Source: Paenibacillus donghaensis
GTDB taxonomy: Bacteria > Bacillota > Bacilli > Paenibacillales > Paenibacillaceae
NCBI RefSeq assembly: GCF_002192415.1
Contig: NZ_CP021780.1
Span: 2,666,001-2,730,000 of the forward strand
Direction: 5' to 3'
Length of the DNA stretch: 64,000 nucleotides
Below the pieces are notes generated by a model. It saw only the letters and a list, made by a program, of their open reading frames with translations, did no database searches and was not told where the DNA came from. Shown piece by piece: positions 1-64,000 of the stretch. Both the position numbers and the translations under genes were made by a program. Numbering within the stretch: the first letter of the stretch is position 1; the number at the start of each line of letters is the position of its first letter.

Positions 1-127
1 TAACCAGATTTGCACTTATTATCCTGATAATGGGTGTTTCGGCTGAAATTAGTTGCAGTTTCGCATCTAATTCCTCCGAAGGTTCCAGGGCAACACTCTA
101 AATCCTAGTTGGAGCTTAAGAAGTAAC
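1..127 (-). repeat. Dispersed intergenic repeat, family C, copy 1
   Basis: About 70 bases from position 39 are the reverse complement of 16192-16267 with about one mismatch. The shared core contains a TTAGTTGC...GCATCTAA stem with a GTTTC/GAAAC-type loop. The outer parts, including the end reading AAGTAAC, also match the inverted copy. The element may begin before the window. It contains no credible gene. Confidence 0.75.
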
Positions 128-137
128 GAAATGTGAG

Positions 138-175
138 AACAAGCCTCTCTTCCTGTAGCGGATGAGAGGCTTGTT
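138..175. terminator. Hairpin, possible terminator
   Basis: A 12-bp perfect stem (AACAAGCCTCTC with GAGAGGCTTGTT) encloses a 14-nt loop. The T-tract is short. It could end a gene to the left of the window. Confidence 0.5.
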
Positions 176-380
176 TGATGAGGTATAGGTTACTACGTAA
201 GGCCCCTTGCCTTCTGATAGAGGTTTTAGCTTTCTAAGGAGTAACGCGTAGGTGGCTATGGGGAAAAACTACTGTTAATCCCACGGCAAAGGTTCAGTTG
301 CTTTTGCACATGGGGAAAAGGGGTGCAGGCATTCTGGTGGACGGCGGGTACACCATTAAATAACTCTTTTGGATGAAAAA
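176..380. other. Intergenic, no gene seen
   Basis: A GGTTACTACGTAAGG fragment near 187 resembles the end motif GTTACTACTTAGGA of repeat family C. Otherwise nothing recognisable was found. Short open frames here lack ribosome binding sites. Confidence 0.5.
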
Positions 381-713
381 TTAGAAGAAATAGCGCAAGA
401 GCATGATTGAGATCATCCCGGCAATGACGGTACCCAGCAGGCTGCGTGTTTTGACTGCGATCCAGAAGGTAGGAAGGGCTGCAAGCAGCTCCAGATTGCC
501 TGATAGGCTCCATCCGGTCAGTTGTCCATCATGTATCAAAAGCTCCTGGGCGATCAGCGCAGACATCACTGCGATCGGGACATAATTTAACCAGCGGTTT
601 GCCCACTCCGGCAGCTCGATCCGGCTAAGCAGCATCAACGGCAGCACTCTCGGAATGACAGTAACCAGTGCGGCACCCGCGATGATAAGAAGGATTTCTG
701 CTCTTATTTCCAT
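381..713 (-). CDS. azlD: AzlD-type branched-chain amino acid export subunit
   Basis: A 110-residue, very hydrophobic protein with about four membrane spans. Length and composition match the AzlD family, the small partner of AzlC in the LIV-E exporter of branched-chain amino acids and their analogues. A recognisable feature is the N-terminal segment with TVIPRVLPL, typical of AzlD. Its start overlaps the end of azlC by 10 bases, so the two are translationally coupled and expressed from the azlC promoter. The actual substrate cannot be read from the sequence. Confidence 0.9.
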   Translation of the reverse strand: MEIRAEILLIIAGAALVTVIPRVLPLMLLSRIELPEWANRWLNYVPIAVMSALIAQELLIHDGQLTGWSLSGNLELLAALPTFWIAVKTRSLLGTVIAGMISIMLLRYFF

Positions 714-1438
714 TGTTCCACCACCATTCCCAAGGTTGCCGCAACAACTGTGGCTACAATGACTCCCATGCTGGGCGAAACCAAGATGGAGACCACAACT
801 GCAAGTACAACAGCGGTCAGGCCTACAGCGATATCTGCTGCATATTTGCTTCGGCTAACCAAGGTAAGCACCAATAAACCGATAAACATCGCCGGCAGTG
901 CGAAATCCAGTCCATAACGCTCCGGCTCTGCTATCCATTGCCCCAGGAAGGCCCCGGCCATATTGGCGATAATCCAATTCAGGTAAGCCGTAAGATTCAG
1001 GCCGTGCATCCAGCGTTCACTGATGCGGCGGCTGCGAGCGGCGCGGGTAATCGCCACACCAAAGGTCTCATCGGTCAGCAGAGCACCGAGCAGCAGATTC
1101 CGCAACGGGGTCAAGTGGCGGAAATAGGGGGACAAGGCAGCACTCAGCAGCAGGTGGCGCAGGTTCACGAACAGGATAGTAATAATAATTCCAGAGACCG
1201 TACTACCTGCCGCGATCATTCCGGCAGCTATAAACTGTGCTGAGCCGGCATACAGCAGTGTGGACATCAGTGCGATTTCGGCGAGGGTAAGTCCGGCCGT
1301 CTTCTCAACCACTCCTGCAGCGAAGCCGATGCTTAAATATCCCAGCAGTGTGGGAAGACAATCCTTCACGCCCTGCAGGAAGTTGTCCTCTGTATCTGGA
1401 ACTGCAGGTTCCGCCAGCCCGGCGGTTTCCTGTGTCAT
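704..1438 (-). CDS. azlC: AzlC family amino acid permease
   Basis: A 244-residue integral membrane protein of the AzlC family, the large subunit of the AzlCD exporter. After a soluble N-terminus of about 25 residues come the family motif around GYLSIGFAAGV and the LLYAGSAQF segment typical of AzlC. The remainder is helical membrane segments with a VNLRHLLL motif. The ATG at 1438 is preceded by AAAGGAG at good spacing. A sigma-A-type promoter lies 41 bases upstream. It forms a two-gene operon with azlD. No Lrp/AsnC-type regulator gene is adjacent, so control is unknown. Confidence 0.92.
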   Translation of the reverse strand: MTQETAGLAEPAVPDTEDNFLQGVKDCLPTLLGYLSIGFAAGVVEKTAGLTLAEIALMSTLLYAGSAQFIAAGMIAAGSTVSGIIITILFVNLRHLLLSAALSPYFRHLTPLRNLLLGALLTDETFGVAITRAARSRRISERWMHGLNLTAYLNWIIANMAGAFLGQWIAEPERYGLDFALPAMFIGLLVLTLVSRSKYAADIAVGLTAVVLAVVVSILVSPSMGVIVATVVAATLGMVVEQWK

Positions 1439-1478
1439 CTATAAATCTCCTTTCAATCCGTGCTGCAATCAAAAGTTT

Positions 1479-1507
1479 ACTATAGTAGTTAACGCTATTT
1501 CTGTCAA
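1479..1507 (-). promoter_or_regulatory. Sigma-A-type promoter for azlCD
   Basis: On the minus strand TTGACA (1507-1502) is followed by a 17-base spacer and TATAGT (1484-1479). This is a near-consensus promoter ending 41 bases before the azlC start codon. Confidence 0.8.
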
Positions 1508-1542
1508 TTGCCAACAACGGCACCGACCCCCTAACGCATAAA

Positions 1543-1576
1543 CAGCACCTGAGCCATGAATCGTGGCCAGGTGCTG
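1543..1576 (-). terminator. Rho-independent terminator after the beta-galactosidase gene
   Basis: A 9-bp stem CAGCACCTG/CAGGTGCTG is extended inside by GCCA/TGGC, with a 7-nt loop and T-rich flanks on both strands. It lies between the end of the GH42 gene and the azlC promoter and may also insulate azlCD. Confidence 0.75.
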
Positions 1577-1621
1577 CTTGTGTTTATATGAAGCGCTAAG
1601 CTGTTTATAGGGTTAGCTTGC

Positions 1622-3670
1622 TTACTGTAGAATCAATACGCCATAGCCCTCCAGCGTATATTCTCCTGTAATAACTTCGCCGCTCAGCAAGTCCGTCTTG
1701 CTGCCTGCAACCCGGATCACCGCAGGTGTCTCTTCATAGTTCAGCAAGAAAGTGAAGCTTGTGTCTGCATTGGAGCGGATCTGCAGTTCCACTTCCGCCG
1801 GCAGCTCCAGCCATTCCGCAGCAGGAGAACGGAGACCCAAATGCTCAATTAGATTGAGTGCGGCCTCTTCATTAAATACAGCGCCATAATACCATACCTC
1901 GCCCTTACCGCGTGTATTGCGGGTTACAGCCGGTTTGCCTGCGTAGTAATCCGACGCATAGGTCCCCATAACCTCCACCGTATCTTCTTCCACATGCAGG
2001 ATATCATTGAAGGCATCGGCTCCTGTATCCGGCATGCCGTTCCACTGGATGGAAGTCGGCTGCCGTGTTCCTTTGACCATAGTGAATTCCTCCACCGTAA
2101 TTCCGCACAGCTCTCTGGCTGCCCCAGGGAACGGGCGCATATAACATTGGCCGCGTGTGTCCTTGTATCCGGTTCGGCAGCCAAAGACCAGCTTGCCGCC
2201 TTGCTGCACATATTGACCCAGCAACGCAGCTGTTTCATCACTGAGAATGGCCGGATGTGGATAGATCAGCACCTTGTAACGGGCCAGCTCTGCAAGTGTT
2301 GTCTGCTCCCGGATATACAGAACATCATTCGGGATGTGCTTATGCTGCAGGGCTTTGTACCATTCCTTGTTGCTCTGCCACATAAACGGGCCATGCCACA
2401 CATCGTATTCGCCGTCCCATTCATTGTCATAATCGCGCACAATCGCCACATTGGCCTCTGTGACTGAGCCTATGATCGCTTGGCCCGACCCGGCCAGCTC
2501 CTTGCCGATGCCTGCGGCTTCGCGCAGCCGGCGGTTAGGCTGGTTATGATAATCGTTCAGCCCATGCCAATAGATCTCATTGCCCATCGTTGCTGTCCGC
2601 CAGCGGAAGTAGAGCACCATATCCGCTCCGTGTGCGATCGACTGGTACGTCCACAGCCGCATCTGGCCCGGCTTCGGTGAAGGCATATCCATCCGGTTCA
2701 CCCAGCCGCCCGGTCCCGACTGCTGTTCCATGATGCAGAAGTTAGGGGAGATGGAGCGGACCACCGACAGCGACAGACCCCAGCCGCGGTCACGCAGCGG
2801 GTTCACTTCCGCTGCATCATTAGAGATGCTGGAGAACTGTGGATAGGAATCATAACTGAAGAAATCCAGCAGTCCGTCCGTTAAGGCATGGCTGTCTAGA
2901 TGTCCGAACAGCCCGTTTGTGGTTACCCATTGTCCGGGAGCTTTGGCTCTAAGAATATCACCCTGGACTTTGGCGAAGGAAATCGTATTGTCGGAAATGA
3001 ACCGTTTCTCATCAAGCGCCTGATGCGGATTTGGCTGCTTAGGCACCGGTGTAGGACGCGGCAGGAACACCTGCGACCAGTCGCTGTAGGTCTGGTTCCA
3101 GAATACAGCGCCCCAGGCTTCATTCAGCTGATCCAGCGTGACGTACTTCTGTTTCAGCCATTCCCGGAAGGCAATATGATCACTCTCTGAATAGAAGACA
3201 TTGATTTCACAGTTCAGCTCATTGTCAATCTGCCAGCCGACTACGCCGGGATGGCCGCTGTAGTGCTCGGCTAGCTGTGTTGTAATGGCAGCGCACAGCT
3301 CACGATATTTGGGGCTGCTGTAATTATAATGGCGGCGCATGCCATGCTGCAGGGTTACCCCTTCGTAGGTTACATTCAGCACTTCCGGATAACGGTCTGT
3401 AAGCCAGGCAGGAGGGGTGGCGGTGGGCGTTCCCAGCACTACCTTCAAGCCATGGCTGTGAGCCAGGCTGATCGCCCGGTCGAACAGGCCAAATTCATAA
3501 CAGCCCTCCTGCGGTTCAAAAATGGACCAGGCGAACTCGCCCATCCGCACAATCGTGAAGCCCATCTCCCGCATACGGCGGTAGTCGTCCTCCCACATCT
3601 TCTCCGGCCAATGCTCCGGGTAATAACACACACCAAGTTCGAACTGCTCAGAAGCGACGGGTTTCTTCAT
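1622..3670 (-). CDS. Beta-galactosidase, glycoside hydrolase family 42
   Basis: 682 residues, the usual GH42 length. The N-terminus GVCYYPEHWP is the family hallmark, followed by the catalytic (beta/alpha)8 barrel. The acid/base glutamate sits in GWQIDNELNC (about residue 150) and the nucleophile glutamate in FCIMEQQSGPGGW (about 310). The C-terminal half fits the trimerisation and beta-sandwich domains. GH42 enzymes hydrolyse terminal beta-galactosides; lactose, galacto-oligosaccharides or plant galactans are possible. No signal peptide, so cytoplasmic. The start at 3670 was chosen because TTTGGAGG precedes it; an upstream TTG at 3682 falls in front of that site. The gene is divergent from an AraC regulator, the probable activator. 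Confidence 0.93.
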   Translation of the reverse strand: MKKPVASEQFELGVCYYPEHWPEKMWEDDYRRMREMGFTIVRMGEFAWSIFEPQEGCYEFGLFDRAISLAHSHGLKVVLGTPTATPPAWLTDRYPEVLNVTYEGVTLQHGMRRHYNYSSPKYRELCAAITTQLAEHYSGHPGVVGWQIDNELNCEINVFYSESDHIAFREWLKQKYVTLDQLNEAWGAVFWNQTYSDWSQVFLPRPTPVPKQPNPHQALDEKRFISDNTISFAKVQGDILRAKAPGQWVTTNGLFGHLDSHALTDGLLDFFSYDSYPQFSSISNDAAEVNPLRDRGWGLSLSVVRSISPNFCIMEQQSGPGGWVNRMDMPSPKPGQMRLWTYQSIAHGADMVLYFRWRTATMGNEIYWHGLNDYHNQPNRRLREAAGIGKELAGSGQAIIGSVTEANVAIVRDYDNEWDGEYDVWHGPFMWQSNKEWYKALQHKHIPNDVLYIREQTTLAELARYKVLIYPHPAILSDETAALLGQYVQQGGKLVFGCRTGYKDTRGQCYMRPFPGAARELCGITVEEFTMVKGTRQPTSIQWNGMPDTGADAFNDILHVEEDTVEVMGTYASDYYAGKPAVTRNTRGKGEVWYYGAVFNEEAALNLIEHLGLRSPAAEWLELPAEVELQIRSNADTSFTFLLNYEETPAVIRVAGSKTDLLSGEVITGEYTLEGYGVLILQ

Positions 3671-3777
3671 CTTTACCTCCAAAGTATTAAATATATGCTT
3701 TATATACTACTTGATTATATTGTAATATCAGTTATGTTAGATGTGATATAGCATAATATTGCTATCGTATTACTTTA

Positions 3778-4650
3778 TTGCGTCTTTGCAATGATAACGG
3801 TTACGGAGGGATTGCGATCAGACAGCATTACGTTTTGCCTGCCCCGGCCTACAGCAGCTATGTATGTTATCCGGAGCTGCTTGGACAATACAATCAATTC
3901 CCGCAGCATGCGGAGCGGCGGGAGGAAGGTTTCCTCGGCAGCTATAATTTGCATTTGATATTTGGCGGAGAAGGGTATGTGTTCCAGGGAGGAGAGCGGA
4001 CGGCTATGGGCAAGGGAACGGGGTTTCTCTACCCGCGCGGCGCGTACCAGCAGTATGGATCTGACCCGCTGCAGCCTTGGGATGTGAGATGGGTTCATTT
4101 CACAACAGGCTTGTCCCTGCCCCTGCTGGAAACGGCCGACCATACGCGCGGTTATTTCTTCTCCTTCGATCCTTCGGCAGGCCTGGACAGCCTGTTCGAC
4201 CAGATGTATCAGCTGAGTGCCGCCTATGAGACACGTAATGAACCGCGTCTGTCAGCGCTGCTCTATGAGATTCTGGTGACGCTGCTGCAGAATTCGCAGC
4301 CGCTCCACAGCCCGGTTCCGCAGGAGACCCGACAATCGATCCGCAGCGCGGCCGATATCATCCACGGCGAATGTGGCAAGCCCTGGACGCTCGAATCGAT
4401 GGCCCGGCTGTCGGGCTACAGCAGCTATCACTTTCTGCGGCTGTTCCGGGAGATCATGGGCAAGACCCCAAGCCGTTATTTGACCGAATGCCGTCTGGCC
4501 CGGGCCAAGCTGCTGCTTGTATCCACGGAGCTATCCGTGGCAGAGGTGGCCCGCAGCAGCGGATTCATGCAGTCCAGTTACTTCATTAAGGTGTTCAGGC
4601 AAGCGGAGGGACTGCCGCCGAACCAATACCGGCGGGCCTTTGGCTCATGA
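3778..4650 (+). CDS. AraC family transcriptional regulator
   Basis: About 290 residues. The N-terminal half is a cupin-like sugar-sensing domain (HLIFGGEGYVFQGG). The C-terminal 100 residues form the double helix-turn-helix of AraC proteins, including LARAKLLLVSTELSVAEVA and SSYFIKVFRQAEGLPPNQYR. It is divergent from the GH42 gene across a 107-base AT-rich gap, so it probably activates that gene in response to a galactoside. The start is unclear: TTG at 3778 has no good ribosome site, whereas a GGAGGG inside the frame (3805-3810) points to a later, non-standard start near ATT 3811 or ATC 3817. An imperfect cre-like TGATAACGGTTACG lies at 3790-3803. Confidence 0.85.
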   Translation: MRLCNDNGYGGIAIRQHYVLPAPAYSSYVCYPELLGQYNQFPQHAERREEGFLGSYNLHLIFGGEGYVFQGGERTAMGKGTGFLYPRGAYQQYGSDPLQPWDVRWVHFTTGLSLPLLETADHTRGYFFSFDPSAGLDSLFDQMYQLSAAYETRNEPRLSALLYEILVTLLQNSQPLHSPVPQETRQSIRSAADIIHGECGKPWTLESMARLSGYSSYHFLRLFREIMGKTPSRYLTECRLARAKLLLVSTELSVAEVARSSGFMQSSYFIKVFRQAEGLPPNQYRRAFGS

Positions 4651-4687
4651 TGATTGTCCTTCCGAATTGCATAAAATGGAACAAATA

Positions 4688-4752
4688 GGTTACAACCCTA
4701 TGATAAGGGTTACAAAATGGATACATTTGCTTGTACACAAGCCTTTATAATG
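4688..4752 (+). promoter_or_regulatory. Regulatory region: 20-bp-spaced direct repeats, inverted repeat and -10 box
   Basis: GGTTACAA occurs at 4688-4695 and again at 4708-4715, a pitch of 20 bases (two helical turns on one DNA face). The interval also contains the inverted repeat AACCCT-ATGATA-AGGGTT (4694-4711). A second small palindrome CTTGT-AC-ACAAG and a perfect TATAAT (4747-4752) follow, with no good -35 box at 17 bases. This layout suggests a promoter activated by a dimeric regulator bound to the tandem repeats. The downstream target is the 864-residue exported protein and probably the ABC genes. Confidence 0.55.
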
Positions 4753-4782
4753 ATTTTAGAAATTATACTTGGAGGTACATGA

Positions 4783-7377
4783 ATGAGAACGTATAGAAGT
4801 ACATATACAGCAGTGTTGTTAAGCACTTTAATTCTTGGACAGCTGGCAGGGCAAACGGCGCTGGCAGCTCCCGCTCAAGCCCCCAAAGGAGCATCAACTG
4901 CGGCCGTAGTGCCCGCGAGTCTGGGCAGCGTTCAGCTTGGCGCCGGAGTCAAAGCCACACTTGAAGACGTTAATCTCTGGCAACAGGCTGGCGGCAATAT
5001 CCTTACTTACACGCTTAACTACTCGAACACAGGCAGCGGCAATGCGAATCTGCTGCATTATTTCTCCAGGGCTGCGACACCCGGCGGGTCCGTGATTCCG
5101 GGCAACCCCGTAACTGCCGACGCTATGAAGAAGAAGATCGGCTCCAAAACTACGCTTAGAGTAACCTATTATGCCAATCTCGGTTCCACTACCTCATTAA
5201 AGGGCTTAAAGATCCCGATGTATGTCTGGGATGCCAAGGCTAAAGGCTATTTGCGGCATGCGGGCAGCTTCAGCATCCCTTCCGGCTATACCTCAACAGT
5301 AGCTGGCGGCCGGAGTCTGAGCAAGCCTGTCAATGACATTCCGGCTGTCATTGGCGCCGAATCCCTGGAGCTGTATAAATACAGTGGCAAGGTATTCGCC
5401 AAAGTCGGTGTCAGCTTCACCAACCGTGGCAACAAGGTGCTTAGCGATCCGGGGTATGCCGCTTATCTGCAATCCGCAGGCGGCAGTTACTTCGAGCTGG
5501 CGCTGGACAGTGCCCAGAGCGGATATAAGATTCAGCCACAGGAGAAGAAGATCATCTATTACCTGACTGAAATCCCCTCTTATTTGAAGACAGAGAATAT
5601 GAAGCTGCAATTTACACAAACCGACCCCACCCTGAAGCTGGAAATGGCCAAGCATTCCTTTATGCTGCCTGCAGCCAAAATTCCAAATCTTGTCGTAGGT
5701 CCGGATGGCGTCCGCAAAATCAGCATCAACAGCAATACGCTGCAATTCCGGCTGGCCAATGCCAACGTGTTTTCGGAAGATAGTGTCGCCAAGTGGTCTT
5801 TACAGCTTAAGGTTAAGAATTCCGGCAAGAAGGCGGTTACCCTGCCTACTTACGAACTGGCGGTGAAGACGGCCACAGGGACCACGTTTCCGGTGAATGC
5901 CAAGGCCTTGAACGGTATCGTGGTGAAGCCGCTGGAGGAGAAGGTCGTCCAGCTAACCGCAGAGGTTCCACTGGAGGTGGATCAGAGCTCGCTGCAGCTG
6001 CAGATGATTGAAGCTGTCTCGGCAGCACCTGACGCTGTGGAAGTGGGGGGAGGAGCGGGTGGCAAAGCAGGTGGAGAAGCGTCTGCACCAACCACTGTAC
6101 CAACATCTACAGCCACGCTTAGGGTTCCTGTTGCCTATTTCACCATGCCTTTGGCCCTCAAAACCGAGGCCCAGAAAGGGCAAGTTTACAGCATGACCAA
6201 CCAGTATGGCAGCTTCTCCTACAACCTGCATTCCCTGCAGCGTCTGCCCTGGAAAGATGATGACATCTTGGTCGCCAGACTGAGCCTGACCAACACGCAG
6301 AAGGACAGCTTGACCCTGCCGGCGCTAAAAGGAGCCATCAAGCTGGACAATGATGATTATACCGCAGGCACAGAGCTGTTCGTGGACAAGGACACCACAA
6401 CGATTGCACCCGGAGCTACTGTGGAGATCGATGTGCTGGCCAAGGTGCCCTACACAGAGGAATATAACAATCTGAAGTTAAGCCTGTATTCTGTAGTGAA
6501 GGAAGAGAACGTACCCTTCCTTAGCTTCACAACGGACAGCGTAATGAATGCCGTGGAGACAGTGAAGACGGGCGGGAGCTATTCCGTGGTGGGCAAAGGG
6601 AAGAATGCGAAGGTCCTGGAGAACAAGACCGCCGTCTATGAAGGCGTGAATTCCAAGGTGCTCTACTCCGAAATGCTGCTTACCAGCGAGGAGAAGAGAC
6701 AGAGCAAGATGGCCCGTATACAGGCTTATTACAGAACATCCGACGGCGAGTTCTATGAAGCTGTATCGAATCAGCCCGAAATGTCTGCGGCACCGGGAGG
6801 CAAACAGCTGATCACCTTCTGGGCGAAGCTGCCCCGATCGGTCAGCATCACGGATCTTCAGCTGTATATGGGTCCGGGCATTACCGGAACCAAGCTGACG
6901 GAGGTTGGACAGGAGCCGACGGGCTTCATTAACATTGCCGCGCTGCAGCTGAATCCACAGGTGAATGTAGCTGATACTAATCTGCTAAAGGTTGCCTTAT
7001 ATCCATATACCTTGGCCGTGACCCGATCGGAGGGACGCACGCAGATAGGCAGCGACTCCATTAATGTCACCATGAATTACAATTTGACCCGTGACAGCAG
7101 CTACGATATGGGTACCTTCAGCCATAAGCTGGTGCTCAAGATGACTGATCCGTTCGGCCAATCCCAGGAGCGAAGTCTTAACATTGGAACAGAACTGACA
7201 GAAGGGACTAACAACACTTATGCGGCTTCCTTCACCAACCACATCTATAAATCCATTACAGGAGGAACCTACAAGCTTACCTTGTACGATGAGTTCCAGG
7301 GTGAACGGATTGAGTTGGCCAGCCAGGTGTATAACATGACGATTGATCGGGTGATTCCGCCAGACGATAAACAGTGA
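4783..7377 (+). CDS. Large exported protein of unknown function
   Basis: 864 residues. Residues 1-29 form a signal peptide (basic start, hydrophobic TAVLLSTLILG, cleavage likely after ALA). The rest appears to be a string of beta-sandwich-like segments. Several begin with a pattern of the type 'Y..TY.LNYSNTGSGNANLL' or 'LQLKVKNSGKKAVTLP', reminiscent of CARDB/DUF11-like extracellular adhesion modules, and a Gly/Ala-rich linker sits near residue 425. No sortase signal, lipobox or S-layer domain is visible, so it is either secreted or held by partners. A strong GGAGG site precedes ATG 4783. The 33-base gap to the ABC ATPase suggests one operon. I do not recognise a family. Confidence 0.75.
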   Translation: MRTYRSTYTAVLLSTLILGQLAGQTALAAPAQAPKGASTAAVVPASLGSVQLGAGVKATLEDVNLWQQAGGNILTYTLNYSNTGSGNANLLHYFSRAATPGGSVIPGNPVTADAMKKKIGSKTTLRVTYYANLGSTTSLKGLKIPMYVWDAKAKGYLRHAGSFSIPSGYTSTVAGGRSLSKPVNDIPAVIGAESLELYKYSGKVFAKVGVSFTNRGNKVLSDPGYAAYLQSAGGSYFELALDSAQSGYKIQPQEKKIIYYLTEIPSYLKTENMKLQFTQTDPTLKLEMAKHSFMLPAAKIPNLVVGPDGVRKISINSNTLQFRLANANVFSEDSVAKWSLQLKVKNSGKKAVTLPTYELAVKTATGTTFPVNAKALNGIVVKPLEEKVVQLTAEVPLEVDQSSLQLQMIEAVSAAPDAVEVGGGAGGKAGGEASAPTTVPTSTATLRVPVAYFTMPLALKTEAQKGQVYSMTNQYGSFSYNLHSLQRLPWKDDDILVARLSLTNTQKDSLTLPALKGAIKLDNDDYTAGTELFVDKDTTTIAPGATVEIDVLAKVPYTEEYNNLKLSLYSVVKEENVPFLSFTTDSVMNAVETVKTGGSYSVVGKGKNAKVLENKTAVYEGVNSKVLYSEMLLTSEEKRQSKMARIQAYYRTSDGEFYEAVSNQPEMSAAPGGKQLITFWAKLPRSVSITDLQLYMGPGITGTKLTEVGQEPTGFINIAALQLNPQVNVADTNLLKVALYPYTLAVTRSEGRTQIGSDSINVTMNYNLTRDSSYDMGTFSHKLVLKMTDPFGQSQERSLNIGTELTEGTNNTYAASFTNHIYKSITGGTYKLTLYDEFQGERIELASQVYNMTIDRVIPPDDKQ

Positions 7378-7410
7378 TTCCATTAAACAAGTACACAAAG
7401 GAGAAGCCCC

Positions 7411-8124
7411 ATGCTGCGAGTTGAGAAGATCAGCCATTCCTTCAAGAATGGCAATGAAGTCACACCGGTTCTGAATGATATTAATTTCTCTGTCAAAAAA
7501 GGCGAGATGGTGGCCCTGCTCGGCAGCTCCGGCTCCGGCAAGTCCACCCTGCTCAACCTGATGGCAGGATTGATGAAGCCCAGCGATGGGCATATCTACA
7601 TAGCGGATCAGGACATCGTCAAGCTAAGTGAGAACAAGTTGTCCGTCTTCCGCCGCAAGCACATCGGTTTTATTTTTCAAGCGTATGAGCTGATTACCAG
7701 CCTCACAGTGAGAGAGAATGTGGAGCTGCCGCTGGTGTTCCAGTCCTTGTCTCCCAGAATCCGCAAGCAGAAGGCGCTGGCCCTGCTGGAAAGTGTAGGG
7801 ATACCCGACAAAGCAGAGCTATTCCCCTCCCAGCTATCCGGTGGACAGCAGCAGCGGGTGAGTATTGCCCGCTCGCTGATTACCGAGCCGTCGGTGATTT
7901 TTGCGGACGAGCCTACCGGCAACCTGGACTCGAAGACAGAGAATGAAATTATCAGCATTCTGCTCCAGCTGAACAAGACGATGAATACCACCTTCATTGT
8001 CGTAACCCATGATGCAGAGGTGGCGCAGCAGATGCAGCGGATCTTCACGCTGCACGACGGTTCGCTGGTGACAGAGCAGCAGATTGCTGCCACTGCTGAG
8101 CCTCAAGGAGGCGAAATGCTGTGA
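7411..8124 (+). CDS. ABC transporter ATP-binding protein (YknY/MacB/LolD type)
   Basis: 237 residues. Walker A is GSSGSGKST (about residue 40), Q-loop in [10 protein letters not shown], signature LSGGQQQR (about 147), Walker [14 protein letters not shown], switch histidine in VVTHDAE. The GNLDSKT ending is typical of the LolD/MacB subfamily, whose permeases have an FtsX fold and act in extraction or efflux from the membrane rather than solute uptake. AAAGGAG lies before the ATG. Its last four bases overlap the permease start, so the two are coupled. The adaptor follows, giving the ATPase-permease-adaptor set known from B. subtilis YknXYZ. Confidence 0.92.
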
Positions 8125-9497
8125 GAATTACCGATATAACCAGAATGGCCTGGAGCCAGATCAAACGCAGAAAGGTAGTCACCGCACTCTGTATGACCGG
8201 ATTATCGATCGGATGTGCAGCAATTATAGTAGCCATAAGTATCGGAGATTCGGCACAGGGGTATCTGGAACGGGAACTGAACCGCAATTTCAAAATGGAC
8301 GAAATCACGGTCATGCCCGGTGGCGCAATGCCTCAGCAGGGAGGCAATAAAAGCGGCGGGATAGAGGTCACTGGCAATATGGACCCCGGCAAGCTGACGG
8401 ATGAGAAACTGAAGATCATCCAGGGGCTGAACCATGTGACCGCTGCGACCCCTTTTCAGGAACTGGGATATATGCAGCTGACTACCATGGACAATAGAAA
8501 CAACGATGTCCAGGTGCTTGGCACCGATCTCACCCTGCTTACGAAATACGATCACAAATTCAAACAGGGACGTCCCTCTGTTCAGCCTGGAACCGTGGTG
8601 TTTGATTACGGTTCGACGGTTGGCCTGATGGACGCTGAGACGCGGCAGAAGCTGTATGATCAGATGGGTTCTGATCCCTTTAATATGAAAGTACGAGAAC
8701 AGTTCGAGACCTTAAACATGAAGCCGTCGGACATGATGCAGCAGCAGGTCGAGCTGGTGGCAATCGATTATTCATCTCCGACGCAGAACAAATTTACCAG
8801 TTCGCCGCTTAGAGTCGTCGGTGTGCTGGAGAACCCGCAGGGTTCCGATCCCATGCGATTAATGTATGAGAAGAAAATCTATGTTTCTCTAGAGACTGCC
8901 GAGCTGCTCAAGGAGGAACTGAATGTCATGGGTGGCTCTATCGCCGAAGCTGGGGTCTATAACTCCGCGATTGTGAAGGTAGACAGCAAGAAGAACATAG
9001 TCCAGGTGGAGCAAATGATCCAGAAGTTATCCTTGTCAACCCAAACCAACCTGTTTCAGGAGGTGGCGCTGAAGGATCAGCTGGATATGCTCAAGAAGGC
9101 AGCAATCGGGATCGGGATCTTCATTCTCGTGATTGCCTCGATTTCGATCATTGTAGCCATGACAATGTCCACGCATCAGCGTCGGCGCCAGATCGGCATT
9201 ATGAAGGTGCTTGGCTCCAATATGGGCCAGGTCCGCAATATGTTTATTATGGAAGCTGCTCTGTTGGGCATGCTGGGTGGTCTGCTGGGGATCGGATTCT
9301 CTTATCTGATTACCATGGGTCTGACTCGGCTCATCGGTTCCAGCATGGGAATGGGCGAAGCGCTGGTGATTGAGGTTCCCTTAATGTCGCTTCCGGTTGG
9401 CATGGCTTTTGCCATTATGACCGGTGTTCTATCCGGTATTTATCCGGCGATCAGCGCCTCCAGAACCAATGCGCTCACCGCTATCAAACGTGATTAG
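8121..9497 (+). CDS. ABC transporter permease, MacB/FtsX family
   Basis: 458 residues. One N-terminal membrane segment (VVTALCMTGLSIGCAAIIVA) is followed by an extracellular MacB-type core domain of about 270 residues. Three C-terminal spans make up the FtsX domain, with the coupling segment QRRRQIGIMKVLG. The start is GTG, in a GTGA overlap with the ATPase stop. A methionine/glutamine/glycine-rich patch (MPQQGGNKSGG) lies early in the extracellular part. Mechanistically, MacB-like permeases move substrates by mechanotransmission together with an adaptor; the substrate here is unknown. Confidence 0.9.
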   Translation: MRITDITRMAWSQIKRRKVVTALCMTGLSIGCAAIIVAISIGDSAQGYLERELNRNFKMDEITVMPGGAMPQQGGNKSGGIEVTGNMDPGKLTDEKLKIIQGLNHVTAATPFQELGYMQLTTMDNRNNDVQVLGTDLTLLTKYDHKFKQGRPSVQPGTVVFDYGSTVGLMDAETRQKLYDQMGSDPFNMKVREQFETLNMKPSDMMQQQVELVAIDYSSPTQNKFTSSPLRVVGVLENPQGSDPMRLMYEKKIYVSLETAELLKEELNVMGGSIAEAGVYNSAIVKVDSKKNIVQVEQMIQKLSLSTQTNLFQEVALKDQLDMLKKAAIGIGIFILVIASISIIVAMTMSTHQRRRQIGIMKVLGSNMGQVRNMFIMEAALLGMLGGLLGIGFSYLITMGLTRLIGSSMGMGEALVIEVPLMSLPVGMAFAIMTGVLSGIYPAISASRTNALTAIKRD

Positions 9498-9534
9498 AAA
9501 TCAGGAATACGAGTGGAAAGGAAGCCGATAGATC

Positions 9535-10635
9535 ATGAATACGAAAGTGAAAAAAGGCATTAAATGGGTTATCATCCTGGGGGTTGTGGCGACCGCCGGT
9601 TACCTGCTGTACACCAAGATGATCAAGCCGGAAGAGCAGGTGCTGCCAATCGAGCCACCGCAGGTGATTCCGTTTGAGGTTACGCAGGAAACCGTCATCA
9701 ACTTTGTTCAAGTTAAAGGTAAATCGCGATATGATCAGGAGACGCTGGTGTATGCGCCGTTTGCCTCCAAGGTCACCAAATGGAAGGTGGAGAACGGGGG
9801 GCAGGTGAAGAAGGGGGATGTGCTGTTTACCCTGGACCAGACTGCGCTGAAGAACGAGATCAAGACCGCTGAGGCAACTATCCACAAGGCAGAGCTGGAG
9901 GCCGAGTTGAATACTTTTGTCAGCCAGCAGGATGAAGAAGCCGCCGCGATGGGAGCCACAGAAGCCGAACGGTTGAAGGCGCTGGCTGCCCAGGAGACGG
10001 CACGCTTGAGCAATGAGTTAAACAAGGTGAGTGCAGAAATTCAGGCGCAGGAGTTATCCGACAAACGGACCAAGCTGAATACGGCCATCGTTCATGCGCC
10101 CGCTACCGGGATCTTTCTGTTCGACACTGAGAGTGAGAAAGCCCAGGCGGTAACGGACAATCAGTATATTGGCAAAATCGTCGACTTAAACAAACTGGAA
10201 TTCATCGCCCTGGTGGGGGAACAGGATATCTTCCGCATCAAGCAGGGCATGGAAGTGGCCGTCAAAATGACGGCGCAAAAAGACCTGCAGCTGAAGGGCA
10301 AGGTAAAGAAGGTATCCAAATTCGCCACCACAACTGCGGGCCAGAACAACAGCACGAGCCAGGTACCACAATTTGAAGTGGTCATTTCCCTCCAGCCGGA
10401 TGAGCATCTGATCGGTGGACTCAGCTTGTCCGGTGAGATCGAAACGGTACGTAAGGAGAAAGCTACCGTCGTTCCAAGTATGGCAGTGACCAGAGAGGGA
10501 GAGCTGGCGTTTGTTACGCTGGACAAAGGCAATGGTCAATATGAACGGATTGAAATCAAGACTGGTCTTGAAACCTCTGACAAAACGGAAGTGCTCACCG
10601 GCCTCAAGCCCGGTGATGTGGTAGTCCTGCAATAG
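9535..10635 (+). CDS. Membrane fusion protein (HlyD/YknX-like adaptor)
   Basis: 366 residues. A single N-terminal membrane anchor (IKWVIILGVVATAGYLLY) is followed by a lipoyl half-motif in YAPFASKVTKWKVENGG. A helical hairpin rich in Ala, Glu and Lys spans about residues 105-180, and the second lipoyl half is around VHAPATGIFLF. A beta-barrel and a membrane-proximal domain end the protein. Such adaptors work with MacB-type permeases in Gram-positive bacteria (for example YknX in toxin resistance). AAAGGAAG precedes the ATG 37 bases after the permease. It is the last gene of the operon and converges on the GH3 gene with only four bases between. Confidence 0.88.
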   Translation: MNTKVKKGIKWVIILGVVATAGYLLYTKMIKPEEQVLPIEPPQVIPFEVTQETVINFVQVKGKSRYDQETLVYAPFASKVTKWKVENGGQVKKGDVLFTLDQTALKNEIKTAEATIHKAELEAELNTFVSQQDEEAAAMGATEAERLKALAAQETARLSNELNKVSAEIQAQELSDKRTKLNTAIVHAPATGIFLFDTESEKAQAVTDNQYIGKIVDLNKLEFIALVGEQDIFRIKQGMEVAVKMTAQKDLQLKGKVKKVSKFATTTAGQNNSTSQVPQFEVVISLQPDEHLIGGLSLSGEIETVRKEKATVVPSMAVTREGELAFVTLDKGNGQYERIEIKTGLETSDKTEVLTGLKPGDVVVLQ

Positions 10636-10639
10636 CTCG

Positions 10640-11974
10640 CTAGCGCTTAAGCTTGTCCCGCCAGGCAGCGATTTCCTTGTTGAGCGCTGCCAGGTCGGGA
10701 ACTTCAATCGGCTGGTCAGATAGCTGGTATTTCTGCTTCAGCGCAAGAATCCGGTGCACACTTTGGTCAATCCGCTCGATGCTGATGGTTCCGTTCTCCA
10801 CACCTTGCAGCAGCGCATTACGGACGGTCCGTTCATTATCGTAGCCGTGTGCAATGAGCAGAATGTCACTGCCTGCATTAACGGTATCGACGGCTGCGGG
10901 ACCCAGCTTGTAATTCTTTGTGATGGCCCCCATCGTCAGGTCGTCTGTGATGACTACGCCCCGGAAGCCCATATCCTCGCGCAGCAGACCGCCAATCACT
11001 GCACTGGAGAGGGAAGCCGGCCGATCAGGGTCCAGCTTGGGGTAGAGAATATGCGCTACCATAACAACATCTGCCTGTTGATCGACAGCTGCCTGAAAGG
11101 GCAGCCATTCCAGCTTGGCAAGCTGTGCCTGCGTCTTATCCACCACGGGCAGCTCCAGATGGGAGTCAACGGACGTGTCGCCGTGTCCGGGGAAATGCTT
11201 CACCACCGGAATGACTCCGGCGTCTTCGAAGCCCTTCAGCTCTGCGAGTCCGAGCCTTGTGACAAGCTCGGCGGTGCTGCCAAATGAACGGTCGCCGATC
11301 ACCGGATTATCCGGATTGCTGTTGATGTCCAGCACCGGAGCGAAATCCATGTTCAGTCCGGCTGCCCGTACCTGCTTGGCAAGCAGCTGCCCCATCGTTT
11401 CTGCGGCTGCTGTATCATTCGCTGCTCCTACCGTGCGATTGGAAGGGAGGGCAGCGAACTCGGATGGCATCCGGCTGACCTTGCCGCCCTCCTGATCGAC
11501 ACTCAGGAACAGCGGGGCGGGACTGCCGGCATTGCTGGAGCGAAGGTCATTCACCAGGCTCACCAGCCCCTTCAGATTGTTGATATTATCTTTGTACAGG
11601 ATGATTCCGCCGACCTTATCTTCGGCGATCATCCTTTTTGCTGTGTCATCCAGCGTTGTCCCGTCGATTCCGACCAGCAGCATCTGGCCGATCTTATCCG
11701 GCAGCGACATGGCTGATACCTTCAGCGCTAGCGGATCGGCTTCAGCCGTGGCAGCGGCAGCGGGTGATGCGGAGGGCAGCGGTGTAGAGTCCTGCTGCTG
11801 CGCAGGTGCAGAGGCTGACGGTGCAGTGGAAGCCGCAGGCGGCGCCGGACTGGCCGATTGCGCATTGCCCCCGCTGCCGCAGCCGGCAACAAGCAACGTG
11901 CACAATATAGCGGCTGCAGCGGCATAGGGGCGCGTATGATGAGTTTTTAAAATTACATATGGAGTTCGTTTCAT
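10640..11974 (-). CDS. GH3 beta-N-acetylhexosaminidase lipoprotein (NagZ-like)
   Basis: 444 residues. A lipoprotein signal peptide with lipobox LVAGC (Cys about 32) is followed by a Ser/Ala/Pro-rich linker to about residue 80, then a GH3 N-terminal barrel. Catalytic features are SVDQEGG, KHFPGHGDTSVDSH (the His/Asp dyad loop peculiar to NagZ-type enzymes), MVAHILYP and the nucleophile aspartate in VITDDLTMGAI. Enzymes of this type remove N-acetylglucosamine from muropeptides or chitin fragments; here it would act outside the membrane, like B. subtilis NagZ. There is no C-terminal GH3 domain, as in NagZ proper. No amiE or murein operon is adjacent. Confidence 0.9.
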   Translation of the reverse strand: MKRTPYVILKTHHTRPYAAAAAILCTLLVAGCGSGGNAQSASPAPPAASTAPSASAPAQQQDSTPLPSASPAAAATAEADPLALKVSAMSLPDKIGQMLLVGIDGTTLDDTAKRMIAEDKVGGIILYKDNINNLKGLVSLVNDLRSSNAGSPAPLFLSVDQEGGKVSRMPSEFAALPSNRTVGAANDTAAAETMGQLLAKQVRAAGLNMDFAPVLDINSNPDNPVIGDRSFGSTAELVTRLGLAELKGFEDAGVIPVVKHFPGHGDTSVDSHLELPVVDKTQAQLAKLEWLPFQAAVDQQADVVMVAHILYPKLDPDRPASLSSAVIGGLLREDMGFRGVVITDDLTMGAITKNYKLGPAAVDTVNAGSDILLIAHGYDNERTVRNALLQGVENGTISIERIDQSVHRILALKQKYQLSDQPIEVPDLAALNKEIAAWRDKLKR

Positions 11975-12120
11975 AAGTATTGTTTCATCCTTTCAATAGC
12001 TGGACAGGATTAGAGATCCTAACAGGTCAAAGTTGGTCACAGCTTAACCATTATTCTAGACCTGTAAACGGCGGTATACCAGCTTTTATCACACTTCAGC
12101 AGCTGTCAATGTTGAACAAG

Positions 12121-12215
12121 GGCAAACAATGTTGCAGAAGACAACACTATTCCGCACTGGCAACTCTATTTGGCAGGGGTAACTCTTGGGGAATGTGGCA
12201 ACACTGTTTCTCTAG
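12121..12215 (+). repeat. Tandem 19-bp direct repeats upstream of the CDF gene
   Basis: Units start at 12121, 12140, 12159, 12178 and 12197, each exactly 19 bases apart. The consensus is roughly GGCAACWCTATTT plus six variable bases; the last four units are the best conserved. A shifted sixth relative (GTCAATGTTG) lies just upstream. The regular pitch just before a metal-efflux gene suggests an array of regulator binding sites. Confidence 0.65.
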
Positions 12216-12240
12216 ACCCACCCTTACATGAGCGTGTAGT

Positions 12241-13137
12241 ATGGAACAATACAATGGTTTGGAGGTCCTTTTTCTGGAAAATTATAATGACATCAAACGG
12301 GGAGAAAAAGGCGCATGGCTAAGCATTGCGGCTTATATTGTCCTGTCGGCGGTCAAGCTGCTGATTGGGACGGCATCCGGCTCCCAGGCACTGCTCGCAG
12401 ACGGGTTGAACAACACTACGGACATTATTGCTTCTATTGCCGTATTAACGGGACTGCGAATTTCACGCCGGCCTCCCGATTCCAATCACAGCTACGGGCA
12501 TTACCGTGCGGAAACCGTGGCTGCACTGATAGCATCCTTTATTATGGTAGGCGTTGGCCTGCAGGTTCTGTATCAAGGGGTGAACAAGTTCGTTCAGCCT
12601 GCACTGGAGACACCGGATCTGCTGGCAGCCTGGACGGCCGGGATCTGTGCACTGATTATGCTGGGGGTGTACAGATACAACTCGCGGCTGGCCCGCTCCA
12701 TCAACAGCAATGCCATCCGCGCCGTAGCGCAGGATAACCGTTCGGATGCCATGGTGAGCATGGGCGCGCTGATCGGGATTGTCGGCTCCCAGTTCGGTAT
12801 TCCCTGGCTGGACCCGCTGGCGGCAACCTTGGTTGGACTGATGATCTGCAAGACCGCGTGGGATATCTTCCGCCAGGCGTCGCATGATCTGACCGACGGC
12901 TTCGACGCCAGCGAGCTGAAGCTGATGAGAGAGACGGTTGCGGAGGTGGAAGGCGTGGAGGTTATCAAGGACATCAAAGCCCGTATCCATGGAAACAATG
13001 TGCTGGTCGACACAACCGTGCTGGTCAACTCCATGCTTAATGTGGTGCAGAGCCATCATATTACCGAAGAGATCGAAGAGCAGCTGAAGGACCGCCACCA
13101 GGTAGCTACTGTGCTGGTACATATAGAGCCGCTGTAA
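12241..13137 (+). CDS. Cation diffusion facilitator (CDF) metal efflux protein
   Basis: 298 residues with six membrane spans and a C-terminal cytoplasmic domain. The metal-site motifs are ADGLNNTTDI in span 2 (an Asn-containing variant of the usual HxxxD pattern: D, then N-N-x-x-D) and QDNRSDAMVS in span 5. HSYGHYRAE follows span 2. This is the CDF group related to MneP/YdfM-type Mn2+ or Fe2+ exporters: DxxxD-type sites rather than the His-rich Zn type. The ATG at 12241 has no ribosome site, but GGAGG (12261-12265) sits 8 bases before CTG 12274. From there the protein reads (M)ENYNDIKRGEKG, as homologues do. A CTG start is therefore likely. A terminator follows directly. Confidence 0.88.
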   Translation: MEQYNGLEVLFLENYNDIKRGEKGAWLSIAAYIVLSAVKLLIGTASGSQALLADGLNNTTDIIASIAVLTGLRISRRPPDSNHSYGHYRAETVAALIASFIMVGVGLQVLYQGVNKFVQPALETPDLLAAWTAGICALIMLGVYRYNSRLARSINSNAIRAVAQDNRSDAMVSMGALIGIVGSQFGIPWLDPLAATLVGLMICKTAWDIFRQASHDLTDGFDASELKLMRETVAEVEGVEVIKDIKARIHGNNVLVDTTVLVNSMLNVVQSHHITEEIEEQLKDRHQVATVLVHIEPL

Positions 13138-13159
13138 GCCCGGGCAACCGGGCTTTTTT
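13138..13159 (+). terminator. Terminator of the CDF gene
   Basis: GCCCGG-GCAA-CCGGGC followed by six T. It begins right at the stop codon. Confidence 0.9.
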
Positions 13160-13162
13160 CTA

Positions 13163-13292
13163 AAGATAAGAATTTATATGCTGCACGCCATAAATTATCC
13201 TTCTCTTTCTCGCAGAAACGGACGCCTGAAAGCGATACGTAGTATCGCTGCTTCGGAAGCATACGCTTTGCAGAGGGCGGCGAAGCCGTTTC
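13163..13292 (+). repeat. Dispersed structured repeat, family A, copy 1
   Basis: The head carries AATTTATA...TAAATT arms around TGCTGCACGC, then CTCGCAGAAACGG. The tail contains hairpin AGCGATAC-GTA-GTATCGCT, a GCTTCGGAAGC element and a closing GCCGTTTC that pairs with GAAACGG. It is nearly identical to copies at 55528-55660 and 55666-55798. Confidence 0.8.
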
Positions 13293-13424
13293 TACTTGGT
13301 ACAAGGAGCAGGAGCAAGCTTGACTATAAACCGGGAGTGCGGTATATAATAACAACATGATATTAACATAGTAACAATATTAAGCAGCCACAGCTTAACC
13401 AAAATGACAATAAAGGAGATTCAC

Positions 13425-14333
13425 ATGCCTAAATCCATTACCGACCGCCAGGGGCTGACGGAAGGGCAGTTTCTTGAGAGCTATGATCCAGGGAGCTATG
13501 AACGTCCATCGGTTACCGTTGATATGCTTATCTTCACTGTGATGAACCGCGAGCAGGACAATTACCGCAAGCTGCCGGACAAGTCGCTCCAGCTGCTGCT
13601 GATCAAGCGCGGGGAGCATCCTTGTCTCGGACAATGGGCGCTTCCCGGTGGATTCGTCTCAATTAATGAAAGCCTGGAGGATGCGGCCCGCCGCGAGCTG
13701 TTCAGTGAGACCAATATTGACAACATTTATATGGAGCAGCTGTTCACCTGGGGAGCCGTGGAGCGTGATCCGCGCATGCGTGTGATCAGCTCGTCGTATA
13801 TGGCTCTGGTGGACCGGTCCAGTCTACGCGTTCAGGCAGGTGATGATGCCGACGATGCAGCCTGGTTTGATGTAGCCTATGAAGTAGTGGAGGAGAAGCA
13901 TATACCGCTGGAGCAGGGGTATGAAGCCGAGCGCCTGATAAGAATCACGCTTCGACACGGGGAGATTAGCCTGTCCGGCGTTGTTTCGCTCAAGGAAACG
14001 GTGCAAGGTCCTGTGCGGAAGCTGACCAGAGAGATTATTGAGCGCGGAGAGATTGCTTTTGACCATCTGATTATGATTCAATATGCCATTGAGCGCCTGC
14101 GGGGCAAGGTCGAATACACCGATATTATCTTTAACCTGATGCCGTCGCTGTTTACACTCTCGGAGCTTCAGCGCGTCTATGAGATTATTCTGGGCAAGGA
14201 GCTGCTGGCAGCGGCCTTCCGGCGCAAGATTGCGGACAAGGTAGCTGAGACGGATGAATCTACCCGGGATGCAGGACATCGCCCCTCCAAGCTGTACCGC
14301 TACAAGCTGCTGCCTCACCAACTACATAGTTAA
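13425..14333 (+). CDS. Nudix-domain regulator with winged helix (NrtR-like)
   Basis: 302 residues. Residues 15-160 form a Nudix domain with PGGFVSINESLEDAARREL. The Nudix box is incomplete: in REUXEEXGU the first glutamate of EE is Ser and the Gly is Asn (RELFSETNI), which should weaken hydrolysis. The C-terminal 100 residues match the winged helix that follows Nudix domains in NrtR-type regulators (LFTLSELQRVYEIILGKEL, then KLYRYK). NrtR proteins sense ADP-ribose and control NAD genes; no NAD gene is adjacent, so the target is unknown. The start at 13425 follows AAAGGAG; an ATG at 13404 precedes that site. Confidence 0.8.
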   Translation: MPKSITDRQGLTEGQFLESYDPGSYERPSVTVDMLIFTVMNREQDNYRKLPDKSLQLLLIKRGEHPCLGQWALPGGFVSINESLEDAARRELFSETNIDNIYMEQLFTWGAVERDPRMRVISSSYMALVDRSSLRVQAGDDADDAAWFDVAYEVVEEKHIPLEQGYEAERLIRITLRHGEISLSGVVSLKETVQGPVRKLTREIIERGEIAFDHLIMIQYAIERLRGKVEYTDIIFNLMPSLFTLSELQRVYEIILGKELLAAAFRRKIADKVAETDESTRDAGHRPSKLYRYKLLPHQLHS

Positions 14334-14339
14334 CCTTAT

Positions 14340-14384
14340 GGATGTCTTGCTGCCATGATCATGGCGACAGGCATCCTTTTGTTC
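14340..14384 (+). terminator. Terminator of the Nudix gene
   Basis: GGATG(T)C...GCTGCC pairs imperfectly with GGCGACAGGCATCC across ATGATCAT, followed by TTTTGTT. It overlaps the start of the next small open frame. Confidence 0.65.
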
Positions 14385-14608
14385 AAATAGAGAGGACGGC
14401 GAAGCTCGATCAGAAATTGGCTGACGGTATACTCACCCAGGCCGAGTATACCGAACAGCAAACTGCGCTGGCCGCACGGGCCACCTCACTGGTTAATGGA
14501 ACTTTAACGGGCAAGGAAGGGCGAAGCGGCATTCGTGGCGATAAAGACCTCAGAGGGAAGTCAGCAGGCGGCACAAGCACAAGCTCGGGCACAACTTCAG
14601 CAGAATAG
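14342..14608 (+). CDS. Small protein, possibly SHOCT-like
   Basis: 88 residues beginning with Cys/His-rich MSCCHDHGDRH. A short helical segment follows (KLDQKLADGILTQAEY) that resembles the SHOCT motif, a short oligomerisation domain found at many bacterial C-termini. The tail is Gly/Ser/Thr-rich. No clear ribosome site precedes the ATG, and the start lies inside the terminator of the upstream gene, which weakens the call. In favour are an open frame that matches a plausible domain and a terminator just after the stop. A later start is possible but no standard codon is well placed. Confidence 0.45.
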   Translation: MSCCHDHGDRHPFVQIERTAKLDQKLADGILTQAEYTEQQTALAARATSLVNGTLTGKEGRSGIRGDKDLRGKSAGGTSTSSGTTSAE

Positions 14609-14650
14609 TCATAGTTCAGGCCGGACCATCGTGGCCATAAGCTCGTAAGT

Positions 14651-14683
14651 AGCTGTATCTTCCCAGGGGAGGATACGGCTTTT
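14651..14683 (+). terminator. Terminator
   Basis: AGCTGTATCTTCCC pairs with GGGAGGATACGGCT (with G-U pairs), followed by TTT and a T-rich stretch. It separates the small gene from the phosphoesterase gene. Confidence 0.7.
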
Positions 14684-14784
14684 GCAGTTTTATTGCACTT
14701 GGTGAGCGCAATTTATACTGTGCTGATGGTTTGTGATATGATTTTGTTGTAGATACAGAAATACCACCGCAAAGGGGAGAAAAC

Positions 14785-15978
14785 ATGAAAAGGCTTCGAA
14801 TGATCATCTCAGCTGTACTGATGCTGCTTGCACTGGTGTTAATTAATTTCTATATCGGGCAGCATGCCTGGTATTTGGTACAGGAATGGCTGCCCGGAAC
14901 GTCAGCCGGGTTGTACTGGACCGTATTCGCACTGGTTTCTTTTGCTTATATGATCGCTATGATCCCTTGGCCGCAGGTGCTCAAGCCACTGGCCCGGCTC
15001 TTCAAGGTGGTTGGCTCTTATTATCTGGCTTGCATGGAATTCGCCATCATTGTTCTGCCACTGACTGACCTTGTGTATTGGCTGCTTGGTGTGATGGGCT
15101 ACAGCCGCGCCTTGTTTGTCTCCGAGGCCGGAGCAACCCTGCTGCTGATGCTGGCGATATTCCTCCTCTGGGGCTCCCGGAATGCCTGGAGTACGGTGAT
15201 CCGCACCCATCCGATTGCCATTGACAAGTCGACCGGAACGAGTGCTCCGCTTACGATTGCTGTCGCCTCCGACATCCATCTCGGAAACATAGTCGGCAAC
15301 CGCCACCTCCGCAGAATGGTTGCTGAAATCAACGGGATGCAGCCGGATATCATTTTGCTGGCTGGTGATGTGCTCGACGACAGTATTGAACCTTTCCTGC
15401 GCAATAACATGAGTGAACAGTTGAAGCAGCTGAAAGCCAGACATGGCGTGTATGCGGTACTTGGCAATCATGAGTATTACGGAGGATCGATTGCGGAGTA
15501 TACGCGGCAGATGGCCAGCATCGGCATTAAGGTACTGCAGGATGAAGTAATCGAAGTTGCAGGCACTTATATCGTTGGCCGCAAGGATAAGACAGCCGAG
15601 TCAATGGAAGCTGGCGGTAGGGCCAGCGTCAGCGCCTTGCTGGAAGGGCTGGATCTGTCGCGTCCGGTCATTATGATGGACCACCAGCCAACCGGCTTCG
15701 CGGCCGCTGCAGAAGCCGGTGTGGACGTTATGCTCTCCGGCCATACCCACCGGGGCCAGATCGCCCCGAACCACTGGATTACGAAACGGCTGTTCGAGCT
15801 GGATTGGGGCTATCTGCGCAAGGAGCAGCTGCATGTGGTTGTTTCCTCCGGGTACGGAACCTGGGGACCGCCGATCCGCTGGGCGAGCCGCTCGGAGCTG
15901 ATCAAGCTTACGGTCATGCTGGAGGGCAGCAAGAAGTACAGCGGGGAAGGCATAACTGCCAAGACGGTATTAATCTAG
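14785..15978 (+). CDS. Membrane-anchored metallophosphoesterase
   Basis: 397 residues. Residues 1-140 contain about four membrane spans. The calcineurin-like domain follows, with all five metal-binding blocks visible: DIHLG, AGDVLDD, GNHEYY, a late MDHQP, and SGHTHRGQ. This is the architecture of the YkuE/YaeI-related 'membrane plus metallophosphoesterase' proteins; YaeI and YkuE act on phospholipid head groups or cell-wall precursors, but the substrate here is not known. AAAGGGGAG lies before the ATG. Monocistronic, with a terminator just downstream. Confidence 0.88.
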   Translation: MKRLRMIISAVLMLLALVLINFYIGQHAWYLVQEWLPGTSAGLYWTVFALVSFAYMIAMIPWPQVLKPLARLFKVVGSYYLACMEFAIIVLPLTDLVYWLLGVMGYSRALFVSEAGATLLLMLAIFLLWGSRNAWSTVIRTHPIAIDKSTGTSAPLTIAVASDIHLGNIVGNRHLRRMVAEINGMQPDIILLAGDVLDDSIEPFLRNNMSEQLKQLKARHGVYAVLGNHEYYGGSIAEYTRQMASIGIKVLQDEVIEVAGTYIVGRKDKTAESMEAGGRASVSALLEGLDLSRPVIMMDHQPTGFAAAAEAGVDVMLSGHTHRGQIAPNHWITKRLFELDWGYLRKEQLHVVVSSGYGTWGPPIRWASRSELIKLTVMLEGSKKYSGEGITAKTVLI

Positions 15979-16008
15979 CCAGCGGCAGCAGGGACATACA
16001 AGGTATTC

Positions 16009-16045
16009 AGGACTCCTGTCAGGTAATGACGGGAGTCCTTGTTAT
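16009..16045 (+). terminator. Terminator of the phosphoesterase gene
   Basis: GGACTCCTGTCA-GGTAA-TGACGGGAGTCC followed by TTGTTAT. Confidence 0.85.
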
Positions 16046-16179
16046 AGCCGCAGGTAGTATTTCTGTAGACAAATTTCAGCTCAATCTTAAAATTAGCGGT
16101 TGACTGTACGAGTGAACAGAGCGGAGGACCCTACGGGCTTCTGGAGAAACGGTAGTGTTCGCCTTTAAAGACCAATTTC

Positions 16180-16316
16180 GTTACTACTTAGGATTCAGCT
16201 AGGATTTAGAGTGTTGCCCTGGAACCTTCGGAGTAATTAGATGCGAAACTGCAACTAATTTCAGCCGAAAATCCCATTATAAGTATAATAAGTGCATATA
16301 TGGTTACTACTTAGGA
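16180..16316 (+). repeat. Dispersed repeat, family C, copy 2, with flanking direct repeats
   Basis: The 14-mer GTTACTACTTAGGA occurs at both ends (16180-16193 and 16303-16316). The body is the inverted counterpart of positions 1-127. It contains ATTAGATGC-GAAACT-GCAACTAAT, a stem-loop with one A-A mismatch. Confidence 0.75.
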
Positions 16317-16407
16317 CCCTGCGAGGGTATAGAAGGTTACTTGAGAAGGTTATGGGATCGCGCTACCTTAACCCAAACACTCCCCCTTCTGGTAACCCAC
16401 GTCCTAA

Positions 16408-16584
16408 CGCTCCGTATAGCTCCTATTTCCTCATTTCTGCGCTGGTTTGGAGTCTAGCGGACCGCATAGCCTCTATATTGGAAAAACAGGCCCTAACTAG
16501 TGGGTTTTTGCCTGAATAGAGGCTCCTGAGTCCGTTAGACCTGCAAAACAGCCTTTTTACAGCAAATAGAGGCTCCTGAGTCCG
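16408..16584. repeat. Four-unit symmetric repeat, family D, copy 1
   Basis: 20-bp units related to CGGACTCAGGAGCCNTTATT start at 16408 and 16458, and in inverted form at 16515 and 16565 (AATAGAGGCTCCTGAGTCCG). The pitches are 50, 57 and 50 bases, identical to the copy at 47366-47542. The inner spacers differ. Confidence 0.75.
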
Positions 16585-17047
16585 CAATAGTTTGAAAGTT
16601 AATCGCTGGTTACCGGCGACAGCCTTCCTTTGTTATGCTTAGCCTCCTTGTCGCGCGGTGTGGTATGACAGGCTCGGACGAGTAACACATGGAACACAAG
16701 GGGGCTCTAAGTAGTAACCAGTTTCGCAACTAATTCTTTGGACTGGACATATGAGACTATATAAGATGAACTTAAGAATGAAACGGTGGAGTTGTCAGAA
16801 TGCTGGGTGCATAGGGCTACCCGGACCACTCGAATATAACATTCTTAAGTTCACGTTCTATCTCATGGAACTGAATCTGAAGTGTTCTTATCATACGGGG
16901 TCCTAAGTAGTAACCCGATTTCAACCTATAATCAGGTAATAATCAGGAAATCGGGCTTTAACAGCGATCGTAAGAACCCTCCGAACCCGCAGCGGGCATC
17001 ATTCACTAGGGGGCAACCGCTGGTTTTGGTTTTGAGCCCAAATTTCT
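16585..17047. repeat. Repeat fragments in a gene-free stretch
   Basis: Two pieces of family C are present: TAAGTAGTAACCAGTTTCGCAAC around 16708-16730 and TCCTAAGTAGTAACCCGATT around 16900-16920. Between them is a run with the near-inverted words AACTTAAGAATG and CATTCTTAAGTT (about 16769 and 16839). No gene is supported. Confidence 0.5.
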
Positions 17048-17099
17048 TTGACAATTCCAAAAGGAAAGCGTATCTTAAATATAGTTAAGCACTTAACTA
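17048..17099 (+). promoter_or_regulatory. Promoter and palindromic operator of the MarR operon
   Basis: TTGACA (17048-17053), a 17-base spacer and TATCTT (17071-17076) form a good sigma-A promoter. Six bases further lies the perfect 8-bp inverted repeat TAGTTAAG-CA-CTTAACTA (17082-17099), covering the expected transcription start. This position is typical for a self-repressing MarR protein. Confidence 0.85.
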
Positions 17100-17119
17100 A
17101 TTGGAGTTGAACAGCTGTT

Positions 17120-17578
17120 ATGGAGGATTTAGAGCAATATGTACGGGAACAGCCGCTGCCCACCGAGGTTTTCTTCGCACTGGTGGAGGCCACTGTGGAA
17201 CTGATCGCAGTTTCGGATAAATATTGGCACTCCCAGGGGTTAAGCGGTGCGAGAATCAGAATTCTGGTGGAGATTGTTAAGGAAGGGGGGACGATCCTCC
17301 CTTCCGAGCTGGCCCGCCGGATCGGCGTAACCAAGTCCAATATCAGCCTGCTGCTGGCTCCGCTGGAGAAGTCCGGGTATATCCTCCGTGGAAGTGATCA
17401 GAAGGATGGCCGAAAAAGCGTGATTTCAATAGCAGATCAAGGACGAAGCCTGCTGGGCAAGTATCTTCCAGGGAACCGTCAAGCCATCGAAGCTGGAATG
17501 AAGCCGCTGGAGACAGCCGAAATGCAGCAGCTGATGTTGCTCTTGCGGAAGCTGCAGGGAAGCGGGAATAGAGAATAG
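17120..17578 (+). CDS. MarR family transcriptional regulator
   Basis: 152 residues. The winged-helix core spans about 40-115, with LPSELARRIGVTKSNISLLL as recognition helix region and the wing in DQKDGRKSVIS. Flanking helices would form the dimer interface. The ribosome site is weak and distant (TTGGAG 13 bases before ATG). It is the first gene of an operon with an SDR enzyme and a two-component pair, and the palindrome over its promoter is its likely operator. MarR proteins of this kind often sense small aromatic or oxidising compounds; the ligand is unknown. Confidence 0.9.
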   Translation: MEDLEQYVREQPLPTEVFFALVEATVELIAVSDKYWHSQGLSGARIRILVEIVKEGGTILPSELARRIGVTKSNISLLLAPLEKSGYILRGSDQKDGRKSVISIADQGRSLLGKYLPGNRQAIEAGMKPLETAEMQQLMLLLRKLQGSGNRE

Positions 17579-17599
17579 AGAAGGAATGGGTGAGACAAG

Positions 17600-18424
17600 A
17601 TGACCTTATTAATTACAGGCGCTGCTGGGCAATTGGGCAGCTTAATTATTCAGACACTGGATGGAAAAGTTCCGGCAGGACAAGTAATTGCAGGTGTCAG
17701 GAATCTCGATCAGGCAACCTTGGCGCTTGATAAAGGTATGCAAGTGCGGCTTACAGACTATGACCGCCCGGATACCTTGGCTTCAGCATTTGAAGGTGTT
17801 GAGCAGGTGCTGCTCATCTCAAGCTCGCACACAGATGACGAGTTGCGTCTCCAGCAGCATAACCGGGTGATTGCGGCAGCCAAGACAGCCGGAGTGAAGC
17901 ATCTGCTCTATACCAGCTTCGCATTTCCGCCCAAAGGACCGATTCCCACGAATCACGTGCACATGCTGACGGAGCAGGCCATCCTGGCATCCGGCCTCGA
18001 ATACACAATGCTGCGTAATGCTCTGTATATCGATTTCGTTGGAGTCCTGGGAATGGATGAAGCGATCCGCAGCGGTGAGCTGCGCACGCCTCCGGGAGCC
18101 TGGAGGTTCAATTCGGTTACGCGGAAGGATCTTGCCGGAGGCATCGCCGCTGTGCTGTCAAGCGCCGGACACCGGAATCAAATCTATGAGCTGACCGCCC
18201 CGGCGGCCTGGACCTTTACCGATCTGGCAACGTCGCTGTCGGAGCTGGCAGGCAAGCCGGTAGTGCACCGGGAAGATCCTAATATTCAGCATTGGATCTA
18301 TCCTTTCATGTCCAAGCTGGACACCTCTTCGACCTCGGATCGGCTGGTACAGCTGCTGGAAGGTCCGGTAACCGGGCTTACTGAGAGTATCCGGCCTTTG
18401 CTGCAAGGGAGCGAATTCTTATAA
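17600..18424 (+). CDS. NAD(P)-binding SDR protein (NmrA/QOR2-like)
   Basis: 274 residues. The Rossmann motif is ITGAAGQLGS (TGxxGxxG) at the N-terminus. The body is an atypical short-chain dehydrogenase of the NmrA/quinone oxidoreductase 2 type, with LLYTSFAFPP in place of a usual YxxxK active site and the segment EYTMLRNALY typical of the family. In E. coli and many Firmicutes such proteins reduce quinones or sense NADP redox state. It starts 21 bases after the MarR gene with AAGGAATGGG before the ATG. The MarR-SDR pairing suggests a redox or electrophile response. Confidence 0.88.
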   Translation: MTLLITGAAGQLGSLIIQTLDGKVPAGQVIAGVRNLDQATLALDKGMQVRLTDYDRPDTLASAFEGVEQVLLISSSHTDDELRLQQHNRVIAAAKTAGVKHLLYTSFAFPPKGPIPTNHVHMLTEQAILASGLEYTMLRNALYIDFVGVLGMDEAIRSGELRTPPGAWRFNSVTRKDLAGGIAAVLSSAGHRNQIYELTAPAAWTFTDLATSLSELAGKPVVHREDPNIQHWIYPFMSKLDTSSTSDRLVQLLEGPVTGLTESIRPLLQGSEFL

Positions 18425-18432
18425 AAACCATA

Positions 18433-19098
18433 TTGGTAAGTGATGACGATCGCCATATCCGCACTCTCTTAAAACATGTATTGACCCGGGACGGCTATCT
18501 GGTAACCGAAGCGGCTGACGGACAGGAAGCCAAGCTCCGGCTGAAGCAGCATACCGTTGACCTGGCGGTTGTTGATGTGATGATGCCTCACGTGGACGGA
18601 CTGGAGCTGTGCCAGTTTATCCGGGAGAACTATGATATTCCCGTTATTCTGCTGACGGCCAGACAGCAGCTGAGCGACAAGGAGGCGGGCTATTTGCACG
18701 GCACGGACGATTATGTAACCAAGCCGTTTGAGCCGGAAGAACTGCTGTTTCGGATCAAGGCGTTGTTCCGCCGTTATTCGATTGCCTCGGATGACAAGAT
18801 CCGGCTGAATTCGCTGGTGATTGACCGCAGAAATTATGAGCTTCAGCGGGGCAGCGAGGTGCTGCTGCTGCCGGTCAAGGAATTTGAGCTATTAGCCCAG
18901 CTGGCTCAATATCCCGGAAGATTGTTCACGCGCAGTGAACTGATTGAGCTGGTATGGGGCGCGGATTATGAGGGAGATGAGCGGACAGTGGACGTTCATA
19001 TCAAACGGCTGCGCCAGCGCTTCCAGGATGACACGGCTGATTTCATCATCCGCACGGTGCGGGGAATCGGCTATAAGCTGGAAGTGGTACAGCTATGA
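18433..19098 (+). CDS. OmpR family response regulator
   Basis: 221 residues. Receiver domain: acidic SDDD, phosphoacceptor Asp in LAVVDVMMPHVDG, Thr in LLTAR, Lys in VTKPFEPEEL. The C-terminal winged helix has the OmpR pattern DERTVDVHIKRLRQR and RTVRGIGYKLE. The start is odd. TTG 18433 would cut off the first beta strand, while four codons earlier the frame reads ATA AAA ACC ATA TTG. With ATA as start this gives the usual (M)KTILVSDDD, and the ATA overlaps the SDR stop as ATAA. GGGAG lies 10 bases before it. A non-AUG start or a mutated ATG is likely. It overlaps the kinase gene by four bases. Confidence 0.9.
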   Translation: MVSDDDRHIRTLLKHVLTRDGYLVTEAADGQEAKLRLKQHTVDLAVVDVMMPHVDGLELCQFIRENYDIPVILLTARQQLSDKEAGYLHGTDDYVTKPFEPEELLFRIKALFRRYSIASDDKIRLNSLVIDRRNYELQRGSEVLLLPVKEFELLAQLAQYPGRLFTRSELIELVWGADYEGDERTVDVHIKRLRQRFQDDTADFIIRTVRGIGYKLEVVQL

Positions 19099-20468
19099 AG
19101 TCTCTATATGTAAGGATGTGCCTGATCTTCTGCTCGGTTATCCTTGTCAGCAGCCTGCTGGCCTTTCTGGTGGCCAATCAGAACTACCAGGTGCAGACCA
19201 AACCGCAGAATGATGCCAAGCTCACCGGCATGGCCATTGAGCTGCAGAGGTTCGCAGAAGCCCACCCGGAATCTATGGAGGAATACTTATCCAGTGCAGC
19301 CGCACTGGGCTACAAACTGTATTTAACCGACGGGGAAGGGGAAGAGCGGTTCTATGGCAAGCCGTTCCGCAGCAAGGATCTGGATGAAGCCCAGCTGCAT
19401 CAGGTGCTGAGCGGAGAGGTCTACCATGGGGTAGCTGAATTTCCGGCGCGGGCCTTTATTACCGGGTTCTTTGACAACCAGCTGAGCAATACGATCGGAG
19501 TGCCGGTGAACATCGGCAGCCAGACCTTTGCCCTGTTTATGCGGCCGGATGCGGAGGTGCAGTTTGGCGAGCTGCGGGTCTTTTTTGCCTTGATCATCGG
19601 ACTCACGATCCTGTTCAGTCTCGGCTTCGTGATGATCGGCGTACTGCATGTGGTGAAGCCCATTATCCGTCTGACAGCGGCCACGAAGCGGATCTCCAAG
19701 GGCAGATACGATATTAAGCTGAATACGCGGCGGCGGGATGAGCTTGGCCAGCTGGCTTCGCATTTCATGGCGATGAGCCGGGAGCTGGAGCAGACCAACC
19801 GGGCCAGAGTGGAATTTGTGGCCAATGTCTCCCATGAGATTGAGTCTCCGCTGACTTCGATCAAAGGTTTTGCGCTTGCGCTGAAAGATGAGGATCTCCC
19901 GAAAGCGCAGCGTCAGGAATACTTGTCCATCATCGATGATGAGACGCGCCGCCTCTCCCAGCTCAGCAAGCAGCTGCTGACCTTGTCTTCACTGGATTAT
20001 GACCAGCATGCGCTGCAGAAGATCAAGCTCGACCTGCGGGCACAACTTCGCCAGGTGGTGCAGATTATGGAGTGGAGGCTGACGGAGAAGCAGCTGGCCG
20101 TCCGCCTGAATCTGAAGGAGATTACCCTATCCGCAGATTCCAATCTGCTCTATCAGGTATGGATGAACCTGCTGTCCAATGCCGTGAAGTACACGCCTGC
20201 CGGAGGTTCTGTTCACATTGACGCAGCTGTCAGCGGCGGGAGCTGCATCGTCACCTTCACAGATACCGGGGAAGGAATTGCGCCCGAGCATCTGCCGCAT
20301 ATTTTTGAGCGGTTCTACAAGGCGGATCAAGCGCGCACCCGTGACAGCAACAGCAGCGGACTTGGCCTTGCCATTGCCGCCCGGATTGTTCAGGCACATG
20401 GAGGCACCATAGAAGCAGAGAGCCAGCAGGGGCAAGGAACCACATTTAAGGTTACCCTGCCCTTGTAG
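19095..20468 (+). CDS. Sensor histidine kinase (HAMP-HisKA-HATPase)
   Basis: 457 residues. Membrane spans at about 7-25 and 160-185 enclose an extracellular sensor of about 130 residues. A HAMP segment follows (AATKRISKGRYDIKLNTRR). The phosphoacceptor His is in NVSHEIESPL; the N box is NLLSNAVKYTP, with DTGEGIAPE, FERFYKAD and GLGLAI completing the ATP lid. It is coupled to the response regulator through ATGA. The extracellular domain is not recognised. Because the operon starts with a MarR repressor, production of this two-component pair is itself controlled by a ligand-responsive repressor. Confidence 0.92.
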   Translation: MKSLYVRMCLIFCSVILVSSLLAFLVANQNYQVQTKPQNDAKLTGMAIELQRFAEAHPESMEEYLSSAAALGYKLYLTDGEGEERFYGKPFRSKDLDEAQLHQVLSGEVYHGVAEFPARAFITGFFDNQLSNTIGVPVNIGSQTFALFMRPDAEVQFGELRVFFALIIGLTILFSLGFVMIGVLHVVKPIIRLTAATKRISKGRYDIKLNTRRRDELGQLASHFMAMSRELEQTNRARVEFVANVSHEIESPLTSIKGFALALKDEDLPKAQRQEYLSIIDDETRRLSQLSKQLLTLSSLDYDQHALQKIKLDLRAQLRQVVQIMEWRLTEKQLAVRLNLKEITLSADSNLLYQVWMNLLSNAVKYTPAGGSVHIDAAVSGGSCIVTFTDTGEGIAPEHLPHIFERFYKADQARTRDSNSSGLGLAIAARIVQAHGGTIEAESQQGQGTTFKVTLPL

Positions 20469-20474
20469 CTGAAC

Positions 20475-21299
20475 TTACTCCCTTTTAGGATGCTCCAGCT
20501 TGCTGTAGATGTTGTTTGTGACGCCGAATTCTTTGAAGTGCTGGTTGCTTTCGAGAGAGATCAGGGATTCCTGATCTCCCAGACAGAGCAGGCCTCCGGG
20601 GTATAGACTGTTGTAGAATAACTCTTGAACATGTTTTTGCAGGCTGGTATTGAAATAAATGCATACATTCCGGCACAGAATGACATGGAATTCGTGAAAG
20701 GAGCCATCCGTAACCAGATTATGCTGTTCAAAAAAAATCGCTTGGCTCAAAGCAGAATGAAAGTAAGCCGACTCGCCATCCGTATCCATATATGCTGAGA
20801 GTGTTTCTTTTCCGCCGGCTAGCCGATAGTTTTCGGCATAGTCGGTAAGATGCTGCAGCGGAAAAGCGCCTCTGCGAGCCTGCTCCACCGCTTTTTCATT
20901 GAAATCCGTAGCATAGATATGTGTCTTCTCCAGCAGACCCTCCTCTGTAAGCAATATCGCCATCGAATAGGCTTCCTCGCCTGTTGAACAGCCTGCATGC
21001 CAGATGTAGATCTCCGGAAGTTCTCTAAGGATGGGGACGATCTTATTCCTGAATTCCTGGAAAAACTCCGCATCTCTGAACAAACTGGTAACCTGAATCG
21101 AGAAATCTTCCAGAATATTGTTCAGCAAGGCTGGACTTTGGAGCAGAAGGCCAAGAAGCTGGCTGAGGTCCGCGCAGTTTTCGAGCTTCATCCGCAGCTC
21201 CAGACGCCTGAGAATATGTTTGCGGTTGTATGCGCTGAAATCGAATCCGCTGAGCCGGTGGAGGTTCGCAAGCAAAAGATCAATCGGCGCTCTATTCAT
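20475..21299 (-). CDS. CheR-type protein methyltransferase, orphan
   Basis: 274 residues. The N-terminal helical CheR domain (YNRKHILRRLELRM) is followed by the SAM-binding fold. Landmarks are WHAGCSTGEEAYSMAILL (motif I), IYATDFNEKAVE and ILCRNVCIYFN. CheR methylates glutamates of chemoreceptors, but no chemotaxis gene is nearby. ATG 21299 forms an ATGA overlap with the stop of the hybrid kinase gene, a better start than ATG 21314 inside that gene. Orphan CheR next to hybrid kinases is a known arrangement in which the enzyme modifies or partners the kinase; that role is an inference here. Confidence 0.9.
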   Translation of the reverse strand: MNRAPIDLLLANLHRLSGFDFSAYNRKHILRRLELRMKLENCADLSQLLGLLLQSPALLNNILEDFSIQVTSLFRDAEFFQEFRNKIVPILRELPEIYIWHAGCSTGEEAYSMAILLTEEGLLEKTHIYATDFNEKAVEQARRGAFPLQHLTDYAENYRLAGGKETLSAYMDTDGESAYFHSALSQAIFFEQHNLVTDGSFHEFHVILCRNVCIYFNTSLQKHVQELFYNSLYPGGLLCLGDQESLISLESNQHFKEFGVTNNIYSKLEHPKRE

Positions 21300-24028
21300 T
21301 TTTGGGTTAACCATACCCGCATTAAGGAGAACAGCCGATTCATATCAATAGGTTTGCTCAGATAGTCGGAGGCGCCTGCGGCCAGACTTTTGTCCCGATC
21401 CTGGTTCATCGCTTTGGCGGTTACCGCAATGATCGGCAGCTCCGCGTTATTCAGCGAATTTCGGATCGTCTTCATCACCTGATAACCATTCATCTCCGGC
21501 ATCATAATGTCCATAAGAATAATATCCATCTCCTCCTGCTCCAGCAATTGCAGACACTCCTTGCCTGAATCAGCGACGAATACCTTCATGCCCTGGTGGG
21601 TTAACGGTGCCATTAAGGCTTGGGTATTTCGTTTGTCATCATCTACAATCATTACTTTTTTGCCACGGAGAACATCGAAGCTGCCCGTGCCCGGCAGTTT
21701 CTCCTGTTCTACAGATTGCACAGTACGGGAAATAGGGAATTCTGCAGCGGAAGCAACTTCGATCTGTTCGATATTCCCTGCCAAGGAAGGCAGAATCAGC
21801 GTGAATACACTGCCTGCCCCTGGCTCACTGATGAGATGAAGCTCCCCTCCGAGCAGTGCTGTTAATTGCTTGGATATCGATAAGCCCAGTCCTGTTCCGC
21901 CATAATTGCGCTCAACCGTTCCATCGGCTTGCCGAAAGGACTCGAAGATCAGCTGCTGTTTCTCCTCGGGAATACCCATCCCTGTATCCCTTATCGTAAA
22001 AGTGATCACGCCTTCAGCACTGGCAGGCACATTCTCCAGCGTCTCAAGAACAGCAGGTTGGGCCGATTGAATCGTAACCTCAACCTTGCCGGCTTCCGTA
22101 AATTTAATGGCATTGGAGATTAAATTCTTTAGAATCTGCTGGAGTCTCTGCTCATCGGTATACATCAGATCAGGCGTATCTGCCGCGACGCTTACGGTAA
22201 ACTCCAGCCCCTTTTGGGCGGCAAGCGCCGAGAAATGCTGCTCCATCGTTTGCGGCAGCTCAGAAATATTTACCGGATCGACATGGATGCTCATTTTACC
22301 GGCCTCTACCTTGGAGAGATCCAGAATATCGTTAATCAGTGTGAGCAGATCATTGCCCGAATTCTGGATATATCCGGCATATTGCAGCTCCTCCTCCGTC
22401 AAGGTCTGATTATGGTTTTCCTTCAGGAATTGGGAGAAGATTAACATACTGTTCAGCGGAGTACGCAGCTCATGGGACATATTCGCCAGGAATTCGGATT
22501 TGTATTGCGAGCTGATGGTCAACTGCTCTGCGTACAGCTGCATTTCAGATTTGGCTTTCTCTGCCTCAGCGGTCATGGACTGGGCGTGATTACGCTGCTC
22601 CTGCAGCTGCCCGTTGATGGCCTGCAGCTCCTCCGATTGCAGCCTCAGCTCTTCCGATTGGGTCTGCAGCTCTACCGACTGACTCTGTACCTCTCTGGAA
22701 TGCAGCTGCAGGTCGGTGTTGAGAATCTGTGATTCCGCGTAGAGACGGTCTATTTCCATTCGTGCTTTGACGATATCCGCAGCAGCGGCAAAAGGCCCGA
22801 GAATACTGTCCAGAAGCCTCAGCTGCAGCTCATTGAACTCCTCCATTGAAGCAATCTCAATGACGGCCTGAAGACTGCCCTGATATTCCACAGGCACAAG
22901 CAGAATATGCTCTGGCTGGGCTTCTCCCAAGCCGGATTCGATGCGGATATAATTTCCGGGGATCTGATTGATATGGATAATTGTGCGCTCCTTGGCACAT
23001 TGGCCGACCAGCCCGTCACCCACCTTGAAGCTTTGTTTGCCGATGTCGTTGCCGTTGCCTGCATAGGAGGCGGCCTTCAGGAGCAGATCCTTACCCTTCA
23101 GTAGATAAAGCGCCCCATATTGTCCGTTCAGCATCGTACATATCTTGGTTAGAAACAGGTCGGCCAGGACGTCCGTATCCTCAATTCCCTGATACATGGC
23201 GGCAAAATCAGAGGTTAACGTCTGAATCCAATACTGTTGCTGGTGGCTGTCCAGCAGCAGATTCGTGGCGTGGGCGAGGTCTCCAATCTCATCCTTGCTG
23301 GTTACCGTAATCCGTTCTTCCAGGTTATCTTCAGACAGCGCAATCGCCTGGATGGTGGAGGTTGCTACACGCAGCGTGCTCAGTATGCTCCGGGACAGAA
23401 AGACGGCAATCACTAAAGCGATTCCGGCTACCACTACAGCAAACAGATACAGGAAGGCTACAAGGGAACTGTTGCTGCTTTTTTGTGCTGTAATCCGCAA
23501 ATCGGTGGCTTGCTTCTCCGTATCACGGAAAGCATCAAACTGCTGCCGGATTATATCCACCTGCTGAATGCCAACGCCGCTGCGAAAGGACTCGGCGATG
23601 CCGAGCGCATTGTTGGCTTGCTTCAAGCTTAAGATGTGATCGACATACTCGTTTACCCAGCTGTCTATATTGCCCTTGATGGCTTGCAGCCGCAGGATAC
23701 CGCTTTCATCGGCAGCGATCACTTCATACAGCTGGTCATAATCTTGCTGCCACTGCGCTTTTCCCCGTTTGTAAGGATCGAGATAAAGCGGATCGCCGGT
23801 GATGACATACCCCTGCATGCCATTCTCCATATCGAGCACACTTTTCTCAATTTGGTTGGTTAGACTGGTAACTTGGCGGTCATGGGTGGTGATCACATTC
23901 ACTTCGTTTTGCTTACTATAGATTTGATTGTGTACCACTACTGTAAAAAGGGTCAGGCAACCAACAATGATCAGAAATCCAGAGATGATTTTGGTGTGGA
24001 TACTCCAGGCATTAAACCAACGGACCAC
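21296..24028 (-). CDS. Hybrid sensor histidine kinase (CHASE3-HAMP-GAF-HisKA-HATPase-REC)
   Basis: 910 residues. Two membrane spans (about 10-30 and 190-212) flank a CHASE3-like helical sensor. HAMP and a GAF domain (about 290-430) follow. A glutamine-rich coiled coil repeats LQTQSEELRLQSEELQ, and HisKA has His in NMSHELRTPLN. The HATPase carries NLISNAIKF, DTGMGIPEEK and GTGLGLS. A C-terminal receiver has VDDDKRN and Asp in ILMDIMMPEMNG. The start is GTG 24028 with TAGGAGG 7 bases ahead; the upstream open frame to 24064 precedes that site. The receiver suggests internal phosphotransfer. The orphan CheR is its only partner in the operon. Confidence 0.92.
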   Translation of the reverse strand: MVRWFNAWSIHTKIISGFLIIVGCLTLFTVVVHNQIYSKQNEVNVITTHDRQVTSLTNQIEKSVLDMENGMQGYVITGDPLYLDPYKRGKAQWQQDYDQLYEVIAADESGILRLQAIKGNIDSWVNEYVDHILSLKQANNALGIAESFRSGVGIQQVDIIRQQFDAFRDTEKQATDLRITAQKSSNSSLVAFLYLFAVVVAGIALVIAVFLSRSILSTLRVATSTIQAIALSEDNLEERITVTSKDEIGDLAHATNLLLDSHQQQYWIQTLTSDFAAMYQGIEDTDVLADLFLTKICTMLNGQYGALYLLKGKDLLLKAASYAGNGNDIGKQSFKVGDGLVGQCAKERTIIHINQIPGNYIRIESGLGEAQPEHILLVPVEYQGSLQAVIEIASMEEFNELQLRLLDSILGPFAAAADIVKARMEIDRLYAESQILNTDLQLHSREVQSQSVELQTQSEELRLQSEELQAINGQLQEQRNHAQSMTAEAEKAKSEMQLYAEQLTISSQYKSEFLANMSHELRTPLNSMLIFSQFLKENHNQTLTEEELQYAGYIQNSGNDLLTLINDILDLSKVEAGKMSIHVDPVNISELPQTMEQHFSALAAQKGLEFTVSVAADTPDLMYTDEQRLQQILKNLISNAIKFTEAGKVEVTIQSAQPAVLETLENVPASAEGVITFTIRDTGMGIPEEKQQLIFESFRQADGTVERNYGGTGLGLSISKQLTALLGGELHLISEPGAGSVFTLILPSLAGNIEQIEVASAAEFPISRTVQSVEQEKLPGTGSFDVLRGKKVMIVDDDKRNTQALMAPLTHQGMKVFVADSGKECLQLLEQEEMDIILMDIMMPEMNGYQVMKTIRNSLNNAELPIIAVTAKAMNQDRDKSLAAGASDYLSKPIDMNRLFSLMRVWLTQK

Positions 24029-24073
24029 ATGATTTCCTCCTAAGAAAACGGATATGATGCCCAATAAACGTCA

Positions 24074-24105
24074 AAGGACCGCTAATAAAATGATTAGCGG
24101 TCCTT
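24074..24105 (-). promoter_or_regulatory. Strong hairpin in the hybrid-kinase leader
   Basis: A perfect 13-bp stem AAGGACCGCTAAT/ATTAGCGGTCCTT with a six-base loop lies 46-77 bases before the kinase start codon. It is inside the leader expected from the promoter near 24190. The T-tract on the minus strand is short (CCTTTGACG). It could be a leader regulatory structure or a weak attenuator. Confidence 0.55.
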
Positions 24106-24188
24106 AAGTAAGGTCATAGAACACTGTGTGTCCTCTAATATTCCGTTTCCCAAACTTTAGCATTGCAGCAACGATAAGTCAACTTAGT

Positions 24189-24211
24189 ATTATACACCGA
24201 TTTAACGGGAT
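24189..24211 (-). promoter_or_regulatory. Likely promoter of the hybrid-kinase/cheR operon
   Basis: Minus strand TTTGAA/TTGAAT is followed after 15-16 bases by a perfect TATAAT (24194-24189). Transcription would start near 24182, giving a leader of about 150 bases. Confidence 0.55.
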
Positions 24212-24311
24212 TCAAACATCTGCAGTCCGCCTATTTCTGTAATTCATTATTCATACTCCGTTCATCTTGGACCTCTAGACTGGGTCTATAAAGAGTAGAA
24301 GGAGGGGTATC

Positions 24312-25439
24312 ATGTTTCTAGCCTTAAGAGAGATGCGGCATTCCAAAGCCAGATACCTGCTGATTATGGTCATTATGCTGCTCATCTCGTTTCTGGTCCT
24401 GTTCGTAACCGGATTAGCCAGCGGGCTGGCATATGCCAATATTTCAGCTGTGAAGAATATGCCGGCGAATTATTATGTGGTAGAAGGGGATGCGGACCAG
24501 ACCTTCCGGCGCTCCCAGCTGACTGATGCCGACCTTACGGCAGCGCGTGCAGCGGTTGGCGAGCAGCAGGCTGCCTCGCTGGCTGTTCAGATGAGCACAA
24601 TCACAGCGGATAGCGCTGACGTCAAGCTGGATGTAACCTTGTTCGCTGTGGACATGAAGGGGATGCTGGCCCCCAGAGTAGTAAGCGGTGAAGGCATAAC
24701 CAATGAGCAGGAAGGTTACGCTGTCGTTGACCGGAAGCTGGAAGCTTCAGGCATCACTCTTGGCAGCAGCATTACCGATCAGGCCTCAGGCATGAGCTGG
24801 AAGGTGGCGGGTTATGTGGAGGACAGCTCCTATAGCCATACTCCGGTAGTTTATATTAACAATCGCGCTTGGCAGGCCATGAACCAGGGCGGGGGAGTGG
24901 GAGCGGCCGGGGATTCGGCGGGAGAAGCCACACCTTATAATGTGATCGCACTCCAGGCCAACTCCACTCAGGTGAAGTCAATTACTGCCAAGCTGGACCA
25001 GGCGGAGGTTATTACACAGAAACAAGCGATTGCAAGTATTCCCGGATATTCGGCAGAGCAGAAGTCGCTGATGATGATGATTGTGTTCCTGTTTGTTATT
25101 GCAGCCGTTGTGCTGGCGGTGTTCTTCTATGTCATTACGATTCAAAAAACAAGCCAATTCGGCATATTAAAAGCCATGGGGACGCATATGGGCTACTTGG
25201 CGTGGAGTGTGATTGGACAGGTGATGATTCTGGCGGTAGCCAGTCTGTCGATAAGTTTGCTCCTGACGCTGGGCATGAATAGGGGGCTGCCGGATTCAAT
25301 GCCTTTTCAGCTGGAGACTTCGACCATGCTGCTGACCAGCGTACTGTTTGTAGGCATGTCCTTATTGGGGTCTCTGCTATCCGTAGTTAAAGTAGCCAGG
25401 GTAGATGCCTTGGAAGCCATAGGGAGGACCGGCGCATGA
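24312..25439 (+). CDS. ABC transporter permease, HrtB/FtsX type
   Basis: 375 residues. The N-terminus MFLALREMRHSKARY followed by a long hydrophobic segment, an extracellular domain of about 200 residues and three C-terminal spans are typical of HrtB-like permeases. Those form the heme-efflux pump HrtBA in other Firmicutes. GAAGGAGG sits before the ATG. The gene overlaps the ATPase gene by four bases (ATGA). It is divergent from the hybrid kinase operon across 283 bases. Heme export is a family-based guess; no HssRS-type two-component genes are directly beside it. Confidence 0.82.
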   Translation: MFLALREMRHSKARYLLIMVIMLLISFLVLFVTGLASGLAYANISAVKNMPANYYVVEGDADQTFRRSQLTDADLTAARAAVGEQQAASLAVQMSTITADSADVKLDVTLFAVDMKGMLAPRVVSGEGITNEQEGYAVVDRKLEASGITLGSSITDQASGMSWKVAGYVEDSSYSHTPVVYINNRAWQAMNQGGGVGAAGDSAGEATPYNVIALQANSTQVKSITAKLDQAEVITQKQAIASIPGYSAEQKSLMMMIVFLFVIAAVVLAVFFYVITIQKTSQFGILKAMGTHMGYLAWSVIGQVMILAVASLSISLLLTLGMNRGLPDSMPFQLETSTMLLTSVLFVGMSLLGSLLSVVKVARVDALEAIGRTGA

Positions 25440-26128
25440 ATGCACAATTAGAGATGAAGCACGTAACGCAGACCTACGGCGACGGAAGTTCAACAGTGTC
25501 TGTACTGAATGAGCTGGACCTCAGCGTATATGCTGGAGAATTCGTGGCTGTACTGGGCCCTTCGGGTTCCGGCAAAAGCACCTTTCTGTCCGCAGCCGGC
25601 GCGCTGCTAAGGCCTACCCGCGGTGAGATTCGGATCAACGGTGAAGTCCTTGGTGACAAAAGCACAAGTGAGCTGGCCGAGCTGCGGCTGCATCAGGTCG
25701 GTTTTATGTTCCAGAACGCTCAGTTGCTGCCTTACCTCCGGGTGGAGGAGCAACTGCTCTACGTCGCCCGGCTGGCGAAGCTGGATGCGAAGGAGGCGAA
25801 GCGGCGGGCGGCCGAGCTGCTGAACCGCCTGGGCCTCAGCGAACGCCGCAAGCATTACCCGGAGCAGCTGTCCGGCGGCGAGAAGCAGCGGGTCGCCATC
25901 GCCAGAGCATGGATGAACAAGCCAGCCATCCTGCTGGCCGATGAACCTACCGCCAGCCTGGATTTCAAGCGCGGCAAGGAGGTTGTGCGGATGATTGCCG
26001 AGGAAGTGAAGAACGAGAACAAAGCCGCCGTGATGGTGACACATGATGAACGGATGCTGGAATGGTGTGACCGTGTGCTGCATCTGGAGGACGGGAAGCT
26101 GAACGAGAGAGGCGGGCAGATAGGCTAA
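25436..26128 (+). CDS. ABC transporter ATP-binding protein (HrtA-like)
   Basis: 230 residues with Walker A GPSGSGKST (about 43), Q-loop GFMFQNAQLLPYL, signature LSGGEKQR, Walker B ILLADEPTASLD, switch His in MVTHDE. It is coupled to the permease through ATGA and completes a two-component, adaptor-free exporter. The subfamily (MacB/LolD-like) fits an FtsX-type permease. No terminator is obvious except the inverted family A repeat immediately downstream, which contains a hairpin. Confidence 0.9.
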   Translation: MNAQLEMKHVTQTYGDGSSTVSVLNELDLSVYAGEFVAVLGPSGSGKSTFLSAAGALLRPTRGEIRINGEVLGDKSTSELAELRLHQVGFMFQNAQLLPYLRVEEQLLYVARLAKLDAKEAKRRAAELLNRLGLSERRKHYPEQLSGGEKQRVAIARAWMNKPAILLADEPTASLDFKRGKEVVRMIAEEVKNENKAAVMVTHDERMLEWCDRVLHLEDGKLNERGGQIG

Positions 26129-26136
26129 TGGAAGTT

Positions 26137-26229
26137 GAAACGGCTACGCTGTCCTTTTGAAAGACGGAGCGTTTCAGCGAGAAATAGAAGGATAATTTAT
26201 AGCGTGAAACCTATAAATTCATATATTTG
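26137..26229 (-). repeat. Dispersed structured repeat, family A, inverted copy
   Basis: Read on the minus strand it begins GAATTTATAGGTTTCACGC TATAAATT and continues TATTTCTCGCTGAAACG. The tail is a different hairpin from the other copies (CGCT.TCYTTT/AAAGAC.GAGCG, closed by GAAACG/CGTTTC). Confidence 0.75.
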
Positions 26230-26357
26230 AACAAATGTGGTTAATCCACCCCTGTTTCACCTATCCCACCTCCCAACCTCCCCCCAAAAAACGCCGTTCA
26301 GCACTCAGGTCACATGAGGTAGAGTAGATGACAGACACCGGCTGTCGAGTGGGGGAT

Positions 26358-26541
26358 AACTGTATTTCGTGCAGTTAAAGTAGCGAAATAGAGCGCCAAT
26401 GGAAAGATAACTGCACTTCGTACATCTAATTTTCCTCATTTAGCCGTTCAGCCGTGTTTTGAAGAGAAATAACTGTACGCAATACAGCTAAAGTTGTTTT
26501 GGGCCCATTTTTGGCTAAAATAGATGAAACGAAATACAGTT
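26358..26541. repeat. Four-hairpin symmetric repeat, family B, copy 1
   Basis: 19-bp units starting at 26358, 26409, 26471 and 26522/26523 resemble AACTGTATTTCGTACAGTT, the last two inverted. Each unit is itself a small hairpin (AACTGTA, loop TTTCG, TACAGTT). The pitch is 51, 62 and 51-52 bases, as in the copies at 32584 and 54027. Confidence 0.85.
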
Positions 26542-26567
26542 AGCCGCTTCTGCAGGAATAGAAGAGA

Positions 26568-26601
26568 CCCTTTGCCGCTTGTAGGCAGGGGGCCTTTTTT
26601 T
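26568..26601 (+). terminator. Terminator-like hairpin
   Basis: CCCTTTGCC pairs with GGCAGGGGG (with G-U pairs) across a seven-base loop and is followed by seven T. It lies far from the nearest upstream gene and next to repeats. Confidence 0.65.
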
Positions 26602-26650
26602 GAAAATATAAGAATTTATATGTTTCACGCAATTTATAATCCTTAAAAGG
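26601..26650 (+). repeat. Partial family A repeat (head only)
   Basis: AAATATAAGAATTTATATG TTTCACGC followed by AATTTATAATCC matches the head of family A. The hairpin tail is absent. Confidence 0.65.
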
Positions 26651-26652
26651 AC

Positions 26653-26693
26653 AAATGACGTACAAAACTGGTGTCAGTTTGCACGTCATTTTT
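26653..26693 (-). terminator. Terminator of the AraC gene
   Basis: AAATGACGTRCAAAACTG forms a long stem with CAGTTTGCACGTCATTT around GTGT. It lies 27 bases after the stop codon of the minus-strand AraC gene and has T-rich sequence on both sides. Confidence 0.8.
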
Positions 26694-26719
26694 AGTGTCA
26701 TTTTGACCGGTATATTCCG

Positions 26720-27547
26720 TTATTTGGTGCTGTTGCGGTAGGCGGAGGGGGAGACTCCGGTTGTTTTTTTGAAATACTTGGAGAAATGGGCCAGCTCCAT
26801 GCCGACCTGCTCGGAGATGTCGGAGATGCTGAAATCCGTCAGGGTCAGCTGGCGCTTCGCCAGCTCCATCCGCTTCAGCTGGACGTAATGCATGGGCGGG
26901 ACGCCGATGAATTTTTTGAAATAAGGAATGAAATAGTTCGGATGGAGGTGAACCAGCTCGGCCAGTTCCTCTACCTCCAGCGGCTGCTTCAGCCGTTGGT
27001 CGATGTACTGAAGCACATGTGCCAGCTTGCCCTGGTCGCTGGTCTGCACGAATTCCTTCATGAAATCGGTATATCCGCCGGACTCCAGACAGAGCGCGAT
27101 CAGATTCAGCAAGGAGGCCTGAATGCGCAGAATCGAGAGCACATCATTATTCTGAAACAGCGCGATCATATCGGTGAAGATGGCTCTGACTGCATCGGGA
27201 TCAGGTGCGTCGCTGATATACAGCTTATTTTCCGAGTGAAATAAAGGCCATTCTCCAATGTCCGCATCGAAATGGCAGTAATAGCGGGTATAGGGATTGT
27301 CCGGGTTCGTCTCCGTCGTTTGCGTGCTGCCGGCAGGCATAATCATCAGCTGTCCCGGCTGTGGATAGTAGCTGACTCCGTTGATAATCACCTTGCCTTC
27401 CCCGCGGTCCAGGAAATAAAGCCGGTTGAAGGAAGGCGTCTCGCGCGAGCGGTTCCATCCGAAATATTTACTGCTAACCTGGGCATGGGTAACCGTCACA
27501 GTCAGATTCTGCAGCAGACGCCCGGTCAGATTGCCTGAGTGATTCAT
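26720..27547 (-). CDS. AraC family transcriptional regulator of the sugar cluster
   Basis: 275 residues. An N-terminal cupin sensor (GEGKVIINGVSYYPQPGQL, PAGSTQT) is followed by a C-terminal AraC double helix-turn-helix with VEELAELVHLHPNYFIPYFKK and HFSKYFKKTTGVSPSAYR. It is divergent from three Gfo/Idh/MocA dehydrogenase genes and an isomerase gene across 161 AT-rich bases, the classic arrangement of a pathway-specific activator. The inducing sugar is unknown. The start ATG 27547 has AAAGGAGCC before it. Confidence 0.9.
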   Translation of the reverse strand: MNHSGNLTGRLLQNLTVTVTHAQVSSKYFGWNRSRETPSFNRLYFLDRGEGKVIINGVSYYPQPGQLMIMPAGSTQTTETNPDNPYTRYYCHFDADIGEWPLFHSENKLYISDAPDPDAVRAIFTDMIALFQNNDVLSILRIQASLLNLIALCLESGGYTDFMKEFVQTSDQGKLAHVLQYIDQRLKQPLEVEELAELVHLHPNYFIPYFKKFIGVPPMHYVQLKRMELAKRQLTLTDFSISDISEQVGMELAHFSKYFKKTTGVSPSAYRNSTK

Positions 27548-27708
27548 AGATTGGCTCCTTTATAACACTAATATTACTTACATTATCATAGTAATTTAGC
27601 AAATACATCTTAGTTTTATACAAAAACTTCTTAGTTACGGTCATGTTCACTGCCCAAGAATAAGTATATTCTCTTAACATAACCTCATACAAAGGGAAGT
27701 GAGCAAAG

Positions 27709-28875
27709 TTGGAAAAGGTTCGTTACGGTATTATTGGGATTGGAAATATGGGCAGAGCCCATGCCTTAAGTCTGGTCAATGAGATAAAGGGTGCTGAACT
27801 GACAGCCGTGTGTGATATTAGCGCTGAACGTCTGGAATGGGCGGCAGAGCGGCTGCCTGCGGGGGTGCTGCATTATCTTAGTCCGGCAGAAATGTTCGAA
27901 GCGCATACGATTGACGCTGTGCTGATTGCCACTCCGCATTATGATCACCCTACATTGGCTATCGAAGCCTTCAACTATGGCTATCACGTATTGATCGAGA
28001 AGCCGGCAGGCGTCTACACCAAAGCGGTACAGGAGATGAATGATGCGGCTGCGAAATCTACGGTTAAATTCGGCATCATGTACAATCAGCGCACTAATCC
28101 GCTATACAAGAAGCTGAGAGATTTGATACAGTCCGGGGAGCTGGGCGAGATTCGCAGAACCAACTGGATTATCACCAACTGGTACCGCAGCCAGAACTAT
28201 TATGATTCCGGCGGCTGGCGGGCGACCTGGGGCGGGGAAGGCGGAGGCGTGCTGCTGAACCAGGACCCGCACCAGCTTGATCTGTGGCAATGGACTACAG
28301 GGATGATGCCTAAACGTGTCCGCGCTTTTTGCCACTTCGGCAAATACCGCAAGATTGAGGTTGAGGATGATGTAACCGCTTATGTGGAGTATGAGAACGG
28401 GGCTACCGGACTTTTTGTGACCACTACCGGTGAGGCACCTGGCACCAATCGCTTCGAGATTACCGGCGACAATGGCAAAATCGTCGTGGAGGACAACCAG
28501 CTGACCTTCTGGCGCCTCCGCACCCCTGAACCGCAGTTCAATGCCGAATACAAGGGTGGCTTCGGCAGTCCGGAATGCTGGAAATGTGAGATTCCGGTCG
28601 AGGAAGGGCACGGTGATCAACACAAGGGGATCTTGCGCAACTTCACGAATGCTATTCTGAACGACGAGCCGCTGCTTGCTCCGGGAGAAGAAGGCATCCA
28701 TGGTCTGACATTGTCCAATGCGATGTATCTGTCAGCCTGGACCGACAACTGGGTAGATCTGCCGATTGATGCCGATCTGTTCCACGAGAAGCTGATGGTT
28801 CAGGTCAACAACTCGACGTTTAAGAAAGAAGCCATAGTCAGTGCCAAGGCACTGGATGTAAGCGGAACCCACTAA
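27709..28875 (+). CDS. Gfo/Idh/MocA family oxidoreductase
   Basis: 388 residues. The N-terminal Rossmann domain has GIIGIGNMGRAHA and the conserved EKPAGVY (the EKP motif, Lys being catalytic). The substrate domain contains GGWRATWGGEGGGVLLNQDPHQLDLWQW with the His typical of the family. The start is TTG with AAAGGGAAG 11 bases ahead. Such NAD(P)-dependent enzymes oxidise sugars, inositols or glucosides. Three of them and a TIM-barrel isomerase form one operon (gaps of 26-42 bases), which suggests stepwise oxidation and epimerisation of one substrate. Which sugar cannot be told. Confidence 0.9.
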   Translation: MEKVRYGIIGIGNMGRAHALSLVNEIKGAELTAVCDISAERLEWAAERLPAGVLHYLSPAEMFEAHTIDAVLIATPHYDHPTLAIEAFNYGYHVLIEKPAGVYTKAVQEMNDAAAKSTVKFGIMYNQRTNPLYKKLRDLIQSGELGEIRRTNWIITNWYRSQNYYDSGGWRATWGGEGGGVLLNQDPHQLDLWQWTTGMMPKRVRAFCHFGKYRKIEVEDDVTAYVEYENGATGLFVTTTGEAPGTNRFEITGDNGKIVVEDNQLTFWRLRTPEPQFNAEYKGGFGSPECWKCEIPVEEGHGDQHKGILRNFTNAILNDEPLLAPGEEGIHGLTLSNAMYLSAWTDNWVDLPIDADLFHEKLMVQVNNSTFKKEAIVSAKALDVSGTH

Positions 28876-28905
28876 TAAATCTCATTACTGAAAGGATGAA
28901 TATAC

Positions 28906-29667
28906 ATGTTGCGTTCTTCCATTGCTGCTCAGCTCTACACGCTGCGCGAGTATACCCGTACGCCTGAAGATTTGAAATCCACCTTGAACAGGGTGGCCGA
29001 GATCGGCTATCAGGCCGTTCAAGTCTCGGGGATTGGCCCCATTGCTCCCGAGCTGGTTAAACAATATGCCGATGAAGCGGGCCTCTCCATCTGTGCCACC
29101 CATGTGTCTTGGGACCGGTTGGTGAATGATTTGGATGCGCTTGCAGCAGAGCATAAGCTCTGGAATTGCAAATATATCGGCCTAGGCGGGCTGCCGGAGG
29201 AATACCGCAGCAGCCAGGAAGGCTACCGCAGCTTCGCCAAGCTGGCCTCAAGCATTGCAGTCACCTTGAAGGAGCAGCACGGCCTGCAATTTGTCTATCA
29301 TAATCATGATTTCGAATTCGAACGTTTCGATGGATTAACCGGGATGGATATATTGTTGGCCGAGACAGACCCGGCCGTCGGATTTGAACTGGATCTCTAT
29401 TGGGTCCAAGCTGGCGGTGCCAGTCCTGTGGAATGGGTCCGCAAGGTCCAGGGAAGAATGCAGGTCGTCCACCTAAAGGATATGGCGATCAGCGGCCGGA
29501 CCCAGCAGTTTGCCGAAATCGGTGAAGGCAATATGAATTACGGAGACATTATAACGGCCTGCCGCGATACCGGCGTAGAGTGGTATGTGGTGGAGCAGGA
29601 TGTGTGCCAGCGCAATCCGTTCGAGAGCCTGGAGATCAGCTACAAGTATTTGCTTGGTCTGTTGTAG
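28906..29667 (+). CDS. Sugar phosphate isomerase/epimerase (AP endonuclease 2-like TIM barrel)
   Basis: 253 residues with the xylose-isomerase-like TIM barrel. Metal-binding residues appear in YHNHDFEFE, ELDLYWVQAGG, VVHLKDM and VEQD near the C-terminus (WYVVEQDVC), as in IolE/IolH/YcjR-type proteins. AAAGGATG precedes the ATG. It lies between two Gfo/Idh/MocA genes, an association seen in pathways that use 3-keto-sugars or inositols, where these barrels isomerise, epimerise or eliminate on the keto intermediate. Confidence 0.9.
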   Translation: MLRSSIAAQLYTLREYTRTPEDLKSTLNRVAEIGYQAVQVSGIGPIAPELVKQYADEAGLSICATHVSWDRLVNDLDALAAEHKLWNCKYIGLGGLPEEYRSSQEGYRSFAKLASSIAVTLKEQHGLQFVYHNHDFEFERFDGLTGMDILLAETDPAVGFELDLYWVQAGGASPVEWVRKVQGRMQVVHLKDMAISGRTQQFAEIGEGNMNYGDIITACRDTGVEWYVVEQDVCQRNPFESLEISYKYLLGLL

Positions 29668-29693
29668 AATCCATAACTTTTCAGGAGGTAACC

Positions 29694-30782
29694 ATGAACC
29701 CCAAAGACGGAATGAACTACGCTCCAAAGCACGAAGCGAAGCCCGTGGTGGAGCAGGGCGAATTTATTATGGCTGCAATGGCACTGGATCACGGCCATAT
29801 CTATGGCATGTGCAACGGGCTTGTGGAGGCGGGTGCCCAGCTCAAATGGGTCTATGATCCCGATCCGGCGAAGGTCACAGCCTTTCTTAACACCTATCCG
29901 GGTGTCAAGGTGGCTGCCTCTGCCGCTGATATTCTGGAAGACCCTGAGGTGCAGCTGGTTGCAGCGGCGGGAATCCCTTGCGAACGGGGCCCGCTGGGTG
30001 TTACGGTAATGCAGCACGGCAAGGATTATTTCACTGACAAGGCTCCTTTTACCACGCTTGCTCAGCTGGAAGATGCGCGCGCAGCCGTGGAAGCAACAGG
30101 ACAGAAATATATGGTGTATTACAGTGAGAGACTGCATGTGGAGAGCGCGATATATGCCGGACAGCTTATTGCCAAGGGTGCCATTGGCAGAGTGCTGCAG
30201 GTCATTGGCCTGGGACCGCACCGCCTAAACGCTGCCAGCCGGCCGGAATGGTTCTTCCAGCGTGAGAAATACGGCGGCATTCTCTGCGACATTGGCAGCC
30301 ACCAGATTGAGCAGTTCCTCTTCTACGCCGGCTGTCAGGAAGCGACTATCCTGCACAGCAAGGTGGCGAACTATAATAATGAAGCTTATCCCGAGCTGGA
30401 GGATTTCGGCGATGCCACGCTCGTTGGAGATAACGGCGCGACCCAATATTTCCGCGTGGACTGGTTCACTCCGGACGGACTTGGAACCTGGGGCGATGGA
30501 CGCACCATGATTATGGGAACGGAAGGGTATATCGAGCTGCGGAAGTACAGCGACATTGGCCGCTCCAGCACGCCGGATCATGTCTACTGGGTGGACGGGG
30601 AAGGGGAGCATTACGAGCACGTAGCCGGCAGAGTCGGTTATCCCTTCTTCGGCGAGCTGATTCTGGATTGTCTCCACGGGACGGAGCATGCGATGACGCA
30701 GGCTCATGTCTTCAAGGCAGCCGAGCTGTGCCTGAAGGCACAAGCCCAGGCCGTCAATCTTACACCGGCTACATTACAATAG
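29694..30782 (+). CDS. Gfo/Idh/MocA family oxidoreductase
   Basis: 362 residues from ATG 29694, which follows an ideal AGGAGGTAACC. It differs from the other two in the cluster: the N-terminal region starts with a 20-residue extension and the Rossmann glycines are not the typical GxGxxG (MALDHGHIYGMCNG). DKAPFTTL replaces the EKP motif (Asp-Lys). The C-terminal domain has GGILCDIGSHQIEQFL, including the usual DxxxH. It groups with the distinct Gfo/Idh/MocA proteins found in Paenibacillus sugar clusters. The changed cofactor loop suggests a different cofactor binding mode or specificity. Confidence 0.85.
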   Translation: MNPKDGMNYAPKHEAKPVVEQGEFIMAAMALDHGHIYGMCNGLVEAGAQLKWVYDPDPAKVTAFLNTYPGVKVAASAADILEDPEVQLVAAAGIPCERGPLGVTVMQHGKDYFTDKAPFTTLAQLEDARAAVEATGQKYMVYYSERLHVESAIYAGQLIAKGAIGRVLQVIGLGPHRLNAASRPEWFFQREKYGGILCDIGSHQIEQFLFYAGCQEATILHSKVANYNNEAYPELEDFGDATLVGDNGATQYFRVDWFTPDGLGTWGDGRTMIMGTEGYIELRKYSDIGRSSTPDHVYWVDGEGEHYEHVAGRVGYPFFGELILDCLHGTEHAMTQAHVFKAAELCLKAQAQAVNLTPATLQ

Positions 30783-30824
30783 CGCTCTTCATGGGCGCAT
30801 AATGAAGATGGGAAGGTGCCACAG

Positions 30825-31844
30825 ATGAAGCAGCTTGGAGCAGCCATTATTGGCTGCGGAGCCATATATCCGCTGCACGCCAGAGCGATAGCAGCCATGC
30901 AGGGGGTGCAGCTGTTGGCGGTTGTCGACAGCAATCCTGCTGCCGCTGCAGAAGCTGCCCGCGAATTTGGCGGTCAGCCATTAACGGACTACCGGGAACT
31001 TCTGAACCGCACGGACATCGATGTAGTCCATCTCTGCACACCGCACAGCCAGCATGCAGAGATGGCCGTTGCACTGCTGCAAGCAGGCAAGCATGTGCTT
31101 ACCGAGAAGCCGCTTGCCGTCGATCTGCCCTCCGCCCGGCGGATGGTGGAAGCAGCTGAACGCAGCCGGGGCCAGCTGGGAGTGGTCTTTCAGAACCGCT
31201 ATAATGAGACCTCCCGCCATATTAAACAGACCATCGACTCGGGAATTCTTGGCCCGTTGGTCTGCATGAAGGGCACGGTAACTTGGCACAGGAGCGAGAG
31301 CTATTACACTGACAGCAGCTGGAGAGGGCGCTGGGCTACCGAAGGCGGCGGCCTGCTGATCAATCAGGCGATTCACACGCTGGATCTGCTGCAATGGTTC
31401 GGCGGTGAGATCGCCTCCGTCAAAGGAAGTGTCACTACCGATGTGTTGGACGGCGTTATTGAAGTAGAGGACACCGCCCATGCCTGCATCCGGTTCAGCA
31501 ACAACGCCAGGGGGCTGTTCTACGGCAGCAACGCCTATCTGGTCAACACACCGGTAGAGCTGGAGCTTGTTTTTGAACAGGGAACATTGACTCAACGCAG
31601 AGACAGCCTCTATCTTTGGAAAGAGGGACGGGAGACGCTGCTGAATGAGCCTTTTGCCATCACGGAAGGAGCCAAATCCTACTGGGGCACCGGCCACAAA
31701 ATGCTGATCCAGGACTTCTACGAGCATGTTAGTACTGGCCGCAGCTTCTGGCTGGACGGCCGCGAGGGGCTGAAGGCACTGGAGTTGATCACACAGATCT
31801 ACAGCTCCTCAGCATCAAGAATGATACATCCTTCCGTGACCTGA
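30825..31844 (+). CDS. Gfo/Idh/MocA family oxidoreductase
   Basis: 339 residues. The Rossmann motif is AAIIGCGAIYPLHARA, with TEKPLAVDL as EKP motif and EGGGLLINQAIHTLDLLQW in the substrate domain. ATG 30825 was chosen because GGAAGG lies 8 bases ahead; a GTG at 30816 begins in that site. It is the last gene of the four-gene catabolic operon. Neighbouring enzymes suggest it acts on the same carbohydrate. No transporter is encoded in the cluster, so uptake must be provided elsewhere. Confidence 0.9.
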   Translation: MKQLGAAIIGCGAIYPLHARAIAAMQGVQLLAVVDSNPAAAAEAAREFGGQPLTDYRELLNRTDIDVVHLCTPHSQHAEMAVALLQAGKHVLTEKPLAVDLPSARRMVEAAERSRGQLGVVFQNRYNETSRHIKQTIDSGILGPLVCMKGTVTWHRSESYYTDSSWRGRWATEGGGLLINQAIHTLDLLQWFGGEIASVKGSVTTDVLDGVIEVEDTAHACIRFSNNARGLFYGSNAYLVNTPVELELVFEQGTLTQRRDSLYLWKEGRETLLNEPFAITEGAKSYWGTGHKMLIQDFYEHVSTGRSFWLDGREGLKALELITQIYSSSASRMIHPSVT

Positions 31845-31949
31845 CAGCTACCAGGCGGATTGACTTTCGACGCAATTAACCTTATCTTCATATCAGATCA
31901 CTGAACGCTTACTTAGCTGAGATATGATAGACAGGGAGCGATTGAAGTT

Positions 31950-32462
31950 ATGGAACAAGCAATGTTTGCAGGAGGCTGCTTCTGGTGTATGGTTACACCC
32001 TTTGAGGAGCTGCCGGGAATACAAGGCATCGTCTCCGGTTATGCGGGAGGCCAGGTCGAGCATCCAACCTATGAGCAGGTCAAGACCGGAACCACTGGCC
32101 ATTATGAGGTGGTGCAGATTACGTTTGACCCGGAGCTTTTTGCATATGAGAAGCTGCTTGAATTATATTGGCCGCAGATAGATCCGACCGATGACGGTGG
32201 ACAATTCCAAGATCGGGGCACCCAGTACCGCACGGCAGTCTTCTACTATACAGAGGCGCAGCGAACTGCGGCACTTGCTTCGAGAGACGAGGTTGCCGCC
32301 AGCGGCAGATTCCCTGGACCCGTGGTTACGGCGATTTTGCCTGCACCGGTTTTTTATCCGGCAGAGGAATATCATCAGGATTACCACAAGAAGAATCCCA
32401 AGCATTACAAGGAAGACCGCGAGCAATCAGGGCGCGATGAGTTCATTGTGAAGCACTGGTAA
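31950..32462 (+). CDS. msrA: Peptide methionine-S-sulfoxide reductase MsrA
   Basis: 170 residues. The catalytic motif GGCFWCM lies at the N-terminus (Cys about 12). Further family blocks are GYAGG, HYEVVQITFDP, IDPTDDGGQFQDRGTQYRTA and EEYHQDYHKKNP. It reduces the S-epimer of methionine sulfoxide in proteins, with thioredoxin as reductant. The resolving cysteines present at the C-terminus of some MsrA proteins are absent. A GGGAGCG site precedes the ATG by 10 bases. No msrB is adjacent; a terminator follows. Confidence 0.95.
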   Translation: MEQAMFAGGCFWCMVTPFEELPGIQGIVSGYAGGQVEHPTYEQVKTGTTGHYEVVQITFDPELFAYEKLLELYWPQIDPTDDGGQFQDRGTQYRTAVFYYTEAQRTAALASRDEVAASGRFPGPVVTAILPAPVFYPAEEYHQDYHKKNPKHYKEDREQSGRDEFIVKHW

Positions 32463-32481
32463 GTTCATACCTATCCATCAG

Positions 32482-32516
32482 AACAGCCGGAGGGGCCATC
32501 AGCCTTCCGGCTGTTT
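32482..32516 (+). terminator. Terminator of msrA
   Basis: AACAGCCGGA...TCCGGCTGTT stem with further GG/CC pairing inside, followed by T. Confidence 0.8.
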
Positions 32517-32583
32517 GGCGTTCAAGAGAAGGTGGCCGTATTCGAAGATAATTAGCTCGCTCAACCACAGTCAGTGCTGAGTT

Positions 32584-32766
32584 AACTGTATTTTGTACAG
32601 CTAAAATCGACGAATGAGCACTGCAAACGCCTATAGCTGCATTCCGTACACTTATTTCTGACGGTACCGTGCTATATCCTTGTTTTGACAAAATATAGCT
32701 GCACCAAATGCACTTAAACGCGCTTTAGGCGATAATTCAATAGATATAAATGTACGAACTACAGTT
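32584..32766. repeat. Four-hairpin symmetric repeat, family B, copy 2
   Basis: Units start at 32584 (AACTGTATTTTGTACAGCT), 32635, 32697 and 32748 (inverted, AAATGTACGAACTACAGTT). The pitches are 51, 62 and 51 bases, the same as in copy 3. Spacers do not resemble those of the other copies. Confidence 0.85.
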
Positions 32767-32844
32767 AGCCTTACCAGTCACCCGCGACTTTTTTTGTGGA
32801 AAGTGTGAAGAAAGGGCAGTATGATTTAATAGAGTTACCAAGGA

Positions 32845-32999
32845 GTGACTACTTAGGGCTTGGTATGATTTACAATCGAAGACTCAGCTCCGTGTTGTTT
32901 TCTAAAGTCCGATTTACCGATTTAGTTGCGAAAATGCATCTAATTACTGGGAAAGGTCAAGGGGCATATTCTAAATCCTCGCTGGGACTAAGTAGCTTC
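32845..32999 (+). repeat. Diverged family C repeat
   Basis: GTGACTACTTAGGG at 32845, TTAGTTGCGAAAATGCATCTAA at 32922 (split stem TTAG.TGC/GCA.CTAA), and TTCTAAATCCTCGCTGGGACTAAGTAGC near the end correspond to family C motifs in the same order. A 73-codon open frame across it is not credible. Confidence 0.6.
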
Positions 33000-33059
33000 A
33001 CAGACAATGCTAGATAGAGAAGTGGAGATCAATCATCTGATGGAGGGAGCAAGGCCGCA

Positions 33060-33731
33060 GTGAAACCTGTAGAGTACAGTATTTTGTTTGATTTGGATGG
33101 TACCTTAACCGACCCCAAAGAGGGGATTACCAAATGTGTGGAATATGCGCTTAACCAGTTTGATATTCAAGTAGAGCACTTGGATCGGCTGATTCCGTAT
33201 ATCGGACCGCCGCTGCATGAGTCGTTCGTGCAGCTGCACGGATTCAGCGAAGAGCATTCGCTCCGGGCAGTAGAGCTGTATCGCGAGCGTTACCGAGAAG
33301 TGGGCATGTTCGAGAATCTGGTGATTCCCGGCATTCCCGAGCTGCTGGAGCAGTTGAAGGCGGCTGGGTATTCGCTGCATGTGGCAACTTCGAAACCTAC
33401 TGTTTTTGCCGAACAAATTCTCAAGTTCTATGAACTGGATCATTACTTCGGGCTTATCGCCGGCAGCAATCTGGATGGCAGCCGTTCCCGCAAGCAAGAG
33501 GTCATTCAATATGTGCTGGACCAGCAACACATTGATCCGCGACAAGCCGTGATGATCGGCGACCGGCTGCATGATATTGTCGGAGCAAAGGGCTGCGGCA
33601 TGGCATCCATCGGGGTTCTGTTCGGGTATGGCTCGGAGGAAGAGCTGCGCACAGCGGGTGCAGATTCCATTGCGGAGACTGTGGTCGAGATTGAGCAACT
33701 GGCGGCACATCACGCCGGCGCAGCAGGTTGA
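33060..33731 (+). CDS. HAD family hydrolase (phosphoglycolate phosphatase/PpaX-like)
   Basis: 223 residues. Motif I FDLDGTLTDPKEGI has the nucleophile Asp. Motif II is ATSKPT, and motifs III/IV lie in MIGDRLHDIVGAK. The cap is the helical type used by Gph-like enzymes. The likely role is dephosphorylation of a small phosphoester. The start is GTG 33060; GGAGGG lies 12 bases before and AAGG 5 bases before, so it is not ideal. A damaged acetyltransferase gene lies directly downstream. Confidence 0.88.
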   Translation: MKPVEYSILFDLDGTLTDPKEGITKCVEYALNQFDIQVEHLDRLIPYIGPPLHESFVQLHGFSEEHSLRAVELYRERYREVGMFENLVIPGIPELLEQLKAAGYSLHVATSKPTVFAEQILKFYELDHYFGLIAGSNLDGSRSRKQEVIQYVLDQQHIDPRQAVMIGDRLHDIVGAKGCGMASIGVLFGYGSEEELRTAGADSIAETVVEIEQLAAHHAGAAG

Positions 33732-33747
33732 AGGCTTGATAACGTCG

Positions 33748-34056
33748 GCGCTGGAGCACCAAGCGGAAGGCACGAATTCCTTTTACCATTATCGACAAAA
33801 AAACGGGAGCCCTCGCAGGCACCACGCGTATTCTCCATCGTTGGCAATAACCTCAGGTCGCAGCGGGCGATCGAGCGGATCGGGGCAGTCCGGGAAGGGG
33901 TGCTGCGTCAGCACCAGAATCAAGACGGACGGTACCCTTCAGGACAACGTGGTGTACAGTATTCTGGATCACGAATGGCCTGGTGTTAAGATTCATCTGC
34001 AGTATCTGCTGGAGATCAAATACGCAGCATCGTCCCCACACGGCAAGCCTGAGTAA
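33748..34056 (+). pseudogene. Remnant of a GNAT acetyltransferase gene (RimJ/RimL-like)
   Basis: Three frames together read like one GNAT protein. ALEHQAEGTN (33748-33777) continues one base later as PFTIIDKKTGALAGTTRILH (33779-33838). A jump then leads to NNLRSQRAIERIGAVREGVL (from 33846), and a further one-base slip at 33919 leads to IKTDGTLQDNVVYSILDHEW ending at TAA 34056. The N-terminus and about 45 residues in the middle, including the acetyl-CoA loop, are missing. Two frameshifts and an internal deletion make it non-functional. Confidence 0.8.
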
Positions 34057-34158
34057 CAAATGTTTCCGAAGCAGCGGTTTACCTGACACGAATAGGGTAA
34101 TTTATGGCATACAGTGTTGTATCTCTGTTGTTGATAGATGAGAAGGGGAGGCGTTAAT

Positions 34159-35325
34159 TTGAATAAAAAAATAGGTGCACTGCTGGCTGCCGCATTGCTG
34201 CTGCCCGTATTCTTCAGTACACCGGAGTCGGATGCCGCTGCAGCACAGGAGAGGACTGCTCCGCTCCAAGTGGCGGCCACAGCCCAGAGTCCAGCCACTA
34301 ATGGACTGGTGCCGCTGACTGGCGCGATCAATGGCAATCTGCCGATTCATATGTCGATCAAGATTGAGAGCGGCGGGAAACTGACTGGCAGCTATTATTA
34401 CGACAAATACAAAAAGACGATAAGGCTAACAGGCAATGTCAGCGGAAAAATGGCCAATATGTATGAATATGATGCCAAAGGCAAGGAAACCGGACATTTT
34501 CAGGGCTGGTGGATTCCCGGCACCGGCTTCGCCGGGGTGTGGAGCAACCAAGACGGTACCCGCCAGCTGCCGGTGGAAGCCTTGACTGCCTCTGCAGCGG
34601 CCAGTATTAAGGTTCCTACGGCAGCAGAGTGGAGCGGTGAATGGCATAGGGCGAGCAACTCGCCGTTCTACGGATCTTATGTTAAATTCAGCAACGTCAA
34701 GAAGGATAAGCTATCGCTCTCCATGGAGGCATTCGACGGTGCCCATTCCGGAGGATTAGACGAGGAGTCGGCAGTGGTGCGCAAACGGATGGCCGTATAC
34801 AAGGAAGAGAACGGCTCGGTCATCTTTTTCTATCTGCTTGGCAGCAAGTTGTATGTAACCAGTCCTACTCCGGTGTATTCTGCCGGCGCTAATGTGACCT
34901 ACAGCGGGGAGTATTCCAAGGGTCCATTCAAAGAGGTTAACTACACGCTGAAGGACACAGGCGTCTTCAAAACGGCAGCCGAAGACAAGGCATTCCGCAA
35001 AGTTGTATGGAGTGATTACGATCTGTTCTTAAACAGCATGCAACTGCTGGATAAGCCGAAGGATCTGGACGGTCTGGGCGCAGAGGTTGTCCAGGGCGGC
35101 GTGCGGGGACTCTTTACGCTTACGGAAGCCATCATCATGCATGACAAGAAAGGCCACTATTGGGCAGCCGTGTTGGACACGGATGAGGAGAACAGCATCG
35201 AAGAAATCGATATTGCCATCGTCCGATTCTACACCAACGTACCGAATACCACCGAGCTGCCGAAGACGATTGCAGACTGGACCGAAGCTTTTCCCGATTA
35301 CGAGGTTGTATTCATGAATCCATAG
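34159..35325 (+). CDS. Exported protein of unknown function
   Basis: 388 residues from TTG 34159, which has AAGGGGAGG seven bases ahead; an in-frame ATG at 34138 lies before that site. The signal peptide is MNKKIGALLAAALLLPVFF, with cleavage probably in the alanine run near residue 30. The first half has IHMSIKIESGGKLTGSYYYD and GWWIPGTGFAGVWSN, a pattern of beta strands with repeated glycine-tyrosine turns like a lipocalin-like or 'META'-type barrel. I do not recognise a named family. Monocistronic, with a strong terminator. Confidence 0.8.
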   Translation: MNKKIGALLAAALLLPVFFSTPESDAAAAQERTAPLQVAATAQSPATNGLVPLTGAINGNLPIHMSIKIESGGKLTGSYYYDKYKKTIRLTGNVSGKMANMYEYDAKGKETGHFQGWWIPGTGFAGVWSNQDGTRQLPVEALTASAAASIKVPTAAEWSGEWHRASNSPFYGSYVKFSNVKKDKLSLSMEAFDGAHSGGLDEESAVVRKRMAVYKEENGSVIFFYLLGSKLYVTSPTPVYSAGANVTYSGEYSKGPFKEVNYTLKDTGVFKTAAEDKAFRKVVWSDYDLFLNSMQLLDKPKDLDGLGAEVVQGGVRGLFTLTEAIIMHDKKGHYWAAVLDTDEENSIEEIDIAIVRFYTNVPNTTELPKTIADWTEAFPDYEVVFMNP

Positions 35326-35367
35326 CACATCCGCGAAACTATTGATATAATAGAAAAAAATGGAATA

Positions 35368-35405
35368 AAAAACCCTTATAACATCAATGTTTATAAGGGT
35401 TTTTG
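35368..35405 (+). terminator. Terminator of the exported protein gene
   Basis: AAAAACCCTTATA-acatcaatgtt-TATAAGGGTTTTT; works in both orientations. Confidence 0.88.
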
Positions 35406-35700
35406 GTCTATAATTTAGAATGGAAATTACAAAAAAATCACAACTTCGGATTTTTCCGTCCTTTTAAGATGTTTCCAAAATGTATTTTTATCTTTTCAGA
35501 ATTTTGCTGTTTTATCCGCTCTGTCACGTGAGTGTAAATGTTCGGGAGAGATTTGAGTTTAGAATCCATCTGAGAAATAAGAATGTCTTCCTGCTGTGAA
35601 GCGATGTATGATTACATGAAACGGATAGATGTGATTTTGGAACAGCCGCCTGAAGGTATCTTTGTTGATGGAATAATATATTTGAAATGGATGGTGAAAT
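35406..35700. other. AT-rich spacer, no gene seen
   Basis: A 39-codon open frame from about 35608 that runs into the hydrolase start region has no ribosome site and no recognisable content. GAGTTTAGA here (35556) recurs at about 36714. The base composition changes to AT-rich at about 35340. Confidence 0.4.
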
Positions 35701-36429
35701 ATGAAAAGTTATTTTATTCGTAATGAGGCAGTTGTTCTACACATTCTTGAGAATGGAGTGGTATCTGAAAAATCACCTTCATTACTTATAATTAATGGAT
35801 TGTGGGAATCTGCAGAGAGAGCCATCCCACTGCTGTCCAAAATTCAGGGACATGTTGTTACTTTTAGTTTTCGAGGTCGTGGGTTGAGTTCTACTCCAGA
35901 AAATAATTATAATCTTGTGGATCATCTATCAGATATTGAAGCAGTTATTTCCTATTGCGGCCTTAAGAATTACTGTGTACTTGGGTTCTCCAGAGGTGCT
36001 GCGTACGCTATAGGTTGGAGCTTATCAAATCAGAAAGACATGTGTGGACTTATTTTGGTTGACCAAGCACCTATACATAGAAGTGTCGGGAAAGAGGCTT
36101 TGGATTTTTGGAGTAAATTGGTGTATTTGCAAGTGCCAATATTAAACCATATGCGTCTTGAAGCGTTGCAAGGATTGGGGAATGACGCAGATGAAGTTGA
36201 TTTTTCGGAACAACTATCAAAGCTTCACATTCCAGTTGCTCTTTTCGCTGGTAGGAATGCGGCGGCAAAAATTCCTTCGGATATATCGGAAGAAACACTC
36301 AAAATATATAAGGAATCAATCCCCGGATTGAATGTTATAGAATTTCAGAATTCCGGTCATATGATTCCAGATGAAGAACAACAAAAATACATTGAAGAAA
36401 TCGGTCTGTTCTTGAAGAAATTAGTATAG
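35701..36429 (+). CDS. Alpha/beta hydrolase
   Basis: 242 residues. The nucleophile elbow is LGFSRGAAYA (GxSxG, Ser about 100), the strand before it is YCVLGFS, and the oxyanion region is LLIINGLWES. The catalytic His is in NSGHMIPDEEQ. The usual late acid in 'GxxD' is not obvious (LFAGRNAAAK); ILVDQAP might supply it. The substrate is unknown. AT-rich codon use sets it apart from its neighbours. Together with the adjacent gene remnant this suggests acquired DNA. GGATGGTG lies before the ATG; a weak hairpin follows at 36441-36479. Confidence 0.85.
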   Translation: MKSYFIRNEAVVLHILENGVVSEKSPSLLIINGLWESAERAIPLLSKIQGHVVTFSFRGRGLSSTPENNYNLVDHLSDIEAVISYCGLKNYCVLGFSRGAAYAIGWSLSNQKDMCGLILVDQAPIHRSVGKEALDFWSKLVYLQVPILNHMRLEALQGLGNDADEVDFSEQLSKLHIPVALFAGRNAAAKIPSDISEETLKIYKESIPGLNVIEFQNSGHMIPDEEQQKYIEEIGLFLKKLV

Positions 36430-36484
36430 GCAAATTTAGTCGGAAACACCTAACCCATTCTTTGGTGGGGTGTTTTGATTAAAG

Positions 36485-36676
36485 GCTAATGGTGTCACAA
36501 AAGAAGAAATAGTCGCTTTTGGTGATAACTTCAATGATATAGATATGCTTCGCTTTGCAGGGTTAGGGGTGGCTATGGATAATGCTCCTGATGAAGTCAA
36601 ATTAGCTGCGGATATAGTAACGTTATCTAATGACGAAGATGGATTGAAAGTAGTTCTAGAAAAGTACTGTTACTGA
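36485..36676 (+). pseudogene. C-terminal remnant of a Cof-type HAD phosphatase
   Basis: In one frame to TGA 36674-36676 the sequence reads EEIVAFGDNFNDIDMLRFAG, then GVAMDNAPDEVKLAADIVT. This is the motif IV region and C-terminus of HAD-IIB (Cof) phosphatases. The first three quarters of the gene, including the nucleophile motif, are absent and no start exists. It is AT-rich like the preceding hydrolase gene. Confidence 0.85.
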
Positions 36677-36730
36677 GGATGTGATTTTTCATCGGTTTAT
36701 GAGGGAACGGTTTGAGTTTAGAGCATACAT

Positions 36731-36770
36731 AAAATGACCCGCCGGGCTAATGCCTGACGGGTCATTTTAT
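36731..36770 (+). terminator. Terminator-like hairpin
   Basis: AAAATGACCCGYC.GGC pairs with GCC.GACGGGTCATTTT around CTAAT, with A and T runs on the two sides. Confidence 0.85.
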
Positions 36771-36870
36771 ATTATAAACTCCGTAAACACTGGATTCCGC
36801 AACAAGCCAGTTTTGTATCCAACCCCCCTCAATTCGATTCCTATTTACCCAAGCACAGATAAAAATCCCA

Positions 36871-36915
36871 CATATTCTAAGATGTATTCAATTATAAGGG
36901 AGGGATGAACGAATG
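36871..36915 (+). promoter_or_regulatory. Sporulation-type -10 box before the first YjcZ-like gene
   Basis: CATATTCTA (36871-36879) fits the CATANNNTA -10 element of mother-cell sigma factors E/K. The following 36 bases down to the ATG are repeated before the second gene (CATATTCTAA at 37032). A matching -35 (AC at 36855) is only 14 bases away, shorter than usual. Confidence 0.5.
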
Positions 36916-37041
36916 AGTGGAGTTGTTGGAGGATATGGGTGTGAACATGAAAAAAAAGTTATTAGTCCTTTTACGTCGACAGGTGCAATCTTGGTACTCT
37001 TTATCTTGTTAGTTATTATCTTGAAAGCCTGCATATTCTAA
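36913..37041 (+). CDS. YjcZ family small spore-associated membrane protein, copy 1
   Basis: 42 residues: a Gly/Tyr-rich start (VVGGYGC), a short polar stretch and one hydrophobic span ending in ILVLFILLVIILKACIF. This layout is that of the YjcZ family of tiny membrane proteins made during sporulation in Bacillaceae. GGGAGGG lies 8 bases before the ATG. Compared with copy 2 it has a nine-residue insertion after the Gly/Tyr part (CEHEKKVIS). It is too short for most gene callers. Confidence 0.8.
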   Translation: MSGVVGGYGCEHEKKVISPFTSTGAILVLFILLVIILKACIF

Positions 37042-37071
37042 ATTTTATTCAATTACAAAGGAGAGATTATA

Positions 37072-37173
37072 ATGGGTGAATTAGCTGGGGGATATGGTGG
37101 CTTTACTTCTACCACTGCAATATTGGTTCTGTTTATCTTGTTGGTAATCATCTCTAAGACTTTCTTGATCTAA
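37072..37173 (+). CDS. YjcZ family small spore-associated membrane protein, copy 2
   Basis: 33 residues: LAGGYGG, then FTSTTAILVLFILLVIISK. AAAGGAGAG lies before the ATG. The hydrophobic span is almost identical to copy 1 (shared LVLFILLVII), and the upstream 43 bases match those before copy 1, so this is a tandem duplication including the control region. The stop codon of copy 1 lies within the CATATTCTA box of copy 2. A terminator follows. Confidence 0.82.
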   Translation: MGELAGGYGGFTSTTAILVLFILLVIISKTFLI

Positions 37174-37190
37174 TTGGCTATACCATATCA

Positions 37191-37217
37191 CCCGCCAGTA
37201 GATACTGGCGGGTTTTA
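37191..37217 (+). terminator. Terminator of the YjcZ-like pair
   Basis: CCCGCCAG-TAGATA-CTGGCGGG followed by TTTTAT. A second smaller hairpin (CCCCG/CGGGG with six T) lies at 37237-37276. Confidence 0.88.
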
Positions 37218-37299
37218 TATGTACATAATCAAAGAGGTACCCCGTCAACCTTAACAGGAAAGCGGGGCTTTTTTATGCCTGGTAACTCGATAATCCTAT

Positions 37300-37308
37300 T
37301 GGTATAAT
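37300..37308 (+). promoter_or_regulatory. Extended -10 promoter ahead of the Jet/Mks operon
   Basis: TGGTATAAT is a perfect TATAAT (37303-37308) with the TG extension. The -35 region (TGGTAA at 17 bases) is poor, as is common for extended -10 promoters. Transcription would start near 37315. Confidence 0.55.
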
Positions 37309-37360
37309 AGAAACATATATTCGCGCTTGTTGCTGGACTCATAAGTATAGTGGATTTCTT

Positions 37361-37403
37361 AACCCATATTTGTCCCTTCATGGGGCAGATGTGGGTTTTA
37401 TTT
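37361..37403 (+). terminator. Leader terminator/attenuator before the Jet/Mks operon
   Basis: AACCCATATTTGTCCC pairs over 16 positions (with G-U pairs) with GGGGCAGATGTGGGTT around TTCAT, followed by TTATTT. It lies after the -10 box and ends 22 bases before the start codon of the first gene, so read-through is needed for expression. Confidence 0.65.
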
Positions 37404-37424
37404 GGCTCTGGGGGTGGTAGAACA

Positions 37425-38930
37425 ATGAACTGGTCGGACTTTGGTGAACGGAATAAACGGCTGAACCCGCTGTGGAATCTGGGGGCAGGCATGAACCTGG
37501 GCGAGCTTCAGCCGTATAAAGAAATGGTGGCGCTCAGCATTCTGCTGCAGGTGTATTATCTGGAGCTGGATTCCAGCGAAGACAGATCTAAGGAGGATCT
37601 GGTCTCACTGGCCTGGAACGCGCTTAACCGCTTTGGCATCAGCAGTCTGGGCTCGGCGGAGTCCGTGGAGCGGTTGGTGGACGGTCTGCTGTGGAGCGGG
37701 AATGGCGGCGATTTCGAATCGTATTATTATGACGATGCAACCCGGCAGATGGAGATTCAGAAGTACAAATTCTTCGCTGTGGATGAGGATGCCACACGCA
37801 CCAGCTGGGAGGAGACCGGCAAGACGGTCTACAGGCTCTCGGAATATGCGATGGAGCTGATCTTCATGAGTCATGAGATTATCGAAGAGTTCCAGATCAG
37901 CATCAAGCTGCTGGAGATCCAGATGCATATCAAGTATGGAAGGGTGACGCGAGCGCTGCAGGATGTCAATGAACTGATTTCACGGGTCCGCAAAATGATT
38001 CAGCAGCAGCAGGAATACCGCAATGCGCTGCGCCGCAATCCGAAGCATATCTTCAGCGAATATGGGGTGAACCGCCATCAGCGGCTCGAGGAAATCCAGC
38101 TGCAGTTCGACGCGGAGCGCAAGCATTTCGATACGATCCACCGGTCGCTGGCCCGGCTGGCCAACGACGAGAAGGATGTGATCGATTTCAACGAGCTGCG
38201 GATGCTCTCGGAACGGGTGGAGCTGTCGCGGCGGGTGCATGATGAGCTGGCGGGTGTGGTGCTGAGTATTTTTGAAGCGGAAACGAATCTGCGGCTGAAC
38301 TTCCCGGAGTTGTTCTGGGGAGCCTCCGGCTTCAACTTCCGCACACATGTGTGGGAGGAATGGGTCAAGGAGACGGGCTTGCCGGGCGGTGACAGCATGG
38401 AGCTGCTGCTGGAAGGTCTATTCTCTCCTCATCAGGATTTCGTGTACCCGCTGGCCTGGGCCTGGGAAGAACAGGATGTCGGCTTCCAGCCGCAACTGCC
38501 TGAAGACCAAATGGACGACCATGGAGAAGATCCGGGGATGCCTTACAGCCCGCAGGAGATTCCGTGGAACGAGGTGACCGCCTTGTGGGCACCGGTGTTT
38601 ACAGTGCTGGCCGAGCAGGGCAGCTTCACGCTTGCGGCGGATGCCTTCTCGCCGGAGACACAGCAGCAGTGGACGGCGACGCCGGATGCAGTCGATCTGT
38701 GGGTGCAATTGTTCCATGCGGAAATCACGGTGGAGGATACCGCCGAGGAGAACGGACAAGGGCAGGATGAGTGCAGACGGCTGCTGGCACAGCTGCTGGC
38801 CCATGACCCTTCGCTTGCGGTGCTGCGCGGACGGAAGCTGCGAACCACCATTGAGGCAGGTAGTACAGAGCCGGTCCGCTGGCCCGGCCTGGAGATCAGC
38901 CCTTATACCCTAACGATTACGGAGAGGTGA
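37425..38930 (+). CDS. Kleisin-like subunit of a Wadjet/Mks system (JetA/MksF-like)
   Basis: 501 residues from ATG 37425, preceded by GGGGGTGG; the open frame extends to 37350 but that part is the leader hairpin. It is acidic, mostly helical, with a winged-helix-like N-terminal part, a long helical stretch around residues 150-300 and no enzymatic motif. The identification rests on position and size: it is the first of three tightly packed genes (9-base gap, then 14-base overlap) ending in an SMC-like ATPase. This is the order kleisin-kite-SMC of JetABC and MksFEB. Kleisins bridge the SMC heads. It differs from the type I JetA I know best, so the subtype is uncertain. Confidence 0.65.
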   Translation: MNWSDFGERNKRLNPLWNLGAGMNLGELQPYKEMVALSILLQVYYLELDSSEDRSKEDLVSLAWNALNRFGISSLGSAESVERLVDGLLWSGNGGDFESYYYDDATRQMEIQKYKFFAVDEDATRTSWEETGKTVYRLSEYAMELIFMSHEIIEEFQISIKLLEIQMHIKYGRVTRALQDVNELISRVRKMIQQQQEYRNALRRNPKHIFSEYGVNRHQRLEEIQLQFDAERKHFDTIHRSLARLANDEKDVIDFNELRMLSERVELSRRVHDELAGVVLSIFEAETNLRLNFPELFWGASGFNFRTHVWEEWVKETGLPGGDSMELLLEGLFSPHQDFVYPLAWAWEEQDVGFQPQLPEDQMDDHGEDPGMPYSPQEIPWNEVTALWAPVFTVLAEQGSFTLAADAFSPETQQQWTATPDAVDLWVQLFHAEITVEDTAEENGQGQDECRRLLAQLLAHDPSLAVLRGRKLRTTIEAGSTEPVRWPGLEISPYTLTITER

Positions 38931-38939
38931 GAAGACAAC

Positions 38940-39698
38940 ATGAGTTATTCTTTAGAGCAATTACAGCAGGCTTCGAAGCTGTTCTTTGACCTGCTGCGCC
39001 GCAAAGTCATCTCCCTGAATGATCCCGCAGCCGCCGAATGCCTGCAGGATGCGGGAGCCTATGATGCGCTGCAGTATGTGGCCAAGGAAGGCGGCTGCCG
39101 GGTGATGAACTCGGGACAACGGCTGCATCTGCTGGTGAATCCGATCGGTTCGGTGTTCGCCACCAACTTCACGCAGCTGAAGAACAAATATTCGCGCATT
39201 GAACGCAAGGCGCAATTACATACCATTAACGTCATCATTCTGATTTTTCTCGCCGAGATGGACCAGGATGAGAGCCATTTCAAGCCCGGGCAGGACAGTA
39301 TGTCCTATCTGCAGCTGGCTGACCAGGTGTCTGCAGTGCTGCAGGCCTGGTACAACCTCGATGGGGAAGGGCGGTTCAGCAAACAGTGGCAGCTCGACAT
39401 TCAAGCGATGTACAAAGTATGGACCAGCCTCTATATGCAGACCAAAAGCCAGGAGGAGAGCGATCTTCTCTCACGTGGCTCAGGCTCACGGATCGGGCTG
39501 ATCCATGAAGGCATGAAGCTGCTGGAAGAGGAGCATCTGGTCTTTATCTCAGAGCAGGAGAAGCGGATCTTCCCCCGGGATGAGTTGTATGAGAGAATGC
39601 GCTATCTGTACCATGATGTTGACCGCTACAAGGAACTGAAGACCCTGATCGAACAGACTCTGGCAGAGAAAGCAGGTGCAGCGGATGCCCAGAATTGA
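38940..39698 (+). CDS. Kite-like subunit of a Wadjet/Mks system (JetB/MksE-like)
   Basis: 252 residues. Two winged-helix-like halves are suggested: the first with LFFDLLRRKVISLNDPAAAE and a hydrophobic beta wing (GQRLHLLVNPIG), the second with EEHLVFISEQEKRIFPRDEL. The C-terminal helix contains a YHDVDRYKELKTLI segment. These features and its position between the kleisin-like gene and the SMC-like ATPase fit MksE/JetB, which dimerises on the kleisin. GAGGTGAG precedes the ATG. Its 3' end overlaps the ATPase gene by 14 bases, so translation is coupled. Confidence 0.7.
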   Translation: MSYSLEQLQQASKLFFDLLRRKVISLNDPAAAECLQDAGAYDALQYVAKEGGCRVMNSGQRLHLLVNPIGSVFATNFTQLKNKYSRIERKAQLHTINVIILIFLAEMDQDESHFKPGQDSMSYLQLADQVSAVLQAWYNLDGEGRFSKQWQLDIQAMYKVWTSLYMQTKSQEESDLLSRGSGSRIGLIHEGMKLLEEEHLVFISEQEKRIFPRDELYERMRYLYHDVDRYKELKTLIEQTLAEKAGAADAQN

Positions 39699-42600
39699 AC
39701 GGATACGAATTGCAGGTCTGAAATACGAGAAGATGCTGAAGAAATACGACGATATGCTGCTGGACCTGTGCAATGAGGAAGGTCCGGCCAACACGCTCAT
39801 CACACTGATGAACGGCGGCGGGAAGGGTGTACTGCTGCAGGCGATCTTCCAGCTGCTGATGCCTAAGGCTGCCTGGGGCAAGGATAACGAGAACCAGGTC
39901 GAAGCTTTTTTTCATAATCACAAAAAACAACTCAAGCCCTACACCTTCCATGTAGCCATCGAATGGCTGCTGGACCACAGTGAACGGAATGAATACATCA
40001 CAACCGGTATCGCCCTTACGGCGCACCAGTCGCTGGATCAGCAGGAAATCAAGGTTGATTATATGCTGTATACGCTGCTCAATTACGGAGAAGGGGCGGA
40101 GCTGACGATTGCTTCGCTGCCGCTGTATGATCAGGCGGCGGGTGAACCGGCCTCATTTGAAGCTCTACAGCAATTCCTCCGCGAACGACGGGGCGAGGTC
40201 ATAGTCTACGGCAGCAGCGGGTCGGAGCTGCGCAAGTATTACGATTTCCTTGCGGTGCGTGACATCCATATCGGGGAATGGCGGAATATGCGCCGGATCA
40301 ACGGAGAAGAGGGCGGGATCAAAGGCTATTTCAAGAAACATGAAGCCTTCAGCAACCACAATCTGTTCGAGAAGCTGATCATCCCGGAGATTGGCGCTAG
40401 CCTGGGTGACGGGCTGCGCGAGGAGGACCAGTCCCTACAGCAGATGTTTATGGATGTGGCCGTCATTGCCCAGAGACTGCCGATGCTGGAGCAGAGGGAG
40501 CAGGCTTATGCCGAGTTTATCGGCATGGCCAGCCCGCTGCAAGGGCTGGTGGAGCAGGGGGCTGCGGCAGACAGTAGTGTTCAGGCCAGCGAGCTGCACG
40601 GCCGTCAGATCTACTCGGCCATCCAGGCTGAGCTGAAGAATACGGAAACGGGCCGCAGTGAGGCGGCGGAAGAGCTGTCCGGGCAATATGCGGAAGGCAA
40701 GCAGCTGCGATTCGAGTGGGACAATCTGAAATACCTGGGCAGCAGGCAGGAGCATGACCTGAAGGCCGAGGAACTGAAAGGGCTGGGCGATCATCAGGGA
40801 CGGGCGCGTCAGCGGCTGGAGGATTCCCGGCAGAGCGAGAAGCAGCTGGAGGTGGACTTCTATCTGGCTAAGCGGCTGAATTATACCCGGCAAATGGAGC
40901 AATGGCAGAAAGAGATTGCCGCCATTGAAGGCTCGCTGGAGACGCAAGAGCGCCAGCAGGTGATCAACAGCGTGAAGGCGGAGCTGCGAAGCCAGTGGGA
41001 TATTGTGTTTAAGCTATGGCAGCAGACGCTCGCCGGGTTCGGAGCATCCCAGCAGAAGCTGAGAGACGAAGAGCGCGGGCTGCGCAAGAGCAGGGAGGAA
41101 TTGCTGCTGGAGCTGGGTGGCATCCAGACCGAAATTCCGAAGCTTACAGCGGCGATTCGCCAGTTCAGCGAAGACACCGGAGCCTTTGCCGCCCTGCATG
41201 GACAGGAGGCTGCCCATGCGCCTGATCCGGCGCTGCAGCGTACACTGAATGAGATCAAGAGCACCAAGGAGGAACTGTCGAGGCTGGAGGAGGACCGCAA
41301 GCAGACGGAGGGTGGCAAGCTGTCACTGCATACCTCACACACCCGGCTCACGGAGCAGTTGGCAGCGCTCGAACGCGAGGCGGACGACCTTACTGCGCTG
41401 CTGGAAACCCGCACAGCTGCCGAATCCCAGCTCTGGTCGCAGCTGGTTGTGCTGCTGGAGCTGTATGAGGAGCATCACCGCCTTGGCGCATCGGCCCTGT
41501 TCGAGCTGAAGGATGCCATCGAAGCGCGTTTCATTCAGAGACTGGAGCAAGCAGAGCAGCAGAACAAGCGCTGCCGCAGAGACTATTACAACCAGCTGCT
41601 GGATGTGGAGCTGCAGCATGAGCCGTATTGGCTGCCCAATGGTGATATCCTGACCGTGAAGGATAAGCTGGACGCGCTGAAGATTCATTCCATCGCCGGC
41701 AGCTCTTATCTGAACGACCTGCCACTCGGCCAGCGGAGAGAGGAGCTGGAGCGGCAGCCGCTGCTGCCTTACGGCCTGATTGTCACCCGGCGGGAAGCTG
41801 CCAAGATTCAGCCAGGCCTGCTGGCCGAACTGCTGCTGAAATCGGCGGTACCGGTATTTGTGCGTGAAGAGATGATCAGCGCGGGGCAAGCCGCTTACAC
41901 GCTATTGGAGCATCAAGGCCTGCAGATGGTGATTCAGCCCGAGCAGTTTCTGAAGTGGAGAGACGGGATTCAAGCACAGCTCAAAGAACAGGAGCAGACG
42001 CTGAAGGACGCTGAAGCTTACCATTCCAGACTGAGAACGGCGCAGCTGGCCTACGCCCAGCTGTTCCAGACTGAGCATTCCCACAGCCTGACGGCTAAGC
42101 GGAAGCTGTTGGAAGAGCGGCACCGGGAACTGCTTAAAGCCCTGGAGCAATTGAATACGCAGCTGCAAGGCAATGAGACGGCCCTTTTCGCAATCCAGCG
42201 GGCAATTACAGACGGTGGCGTACGGAGAACGGAGCTGGAGCAGCGGGAGACCGCGCTGCGAGGCTGGACCGAACGTCTGCGCAAGCAAGCGTCCGATTAC
42301 AAGGACAAGCAGAAACTGGTAGAGCATAAGGCACAGCTGGAGAAGGACAGCCTGGTGAAGGAGCAGCAGCTGGCACACTTGAAGACACAGCTGGACAGCA
42401 TGGGCAGCGAACGGGAACAATGGATGGGCGAAGCCAGATTCACGCTGTTTCCGAAGCTGCAGAGCTGGTTCCCGGAGATTGTTTTTCCGGTGGAGGATAC
42501 TTCGGCTCTGCAGGAGGCGGAGACTGTAAACCCCGCAGAGCAGGATGTACTGCTGCAGCTGCTTAGCCGTGTGGAAGGACTGCAGCAATCGCTCACCCGC

Positions 42601-44163
42601 AATGAGCTGGAGATCCGCACCAGGCAGGCGGGCATCAGAACGGCAACGCAGCAGGTGACGGAGCTGGAAGTCAGCCTCACACAGGTGGACCGTGACTGGG
42701 CGCAGCAGAAGCTGCCCGAAGGCTCGCCGGAATCGATCCAGGCGGCAAGAACACGCCAGAAAGCAGACACGCTGATGCTGGATGAGGACTACCAGCAGCT
42801 TCACGATGCGTATATCCGCTGCGAAACGGAAGTGGACCATCTGCTGAAGAACTTGCGCAAGCTGGAGAAATCAATCCAGGATACGCATGAGCGCGCGGCA
42901 GAATTGTGGCTTGCGCCGCTGGAGGAGAAGCAGGAGGAGCTGCGCGAACGGACGGCCGAGAATGAGCAGCGGATTCAGCGCTGCAAGCAGACGCTGGAGC
43001 GGATCGATCTGCTGCTGCAGATACTGAACAATCAGCGGACCATTATGAATGCGCAGATGGAGGTGCCCGTGCTGCTGAAAGAGCTGCCGGAGGAGCTGCT
43101 GTTAAGCGTCCGGGAGAGCTGTCAGGCGCTGGTCGCGGACTGGCTGCAAGCCCTTAAGGAGAGCCGGGCTGCGCGGGCGGAGTTATCCCGCAAGGTGAAG
43201 GAAGAGAAACATGAATTAAGCGGCAAGCTGTCCAAGAGCGGCTGGAACCGTGAGCTGGAAACCAAGATCCAGGAGCGCCTGAACAGCGTGCATTGGGATG
43301 ATTTCGAGGTGGCCCGGCAGGTGCTGGATTCGATGCTGCGCAGCTCGCAGGACCAGATGGAGAGCATCCGCAGCGACAAGGAAGGCATGGAGCTGTCCCG
43401 CAGCATGTGGGTAGGCCGGGCTTCCAAAAGAGTCGTACAGATTCTCGACATCCTGAAGCGGATGGAACGGCGGATGATTATTCATAACGAGAATCAGCAT
43501 GCTTTTCCACTTGTGCGGCTGAATTACAAGAACATCCAGGTGCCAAGGTCCACCGATGAAATCGAACCGCAGGTGACCGATTTCTTCAACCGGACCATCC
43601 ATGAGCTGCTGGACAAATATCCGAAGATGGAGCAGGTGCCCGCACCGGCGTTGAAGGAGATCATCAATGACGGGCGGCTGCTCTATGCAGCCCTGCAGAA
43701 CCGTTTTCCGGTGCTCCAGGTATACAAGCCGGTAACGGAGAACTATTTCCTCTATGCGGCACCTGAGGATTACCACTATTCCGACTGGGAGGTCATCAAC
43801 CGCGGGGCGATGGATGAAGCGGTCGGCAGCGGCGGACAACGCCAGTCCGTGCAGCTTCTGGTGGCGATGATGATTATGACCCACAAGCGGGTCAACCGGG
43901 AGAACAAGGGCTGGACGGTCTTCCTGTACGATAATCCTTTTGGCGAGATGGTCTCCAACAATGTGCTGGACCCCGTCTTCGAAATTTCCAAGGCGCTTAA
44001 ATTCCAGTGGCTGATCGTAACGCCGCCCGAGCTGGTCAAGAATGATGTGAGCCTGCGCTTCGGCGTGTACTGGCAGCTGTATTTCTCAGGTACCAAGGGC
44101 GATATGCTGGAATCCACGCTGGTTAAGGGCGGCCGGAAGCTGACACCTCTGTCATTATTCTGA
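39685..44163 (+). CDS. SMC-like ATPase of a Wadjet/Mks system (JetC/MksB-like)
   Basis: 1492 residues: N-terminal head, long coiled coil (about 270-640 and 750-1290) with a hinge-like globular part near 650-750 (LPLGQRREELERQPLLPYGL), and C-terminal head. The signature is GSGGQRQSVQLL (about 1380). Two motifs are unusual. Walker A is MNGGGKGVLLQ (about 42-52), where the Ser/Thr after Lys is Gly. Walker B is FLYDNPFGE (about 1413), with Asn in place of the catalytic Glu. Relatives of this family often read NGGGKT, and DNPFG may be family-wide. ATG 39685 was chosen over GTG 39676. No JetD/MksG nuclease gene follows. The TPM gene 65 bases downstream has no terminator before it. Confidence 0.8.
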   Translation: MPRIERIRIAGLKYEKMLKKYDDMLLDLCNEEGPANTLITLMNGGGKGVLLQAIFQLLMPKAAWGKDNENQVEAFFHNHKKQLKPYTFHVAIEWLLDHSERNEYITTGIALTAHQSLDQQEIKVDYMLYTLLNYGEGAELTIASLPLYDQAAGEPASFEALQQFLRERRGEVIVYGSSGSELRKYYDFLAVRDIHIGEWRNMRRINGEEGGIKGYFKKHEAFSNHNLFEKLIIPEIGASLGDGLREEDQSLQQMFMDVAVIAQRLPMLEQREQAYAEFIGMASPLQGLVEQGAAADSSVQASELHGRQIYSAIQAELKNTETGRSEAAEELSGQYAEGKQLRFEWDNLKYLGSRQEHDLKAEELKGLGDHQGRARQRLEDSRQSEKQLEVDFYLAKRLNYTRQMEQWQKEIAAIEGSLETQERQQVINSVKAELRSQWDIVFKLWQQTLAGFGASQQKLRDEERGLRKSREELLLELGGIQTEIPKLTAAIRQFSEDTGAFAALHGQEAAHAPDPALQRTLNEIKSTKEELSRLEEDRKQTEGGKLSLHTSHTRLTEQLAALEREADDLTALLETRTAAESQLWSQLVVLLELYEEHHRLGASALFELKDAIEARFIQRLEQAEQQNKRCRRDYYNQLLDVELQHEPYWLPNGDILTVKDKLDALKIHSIAGSSYLNDLPLGQRREELERQPLLPYGLIVTRREAAKIQPGLLAELLLKSAVPVFVREEMISAGQAAYTLLEHQGLQMVIQPEQFLKWRDGIQAQLKEQEQTLKDAEAYHSRLRTAQLAYAQLFQTEHSHSLTAKRKLLEERHRELLKALEQLNTQLQGNETALFAIQRAITDGGVRRTELEQRETALRGWTERLRKQASDYKDKQKLVEHKAQLEKDSLVKEQQLAHLKTQLDSMGSEREQWMGEARFTLFPKLQSWFPEIVFPVEDTSALQEAETVNPAEQDVLLQLLSRVEGLQQSLTRNELEIRTRQAGIRTATQQVTELEVSLTQVDRDWAQQKLPEGSPESIQAARTRQKADTLMLDEDYQQLHDAYIRCETEVDHLLKNLRKLEKSIQDTHERAAELWLAPLEEKQEELRERTAENEQRIQRCKQTLERIDLLLQILNNQRTIMNAQMEVPVLLKELPEELLLSVRESCQALVADWLQALKESRAARAELSRKVKEEKHELSGKLSKSGWNRELETKIQERLNSVHWDDFEVARQVLDSMLRSSQDQMESIRSDKEGMELSRSMWVGRASKRVVQILDILKRMERRMIIHNENQHAFPLVRLNYKNIQVPRSTDEIEPQVTDFFNRTIHELLDKYPKMEQVPAPALKEIINDGRLLYAALQNRFPVLQVYKPVTENYFLYAAPEDYHYSDWEVINRGAMDEAVGSGGQRQSVQLLVAMMIMTHKRVNRENKGWTVFLYDNPFGEMVSNNVLDPVFEISKALKFQWLIVTPPELVKNDVSLRFGVYWQLYFSGTKGDMLESTLVKGGRKLTPLSLF

Positions 44164-44228
44164 CTATTCTGGAAGAAGCGGGGAACCGATAATAGAACTA
44201 GAGAATAGATGATGTGCAGGAGGTACTT

Positions 44229-45743
44229 ATGAACTGGAGAACACTTAGAATAACGCTGCTCACACTGCTGCTTAGCGTAATGCTTCTGCCGCAACCCGTA
44301 GCGGTGCGGGCCGCAGGGGCTATGCCGCAGCCTACGAAGGCTTTTTATGAAGTCAATGATTATGCCAATGTGATTGACCAGAAGACGGAGAATTACTTAG
44401 TGAATTACGGGGTCAAGCTGCAGCGGCGGGATGGGGCGCAGGTGGTGCTGGTTACGGTGGATTCAACAAACGGCACTCCGATGAGGGAATATGCCACGGA
44501 CCTGTTCAACAGCTGGGGTATTGGCTCGGCGGACAAGAATAACGGCATGCTGCTGCTGTTCTCGATTCAGGATGACGAATATTGGGCGGTGCAGGGGGAA
44601 GGCATCAAAGACACGGTCACGGACAAAGACCTCTCCGGTATCCTGTCCACCTATCTCGAACCAGACTTTGCATCCAAGCAGTATAGCAGCGGTGCCCGCA
44701 AGACCTATGGTGAATTCATTCGCAGTCTAGGCGGCACCTGGGCAGAGCCGGTCAGCTCCAAGAATTATGTGTCCGACAACGCAGGCGTTCTGCCGAAGGT
44801 CACCAGGGATTATATCAACGATGCCAGCAACCGGTACCTGGACGCTTCAGGCAGCGCAGTGTATGTCGTTACAGTCAAGAATACAGGCGGGCAAAGTCTG
44901 CAGGATTATACCTACAAGAAGTTTGTTTCGGTTGCTGCCGGTCCGCGTGACGTGATGCTTGTGCTGGATATCGGAGGCGACAACTATCATGTGCTGCAGG
45001 GGAAGAACGTTGACAATCTGCTTAGCAATAAGGTAATCAGCGGCATGCTCGATCAACAGCTTGAACCTTATTTCGCCAAAAAAAGCTATGCAGCCGGAGC
45101 CACGGCAACGGTTAATGCCATCCACAGCTTCATGCTGGAGAATGCGGAACGATCAGTCAGCCCTGCAGCGGCTTCGTCAGCAACTTCGGCACCTGCTAAG
45201 CTGAGCAATGCGGGCCAAACCGCCAAGACGTTCAACGAAGCGGCCGGACTTTCGGAGGCCAACCCCAAGGCCGTATTTATTGTGTTTATGGCTGTTGTTT
45301 TGCTGGTGGGAATCAATGCCGTGCGCCGCAACCGCTACGTGGGGCTGTATGGCGTGCCGTTTAATCCTTACACCCGCCGCAGCATCCGGCGGTATGGGGT
45401 GTGGCGGGGCCAGGCGGACTATGGTTATGGCAGCCGCTGGTACAACCGCCGCCGCCATCGTCACCATCACAATGACCAGGTGGCGAAACCTCGCGGACAG
45501 AGCTTTTGGGGCGGCGGAGGTGGCAGAAGCAGTGGTGGCGGAGCCGGGCGCTCCTCTTCCTCCGGCGGCGGTGGTTGGAGCAGCGGTGGCGGCAGCGGCC
45601 GGTCCTCCTCCGGAAGCAGCGGCGGCGGGGGCTCCAGCAGTGGGGGAGGCAGCGGCCGCAGCTCTAGTGGCGGCTCCAGCGGCGGTTCTTCGGGCGGCGG
45701 TGGCGGCAACGCGAGCAGTGGCGGAGGTGTGGGCAGACATTAG
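44229..45743 (+). CDS. Membrane protein with two TPM domains and Gly/Ser-rich tail
   Basis: 504 residues. Signal peptide (LLTLLLSVMLLPQPVAVRA), then two copies of the TPM (YgcG/TPM_phosphatase) domain: about 35-160 (YANVIDQKTENYL, NNGMLLLFSIQDDEYWAVQGEG) and 170-305 (DNAGVLPKVTRDYI, DVMLVLDIGGDNYHVLQG). One membrane span follows near 345-365, then an Arg/His-rich stretch and a 90-residue Gly/Ser repeat tail. Single-TPM proteins occur in membrane-associated quality control; duplication is uncommon. CAGGAGG precedes ATG 44229. It may be cotranscribed with the SMC-like gene. The family A repeat with a strong hairpin ends the unit. Confidence 0.85.
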   Translation: MNWRTLRITLLTLLLSVMLLPQPVAVRAAGAMPQPTKAFYEVNDYANVIDQKTENYLVNYGVKLQRRDGAQVVLVTVDSTNGTPMREYATDLFNSWGIGSADKNNGMLLLFSIQDDEYWAVQGEGIKDTVTDKDLSGILSTYLEPDFASKQYSSGARKTYGEFIRSLGGTWAEPVSSKNYVSDNAGVLPKVTRDYINDASNRYLDASGSAVYVVTVKNTGGQSLQDYTYKKFVSVAAGPRDVMLVLDIGGDNYHVLQGKNVDNLLSNKVISGMLDQQLEPYFAKKSYAAGATATVNAIHSFMLENAERSVSPAAASSATSAPAKLSNAGQTAKTFNEAAGLSEANPKAVFIVFMAVVLLVGINAVRRNRYVGLYGVPFNPYTRRSIRRYGVWRGQADYGYGSRWYNRRRHRHHHNDQVAKPRGQSFWGGGGGRSSGGGAGRSSSSGGGGWSSGGGSGRSSSGSSGGGGSSSGGGSGRSSSGGSSGGSSGGGGGNASSGGGVGRH

Positions 45744-45761
45744 TTTGCCGCCGACTTTTTG

Positions 45762-45853
45762 TGAAATCTAAGAATTTATTTGTTTCACGCTATATATTAT
45801 CCCTCTATTTCTCGCAGAAACGCCCCGTCCTTTAAAAGGGCGGGGCGTTTCTG
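45762..45853 (+). repeat. Dispersed structured repeat, family A, with terminator hairpin
   Basis: The head AAGAATTTATTTGTTTCACGC TATATATTATCC and CTATTTCTCGCAGAAACG match the family. The tail is replaced by a long perfect-looking hairpin CAGAAACGCCCCG.CCTTTT/AAAAGG.CGGGGCGTTTCTG, which could end transcription of the TPM gene. Confidence 0.8.
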
Positions 45854-46000
45854 CTTAGAAAGGACACTTGCGGATGGGGCTTCAAGTTACAAAATATTGA
45901 ATAAAATGAAACTTTTCAAGCTTCCGAATCGTCTAATATGAGTTTATGTGACTTGTAAAGGTAAGATTAGACAGCATTCATCAGGGAGGCATATCGAGAA

Positions 46001-47149
46001 GTGAACTCTTCATCTCTACCCCAACGATCAAACGCAAGAACGAACAAGAAGACCCGCAAGCGCAAGAGAACAAGCTTCTTGCGCAAGTTGTCCCGGCTGT
46101 TTCTAGTATTGGTGATCCTTATTATCGCTGGCGGCAGCTGGTTCTACCTGGCACCCTCTGCCCGTAATTTCCGCTATACGGTGGCAGACACCTTGATCAC
46201 CACCCAGCACCGCCATTGGGCCAAATACATTATCGGCGAAGACGAATTAAAGACAAGGGTAGCCGAATATTCCGACCGGTTCTCCCATATGGGCGACGAG
46301 AAGGATACACATGTTATCGAGCCGCCTCCTATTACGGATGACGAAGGAGCGGGGGATACACAGGATGAGCAGCAGCCCAAACCGCTGGTGGAGATTGAGC
46401 AGGTCAGCGGAACGGGGTATACCGGGTTCGTAATGATCGTGAACGATCCGACCAAGGTACGGCTGGGTATTCCCGCGAAGGTCGGCTCCGGTGAGAAAGT
46501 CACCAGCATGGTCGAGCGGACCGGAGCGATTGCCGGAGTGAACGGCGGCGGCTTCGCCGATCCGAACTGGAAGGGGAACGGCTTCAAGCCGATTGGTATT
46601 GTTGTCTCCCAAGGCAAGCTCTACTATAACGGGCTGGGCGGCAAAAAATCGACCCAAATCGTCGGCCTCGACAAGCAAGGCAAGATGCTTGCCGGCAATT
46701 ATTCGCTGGAGGAGCTGAGCAAGCTTGGCGTGCAGGAGGCAGTATCGTTTCAACCGCGGCTGATCGTCAACGGCAAGGGGCTGATCAAGAATGCCGCCGA
46801 AGGCTGGGGCATTGCCCCGCGCACGGCCATGGGTCAACGCGCAGATGGGGCGATTCTGTTCGTGGTGATTGACGGCCGCCAGCCCAGCTACAGCATAGGC
46901 GCGAACCTCTACGATGTGCAGCAGATTATGCTGAAGCACGGTGCGGTAATCGCAGCCAATCTGGACGGAGGTTCGTCGACCGTACTGGTGAAGGACCATG
47001 AGATTGTTAACAAACCTTCCTCCCAGTATGGCGAGCGTTATCTGCCTACGGCATTCCTGGTGTTTGAGCACCCGGAGCAGGTGGACATTCCGAACATCTG
47101 GGAGGGGCTTGACCCTGCCAAGATTGACGCAGGTAAGAAGCGGAACTGA
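46001..47149 (+). CDS. Phosphodiester glycosidase family exported protein (NAGPA-like)
   Basis: 382 residues. A basic N-terminus (KKTRKRKRTS) is followed by one membrane span (LFLVLVILIIAGGSWFYL), so it is anchored outside. The NAGPA-like domain shows TGAIAGVNGGGFAD, ANLDGGSSTVLV and RYLPTAFLVF, the blocks of phosphodiester glycosidases that remove GlcNAc from phosphodiester-linked residues; relatives act in exopolysaccharide or teichoic acid turnover. The start is GTG with GGGAGG 11 bases ahead. Monocistronic with a terminator. Confidence 0.88.
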   Translation: MNSSSLPQRSNARTNKKTRKRKRTSFLRKLSRLFLVLVILIIAGGSWFYLAPSARNFRYTVADTLITTQHRHWAKYIIGEDELKTRVAEYSDRFSHMGDEKDTHVIEPPPITDDEGAGDTQDEQQPKPLVEIEQVSGTGYTGFVMIVNDPTKVRLGIPAKVGSGEKVTSMVERTGAIAGVNGGGFADPNWKGNGFKPIGIVVSQGKLYYNGLGGKKSTQIVGLDKQGKMLAGNYSLEELSKLGVQEAVSFQPRLIVNGKGLIKNAAEGWGIAPRTAMGQRADGAILFVVIDGRQPSYSIGANLYDVQQIMLKHGAVIAANLDGGSSTVLVKDHEIVNKPSSQYGERYLPTAFLVFEHPEQVDIPNIWEGLDPAKIDAGKKRN

Positions 47150-47165
47150 TCATAAGTGAAGCGGA

Positions 47166-47193
47166 AGCGGCGGGAGCAATCCTGCTGCTTTTT
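47166..47193 (+). terminator. Terminator of the phosphodiester glycosidase gene
   Basis: AGCGGCGGGA-GCAA-TCCTGCTGCT (two G-U pairs) followed by TTTT. Confidence 0.75.
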
Positions 47194-47365
47194 ACTATAC
47201 TTGCAACTACAAACAACTATGCAAACACACTACATGACAACTACAGCAGCTACATATAACAATGCCTGTAACTGAATCTGCAGCATTCTCTTGGAATGCA
47301 GTGGACAGGTGTGCTACGATAATCGCTAGAGATTACGGGGGATACGCTCCTGCGAGCCATACTTG

Positions 47366-47542
47366 CGGACTGGAGAGACCTTATTTGACTCCAAACCGCC
47401 TTTTTGCGGGTGTAACGGACTCAGGAGCCGTTATTTTGGCAAAATGTCCTAGATTAAGCTACAAAATGGGCGAATAGAGGCTCCTCAGTCCGAAACTTGC
47501 TCCAAATGAGCCAAAATGCTGAAATAAGGGTTATGGAGTTCG
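47366..47542. repeat. Four-unit symmetric repeat, family D, copy 2
   Basis: Units start at 47366 (CGGACTGGAGAGACCTTATT), 47416 (CGGACTCAGGAGCCGTTATT), 47473 (inverted, AATAGAGGCTCCTCAGTCCG) and 47523 (inverted, AATAAGGGTTATGGAGTTCG). Pitches of 50, 57 and 50 match copy 1 exactly. The rest of the gap 47194-47616 holds no gene. Confidence 0.75.
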
Positions 47543-47616
47543 CAGGCACTTAAATTAACAAACCAGCTACACATTGAATCACAATAAACACAACACCGGG
47601 AGAGGGGGACATCCGT

Positions 47617-48549
47617 TTGACCTTGCAGCAGCTCCGCTATGCGATTGAAATTGCCAGCAGCGGTTCGATGAACGAGGCGGCCAAAAAGCTGTTTGTCTCA
47701 CAGCCCAGCTTATCCAATGCCATCAAAGAGCTGGAGACAGAGCTTGGCATTACGATTTTTGAACGGACCAACCGCGGGATCAGCATCTCGGTGGAAGGCA
47801 TCGAATTCCTGGGCTATGCGCGCCAGATTATTGAACAGACGGAGCTGATGGAGAACCGATATACAGGGAAGAAACGCAGCCCGCTATATTTTTCCGTCAC
47901 CACCCAGCATTATGCCTTTGCCGTGGACGCGTTCGTAACGCTGATGAACCAAAGTGAAGTGCAGGAGTACAATTTCAGCCTGCGGGAGACGCAGACCTAC
48001 GAAATTATTGAAGATGTGCGCACCCTGCGCAGCGATCTGGGCATTCTGTACATTAATGAGAGCAATTATAAGCTAATGAATAAGCTGTTCAGCGACGGCA
48101 ACCTGAAGTTTACACCGCTTTTTAATACGGTTCCCCATGTGTATCTCAGAGACAGCCATCCGCTAGCACATAAGGAGAGTATCTGCCTCGAGGATATTCA
48201 TTCGTTCCCGTATGTGACCTTTGAGCAGGGGCAGAACAATTCCTTGCATTTCTCCGAGGAGATGCTGAGCTTCACCGGAACGGACAAGCATATCAAGGTT
48301 ACGGACCGCGCCACACTCAGCCATCTGCTGCTGGGCACGGATTGTTACACAGTGGGTACGGGCATTCTGGCTTCCGAGCTGGACGGTGACGGGATGCTTA
48401 CCATCCCTTTTGACAGTGAAGAGGTGTTCACCGTGGGCTGGATTGCCCATAAGGACCGCAAAGCCAGCCCTATAGCCTCCGCCTATATAGATTTGCTCAA
48501 CGACCTGGTGGCCCGCAAGAGCTTCGAATTCAACCAATTTCTACTATAG
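47617..48549 (+). CDS. LysR family transcriptional regulator
   Basis: 310 residues. The N-terminal helix-turn-helix is MNEAAKKLFVSQPSLSNAIKELE, with an effector domain of two alpha/beta lobes after it. The start is TTG with GGGAGAGGGGG ahead. It lies 42 bases upstream of the MetE-like gene on the same strand, so it may regulate methionine or C1 metabolism. LysR proteins more often sit divergent to their targets; the same-strand arrangement with a short gap suggests cotranscription or autoregulation. Confidence 0.9.
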   Translation: MTLQQLRYAIEIASSGSMNEAAKKLFVSQPSLSNAIKELETELGITIFERTNRGISISVEGIEFLGYARQIIEQTELMENRYTGKKRSPLYFSVTTQHYAFAVDAFVTLMNQSEVQEYNFSLRETQTYEIIEDVRTLRSDLGILYINESNYKLMNKLFSDGNLKFTPLFNTVPHVYLRDSHPLAHKESICLEDIHSFPYVTFEQGQNNSLHFSEEMLSFTGTDKHIKVTDRATLSHLLLGTDCYTVGTGILASELDGDGMLTIPFDSEEVFTVGWIAHKDRKASPIASAYIDLLNDLVARKSFEFNQFLL

Positions 48550-48591
48550 AAGCAATGAATATATATCCTATAAAAAAAGCAGGAGGACGCT

Positions 48592-49707
48592 ATGATTAGT
48601 CCCGTAACTGGAACCCGACGAACCGCCCCACCTTTTCGCAGCGAAATCGTAGGCAGCTTTCTGCGCACCGAGGAGATCCATGAGGCCCGCAGGCTGCAGG
48701 AGCTGGGGGAGATCACCGCAGAGCAGCTGTATGCTGTGGAAACTGCTGAAATCCGCAAGCTGCTGCGTATGGAACAAGAACTCGGACTGCAAGCTGTAAC
48801 CGACGGCGAATTCCGCCGCTCCTGGTGGCATCTGGATTTCTTCCTTGGCCTTCAAGGTACGGTGAAGATTGACCTTAATCCTGCCGGAGGCCGGCCGGAA
48901 GCCAACCAGCGTGCGGAGAGCTTCCGCATCATCGACCGGATTTCCTTCAAGGACCATCCGATGGTCCGGCAGTTTAAGGATCTCAAGGCTATGACCGCGA
49001 ACAGTGTACCCAAAATGACGATTCCATCACCAGCGCTGTTTCATTTTGTGGAGAATCATAACGGAAATGACGTCTATCCTGATCAGGAAACGCTCTATCA
49101 GGACATCATTGCCGTCTATAAGGATGCGCTGCAAGCGTTCTACGACGCTGGTTGTCGTTACCTCCAGCTGGATGATACCACCTGGGGCACGCTCTGCAGC
49201 GGCCGCCACCGTGCGCATCTGCGCAGCCGGGGGATTGACCCCGACCAGCTGGCGAAGGACTATGTGCGGCTGATCAACGAGAGCATCAGCGGCCGTCCGG
49301 CCGATATGACCGTAGCGCTTCACGTCTGTAGGGGCAATTTCCGCTCGGCCTGGTTCGCCGCCGGGGGCTATGAGCCGATTGCCAGTGAATTGTTCGCCCA
49401 TGCGAAGGTGGATGTTTTTTTCCTGGAGTATGATAATGAACGTTCCGGCGGCTTCGAGCCGCTACGGTTTATCAAGGACCAGTTCGTGGTGCTCGGCCTG
49501 GTCACTACGAAACACGGCGGGCTGGAGAGCAAGGAGTCACTGAAAGCGCGGATTGAGGAAGCCGCGGAGTATGTTGATATCGAGAAGCTGTGCCTCAGCC
49601 CGCAATGCGGCTTCGCCTCCACCGAGGAAGGCAACCGTCTGACCGAAGAGGAGCAGTGGGACAAGCTGCGGCTGGTGAAGGAAACGGCGGATGAGATTTG
49701 GGTGTGA
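48592..49707 (+). CDS. MetE C-terminal-like methyltransferase (YxjG/YxjH-like)
   Basis: 371 residues, equal to the C-terminal catalytic half of cobalamin-independent methionine synthase only. Zinc ligand regions are visible: LHVCRGNFRS (His-x-Cys) and LCLSPQCGFAS (Cys). VTDGEFRRSWW and LQLDDTTWG are typical of YxjG/YxjH proteins, thought to methylate homocysteine from a short methyl donor. AGGAGG precedes the ATG. A truncated paralogue lies 1.6 kb downstream, behind an AT-rich MFS gene. No SAM riboswitch or T-box is evident in the 42-base gap upstream. Confidence 0.9.
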   Translation: MISPVTGTRRTAPPFRSEIVGSFLRTEEIHEARRLQELGEITAEQLYAVETAEIRKLLRMEQELGLQAVTDGEFRRSWWHLDFFLGLQGTVKIDLNPAGGRPEANQRAESFRIIDRISFKDHPMVRQFKDLKAMTANSVPKMTIPSPALFHFVENHNGNDVYPDQETLYQDIIAVYKDALQAFYDAGCRYLQLDDTTWGTLCSGRHRAHLRSRGIDPDQLAKDYVRLINESISGRPADMTVALHVCRGNFRSAWFAAGGYEPIASELFAHAKVDVFFLEYDNERSGGFEPLRFIKDQFVVLGLVTTKHGGLESKESLKARIEEAAEYVDIEKLCLSPQCGFASTEEGNRLTEEEQWDKLRLVKETADEIWV

Positions 49708-49792
49708 GTGGAGAAATGTATGAATCATACAATCGATAGTGTTACTTTTCAACTTCAGGAGCAACATGACCGTATCACAAGCACGGGTGATT

Positions 49793-49827
49793 AGGAGCGT
49801 CCCCACAAGGGGTGCTCCTTTTTTTTG
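49793..49827 (+). terminator. Terminator of the MetE-like gene
   Basis: AGGAGC-G-TCCCC-ACAA-GGGGT-GCTCCT followed by eight T. Short loop, strong stem. Confidence 0.9.
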
Positions 49828-49979
49828 TAGTTGTATTTTAAAACTTTTGGACCCGGCAATACCGCTGCACTGGCCGAAAAAGTCACGAAACAAAAAGCGG
49901 CAACGGTATTAAGTCTAATAAATCTGTTATAATTGGCGCAATAAAATTCAAAAACTCAACAGAAAAAGGAGACCCTGCT

Positions 49980-51185
49980 ATGCAACATCAATGGAAAAAA
50001 GCGTTCGCGATCATTTTTAGCGGACAAATCTTTTCGATATTGACAACTTCGATGGTTCAATTTTCGATTATTTGGCATTTAACAGAAACAACAGGGTCAG
50101 CTTCGGTACTAATGATTGCTGGGCTAGCTGGATTTTTACCACAAGCGATTTTAGGTCCTTTTATAGGCGTCTGGCTTGATCGATGGAACCGTAAAAAAAC
50201 GATGATTATAGCCGATAGTGCGATTGCATTCTTCAGTTTAGTATTAGGGTTATATTTCTTTTTTGGTGAACCTAGTTTGGCTTTTGTTTATTTGATTTTA
50301 ATGATACGCTCTATTGCTTCTGCTTTTCATGCTCCAGCATTCCAAGCGGCAATTCCACTCTTAGCGCCTGAAGAGCAATTAACGCGAGTGGCCGGCTGGC
50401 AGCAAATGGTTTTCTCATTCTCAAATGTTATTGGGCCTGCGCTTGGAATTGCAGTTTACTCGGCCACTTCTCTTGGGACCGTGTTGTTTTTAGACGTGGC
50501 AGGCGCTTTGATCGCAAATATCATGCTGTTGTTTGTTAGCATTCATCAGCCCAAAACAGAGACCCTACAAACCCCTTCATTCTTAAATGAATTCAAACTG
50601 GGTTGGGATGCATTTATTAAAGTGAAACCGATTGTCTTAATCACAATGGCTACAGCTGTTTTTGGCATCGTGTTTATGCCGCTTGCGACCCTTTTCCCTT
50701 TCATGACGTTATCGTATTTTGGCCGCGGGGGGTATAGTGCGAGCATCGTAGAAGCGGTTTTTGGCATAGGTATGATTATTGGCGGTGTCATGTTGTCTGT
50801 ACTCGCTTCGAAATGGAAAGATATAACGTATATGAGTTTGAGTTTGGCTTTGATTGGTCTAACCTGTGTGGTTAGCGGCCTGCTTAGTAAAGAGGCTTTT
50901 GTTCTATTCGTGATTCTTTCGTTCTTCATGGGATCGGCAGCTCCCTTTTTCAATGGACCTTACATGGCGATGATTCAGAGAGCGTTTGAGCCTGCAATGC
51001 TGGGACGCGTTATTTCACTCGTTACTAGTGTGATGCTGCTCTCCTCCCCAATTGGACTCCTGCTGGCAGGACCGATCGTTAATAGGTATGGTGTTCAAGT
51101 GTGGTTTTTCTGGTCAGGTGTTGTCATAATATTGACCGGTATATTCATTTTTTTCCGGTTCAAACGTATGCGTGTGGAATTGTAG
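49980..51185 (+). CDS. MFS efflux transporter (macrolide-efflux-like)
   Basis: 401 residues with about 12 membrane spans. The N-terminal IFSILTTSMVQFSIIWHLTE, the loop GVWLDRWNRKKTMI (MFS motif A) and SAFHAPAFQAAIP are typical of the MefA/YkuC-type MFS group, which exports drugs such as macrolides. AAAAAGGAGA precedes the ATG. A TATAAT is present at 49930-49935 without a strong -35. AT-rich codon use differs sharply from both flanking MetE-like genes, and strong terminators bound it on both sides, so it looks like an inserted cassette. Confidence 0.9.
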   Translation: MQHQWKKAFAIIFSGQIFSILTTSMVQFSIIWHLTETTGSASVLMIAGLAGFLPQAILGPFIGVWLDRWNRKKTMIIADSAIAFFSLVLGLYFFFGEPSLAFVYLILMIRSIASAFHAPAFQAAIPLLAPEEQLTRVAGWQQMVFSFSNVIGPALGIAVYSATSLGTVLFLDVAGALIANIMLLFVSIHQPKTETLQTPSFLNEFKLGWDAFIKVKPIVLITMATAVFGIVFMPLATLFPFMTLSYFGRGGYSASIVEAVFGIGMIIGGVMLSVLASKWKDITYMSLSLALIGLTCVVSGLLSKEAFVLFVILSFFMGSAAPFFNGPYMAMIQRAFEPAMLGRVISLVTSVMLLSSPIGLLLAGPIVNRYGVQVWFFWSGVVIILTGIFIFFRFKRMRVEL

Positions 51186-51250
51186 TAGCTTGAACTTATG
51201 AGCTATTTGCAGATGGAAAGGTGAATGATTAGACTGGCATAAAAATCGAA

Positions 51251-51300
51251 CAGCGGCGGACAAGACTTGAAAGATAAAGTCTTAGACGGCCGCTGTTTTT
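51251..51300 (+). terminator. Terminator of the MFS gene
   Basis: CAGCGGC/GCCGCTG outer stem and AAGACTT/AAGTCTT inner stem, followed by six T. The truncated MetE-like frame starts directly after it. Confidence 0.85.
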
Positions 51301-51303
51301 ATT

Positions 51304-52044
51304 GAACTAACGGCCGGTGAAGCGGCGCTGCCAAGGCAGACCATTCCGTCCCCGGCCCAGTTCCTCTCGGAGCTGCAGCGCGGCGAGAATAAGCAGACGA
51401 CGGAAGCCGTATACAGCAGCCAGGATGAGCTGGTGGCGGATATCGCAGCGGCGTACCGCGATGCGATTCAGGCGTTCTATGAGCTGGGTTGCCGCAACCT
51501 TCAGCTAGACGACTGCACCTGGGGCATGCTCTGCGACAAAGGCTACTGGGAATACCGCCAGAAGGAAGGTGTCGATGTGAACGAGATCGCCAAGTTGTAT
51601 GCGCATATCAACAATGAAGCGATCAAGGACCATCCGGCTGATATGGTAATCACCATGCATGTGTGCCGCGGTAACTTCCACTCCACCTGGGCAGCTTCGG
51701 GCGGCTATGAGCCGATTGCTGAAGTTTTGTTCGGCACCGTAGATGTGGACGGCTTATATTTGGAGTTCGACACCGACCGGGCAGGAGGCTTCGCACCGCT
51801 GCGCTTCATTAAGGACCAGCAGGTTGTACTTGGCCTGTTCAGCTCCAAAACCGGAGAGCTGGAGAACAAGGAAGAAATATTGAAGCGGATTGCGGAAGCG
51901 GCTGAATACGTCGATATCAATCGGCTAAGCATCAGCCCGCAATGCGGCTTCGCCTCCACGGAGGAAGGCAATATCTTGACTGAGGAGCAGCAATGGGCGA
52001 AGCTGCGGTTCATCAAAGAGATTGCGGACGGGGTGTGGCAGTAA
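51304..52044 (+). pseudogene. 5'-truncated MetE-like gene, paralogue of the copy at 48592
   Basis: From about 51304 the open frame matches the upstream paralogue (LTAGEAALPRQTIPSPAQ against LKAMTANSVPKMTIPSPA) and then follows it to the end. The zinc motifs MHVCRGNFHS and ISPQCGFAS are retained. About 130 N-terminal residues, including the substrate-binding start, are missing, and the sequence before the break is the terminator of the MFS gene. ATG 51433 could give a 203-residue fragment, but no ribosome site precedes it. The 3' terminator is intact. It is probably not functional. Confidence 0.85.
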
Positions 52045-52085
52045 GCGCGGTTAAGCAGTGTAGACAGGTAAGATAGTCAAAAAGG

Positions 52086-52123
52086 AACGGCTGTACCGCC
52101 CGTGAGGGTAGTGCAGCCGTTTT
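52086..52123 (+). terminator. Terminator after the truncated MetE-like gene
   Basis: AACGGCTGTAC.GCCC-gtga-GGG.GTGCAGCCGTT followed by TT. Confidence 0.8.
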
Positions 52124-52186
52124 GGCGTAACCAGTCCCGCTAACACTGAGGCATTGTTCCGCTAGGGCAGAGATCTTGCATCCGCC

Positions 52187-52972
52187 CTATACCGTGATAC
52201 GGACTATGTAATATTCATTGCTCACAGCCAGGCCTGACGGGGTGGCATGCTCCCGGAAGTGCTGCTCCACTGCCGGTAGAACTTCGGAGATCATCATCTC
52301 GTGGACGGCAGACGTCTGCCCGAAGCAGCTTAAACGGATCACATCGAGTGGTTGATGCAGATACTCCAGATGGGTAACCAGGTCAACAGAGGACTGTGCG
52401 AAGTTTCCGCCAGCCAGTTGAGATTCCAGCTTGTCTAATACGGGGCGTTCAGCGGGAATCACTGCCTTGAACAGGGTTGGGATTAAGCCGGCAAGCTCGC
52501 CGAGACGATGATCCCCCGGATGCAGTCCGAGTATCAGGCCGCCTTGTCTGACCACTCTGCTCAGATCAGGATAAGCGGAAGTAGGACCTTTGCGATTGTA
52601 GGCACAATCGAATTCACCATTCGCAAAAGGCAGAGCGGCTTTGGTGCTGGCGGCGACGAACGAAACATTGGCAAGCTTATGGGCATTGCCGGTCTCGATG
52701 AAACCTGGGGTAACATCCAGCCCAACAATGGACTTAACGGATGGACTCCAGGAAATAGTATACGCCCCGTCGCCGCATCCAATGTCCAGCACTCTCTGAC
52801 CCGGAACCAGTTCAGCAACTTCTTTGTCAAAAATCTGCTCTCCATCCCGGCCAGCAGTGGTGGAATGCCAGGGATATGCGTATTCGCCAGTCAACGCTTC
52901 GAGCTGCGCGTACCAGGCAAACGAGTGCGGGGGTAACCAATCCTTATGTGTGGTTGGATCTGCCAATTTCAT
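52187..52972 (-). CDS. Class I SAM-dependent methyltransferase
   Basis: 261 residues. SAM-binding motif I is VLDIGCGDGAYT, the acidic loop is IVGLDVTPGF, and post-I segments are LPFANGEFDCAYN and GLILGLHPGDH. The fold is that of Methyltransf_11/25 (UbiE-like) enzymes; the substrate cannot be assigned. GGTGTTG-type sequence (GGAGGTGTTGTC) precedes the ATG. It stands alone, converging on the truncated MetE-like gene and divergent from the yeeI-like gene. Confidence 0.88.
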   Translation of the reverse strand: MKLADPTTHKDWLPPHSFAWYAQLEALTGEYAYPWHSTTAGRDGEQIFDKEVAELVPGQRVLDIGCGDGAYTISWSPSVKSIVGLDVTPGFIETGNAHKLANVSFVAASTKAALPFANGEFDCAYNRKGPTSAYPDLSRVVRQGGLILGLHPGDHRLGELAGLIPTLFKAVIPAERPVLDKLESQLAGGNFAQSSVDLVTHLEYLHQPLDVIRLSCFGQTSAVHEMMISEVLPAVEQHFREHATPSGLAVSNEYYIVRITV

Positions 52973-53167
52973 GGATAGACAACACCTCCTGATCTTTCAT
53001 GGGTTTGATCTTTAGATAATGTGGAAACATATTGTATATCAGATCGAAGCGGATGGCAACCCACTTCCGAACCTGTGACGTTCCGTACACTTTACGTGGG
53101 ACGGGCAAGAAGGGTATAATTGTGAAGGTTATTTTTTTAATTCATGTTGAAAGTGAGCGGTTATCCT

Positions 53168-53890
53168 ATGGGTCGTAAATGGAACAATATTAAGGAAAAG
53201 AAAGCATCGAAAGACGCCAACACTAGCCGGGTGTACGCGAAATTTGGTGTTGAAATTTATGTTACTGCCAAAAAAGGCGAGCCGGACCCTGAGGCCAACC
53301 GTGCGCTGAAGGTCGTTCTGGAGCGTGCCAAAACCTACAACGTGCCGAAGGCGATCATTGACCGGGCACTGGAGAAAGCCAAAGGCAGCGGTGAAGAAAG
53401 TTATGAAGAGTTGCGTTACGAAGGGTTCGGTCCCGGCGGAACGATGCTGATCGTGGAGGCTCTGACCAATAACGTTAACCGTACAGCTCCTCAGGTACGT
53501 TCGGCATTCAGCAAGAATGGCGGGAATATGGGCGTGAGCGGCTCGGTAGCCTACATGTTCGATTCCACAGCGGTTATCGGCGTAGAAGGCAAATCCGCCG
53601 ACGAAGTCATCGAGCTGCTGTTCGATGCCGAAGTCGATGTGCGCGATGTGCTGGAAGAAGACGAGGCGGTCATTGTGTACGCTGAGCCGGATCAGTTCCA
53701 CGCGGTGCAGGAGGCTTTTAAAAGCGTAGGCATTACCGAATTTACCGTGGCTGAGCTGACCATGCTGCCGCAGAATTTCGTAGCAGTGTCTGAAGACGCC
53801 CAGGCCCAATTCGACAAGCTGATTGATGCACTCGAAGAAATCGAGGATGTCCAGCAGGTCTATCACAACGCCGATTCGGAAGAGGAATAA
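53168..53890 (+). CDS. YebC/PmpR family protein (YeeI-like)
   Basis: 240 residues. The start [20 protein letters not shown] and the body ([44 protein letters not shown]) match B. subtilis YeeI over its whole length of about 239 residues. YebC proteins were described as DNA-binding regulators and, more recently, as translation factors that relieve ribosome stalling at proline stretches; YeeI is the paralogue reported to act on translation. ATG 53168 matches the family start; an in-frame ATG at 53144 would add eight residues. Three-domain family length is normal. A terminator follows. Confidence 0.93.
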
Positions 53891-53895
53891 TACAG

Positions 53896-53933
53896 CGGCT
53901 GCACCTCAGATTGAATGAGGGGCAGCCGTTTTA
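53896..53933 (+). terminator. Terminator of the yeeI-like gene
   Basis: CGGCTGC.CCTCA-gattgaa-TGAGG.GCAGCCG followed by TTTTATT. Confidence 0.88.
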
Positions 53934-54026
53934 TTATGATCAGGAATAACAAGGCGAGCGGGAGATGAGGTGGGTGATGTGTCGATCAGCGCTGCCTCAT
54001 TTGCTGAACTTGGTGGCAACCACGCC

Positions 54027-54209
54027 AACTGTATTTCGTACATTTATTTCGGTTCTAAATCGTCCCAAAACAACTTTAGCTGTATTTGGTGCAGTTATTT
54101 TTCGGAAAAATGCTCCTCAACGCCAAAATGGGGAATTATAAATGTACGAAATACAGTTATACCTCAATCTGCCGCCAAATTCGCTGTTATAAATGTACGA
54201 AATACAGTT
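54027..54209. repeat. Four-hairpin symmetric repeat, family B, copy 3
   Basis: Units at 54027 (AACTGTATTTCGTACATTT), 54078 (AGCTGTATTTGGTGCAGTT), 54140 and 54191 (both AAATGTACGAAATACAGTT). Pitches are 51, 62 and 51. This is the best conserved copy. The remaining gap to 54526 has no gene. Confidence 0.88.
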
Positions 54210-54526
54210 AAAATCAAAACTGCCAAAGTTACCTGTCATCATCCACACTTATCTGCTCCCAACAACCATCTGCTCCCAACAACCAACCTGCACTTTCTAC
54301 CTTCAACTTGGCTGGCGGAGGAACTTCCTCATTAACACAGCAGGCAGCAGCTCGCCTGTCCAGTTTAGCTCGGGTAGCTCCATAAGGACGACCGGGTTTA
54401 ATCCCTTCCCCCTATATACCTTGACCACGAATGAAGCAGATGTGTTAAACACATCCTATTCAGGGTAATCACTACTACATCCATACTACAACATGACATT
54501 AGAGGCAAGATCAAGGGGGACATCGT

Positions 54527-55372
54527 ATGAAATGGAGAGGCAGAAGAGGAAGCTCCAACGTAGAAGACCGCAGAGGCAGCGGTGGCGGAGGAGGCTTGGG
54601 CGGCGGTAAACTAATCGGCGGGGGAATTGGCGGCATAGTGATTCTGCTGATTGTCACCCTGCTGGGCGGCAATCCGGGAGATCTGCTCGATGGCATTACC
54701 GGCGGCGGCTCAGACACCAGTGCTCCCTATACTGAAACGCAACAGGAGAAGGAGCTAGCGGACTTCGTGTCTGTAGTGCTGGCGGATACAGAGGACGTAT
54801 GGTCAGAAGTATTCCAGCAAAACAACCAGGTCTACGAGAATCCCAAGCTGGTCTTATACACGGAGAGTGTGCAATCGGCTTGCGGGGTATCGGGCGCTTC
54901 GGCGGGCCCCTTCTATTGTCCGGGGGATCAGAAGCTGTACATAGACCTTAGCTTCTATGATGAGCTGCAGCGGGAGTTCCAGGCTCCCGGCGACTTCGCG
55001 ATGGCTTATGTCATTGCCCATGAGGTGGGGCATCATGTGCAGACTCTGCTCGGAGCATCCGACACGCTGAATGCCCAGCGCCAGCAGCTAAGTGAGACGC
55101 AATTTAACCAGAAGCTGGTCCAATTCGAGCTTCAGGCAGACTATCTCGCAGGTGTATGGGCGCATCATGCACAAGGGATGAACCTGCTGGAGGAAGGCGA
55201 TCTGGATGAAGCTCTCACCGCAGCCAGTGCAGTGGGCGATGATACGATCCAGAAGAAGGCCCAAGGGTACGTTGTTCCCGAGAGCTTCACGCACGGCACC
55301 GCCGAGCAGCGCAAAAGTTCATTCTACAGCGGCTTCGAGTCCGGTACGTTGGCCGGAGCCTCGGGCTTGTGA
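54527..55372 (+). CDS. Neutral zinc metallopeptidase (YpfJ family)
   Basis: 281 residues. A basic, Gly-rich N-terminus is followed by one membrane span (IGGIVILLIVTLLGG). The extracellular domain has CGVSGASAGPFYCPGDQKLYID, the active-site VIAHEVGHHVQ (HExxH) and QADYLAGVWAHH with the likely third ligand. The C-terminal region ends SFTHGTAEQRKSSFYSGFESG, as usual for the family (DUF2342/YpfJ-like, PF04228). Its substrates are unknown. AAGGGGG lies before the ATG. Monocistronic, followed by a terminator and two family A repeats. Confidence 0.9.
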   Translation: MKWRGRRGSSNVEDRRGSGGGGGLGGGKLIGGGIGGIVILLIVTLLGGNPGDLLDGITGGGSDTSAPYTETQQEKELADFVSVVLADTEDVWSEVFQQNNQVYENPKLVLYTESVQSACGVSGASAGPFYCPGDQKLYIDLSFYDELQREFQAPGDFAMAYVIAHEVGHHVQTLLGASDTLNAQRQQLSETQFNQKLVQFELQADYLAGVWAHHAQGMNLLEEGDLDEALTAASAVGDDTIQKKAQGYVVPESFTHGTAEQRKSSFYSGFESGTLAGASGL

Positions 55373-55488
55373 TTGCGGCATCAGCCGGTACATGCAGGAA
55401 TGAATTGACTTTTAAAATGGACTTCATTACTATAAGTGTAGTCCAATAAGGCGATGGAGTTCGCCATAACTGTCTCATGCAGACTAAT

Positions 55489-55527
55489 GACTCCTACCAG
55501 TGAACAGCGCTGGTAGGAGTCTGTTTT
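55489..55527 (+). terminator. Terminator of the metallopeptidase gene
   Basis: GACTCCTACCAG-tgaacagcg-CTGGTAGGAGTC followed by TGTTTT. Confidence 0.88.
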
Positions 55528-55660
55528 GAATTATAGGAATTAATAGGTTCTATGCTATAATTTATCCTTCTATTTCTCGCAGAAACGGATGCCTGAAAGC
55601 GATACGTAGTATCGCTGCTTCGGAAGCATACGCTTCTGCAGAGGACGGCGAAGCCGTTTC
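55528..55660 (+). repeat. Dispersed structured repeat, family A, tandem copy 1
   Basis: The head is diverged (GGAATTAATAGGTTCTATGC TATAATTTATCC) but the tail is nearly identical to 13218-13292 and 55725-55798, with hairpin AGCGATAC-GTA-GTATCGCT inside GAAACGG...CCGTTTC. Confidence 0.8.
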
Positions 55661-55665
55661 TTCTT

Positions 55666-55798
55666 AAAATATAAGAATTTATATGTTTCACGCTATCCAT
55701 TATCCTTTTATTTCTCGCAGAAACGGATGCCTGAAAGCGATACGTAGTATCGCTGCTTCGGAAGCATACGCTTTTGCAGAGGACGGCGAAGCCGTTTC
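55666..55798 (+). repeat. Dispersed structured repeat, family A, tandem copy 2
   Basis: Head AATATAAGAATTTATATG TTTCACGCTATCC and the same tail as copy 1, in direct orientation with a pitch of 138 bases. The ClC gene starts 43 bases later. Confidence 0.82.
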
Positions 55799-55840
55799 CA
55801 CTTGTGTAGAGAGCTAATCTGATTTCGGGAGTCCGTAAGT

Positions 55841-57178
55841 ATGAGAGACAAACTAGTAATCTGGCGTAAATTCGCCGCTGAGAGAAGTTACACCGCGCTT
55901 TGGAGCACCTTCATGAAATGGACGATTCTGGGTTCCATAGTCGGACTGCTGGCCGGGAGCGCATCGGCGGTTTTCCTGGAAAGTCTGGATTACGTCACAT
56001 CAGCTCGGCTGAGCCAGCCTTGGCTGTTGTATCTGCTGCCGCTGGGCGGCGCATTAGTCAGCTATCTGTATATGAAGGTAGGAGAGAGCAGCTCCAGGGG
56101 CAACAATCTGATTCTCGAACAGATTCAGGAGGGCAAAGAAACCATCCCGCTCAGGATGGCACCGCTGGTCTTGTTCGGCACGCTGATCACCCATTTGTTC
56201 GGCGGTTCCGCCGGGCGGGAAGGGACCGCTGTCCAGATGGGCGGTAGCCTTGCCGATGCATTCGGCCGCTGGATCAAGATCAGCCCGCTGGATCGCAAGA
56301 TCCTGCTGATGTGCGGGATCAGCGCAGGCTTTGGCTCGATTTTTGGCACCCCGCTTGCAGGTACGTTATTCGGCTTGGAGGTAGCGACACTGGGAATCAT
56401 CAGCCAACAGGCCTTGCTGCCCTGTTTTGTGGCCAGCTTCATCGGGGATCTGGTAACCACCAAGCTGTGGGGTGTGCAGCATATCCATTATGCTGTGAGT
56501 GAATACCCGGCGCTGAATCTTCCCGTACTGCTGAAGGTAGTGCTGGCTTCCGTACTATTTGGATTGACCAGTCTGCTGTTCAGCGAAACGATTCATTTTC
56601 TCAAAAAAAGCTTGGCCGCCATCATCCACAGTCCGGTATTAAGAAGCGCAGCAGGCGGACTGATTGTTATCGCACTTGTATACATAGTAGGTTCGCGCGA
56701 CTACCTGGGACTTGGCATTCCGCTGATTAGCAGTTCTTTTGAAGAGGGCGTGTCGACGTTTGCCTTCCTCTGGAAGCTGATCTTCACCACACTTACGCTC
56801 GGAACTGGTTTCCAGGGCGGGGAGGTGACACCGCTGTTCGCCATTGGAGCGACATTGGGTGACACTTTGGCAGGCATTCTTCATCTATACGGGCCATTTC
56901 TGGCCTCGCTGGGATTCATCGCCGTCTTCTGCGGAGCGGCTAATACGCCGATCGCCTGTTTCCTGATGGGCATCGAATTGTTCGGCTCGCAGGGTGCGGT
57001 ATACATGTTCATTGCTTGTCTGGTCAGCTATTTATGCTCCGGCCACAGCGGGATCTATACCTCACAGCAGATTGGCATCTCCAAAAGCCAGCTGATCACC
57101 TACCCGGCAGGGACTAGCCTGGCAACGGCCAAACTGCGGCGTGCAGAAGCTAAAGCGAACAATAAAAATGGCATATAA
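55841..57178 (+). CDS. ClC family chloride channel/transporter
   Basis: 445 residues, about ten to twelve hydrophobic helices. Ion-path motifs: FGGSAGREGTAVQMG (GREGx with the gating glutamate), GFGSIFGTPLAGTLFGLE, and TGFQGGEVTPLFAIGATLGD (variant of GxFxP). The gating glutamate is present. The early GSGIP motif is not obvious (SSSRGNNLILEQI in its place), as in the voltage-gated ClC group of YfeO/EriC-like fluoride/chloride proteins. No CBS domains. GGGAG lies 10 bases before the ATG. Confidence 0.88.
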   Translation: MRDKLVIWRKFAAERSYTALWSTFMKWTILGSIVGLLAGSASAVFLESLDYVTSARLSQPWLLYLLPLGGALVSYLYMKVGESSSRGNNLILEQIQEGKETIPLRMAPLVLFGTLITHLFGGSAGREGTAVQMGGSLADAFGRWIKISPLDRKILLMCGISAGFGSIFGTPLAGTLFGLEVATLGIISQQALLPCFVASFIGDLVTTKLWGVQHIHYAVSEYPALNLPVLLKVVLASVLFGLTSLLFSETIHFLKKSLAAIIHSPVLRSAAGGLIVIALVYIVGSRDYLGLGIPLISSSFEEGVSTFAFLWKLIFTTLTLGTGFQGGEVTPLFAIGATLGDTLAGILHLYGPFLASLGFIAVFCGAANTPIACFLMGIELFGSQGAVYMFIACLVSYLCSGHSGIYTSQQIGISKSQLITYPAGTSLATAKLRRAEAKANNKNGI

Positions 57179-57284
57179 CAATAATTATTTATTGTTTATC
57201 GATATATTTTTATTGAAAATACCTTTTAGATCTGTTAATGTTAATTGCAAGAACAACAATACATTTCTAAAAGGAGTTTATGTT

Positions 57285-57818
57285 ATGAAATCCAAAATTT
57301 GGTTTAAAGTTGGTTCCAATGTATCTCTTGTGCTTTTTTATTTCATGATCGTTCTGGGTATAGCCTCGGTGATCGGACATTATGTGGGAGAATTCGAGCC
57401 TATCTTTGGACAATTTGATCTGGTGTTCAATGAATACCCTGCCCTGTATGCCGATCAGTCCTTTATTAACCTTTCCTTATTAACTGTTATAGCTGTCTTT
57501 GCTTTCTCCATTCTTTTTACATGGTACATGCACAAGCTGTTGAAGAACATCTATAAAGAGAGTCTGTTTATGCAGCAGAATGTTACTATTTTGTTCAAAT
57601 TGGGGATCACCTTCCTGGTTCTGGGTTGCAGCTTTAATTATATGGATGGATTGTTGGCAGTAAGAGCACTGGATACTCTGGAGATCGCCAATGCAAGCCT
57701 TGTTTATGCGAATCTGTCTTATATCGACCCTTTAATTGGCGGAATTCTGCTGCTGATCATTGCTTCGGCACTGAAAGTTGCGGTACGGGCAGTTGAAGAG
57801 AACAACCAAACCATATAA
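57285..57818 (+). CDS. DUF2975 membrane protein (YoaS-like)
   Basis: 177 residues, four membrane spans (about 10-32, 62-85, 105-125, 145-165) in the DUF2975 pattern. AAAAGGAG 8 bases before ATG 57285 fixes the start; the open frame extends upstream into the ClC gene. The next gene, 15 bases on, is a small Cro-like regulator, and this pair is conserved in Firmicutes (yoaS-yozG in B. subtilis). Function is unknown. It is likely that the regulator controls the pair. Confidence 0.88.
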   Translation: MKSKIWFKVGSNVSLVLFYFMIVLGIASVIGHYVGEFEPIFGQFDLVFNEYPALYADQSFINLSLLTVIAVFAFSILFTWYMHKLLKNIYKESLFMQQNVTILFKLGITFLVLGCSFNYMDGLLAVRALDTLEIANASLVYANLSYIDPLIGGILLLIIASALKVAVRAVEENNQTI

Positions 57819-57833
57819 GCGAAGTAGGGGATA

Positions 57834-58058
57834 ATGATGATACGCATAAAGCTTGATGTGATGATGGCTGAACGTAAAATGTCTCTAAACCGACTCTCCG
57901 AGCTGGTCGATCTTACCCCGGCCAACCTGTCCATCCTCAAGAATGAGAAGGGTAAGGCGATCCGCTTCACCACGCTGGACGCCTTGTGCAAAGCGCTGAA
58001 CTGTCAGCCCGGCGATCTGCTGGAGTACATTCAGAACACAGAGGAACCACAAACCTGA
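57834..58058 (+). CDS. Small Xre/Cro-type HTH regulator (YozG-like)
   Basis: 74 residues, almost entirely a helix-turn-helix: RKMSLNRLSELVDLTPANLS, then FTTLDALCKALNCQPGDLLEY, the ending typical of YozG/HTH_26 proteins. It lacks a sensor domain. Translation starts at one of two adjacent ATG codons (57834 or 57837) after GTAGGGG. It is paired with the DUF2975 membrane gene, and the alanyl-tRNA editing gene starts 16 bases later, so all three may be cotranscribed. Confidence 0.9.
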   Translation: MMIRIKLDVMMAERKMSLNRLSELVDLTPANLSILKNEKGKAIRFTTLDALCKALNCQPGDLLEYIQNTEEPQT

Positions 58059-58074
58059 GGAAGAAAGGACATCA

Positions 58075-59247
58075 ATGATGACTGATAAACTGTATTATGA
58101 TTCCGCCTATATCTCCATGTGGGAAACGACCATTCAAGAGGTGCTGGAACGGGAGGACGGGATTTATGTGGCGCTTGAGCAAACGGCCTTCTACCCGCAT
58201 GGTGGGGGCCAGCCCTGTGACAGGGGGGAGATCTCGGGCATCGCTGTTCTTGATGTAGTAAGTGAAGAGGGCAAGGTACTGCATAAGCTGGAAAGTTTGC
58301 CGCAAGAACGGCAGGGAAGCTGCCGGCTCGACTGGGAGACGCGGTTTGACCATATGCAACAGCATAGCGGACAGCATCTGCTCTCCGCCGTCTGTCTGAA
58401 ACTGGCCGGGGCGGTGACGGCAAGCTTCCATCTGGGCAATGAGGATTGTACGATCGATGTGGAAAGGGTAGAATTGTCGGAGACGCTGCTCGCCTCCATT
58501 GAGCAGGAGGTTAATCTGGAGATTTACCGTAACCACCGGATTGTCAGCCATTGGGTAAGCGCGCAGGAAGCTGCCAAACTGCCGCTGGTCAAAGCACCCA
58601 CAGTGACAGAGGAAATCCGGATTGTAGAGATCCAAGAGGTGGAGTACAACGCCTGCGGCGGAACACATGTAGCTGCAACGGGTGAGATCGGCATAATCAA
58701 GCTGCTGAGAACGGAGAAGATCAAAGGCAAGACACGAATCTATTTCAAATGCGGCACCCGTGCCCTGAACGAATTCAATGAACAGATGAAGATTCTGGCA
58801 GCCCTGTCCGTCAGGTTCAATACCGGCAAAGAAGAGATTATGGACCGCATTCAAAAAGCGGATCAGGAGCAGAAGCTGCTTCAGTCGCAGCTGAACGCGG
58901 CCAAGGAGCAGCTCGACAGTTATTTGGCACAAGAGCTGCTGGCGCAAGAGGATGGAGGGCTGATCTCGTATATTTTTGCGGACAAGCCGCTGAAGGATCT
59001 CCAGAGCCTTGCCACTAAGCTGACCGCTCAGACGGATGCTGCTGTATTGCTGGCCACGACGATGGAGAGTAAGCTGGTGTATGCCCACAGCGGCAGCGGT
59101 GAGTTGTCTTGCGGAGCCTTTTTTAAGACGCATCTGGCAGGCTTTAACGGCAAAGGCGGCGGCAGCGCAGTCATGGCCCAGGCCGGATTCCCGTCATGGG
59201 ATGAGGCCCTTTCGTTCTATGAGTTCACAAGAGCACAAGCACGTTAG
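58075..59247 (+). CDS. Alanyl-tRNA editing protein (AlaX-type with DHHA1 domain)
   Basis: 390 residues. The N-terminal part resembles the AlaRS beta barrel (QTAFYPHGGGQPCDRG). The editing domain has HMQQHSGQHLLSA (HxxxH zinc site) and YNACGGTHVAATGEIG (Cys and His ligands). A helical linker (QKADQEQKLLQSQLNAAKE) and a DHHA1 domain (GKGGGSAVMAQAG) end the protein, so this is the long AlaX-L form. It would hydrolyse Ser or Gly wrongly attached to tRNA-Ala. AAAGGA precedes two ATG codons (58075, 58078). A bidirectional terminator follows. Confidence 0.92.
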   Translation: MMTDKLYYDSAYISMWETTIQEVLEREDGIYVALEQTAFYPHGGGQPCDRGEISGIAVLDVVSEEGKVLHKLESLPQERQGSCRLDWETRFDHMQQHSGQHLLSAVCLKLAGAVTASFHLGNEDCTIDVERVELSETLLASIEQEVNLEIYRNHRIVSHWVSAQEAAKLPLVKAPTVTEEIRIVEIQEVEYNACGGTHVAATGEIGIIKLLRTEKIKGKTRIYFKCGTRALNEFNEQMKILAALSVRFNTGKEEIMDRIQKADQEQKLLQSQLNAAKEQLDSYLAQELLAQEDGGLISYIFADKPLKDLQSLATKLTAQTDAAVLLATTMESKLVYAHSGSGELSCGAFFKTHLAGFNGKGGGSAVMAQAGFPSWDEALSFYEFTRAQAR

Positions 59248-59262
59248 AATATGAAAATAAAG

Positions 59263-59296
59263 CACCCCTGATGCATAGCGCATCAGGGGTGTTTTT
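59263..59296. terminator. Bidirectional terminator
   Basis: CACCCCTGATGC...GCATCAGGGGTG followed by five T on the plus strand; an A-rich flank serves the opposite strand. The last codons and stop of the minus-strand acetyltransferase gene lie inside it. Confidence 0.9.
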
Positions 59297-59855
59297 GCGG
59301 CCGAAAGCTGACCTTGTGGAAATTGTTGATTGCCTTGAACAGCGATTGCCCTTCGTCCTTAACCATAAAGTCCGGTTCAAGCGGCAGCAGCATGGCCTGA
59401 TAAGGCTCAGGCACCCAGATATACTGATGGATATAGGCCGTCAGCATGAACCCGCAGCGCTCCCAGAAGTGCACCCGCTCCCAGTGAACTGGGCTGTTTC
59501 CGGCTTCTACTTCGATCACCAGTGCCTTCAGCTGGAAGCTGTGCACCGCCCATTCCCGGATCTGCCGCAGAAACAACGTCCCCAATCCCTGGCCCCGATG
59601 ATCCTCACGTACAGCCATATAGTCAATAATCAGCACCTGTTCCGGGTCTTTCCCTCCAAGTCCGGTGATTGCCATCGCTATATACTCGCCGCCGCTCCTT
59701 CCGATATGCAGACAGGCAAGCTTACGCTCCACCATGCTGCGCAGAATGGACACAGGCTTGGCCCCTGACGGAAAAGCAGTCAAATACAGCGGTTCTACTC
59801 TGCTCCATAACTCTTCATCCCAATCTTCGAGTGTTGCGAAATCAAGTTTCATCAT
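59283..59855 (-). CDS. GNAT family N-acetyltransferase
   Basis: 190 residues. Acetyl-CoA loop: MAVREDHRGQGLGTLFL (R/Q-x-x-G-x-G/A pattern), preceded by ILIIDYM strand beta 4 and followed by LKALVIEVE. The substrate is unknown; the C-terminal half (FWERCGFMLTAYIHQY) is usual for the family. AGAGGTG lies before two adjacent ATG codons (59855 and 59852), either of which may be used. Divergent from the TetR operon. Confidence 0.88.
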   Translation of the reverse strand: MMKLDFATLEDWDEELWSRVEPLYLTAFPSGAKPVSILRSMVERKLACLHIGRSGGEYIAMAITGLGGKDPEQVLIIDYMAVREDHRGQGLGTLFLRQIREWAVHSFQLKALVIEVEAGNSPVHWERVHFWERCGFMLTAYIHQYIWVPEPYQAMLLPLEPDFMVKDEGQSLFKAINNFHKVSFRPQKHP

Positions 59856-59932
59856 GAGTCACCTCTGGTTTCATCATAGCAGAGGAGGTGGGTAAGAGTA
59901 CAACCGGCGCAAGCCCCCGATACAGAGAAGCC

Positions 59933-59983
59933 TTGACAGAAACGACACCAGTGTCATAAAATTAAAAAGCGACATCATTGTCG
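59933..59983 (+). promoter_or_regulatory. Promoter with two TetR-type operators
   Basis: TTGACA (59933-59938), 18 bases, TAAAAT (59957-59962). GACAC-CA-GTGTC (59944-59955) lies between the -35 and -10 boxes. CGACA-TCAT-TGTCG (59970-59983) lies after the start point. Both share CGACA-N-TGTC half-sites, so the TetR protein encoded next probably represses its own operon through them. Confidence 0.8.
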
Positions 59984-60017
59984 TTTTATAGCGAAGCAAT
60001 CTGATGGAGGAATTACC

Positions 60018-60608
60018 ATGACAGAGAAATCAGCGTTAAAAAAACGTCTTATCCTGGAGGCCGCCCACCAGGTATTTATCCGTAAAGGCTTCACCGCCGC
60101 TACAATGACGGATATCGTGGAGCAATGCGGCATCAGCCGGGGCGGCTTGTACAGGTATTACAGCTCCACGGAGGAGCTGTTTCGGGCGTTAATGAGCGAG
60201 AATACGGATACGATGCGAGCGGCTTTTGAAGATATGATGGGGGCAGGCATGACATTCCGTGATATCATGGAGCTTTTTATTCAGGAGCAGAAAGTGGAGC
60301 TGCTGGAGATCCACCATAGCCTGATGACGGCAGCCTATGAATTTTTTCTCTCCCATAAATCCGCTGGGGACCGTGAGCTGCTGCGCGGGCAATATGAACA
60401 GAATACAACGCTGCTGGCCGGGTTAATCAGCTATGGCAATCAACGCGGGGAGCTCGAAGTCGACTCGGCTCCGGCTGCCGCCAGCCGGATTGTCGTATTC
60501 ATTGAAGGCTTGCGTGTACTCAGCCTGTCGGTGGAGCTGACCGAAGCTTTTATCACTGAGCAGTTGGGCTTTATTCAGAACCAGCTCTATGGAAGGAACA
60601 ACGCCTAA
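60018..60608 (+). CDS. TetR/AcrR family transcriptional regulator
   Basis: 196 residues. The N-terminal helix-turn-helix has GFTAATMTDIVEQCGISRGGLYRYY, typical of TetR/AcrR proteins. The ligand domain is all-helical, with QEQKVELLEIHHSLMTAAYE. TGGAGG precedes the ATG. The gene overlaps the ABC ATPase gene by one base (TAATG), forming a three-gene operon. It probably represses the operon through the palindromes at 59944 and 59970 until a toxic compound exported by the ABC pump binds. Confidence 0.92.
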   Translation: MTEKSALKKRLILEAAHQVFIRKGFTAATMTDIVEQCGISRGGLYRYYSSTEELFRALMSENTDTMRAAFEDMMGAGMTFRDIMELFIQEQKVELLEIHHSLMTAAYEFFLSHKSAGDRELLRGQYEQNTTLLAGLISYGNQRGELEVDSAPAAASRIVVFIEGLRVLSLSVELTEAFITEQLGFIQNQLYGRNNA

Positions 60609-61306
60609 TGAGAGCAGGACTAAGCGTTCACAAGATAACGAAGCAATACCGCGAGCAGGAGCTTGTGCTGAAGGAGGTAACGCTGGAGGTGGAGGAGGGC
60701 TCGTTCACAGCCATCGTAGGACCCAGCGGCTCAGGCAAAAGCACCTTGCTGAACATCATGTCCGGCTTGCAGAAGCCGAGCAGCGGTGAAGTGTATATCA
60801 ACGGGAACAATATTACCCGCTTCAGCGAGAAGGAAATGGCCAACCTGCGGAGGAGGTCGCTGGGGCAGATTTTTCAGGGCTATTATCTGATGTCCCATCT
60901 CACGGCTGAAGAGAATATTCGCATGGGCCTGCCGGTATCCGGTGACAGCCAAACGGTTCAGGAGCTGGCGCAGCTGCTGGATATCGAGGGGATTCTCGGC
61001 CAATTTCCCAGGCAGATGTCCGGAGGCCAGCAGCAGCGGGTGGCGATTGCCAGAGCCTTGATCAAGAAACCGCAGGTTCTGTTCTGCGATGAGGCTACTG
61101 GAGCATTGGATGAGCTGAACAGCAAGAAGGTGATCGCCCTGCTGCATCAGGTAAGGCTGCAATATGGAGTTACAGTGCTGTTCATCACCCACAATCCGGA
61201 GATTGCACGGACTGCGCAGCGGGTTATTACTATGAAAGACGGTTCTGTTCATAAGGATGTTGTCAATGCCAAGCCGATCCGGGCAGAAGAGATGAGCTGG
61301 GCATGA
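60608..61306 (+). CDS. ABC transporter ATP-binding protein (MacB/BceA-like)
   Basis: 232 residues. Walker A GPSGSGKST (about 42), Q-loop GQIFQGYYLMSHL, signature MSGGQQQR, Walker B VLFCDEATGALDE, switch His in FITHNPE. Walker B reads DEATGALD rather than the usual DEPTGALD. It is coupled by ATGA to the large FtsX-type permease gene. The set TetR-ATPase-FtsX permease is a common drug or peptide exporter arrangement in Firmicutes. Confidence 0.92.
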   Translation: MRAGLSVHKITKQYREQELVLKEVTLEVEEGSFTAIVGPSGSGKSTLLNIMSGLQKPSSGEVYINGNNITRFSEKEMANLRRRSLGQIFQGYYLMSHLTAEENIRMGLPVSGDSQTVQELAQLLDIEGILGQFPRQMSGGQQQRVAIARALIKKPQVLFCDEATGALDELNSKKVIALLHQVRLQYGVTVLFITHNPEIARTAQRVITMKDGSVHKDVVNAKPIRAEEMSWA

Positions 61307-63546
61307 GGGGTCTGAATAAACAAATCTATAGTCAGTTGCGGCAGAGCCGCAGTTATGCCATCGTCCTGTTTCTAATCGTCCTGCTGACCTCGCTGATGTT
61401 CTTCTTCGTACAGTTCTCTATAGACAAGAACGAAGTGAAGCTTAAGGGATACAATCTGGCTCAGAAGCAGGAACAATTCCGCTTTCAGCTAAGCGATACC
61501 CCGGAAGCAGAGCTGAAGCTGGAAGAACTGAAGCAGCAGTTCGTGATTGAAGAACGCAGGATCAAAAAAGTGACCGAACAAGGCCGTAACCTGTTCCTGA
61601 TGCAAACGCCGCAAGAGTTGAATTTGCCTTATCTGGTTGAAGGTCAGCTGCCGCAGCGTACCGGTGAGATCGCCGTGCTGCCGCAATTTCTGGAGTTGAA
61701 CCATAAACGGGTAGGGGATAAGCTGTATATCGGACGTGAAGGGTATACCATTACGGGAAGTATGTATCTTCCGGATGTTCAGGCGTTTGTTCCGTGGGGC
61801 GAAATGCAGCAGGAATATGCCTCTGCTACGTTTGTGCTGATGCAGCCGGAGGATTACCAGGCAGTGACCGCTTATAAGCGCAACTATTACAGCGCCAGAG
61901 CGAAGTCAGGGGTGGAGGCAGCTGTCTCCCTGCAGAAGCTGAAGGATGACCCTGAATTTATTAATTTCGAACAATCAGAAGATACGGCTGCCAATTCCGA
62001 GCTGCGGCATTCGCTGGAGTCCAATACCAGCTTGGCATTGTCTTTCCTGGTGGTGCTGAGCATGGTCACCTGGTTTATCTTTCATATGTTCTACAAACGA
62101 TTCTTGCTGCTGCATCAACAAGAAATTGGAGTCTATAAGGCCTTGGGGTATACCCGACGTCAGATTAGCTCTGTAATGCTGCGTTTTGCTGTGATTCTGT
62201 CAGCAGCGGGGGCCTTGGGAGGTCTGCTCGCCGGCTTCCTGGCCAGCAATGTGCTGATGAATATGCTGCGCAGCTCGTATTCCTTCCCTTATTATGAGCG
62301 GGGTGTGTCCGCCGCTTCCCTTGCGCTCGGACTATTGCTTCCTGTCGCCGGAACGATACTGATCACTTTAGCGACTATAGTTCCCTTTATGAAGCGGGAG
62401 CCAGCCAGCTTACTCAATCCCGTTCAGAGCAACAGGGATAATCGCGGAGTACTGGCAGCGCTGAACAAGCTTGTAAGCCTGCTGCCGGAGAAGCTGCGAC
62501 TGCCATTCCGCGTGGTACTGCGCAGATGGAATGCCTTGCTTCTCAGTGCTGCCGCTGTGCTCCTGATGACTACGCTGTTTATTATGAGCTATGCCTTATA
62601 CCAATCCAGTAATACCCTTATTGATTCGCAAACGGCAGGCGTAAATTATTCTTACGATATATCCTATTCCAGTCTGCAGCCGGATGCCCTTGAAGCTTCC
62701 GCAGCCGGCCGGATGTATTACTTGCGGCAGCCGGTCGAGCTGTTTACAGAGAGCAGTTCAACCAGTAAGCCGCTGCAAATGCTTGGACTGGACACAGACG
62801 GAGACCTGTTTATACTGCTGGATGATAAGAAGCATCCTATTGAGTTGGAGAATATGGAGGGCGTGGTGGTCCCCCAGGCCATGCATGTATTGTATGGCAT
62901 CGACGCTGGGGATCAGCTGCAATTCAAGGTGAGCGACAGCACATTTACCGCTTCGGTTGAAGCGATCAGCGAGAATGGCGAACCGGATACGGTATACACT
63001 GCCAGACCTCGGCTTGTGGAGTGGCTGAATCTGCCCGCGAACGTTCATTCCGGGTTATGGAGCAAGCTGAACACTGCGGATGTACAAGCCCAGGTGGTTA
63101 CTTCAGCGGATCGGCAAGCCGCCCTGCAGAGCAGCGCGGTGTCCAACCGTTCCAGTGCGGTGATGAACCAGGTGATTGGCCTGGTTATCGGCTGCCTGCT
63201 GATCTACCTGGTGATTCTGCTGAATTTCCAGGACAGCCTCAGGGATATGCAAGTGCTGAAGCTGCTTGGCTACAGACCGAAGGAGATTGGGCGTTTCCTG
63301 CTGGATGTATATAAACCATTATTCGTGGTATTTTATCTGCTATCCCTGCTTCCGGCCATTTATATTACTAAACAAATTCTCCGCTTGATTTCTTTGCAGA
63401 CAGGCGATTATATACCGTTCTCCACCAGTCCGTGGATGCTGGTACTACCGCTGGTAGTCATTCTGTTAGAGTACACGGTGGTTGTAATCAGCTTTCAGAG
63501 GAGGGTACGGAAGGCAAGCGATCAGGAGAGCTTAAACGTAATTTAA
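61303..63546 (+). CDS. Large FtsX-family ABC permease
   Basis: 747 residues. One N-terminal span (YAIVLFLIVLLTSLMFFFV), a large extracellular domain to about 240, and three spans of a first FtsX domain (KRFLLLHQQEIGVYKALGYT). A central span near 405-425 leads to a second extracellular domain. The last three spans form a second FtsX domain with QVLKLLGYRPKEIGRF. Two FtsX halves in one chain suggest a single-chain transporter with a dimer of the ATPase. Similar proteins export lipids, peptides or drugs. It is the last gene of the TetR operon and converges on the DinB-like gene with five bases between. Confidence 0.9.
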   Translation: MRGLNKQIYSQLRQSRSYAIVLFLIVLLTSLMFFFVQFSIDKNEVKLKGYNLAQKQEQFRFQLSDTPEAELKLEELKQQFVIEERRIKKVTEQGRNLFLMQTPQELNLPYLVEGQLPQRTGEIAVLPQFLELNHKRVGDKLYIGREGYTITGSMYLPDVQAFVPWGEMQQEYASATFVLMQPEDYQAVTAYKRNYYSARAKSGVEAAVSLQKLKDDPEFINFEQSEDTAANSELRHSLESNTSLALSFLVVLSMVTWFIFHMFYKRFLLLHQQEIGVYKALGYTRRQISSVMLRFAVILSAAGALGGLLAGFLASNVLMNMLRSSYSFPYYERGVSAASLALGLLLPVAGTILITLATIVPFMKREPASLLNPVQSNRDNRGVLAALNKLVSLLPEKLRLPFRVVLRRWNALLLSAAAVLLMTTLFIMSYALYQSSNTLIDSQTAGVNYSYDISYSSLQPDALEASAAGRMYYLRQPVELFTESSSTSKPLQMLGLDTDGDLFILLDDKKHPIELENMEGVVVPQAMHVLYGIDAGDQLQFKVSDSTFTASVEAISENGEPDTVYTARPRLVEWLNLPANVHSGLWSKLNTADVQAQVVTSADRQAALQSSAVSNRSSAVMNQVIGLVIGCLLIYLVILLNFQDSLRDMQVLKLLGYRPKEIGRFLLDVYKPLFVVFYLLSLLPAIYITKQILRLISLQTGDYIPFSTSPWMLVLPLVVILLEYTVVVISFQRRVRKASDQESLNVI

Positions 63547-63551
63547 GACTA

Positions 63552-64000
63552 TCAATCCCATATCTTAGGGCGGTCAATTCCCATTGTTCTCATATAGTCT
63601 AACAACTGACCTGTGTGAACAGCTTCGTGGTAAGCAATGCGTAATAACATATCCCCAAGTGTTCTAATATAACCACCTGCATCATAAAGGTCGATTTCTA
63701 TATTTTCTAAATCGTTTATACTAATTGTTCTTATGTATTTCAAGAATTCCTCACGATAAGGTTGTGCAAATTCAAGTTCATCATCTACTGATGTGAATTC
63801 TTTTGCTTCAAAGGGATTAAACAAATTAGATAGTGCTTTACCACCTCTACCTATAAGAACTTGGTGAAAAAGAAACTCACCTTGTAATAAATGTCTAATC
63901 ATTTCAGCACAAGTAAGAGCGTCTTCATCAGGTTTCCAATTTAACCTTTCTTCGGGTATAGCTTTCCATAATTTTATACTTCTACGTCTAACTTCTTCAA
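63552..64000 (-). CDS. DinB-like (DUF664-type) protein, partial
   Basis: At least 149 codons; the frame is open to the right edge, so the start is missing. The visible part reads VRRRSIKLWKAIPEERLNWK near the edge and then CAEMIRHLLQGEFLFHQVL, with LRIAYHEAVHTGQLLDYMR close to the end. That is a DinB/YfiT-type four-helix bundle with three His residues in the metal-site pattern (HLLQGEF..H, HEAVHTGQ). Many such proteins are bacillithiol-dependent transferases or have unknown roles. The real start lies outside the window. Confidence 0.85.
   Translation of the reverse strand, partial: EEVRRRSIKLWKAIPEERLNWKPDEDALTCAEMIRHLLQGEFLFHQVLIGRGGKALSNLFNPFEAKEFTSVDDELEFAQPYREEFLKYIRTISINDLENIEIDLYDAGGYIRTLGDMLLRIAYHEAVHTGQLLDYMRTMGIDRPKIWD

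Follow-up and report, generated by a model that had tools for sequence, protein, structure and literature searches.

The 64,000-nucleotide stretch of Paenibacillus donghaensis DNA analyzed here (the window) encodes the JetABC proteins of a type III Wadjet system without an adjacent JetD. The finding lies in the missing nuclease and not in the motifs of the ATPase. Comparison of relatives shows that this Paenibacillus clade has deleted or broken jetD on many occasions, and that in the JetD-less groups the JetABC core has stayed intact and under purifying selection. Together, the repeated deletion and the retained core suggest that the motor has a second job worth keeping. The operon is probably a repeatedly disarmed Wadjet, its SMC motor kept for a nuclease-independent and most likely condensin-like chromosome job.

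The type III JetABC operon and its ATPase motifs

As originally predicted, three coupled genes with an SMC-like ATPase last occupy positions 37425–44163, and profile searches with PADLOC assign all three products to type III Wadjet models (E 2e-109 to 0):

37425..38930, + strand: jetA, kleisin-type subunit, type III, 501 codons (PADLOC JetA3 PDLC00565, E 6.7e-219)
38940..39698, + strand: jetB, KITE-type subunit, type III, 252 codons (PADLOC JetB3 PDLC00573, E 2e-109; Pfam DUF6063)
39685..44163, + strand: jetC, SMC-like ATPase, type III, 1492 codons from ATG (PADLOC JetC3 PDLC00584, E 0, 2571 bits)

The kleisin, KITE, and SMC roles are assigned from the PADLOC JetA, JetB, and JetC profiles and the naming used in excerpts of a review (PMC10586767), not from fold, and a phmmer comparison of JetC with PDB sequences (E up to 1) returned no matches. 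The earliest start listed for jetC is a GTG at 39676, giving 1495 codons, but the ATG at 39685 is the better one because the alignments of the majority of relatives begin at residue 3 or 4.

The ATPase motifs of JetC had been read correctly: Walker A is LMNGGGKGVLLQ, with Gly after the Lys, Walker B is VFLYDNPFGEM, with Asn, and the signature, GSGGQRQS, is intact. The further proposal of an undescribed subtype, its unusual ATP chemistry linked to the absence of a nuclease, is not supported, and altered motifs were rejected as the main novelty, both being ordinary among type III JetC. Walker A LMNGGGKG, signature GSGGQ, and Walker B LYDN run through the subfamily, with GKG and DN also present in its JetD-bearing members wherever the relevant JetC end was read. 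Outside the subfamily, all 15 JetD-bearing type III JetC proteins read carry DN, with GKG in 6 and GKT in 9. The motifs in the window are thus those of JetD-bearing type III members. They do pose a biochemical puzzle, namely ATP hydrolysis by type III JetC with a Walker B Asn, which in the branch of the window includes the Gly following the Walker A Lys. In contrast to the DN found here, MukBEF has a catalytic Glu, and passages of PMC7617805 term its E1407Q mutant hydrolysis-deficient and report that it fails to entrap DNA.

The deletion of jetD

The predicted lack of a nuclease gene on either side was borne out by tblastn, which found no JetD across positions 27001–50000 of the window. Nor did a subfamily JetD profile match anywhere in the 8.54 Mb genome (E up to 0.001), so that no JetD of the subfamily co-occurs with the operon at a distance. 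Pfam JetD_C alone detects these proteins poorly, scoring 22–28 bits at jetABC loci and missing three intact copies there (G028, G045, and G089) by comparison with the subfamily profile. The genome does encode a type I JetD, inside a separate type I Wadjet operon (JetABCD) ~1.1 Mb away, and remote nucleases are possible. That this JetD or an unrecognized nuclease substitutes in trans is, however, scarcely probable: besides the empty subfamily search, the type I JetC is broken into two frames, and a JetD-like match elsewhere (Pfam JetD_C or profile) occurs in just 4 of the 38 genomes without an intact local JetD (G000, G038, G080, and G093). A replacement among the neighbors was likewise rejected, as Pfam found no nuclease family in the 8 flanking proteins scanned. 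Seven matched HAD hydrolase, acetyltransferase, aldo/keto reductase, tRNA synthetase, TPM, phosphodiester glycosidase, and alpha/beta hydrolase families; the eighth (34138–35325) matched no Pfam family.

The operon is present in 51 of 100 sampled genomes of the genus, counting that of the window, and of these loci 13 have an intact JetD, 2 an interrupted one, and 36, the window among them, have lost it by deletion. Where present, jetD lies directly upstream of JetA. A JetD match also precedes the core in all 15 outgroup loci read, 14 of them from other Paenibacillaceae genera and one from G041 (of 18 other-genus genomes with a JetC match, 4 in which it was partial or weak were left out: G154, G162, G214, and G283), and it adjoins JetA in the 13 with a JetA recognized by tblastn, which excludes L157 and L160. 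In every one of the 36 JetD-deleted loci a leader hairpin is fused to JetA and the jetA start is kept. In the window, the region upstream of jetA contains the following features:

37300..37308, + strand: extended -10 promoter-like TGGTATAAT, then the conserved element ATAGAAACATATATTC, recognized by conservation
37361..37397, + strand: leader hairpin, intrinsic-terminator-like (terminator scan, 16 pairs and a T-rich tail)
37398..37424, + strand: site of the deleted jetD, with the hairpin abutting the jetA ribosome-binding site (comparison with JetD-bearing relatives)

The conserved element, with up to 4 mismatches allowed, precedes the operon in 49 of 51 loci, all but L115 and L116. Its distance to JetA is 122 bp in the window and 1.16–1.55 kb in 12 of the 13 JetD-bearing loci; similarly, the hairpin 3′ arm through the jetA ATG measures 40 nt in the window, where JetD-bearing relatives have ~1.1 kb of jetD. 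By this comparison, the absence of JetD in the window is a derived state, reached by deletion in place. A standard -35/-10 scan gave no site, and the promoter call therefore rests on conservation and on TGGTATAAT, which we take to resemble the extended -10 consensus. The hairpin is a possible attenuator: the RNA fold of 37340–37424 has a z-score of -3.57, with none of 200 shuffles equally good, and the outer stem is conserved over 16 aligned leaders (of 49 extracted), in which covariation is weak (2 of 8 pairs). Rfam gave a sub-threshold match alone on 37100–37600, located upstream of the promoter.

Reading of the 36 sequences distinguishes 18–22 deletion junctions, a count that may be too high if a single deletion eroded secondarily. 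On the JetABC tree, loss-only counting requires 24 events when the tree is binary, 20 with branches below 0.9 collapsed, and 15 when interrupted copies and remnants are scored as present; with gains permitted there are 13 changes of JetD state. The tree leaves out L122 and takes for the JetB of L120 the piece after its in-frame stop only, as do the dN/dS values; for L075, whose JetC is incomplete at the end of its stretch, the L048 copy was substituted, the two being judged one contig from their equal length (444371) and identical JetD. The GyrB tree covers the 95 of 100 genomes with an above-cut-off GyrB match (not G041, G043, G052, G062, and G089).

JetD presence has no phylogenetic signal (the 13 changes compare with a shuffled mean of 12.5), and one JetD, with a dS exceeding that of its JetABC, appears to have been exchanged by recombination; some regains are therefore possible. 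These two observations, and the placement of group F, four loci with a common deletion junction, near JetD-bearing relatives would also fit a history in which JetD was never ancestral and an optional module was gained repeatedly. Such a history is scarcely credible, as it runs against the upstream JetD match in every outgroup locus read, the final jetD codons or larger remnants that persist in many JetD-less loci, and JetD branches that mostly group like the JetABC branches.

Direct repeats between the two ribosome-binding sites were considered as a driver of the deletion and rejected, since the shared words are just 5–8 bases long and such words are reached by at least 14% of shuffles in 10 of 11 valid JetD-bearing loci; L083, with an 8-base word reached by 3% of shuffles, is the exception. 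Of the 13 JetD-bearing loci entered, 12 gave leader matches, L115 giving none, and the match of L119 fell inside jetD.

Constraint on JetABC without JetD

Full-length JetABC is encoded at 36 of the 38 loci that lack an intact JetD and at 11 of the 13 that have one, so that broken copies are no commoner without JetD (2/38) than with it (2/13). The dN/dS of JetABC is 0.058–0.111 across 42 pairs without JetD, matching the low values of the 4 JetD-bearing pairs (0.078–0.108), and 0.058–0.101 inside groups sharing a junction, where dS reaches 0.59 (L122, L123, and L124 are outside the calculation). The retained JetD is also constrained (0.17–0.25, 9 pairs). Common junctions suggest that some deletions predate the divergence of the species that carry them. 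Locally relaxed constraint in JetA, JetB, or JetC was sought and rejected: no outlying segment appeared between 12 JetD-bearing and 34 JetD-less sequences (L116, L121, L122, L123, and L124 omitted), and mean variability was slightly lower in the JetD-less set.

JetABC does evolve faster in the window lineage than in its JetD-bearing sister, L075, with a dN to five outside loci of 0.216–0.225 against 0.153–0.178; by GyrB, the window lineage lies closer than L075 to three outside genomes. Pairwise dN/dS is 0.134–0.135 between the window and L086 or L088 and 0.076 between L075 and L086, at a dS of 1.6–2.3 that is too saturated to trust. This faster amino-acid change and the two broken copies without intact JetD are what a decaying relic would predict, in which jetD was lost first and jetABC persists by inertia. 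The low dN/dS without JetD, the apparent age of the shared junctions, and the frequency of broken copies with JetD leave this explanation very unlikely and strongly disfavored.

JetABC occurs in all 32 genomes of clade X, 7 of which have an intact JetD, and is missing from 3 of 16 clade Y and 38 of 39 clade Z genomes, which means that members of the genus can live without it.

Possible functions and relation to other SMC complexes

The original prediction had offered a condensin-like, noncleaving complex as one option, and that part of it is our best reading. Under it, jetD would have been deleted in place, leaving behind the promoter-like element, the leader hairpin, and the jetA start; JetABC would still load on DNA and use ATP to extrude or bridge it without cutting; and the retained job would be chromosome organization or segregation alongside the ordinary Smc–ScpAB (both Smc and ScpA are encoded in the genome), like that of MksBEF and MukBEF, the latter having a known chromosome role. 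JetD would then be a costly, optional weapon, shed repeatedly. More tentatively, the loci might show a bacterial immune SMC complex turning into a housekeeping motor, a transition captured repeatedly and in parallel: a chromosome job acquired by JetABC would free JetD for loss, as has happened in most lineages, while promoter-like element, leader, and GKG/DN ATPase are preserved. Any nuclease-free job preserving the core fits the same data as a chromosome role.

One such job would be to act on plasmids, with JetD-less JetABC trapping, compacting, or silencing small circular molecules instead of cleaving them, on the model of Smc5/6. The sensor core has no clear shift in constraint relative to JetD-bearing loci, a defense role would account for the patchy presence across the genus, and passages of PMC7617805 describe Smc5/6 as an SMC complex that silences transcription of some viral genomes, a possible working model, although Smc5/6 is eukaryotic and the likeness an analogy only. 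We consider this unlikely, as turnover is expected of a defense locus whereas all 32 clade X genomes have kept JetABC, and no sequence feature points to plasmids in particular.

Compared with type III Wadjet systems (JetABCD), the operon shares the JetA3, JetB3, and JetC3 profiles, the Walker B DN, and, in relatives, the upstream JetD; it differs in having no JetD itself, JetD being not intact in 38 of the 51 subfamily loci. A nuclease-free kleisin, KITE, and SMC set maintained by selection, as judged from composition and the JetD-less dN/dS, resembles MksBEF and MukBEF. According to excerpts of PMC7617805, MukBEF of Escherichia coli is a Wadjet-group SMC complex without MksG/JetD, like the complex in the window, and several other members are likewise; the loss described here differs in varying between close species. 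The excerpts of PMC10586767 state that MksBEF of Pseudomonas aeruginosa likely arose via JetD loss and contributes to chromosome organization, present Wadjet as the origin of MukBEF as a speculation, and note that type I systems have been the subject of most work so far. In contrast to MksBEF, the loss in this clade is repeated and leaves scars, and the likeness drawn here is one of composition, with a chromosome role putative. Wherever Wadjet is called from JetABC profiles alone, the operon may lack plasmid-cutting activity. The origin of MksBEF is, moreover, an inferred past event, whereas here close species differ in jetD at one locus, with scars kept, making the step directly comparable in matched JetD-bearing and JetD-less strains.

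An operon retaining JetABC and missing JetD

The window holds an operon of three genes, and the predicted SMC-type three-gene operon was confirmed as JetA3, JetB3 and JetC3 by PADLOC profile search, with a type III Wadjet protein as the top match for each product:

jetA, 37425-38930: PADLOC JetA3 (PDLC00565), E 6.7e-219
jetB, 38940-39698: PADLOC JetB3 (PDLC00573), E 2e-109; Pfam DUF6063
jetC, ending at 44163: PADLOC JetC3 (PDLC00584), 2571 bits

JetC returned no match among PDB sequences at E up to 1, and related JetC proteins in 23 named loci came from Paenibacillus (22) and Bacillus (one). The original observation that no nuclease gene flanks the operon also held, and the host genome, a single contig of 8.54 Mb, gave no match to a profile of subfamily JetD. 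Because this nuclease was not found we do not classify the operon as Wadjet proper but as a derivative of the type III system that has no nuclease.

Of the 100 sampled genomes of the genus, 51 (this one included) carry a JetC of the same subfamily, and the regions around the other 50 loci were fetched for comparison with the window. One further genome, G041, has a distant JetC (22% identity) in a type III operon with JetD (L055:7238-11706), where the 3′ part of jetC is broken so that the protein lies in two reading frames. PADLOC JetD3 (PDLC00591) is matched by three subfamily JetD proteins and by those of G041 and locus L148. The JetD profile, run over the 100 genomes, was built from 15 aligned proteins in which the acidic residues E214, D272, and D274 are invariant; we take these to be Toprim residues. 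It found intact JetD at 13 loci, interrupted JetD at two, and at four others remnants ranging from 21 to about 180 residues, while tblastn alone detected short remnants at three additional loci. In G083, where jetABC is full length, jetD is broken by a 488-aa gene (L116:10473-11939), presumably an IS66-type transposase; in G092 it is interrupted by frameshifts and stops. In JetD-bearing subfamily loci 0 to 7 bases separate the end of jetD from the start of jetA, and in other genera a JetD match lies upstream of the core at 14/14 loci, with JetA recognized in between at 12. Judged from these comparisons, jetD was once present at the locus and was then deleted.

Recurrent deletion and the conserved leader

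JetD groupings mostly match those of JetABC, but between L103 and three relatives JetD dS is 0.63-0.74 versus 0.19-0.24 for JetABC, which suggests that the L103 jetD is an exchanged allele. Because this mismatch makes some regain of jetD via recombination possible, loss counts on a protein tree of JetABC, built from 56 sequences and 2248 columns, are upper-side estimates: loss-only parsimony gives 24 losses, 20 when branches under 0.9 support are collapsed, and 15 when interrupted copies and remnants are scored as JetD present. With gains permitted there are 13 changes, and JetD presence carries no phylogenetic signal on this tree (shuffled mean 12.5).

By our count deletion junctions fall into 22 types, or 18 with similar ones merged, and among loci collected through jetC alone every deletion spares the leader hairpin and jetA. 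In the 36 jetD-deleted loci, 40 to 577 bases (40 in the window) run from the hairpin's 3′ arm to the end of the jetA start codon. Many retain the last jetD codons (NYEVMARLA), which seem to double as the ribosome-binding site of jetA. The promoter-like element TATAATAGAAACATATATTC is conserved: it was found in 49/51 loci, lying 1.16 to 1.55 kb upstream of jetA in 12 of the 13 JetD-bearing loci and 85 to 271 bases upstream in 33/36 JetD-less loci; the outliers among the latter are L101 (650 bases), L114 (423), and L122 (515, from a misplaced start). In the window, this element and the terminator-like hairpin occupy 37300-37397, a leader kept with or without jetD that could possibly mediate transcription attenuation of a defence operon. 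Between an alpha/beta hydrolase gene and the operon (36484-37171) lie a stretch similar to the end of an HAD hydrolase and a pair of small open frames with a YjcZ-like look.

ATPase motifs and constraint on the core

The altered ATPase motifs were present as originally described but are not unusual. LMNGGGKGVLLQ, GSGGQRQSVQLL, and LYDNPFGEMVSNN are almost invariant in subfamily JetC, both with and without JetD. Four loci with one JetC end cut or split entered this reading in part: for L075 and L122 it covered the 5′ end, for L123 and L124 the 3′ one. The other end of L075 and L124 was taken from L048 and L050, respectively, judged by length to be the same contigs. Beyond the subfamily, we compared 15 type III loci that each have a JetD match, namely the one in G041 plus 14 found in other genera; all six of their JetC proteins checked by profile are JetC3. 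Walker B DN is found in 15/15, and the residue after the Walker A Lys is Gly in six (L055, L148-L152) and Thr in nine (L153-L161). The GKG and DN motifs of the window JetC are ordinary for the type III family, and since they co-occur with JetD they do not account for its loss. For an unusual Walker A there is a loose parallel in MksB of Pseudomonas aeruginosa PA14, said in PMC10123090 to be seemingly without this motif.

Substitution rates indicate that the JetABC core is maintained by selection in JetD-less loci. JetABC dN/dS is 0.058-0.111 (median 0.075) in 42 JetD-less pairs of dS 0.05-0.75, 0.078-0.108 in four pairs with JetD, and 0.065-0.110 in 28 mixed pairs. Within groups sharing one junction, which probably reflects one deletion event, the ratio spans 0.058-0.101, with dS reaching 0.59. 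Full-length JetABC is found in 36/38 loci without intact JetD versus 11/13 with it; L122 (whose assembly is fragmentary), L123, L120, and L124 are the exceptions. Counting against this reading, constraint may be relaxed or altered in the window lineage: JetABC dN to five outside loci is 0.216-0.225 versus 0.153-0.178 for its JetD-bearing sister, L075, whereas GyrB is not faster, its distances to three outside genomes being shorter than those of L075. Pairwise dN/dS of the window operon (0.070 to L075, 0.134-0.135 to L086 and L088) is not trustworthy, because dS is near or past saturation (1.6-2.8 or not computable).

Distribution and proposed role

Across the 95 genomes of a GyrB tree, JetABC is present in 32/32 genomes of clade X (intact JetD in seven), 13/16 of clade Y (intact JetD in three; the three absences form one nested group), and 1/39 of clade Z. 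The last, G060 (L115), carries a JetABCD operon that was probably acquired horizontally, since its JetABC is closest to that of clade Y genomes. JetABC distances track GyrB distances (r 0.72, or 0.83 when G060 is left out; Mantel p 0.001), which fits descent that was mostly vertical.

According to the review PMC10586767, whose account of Wadjet is mostly of type I, JetABC detects circular DNA, probably via loop extrusion, and JetD cleaves it. A core without JetD could only move or hold DNA. As the genome encodes its own Smc and ScpA, JetABC would be an additional SMC complex beside them, and it probably works like MksBEF. MukBEF likewise has no nuclease, nor do several other Wadjet-group members (PMC7617805), so JetD-less operons as a kind are already known. 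Neither repeated in-place deletion of jetD within one genus nor this Paenibacillus operon turned up in a literature search that covered few subscription journals or preprints, or in passages from PMC10586767, PMC12287153, PMC10123090, and PMC7617805 (operon tables aside).

The same genome also has a type I Wadjet operon, JetABCD1 (L259:6519-13253; C1 3804518-3811252), whose JetC is split over two overlapping frames of 200 and 969 residues and, unlike that of the window, has canonical Walker A (NASGKST) and Walker B (LFDEAFS) motifs. Two open frames adjoining it are presumably transposase pieces.
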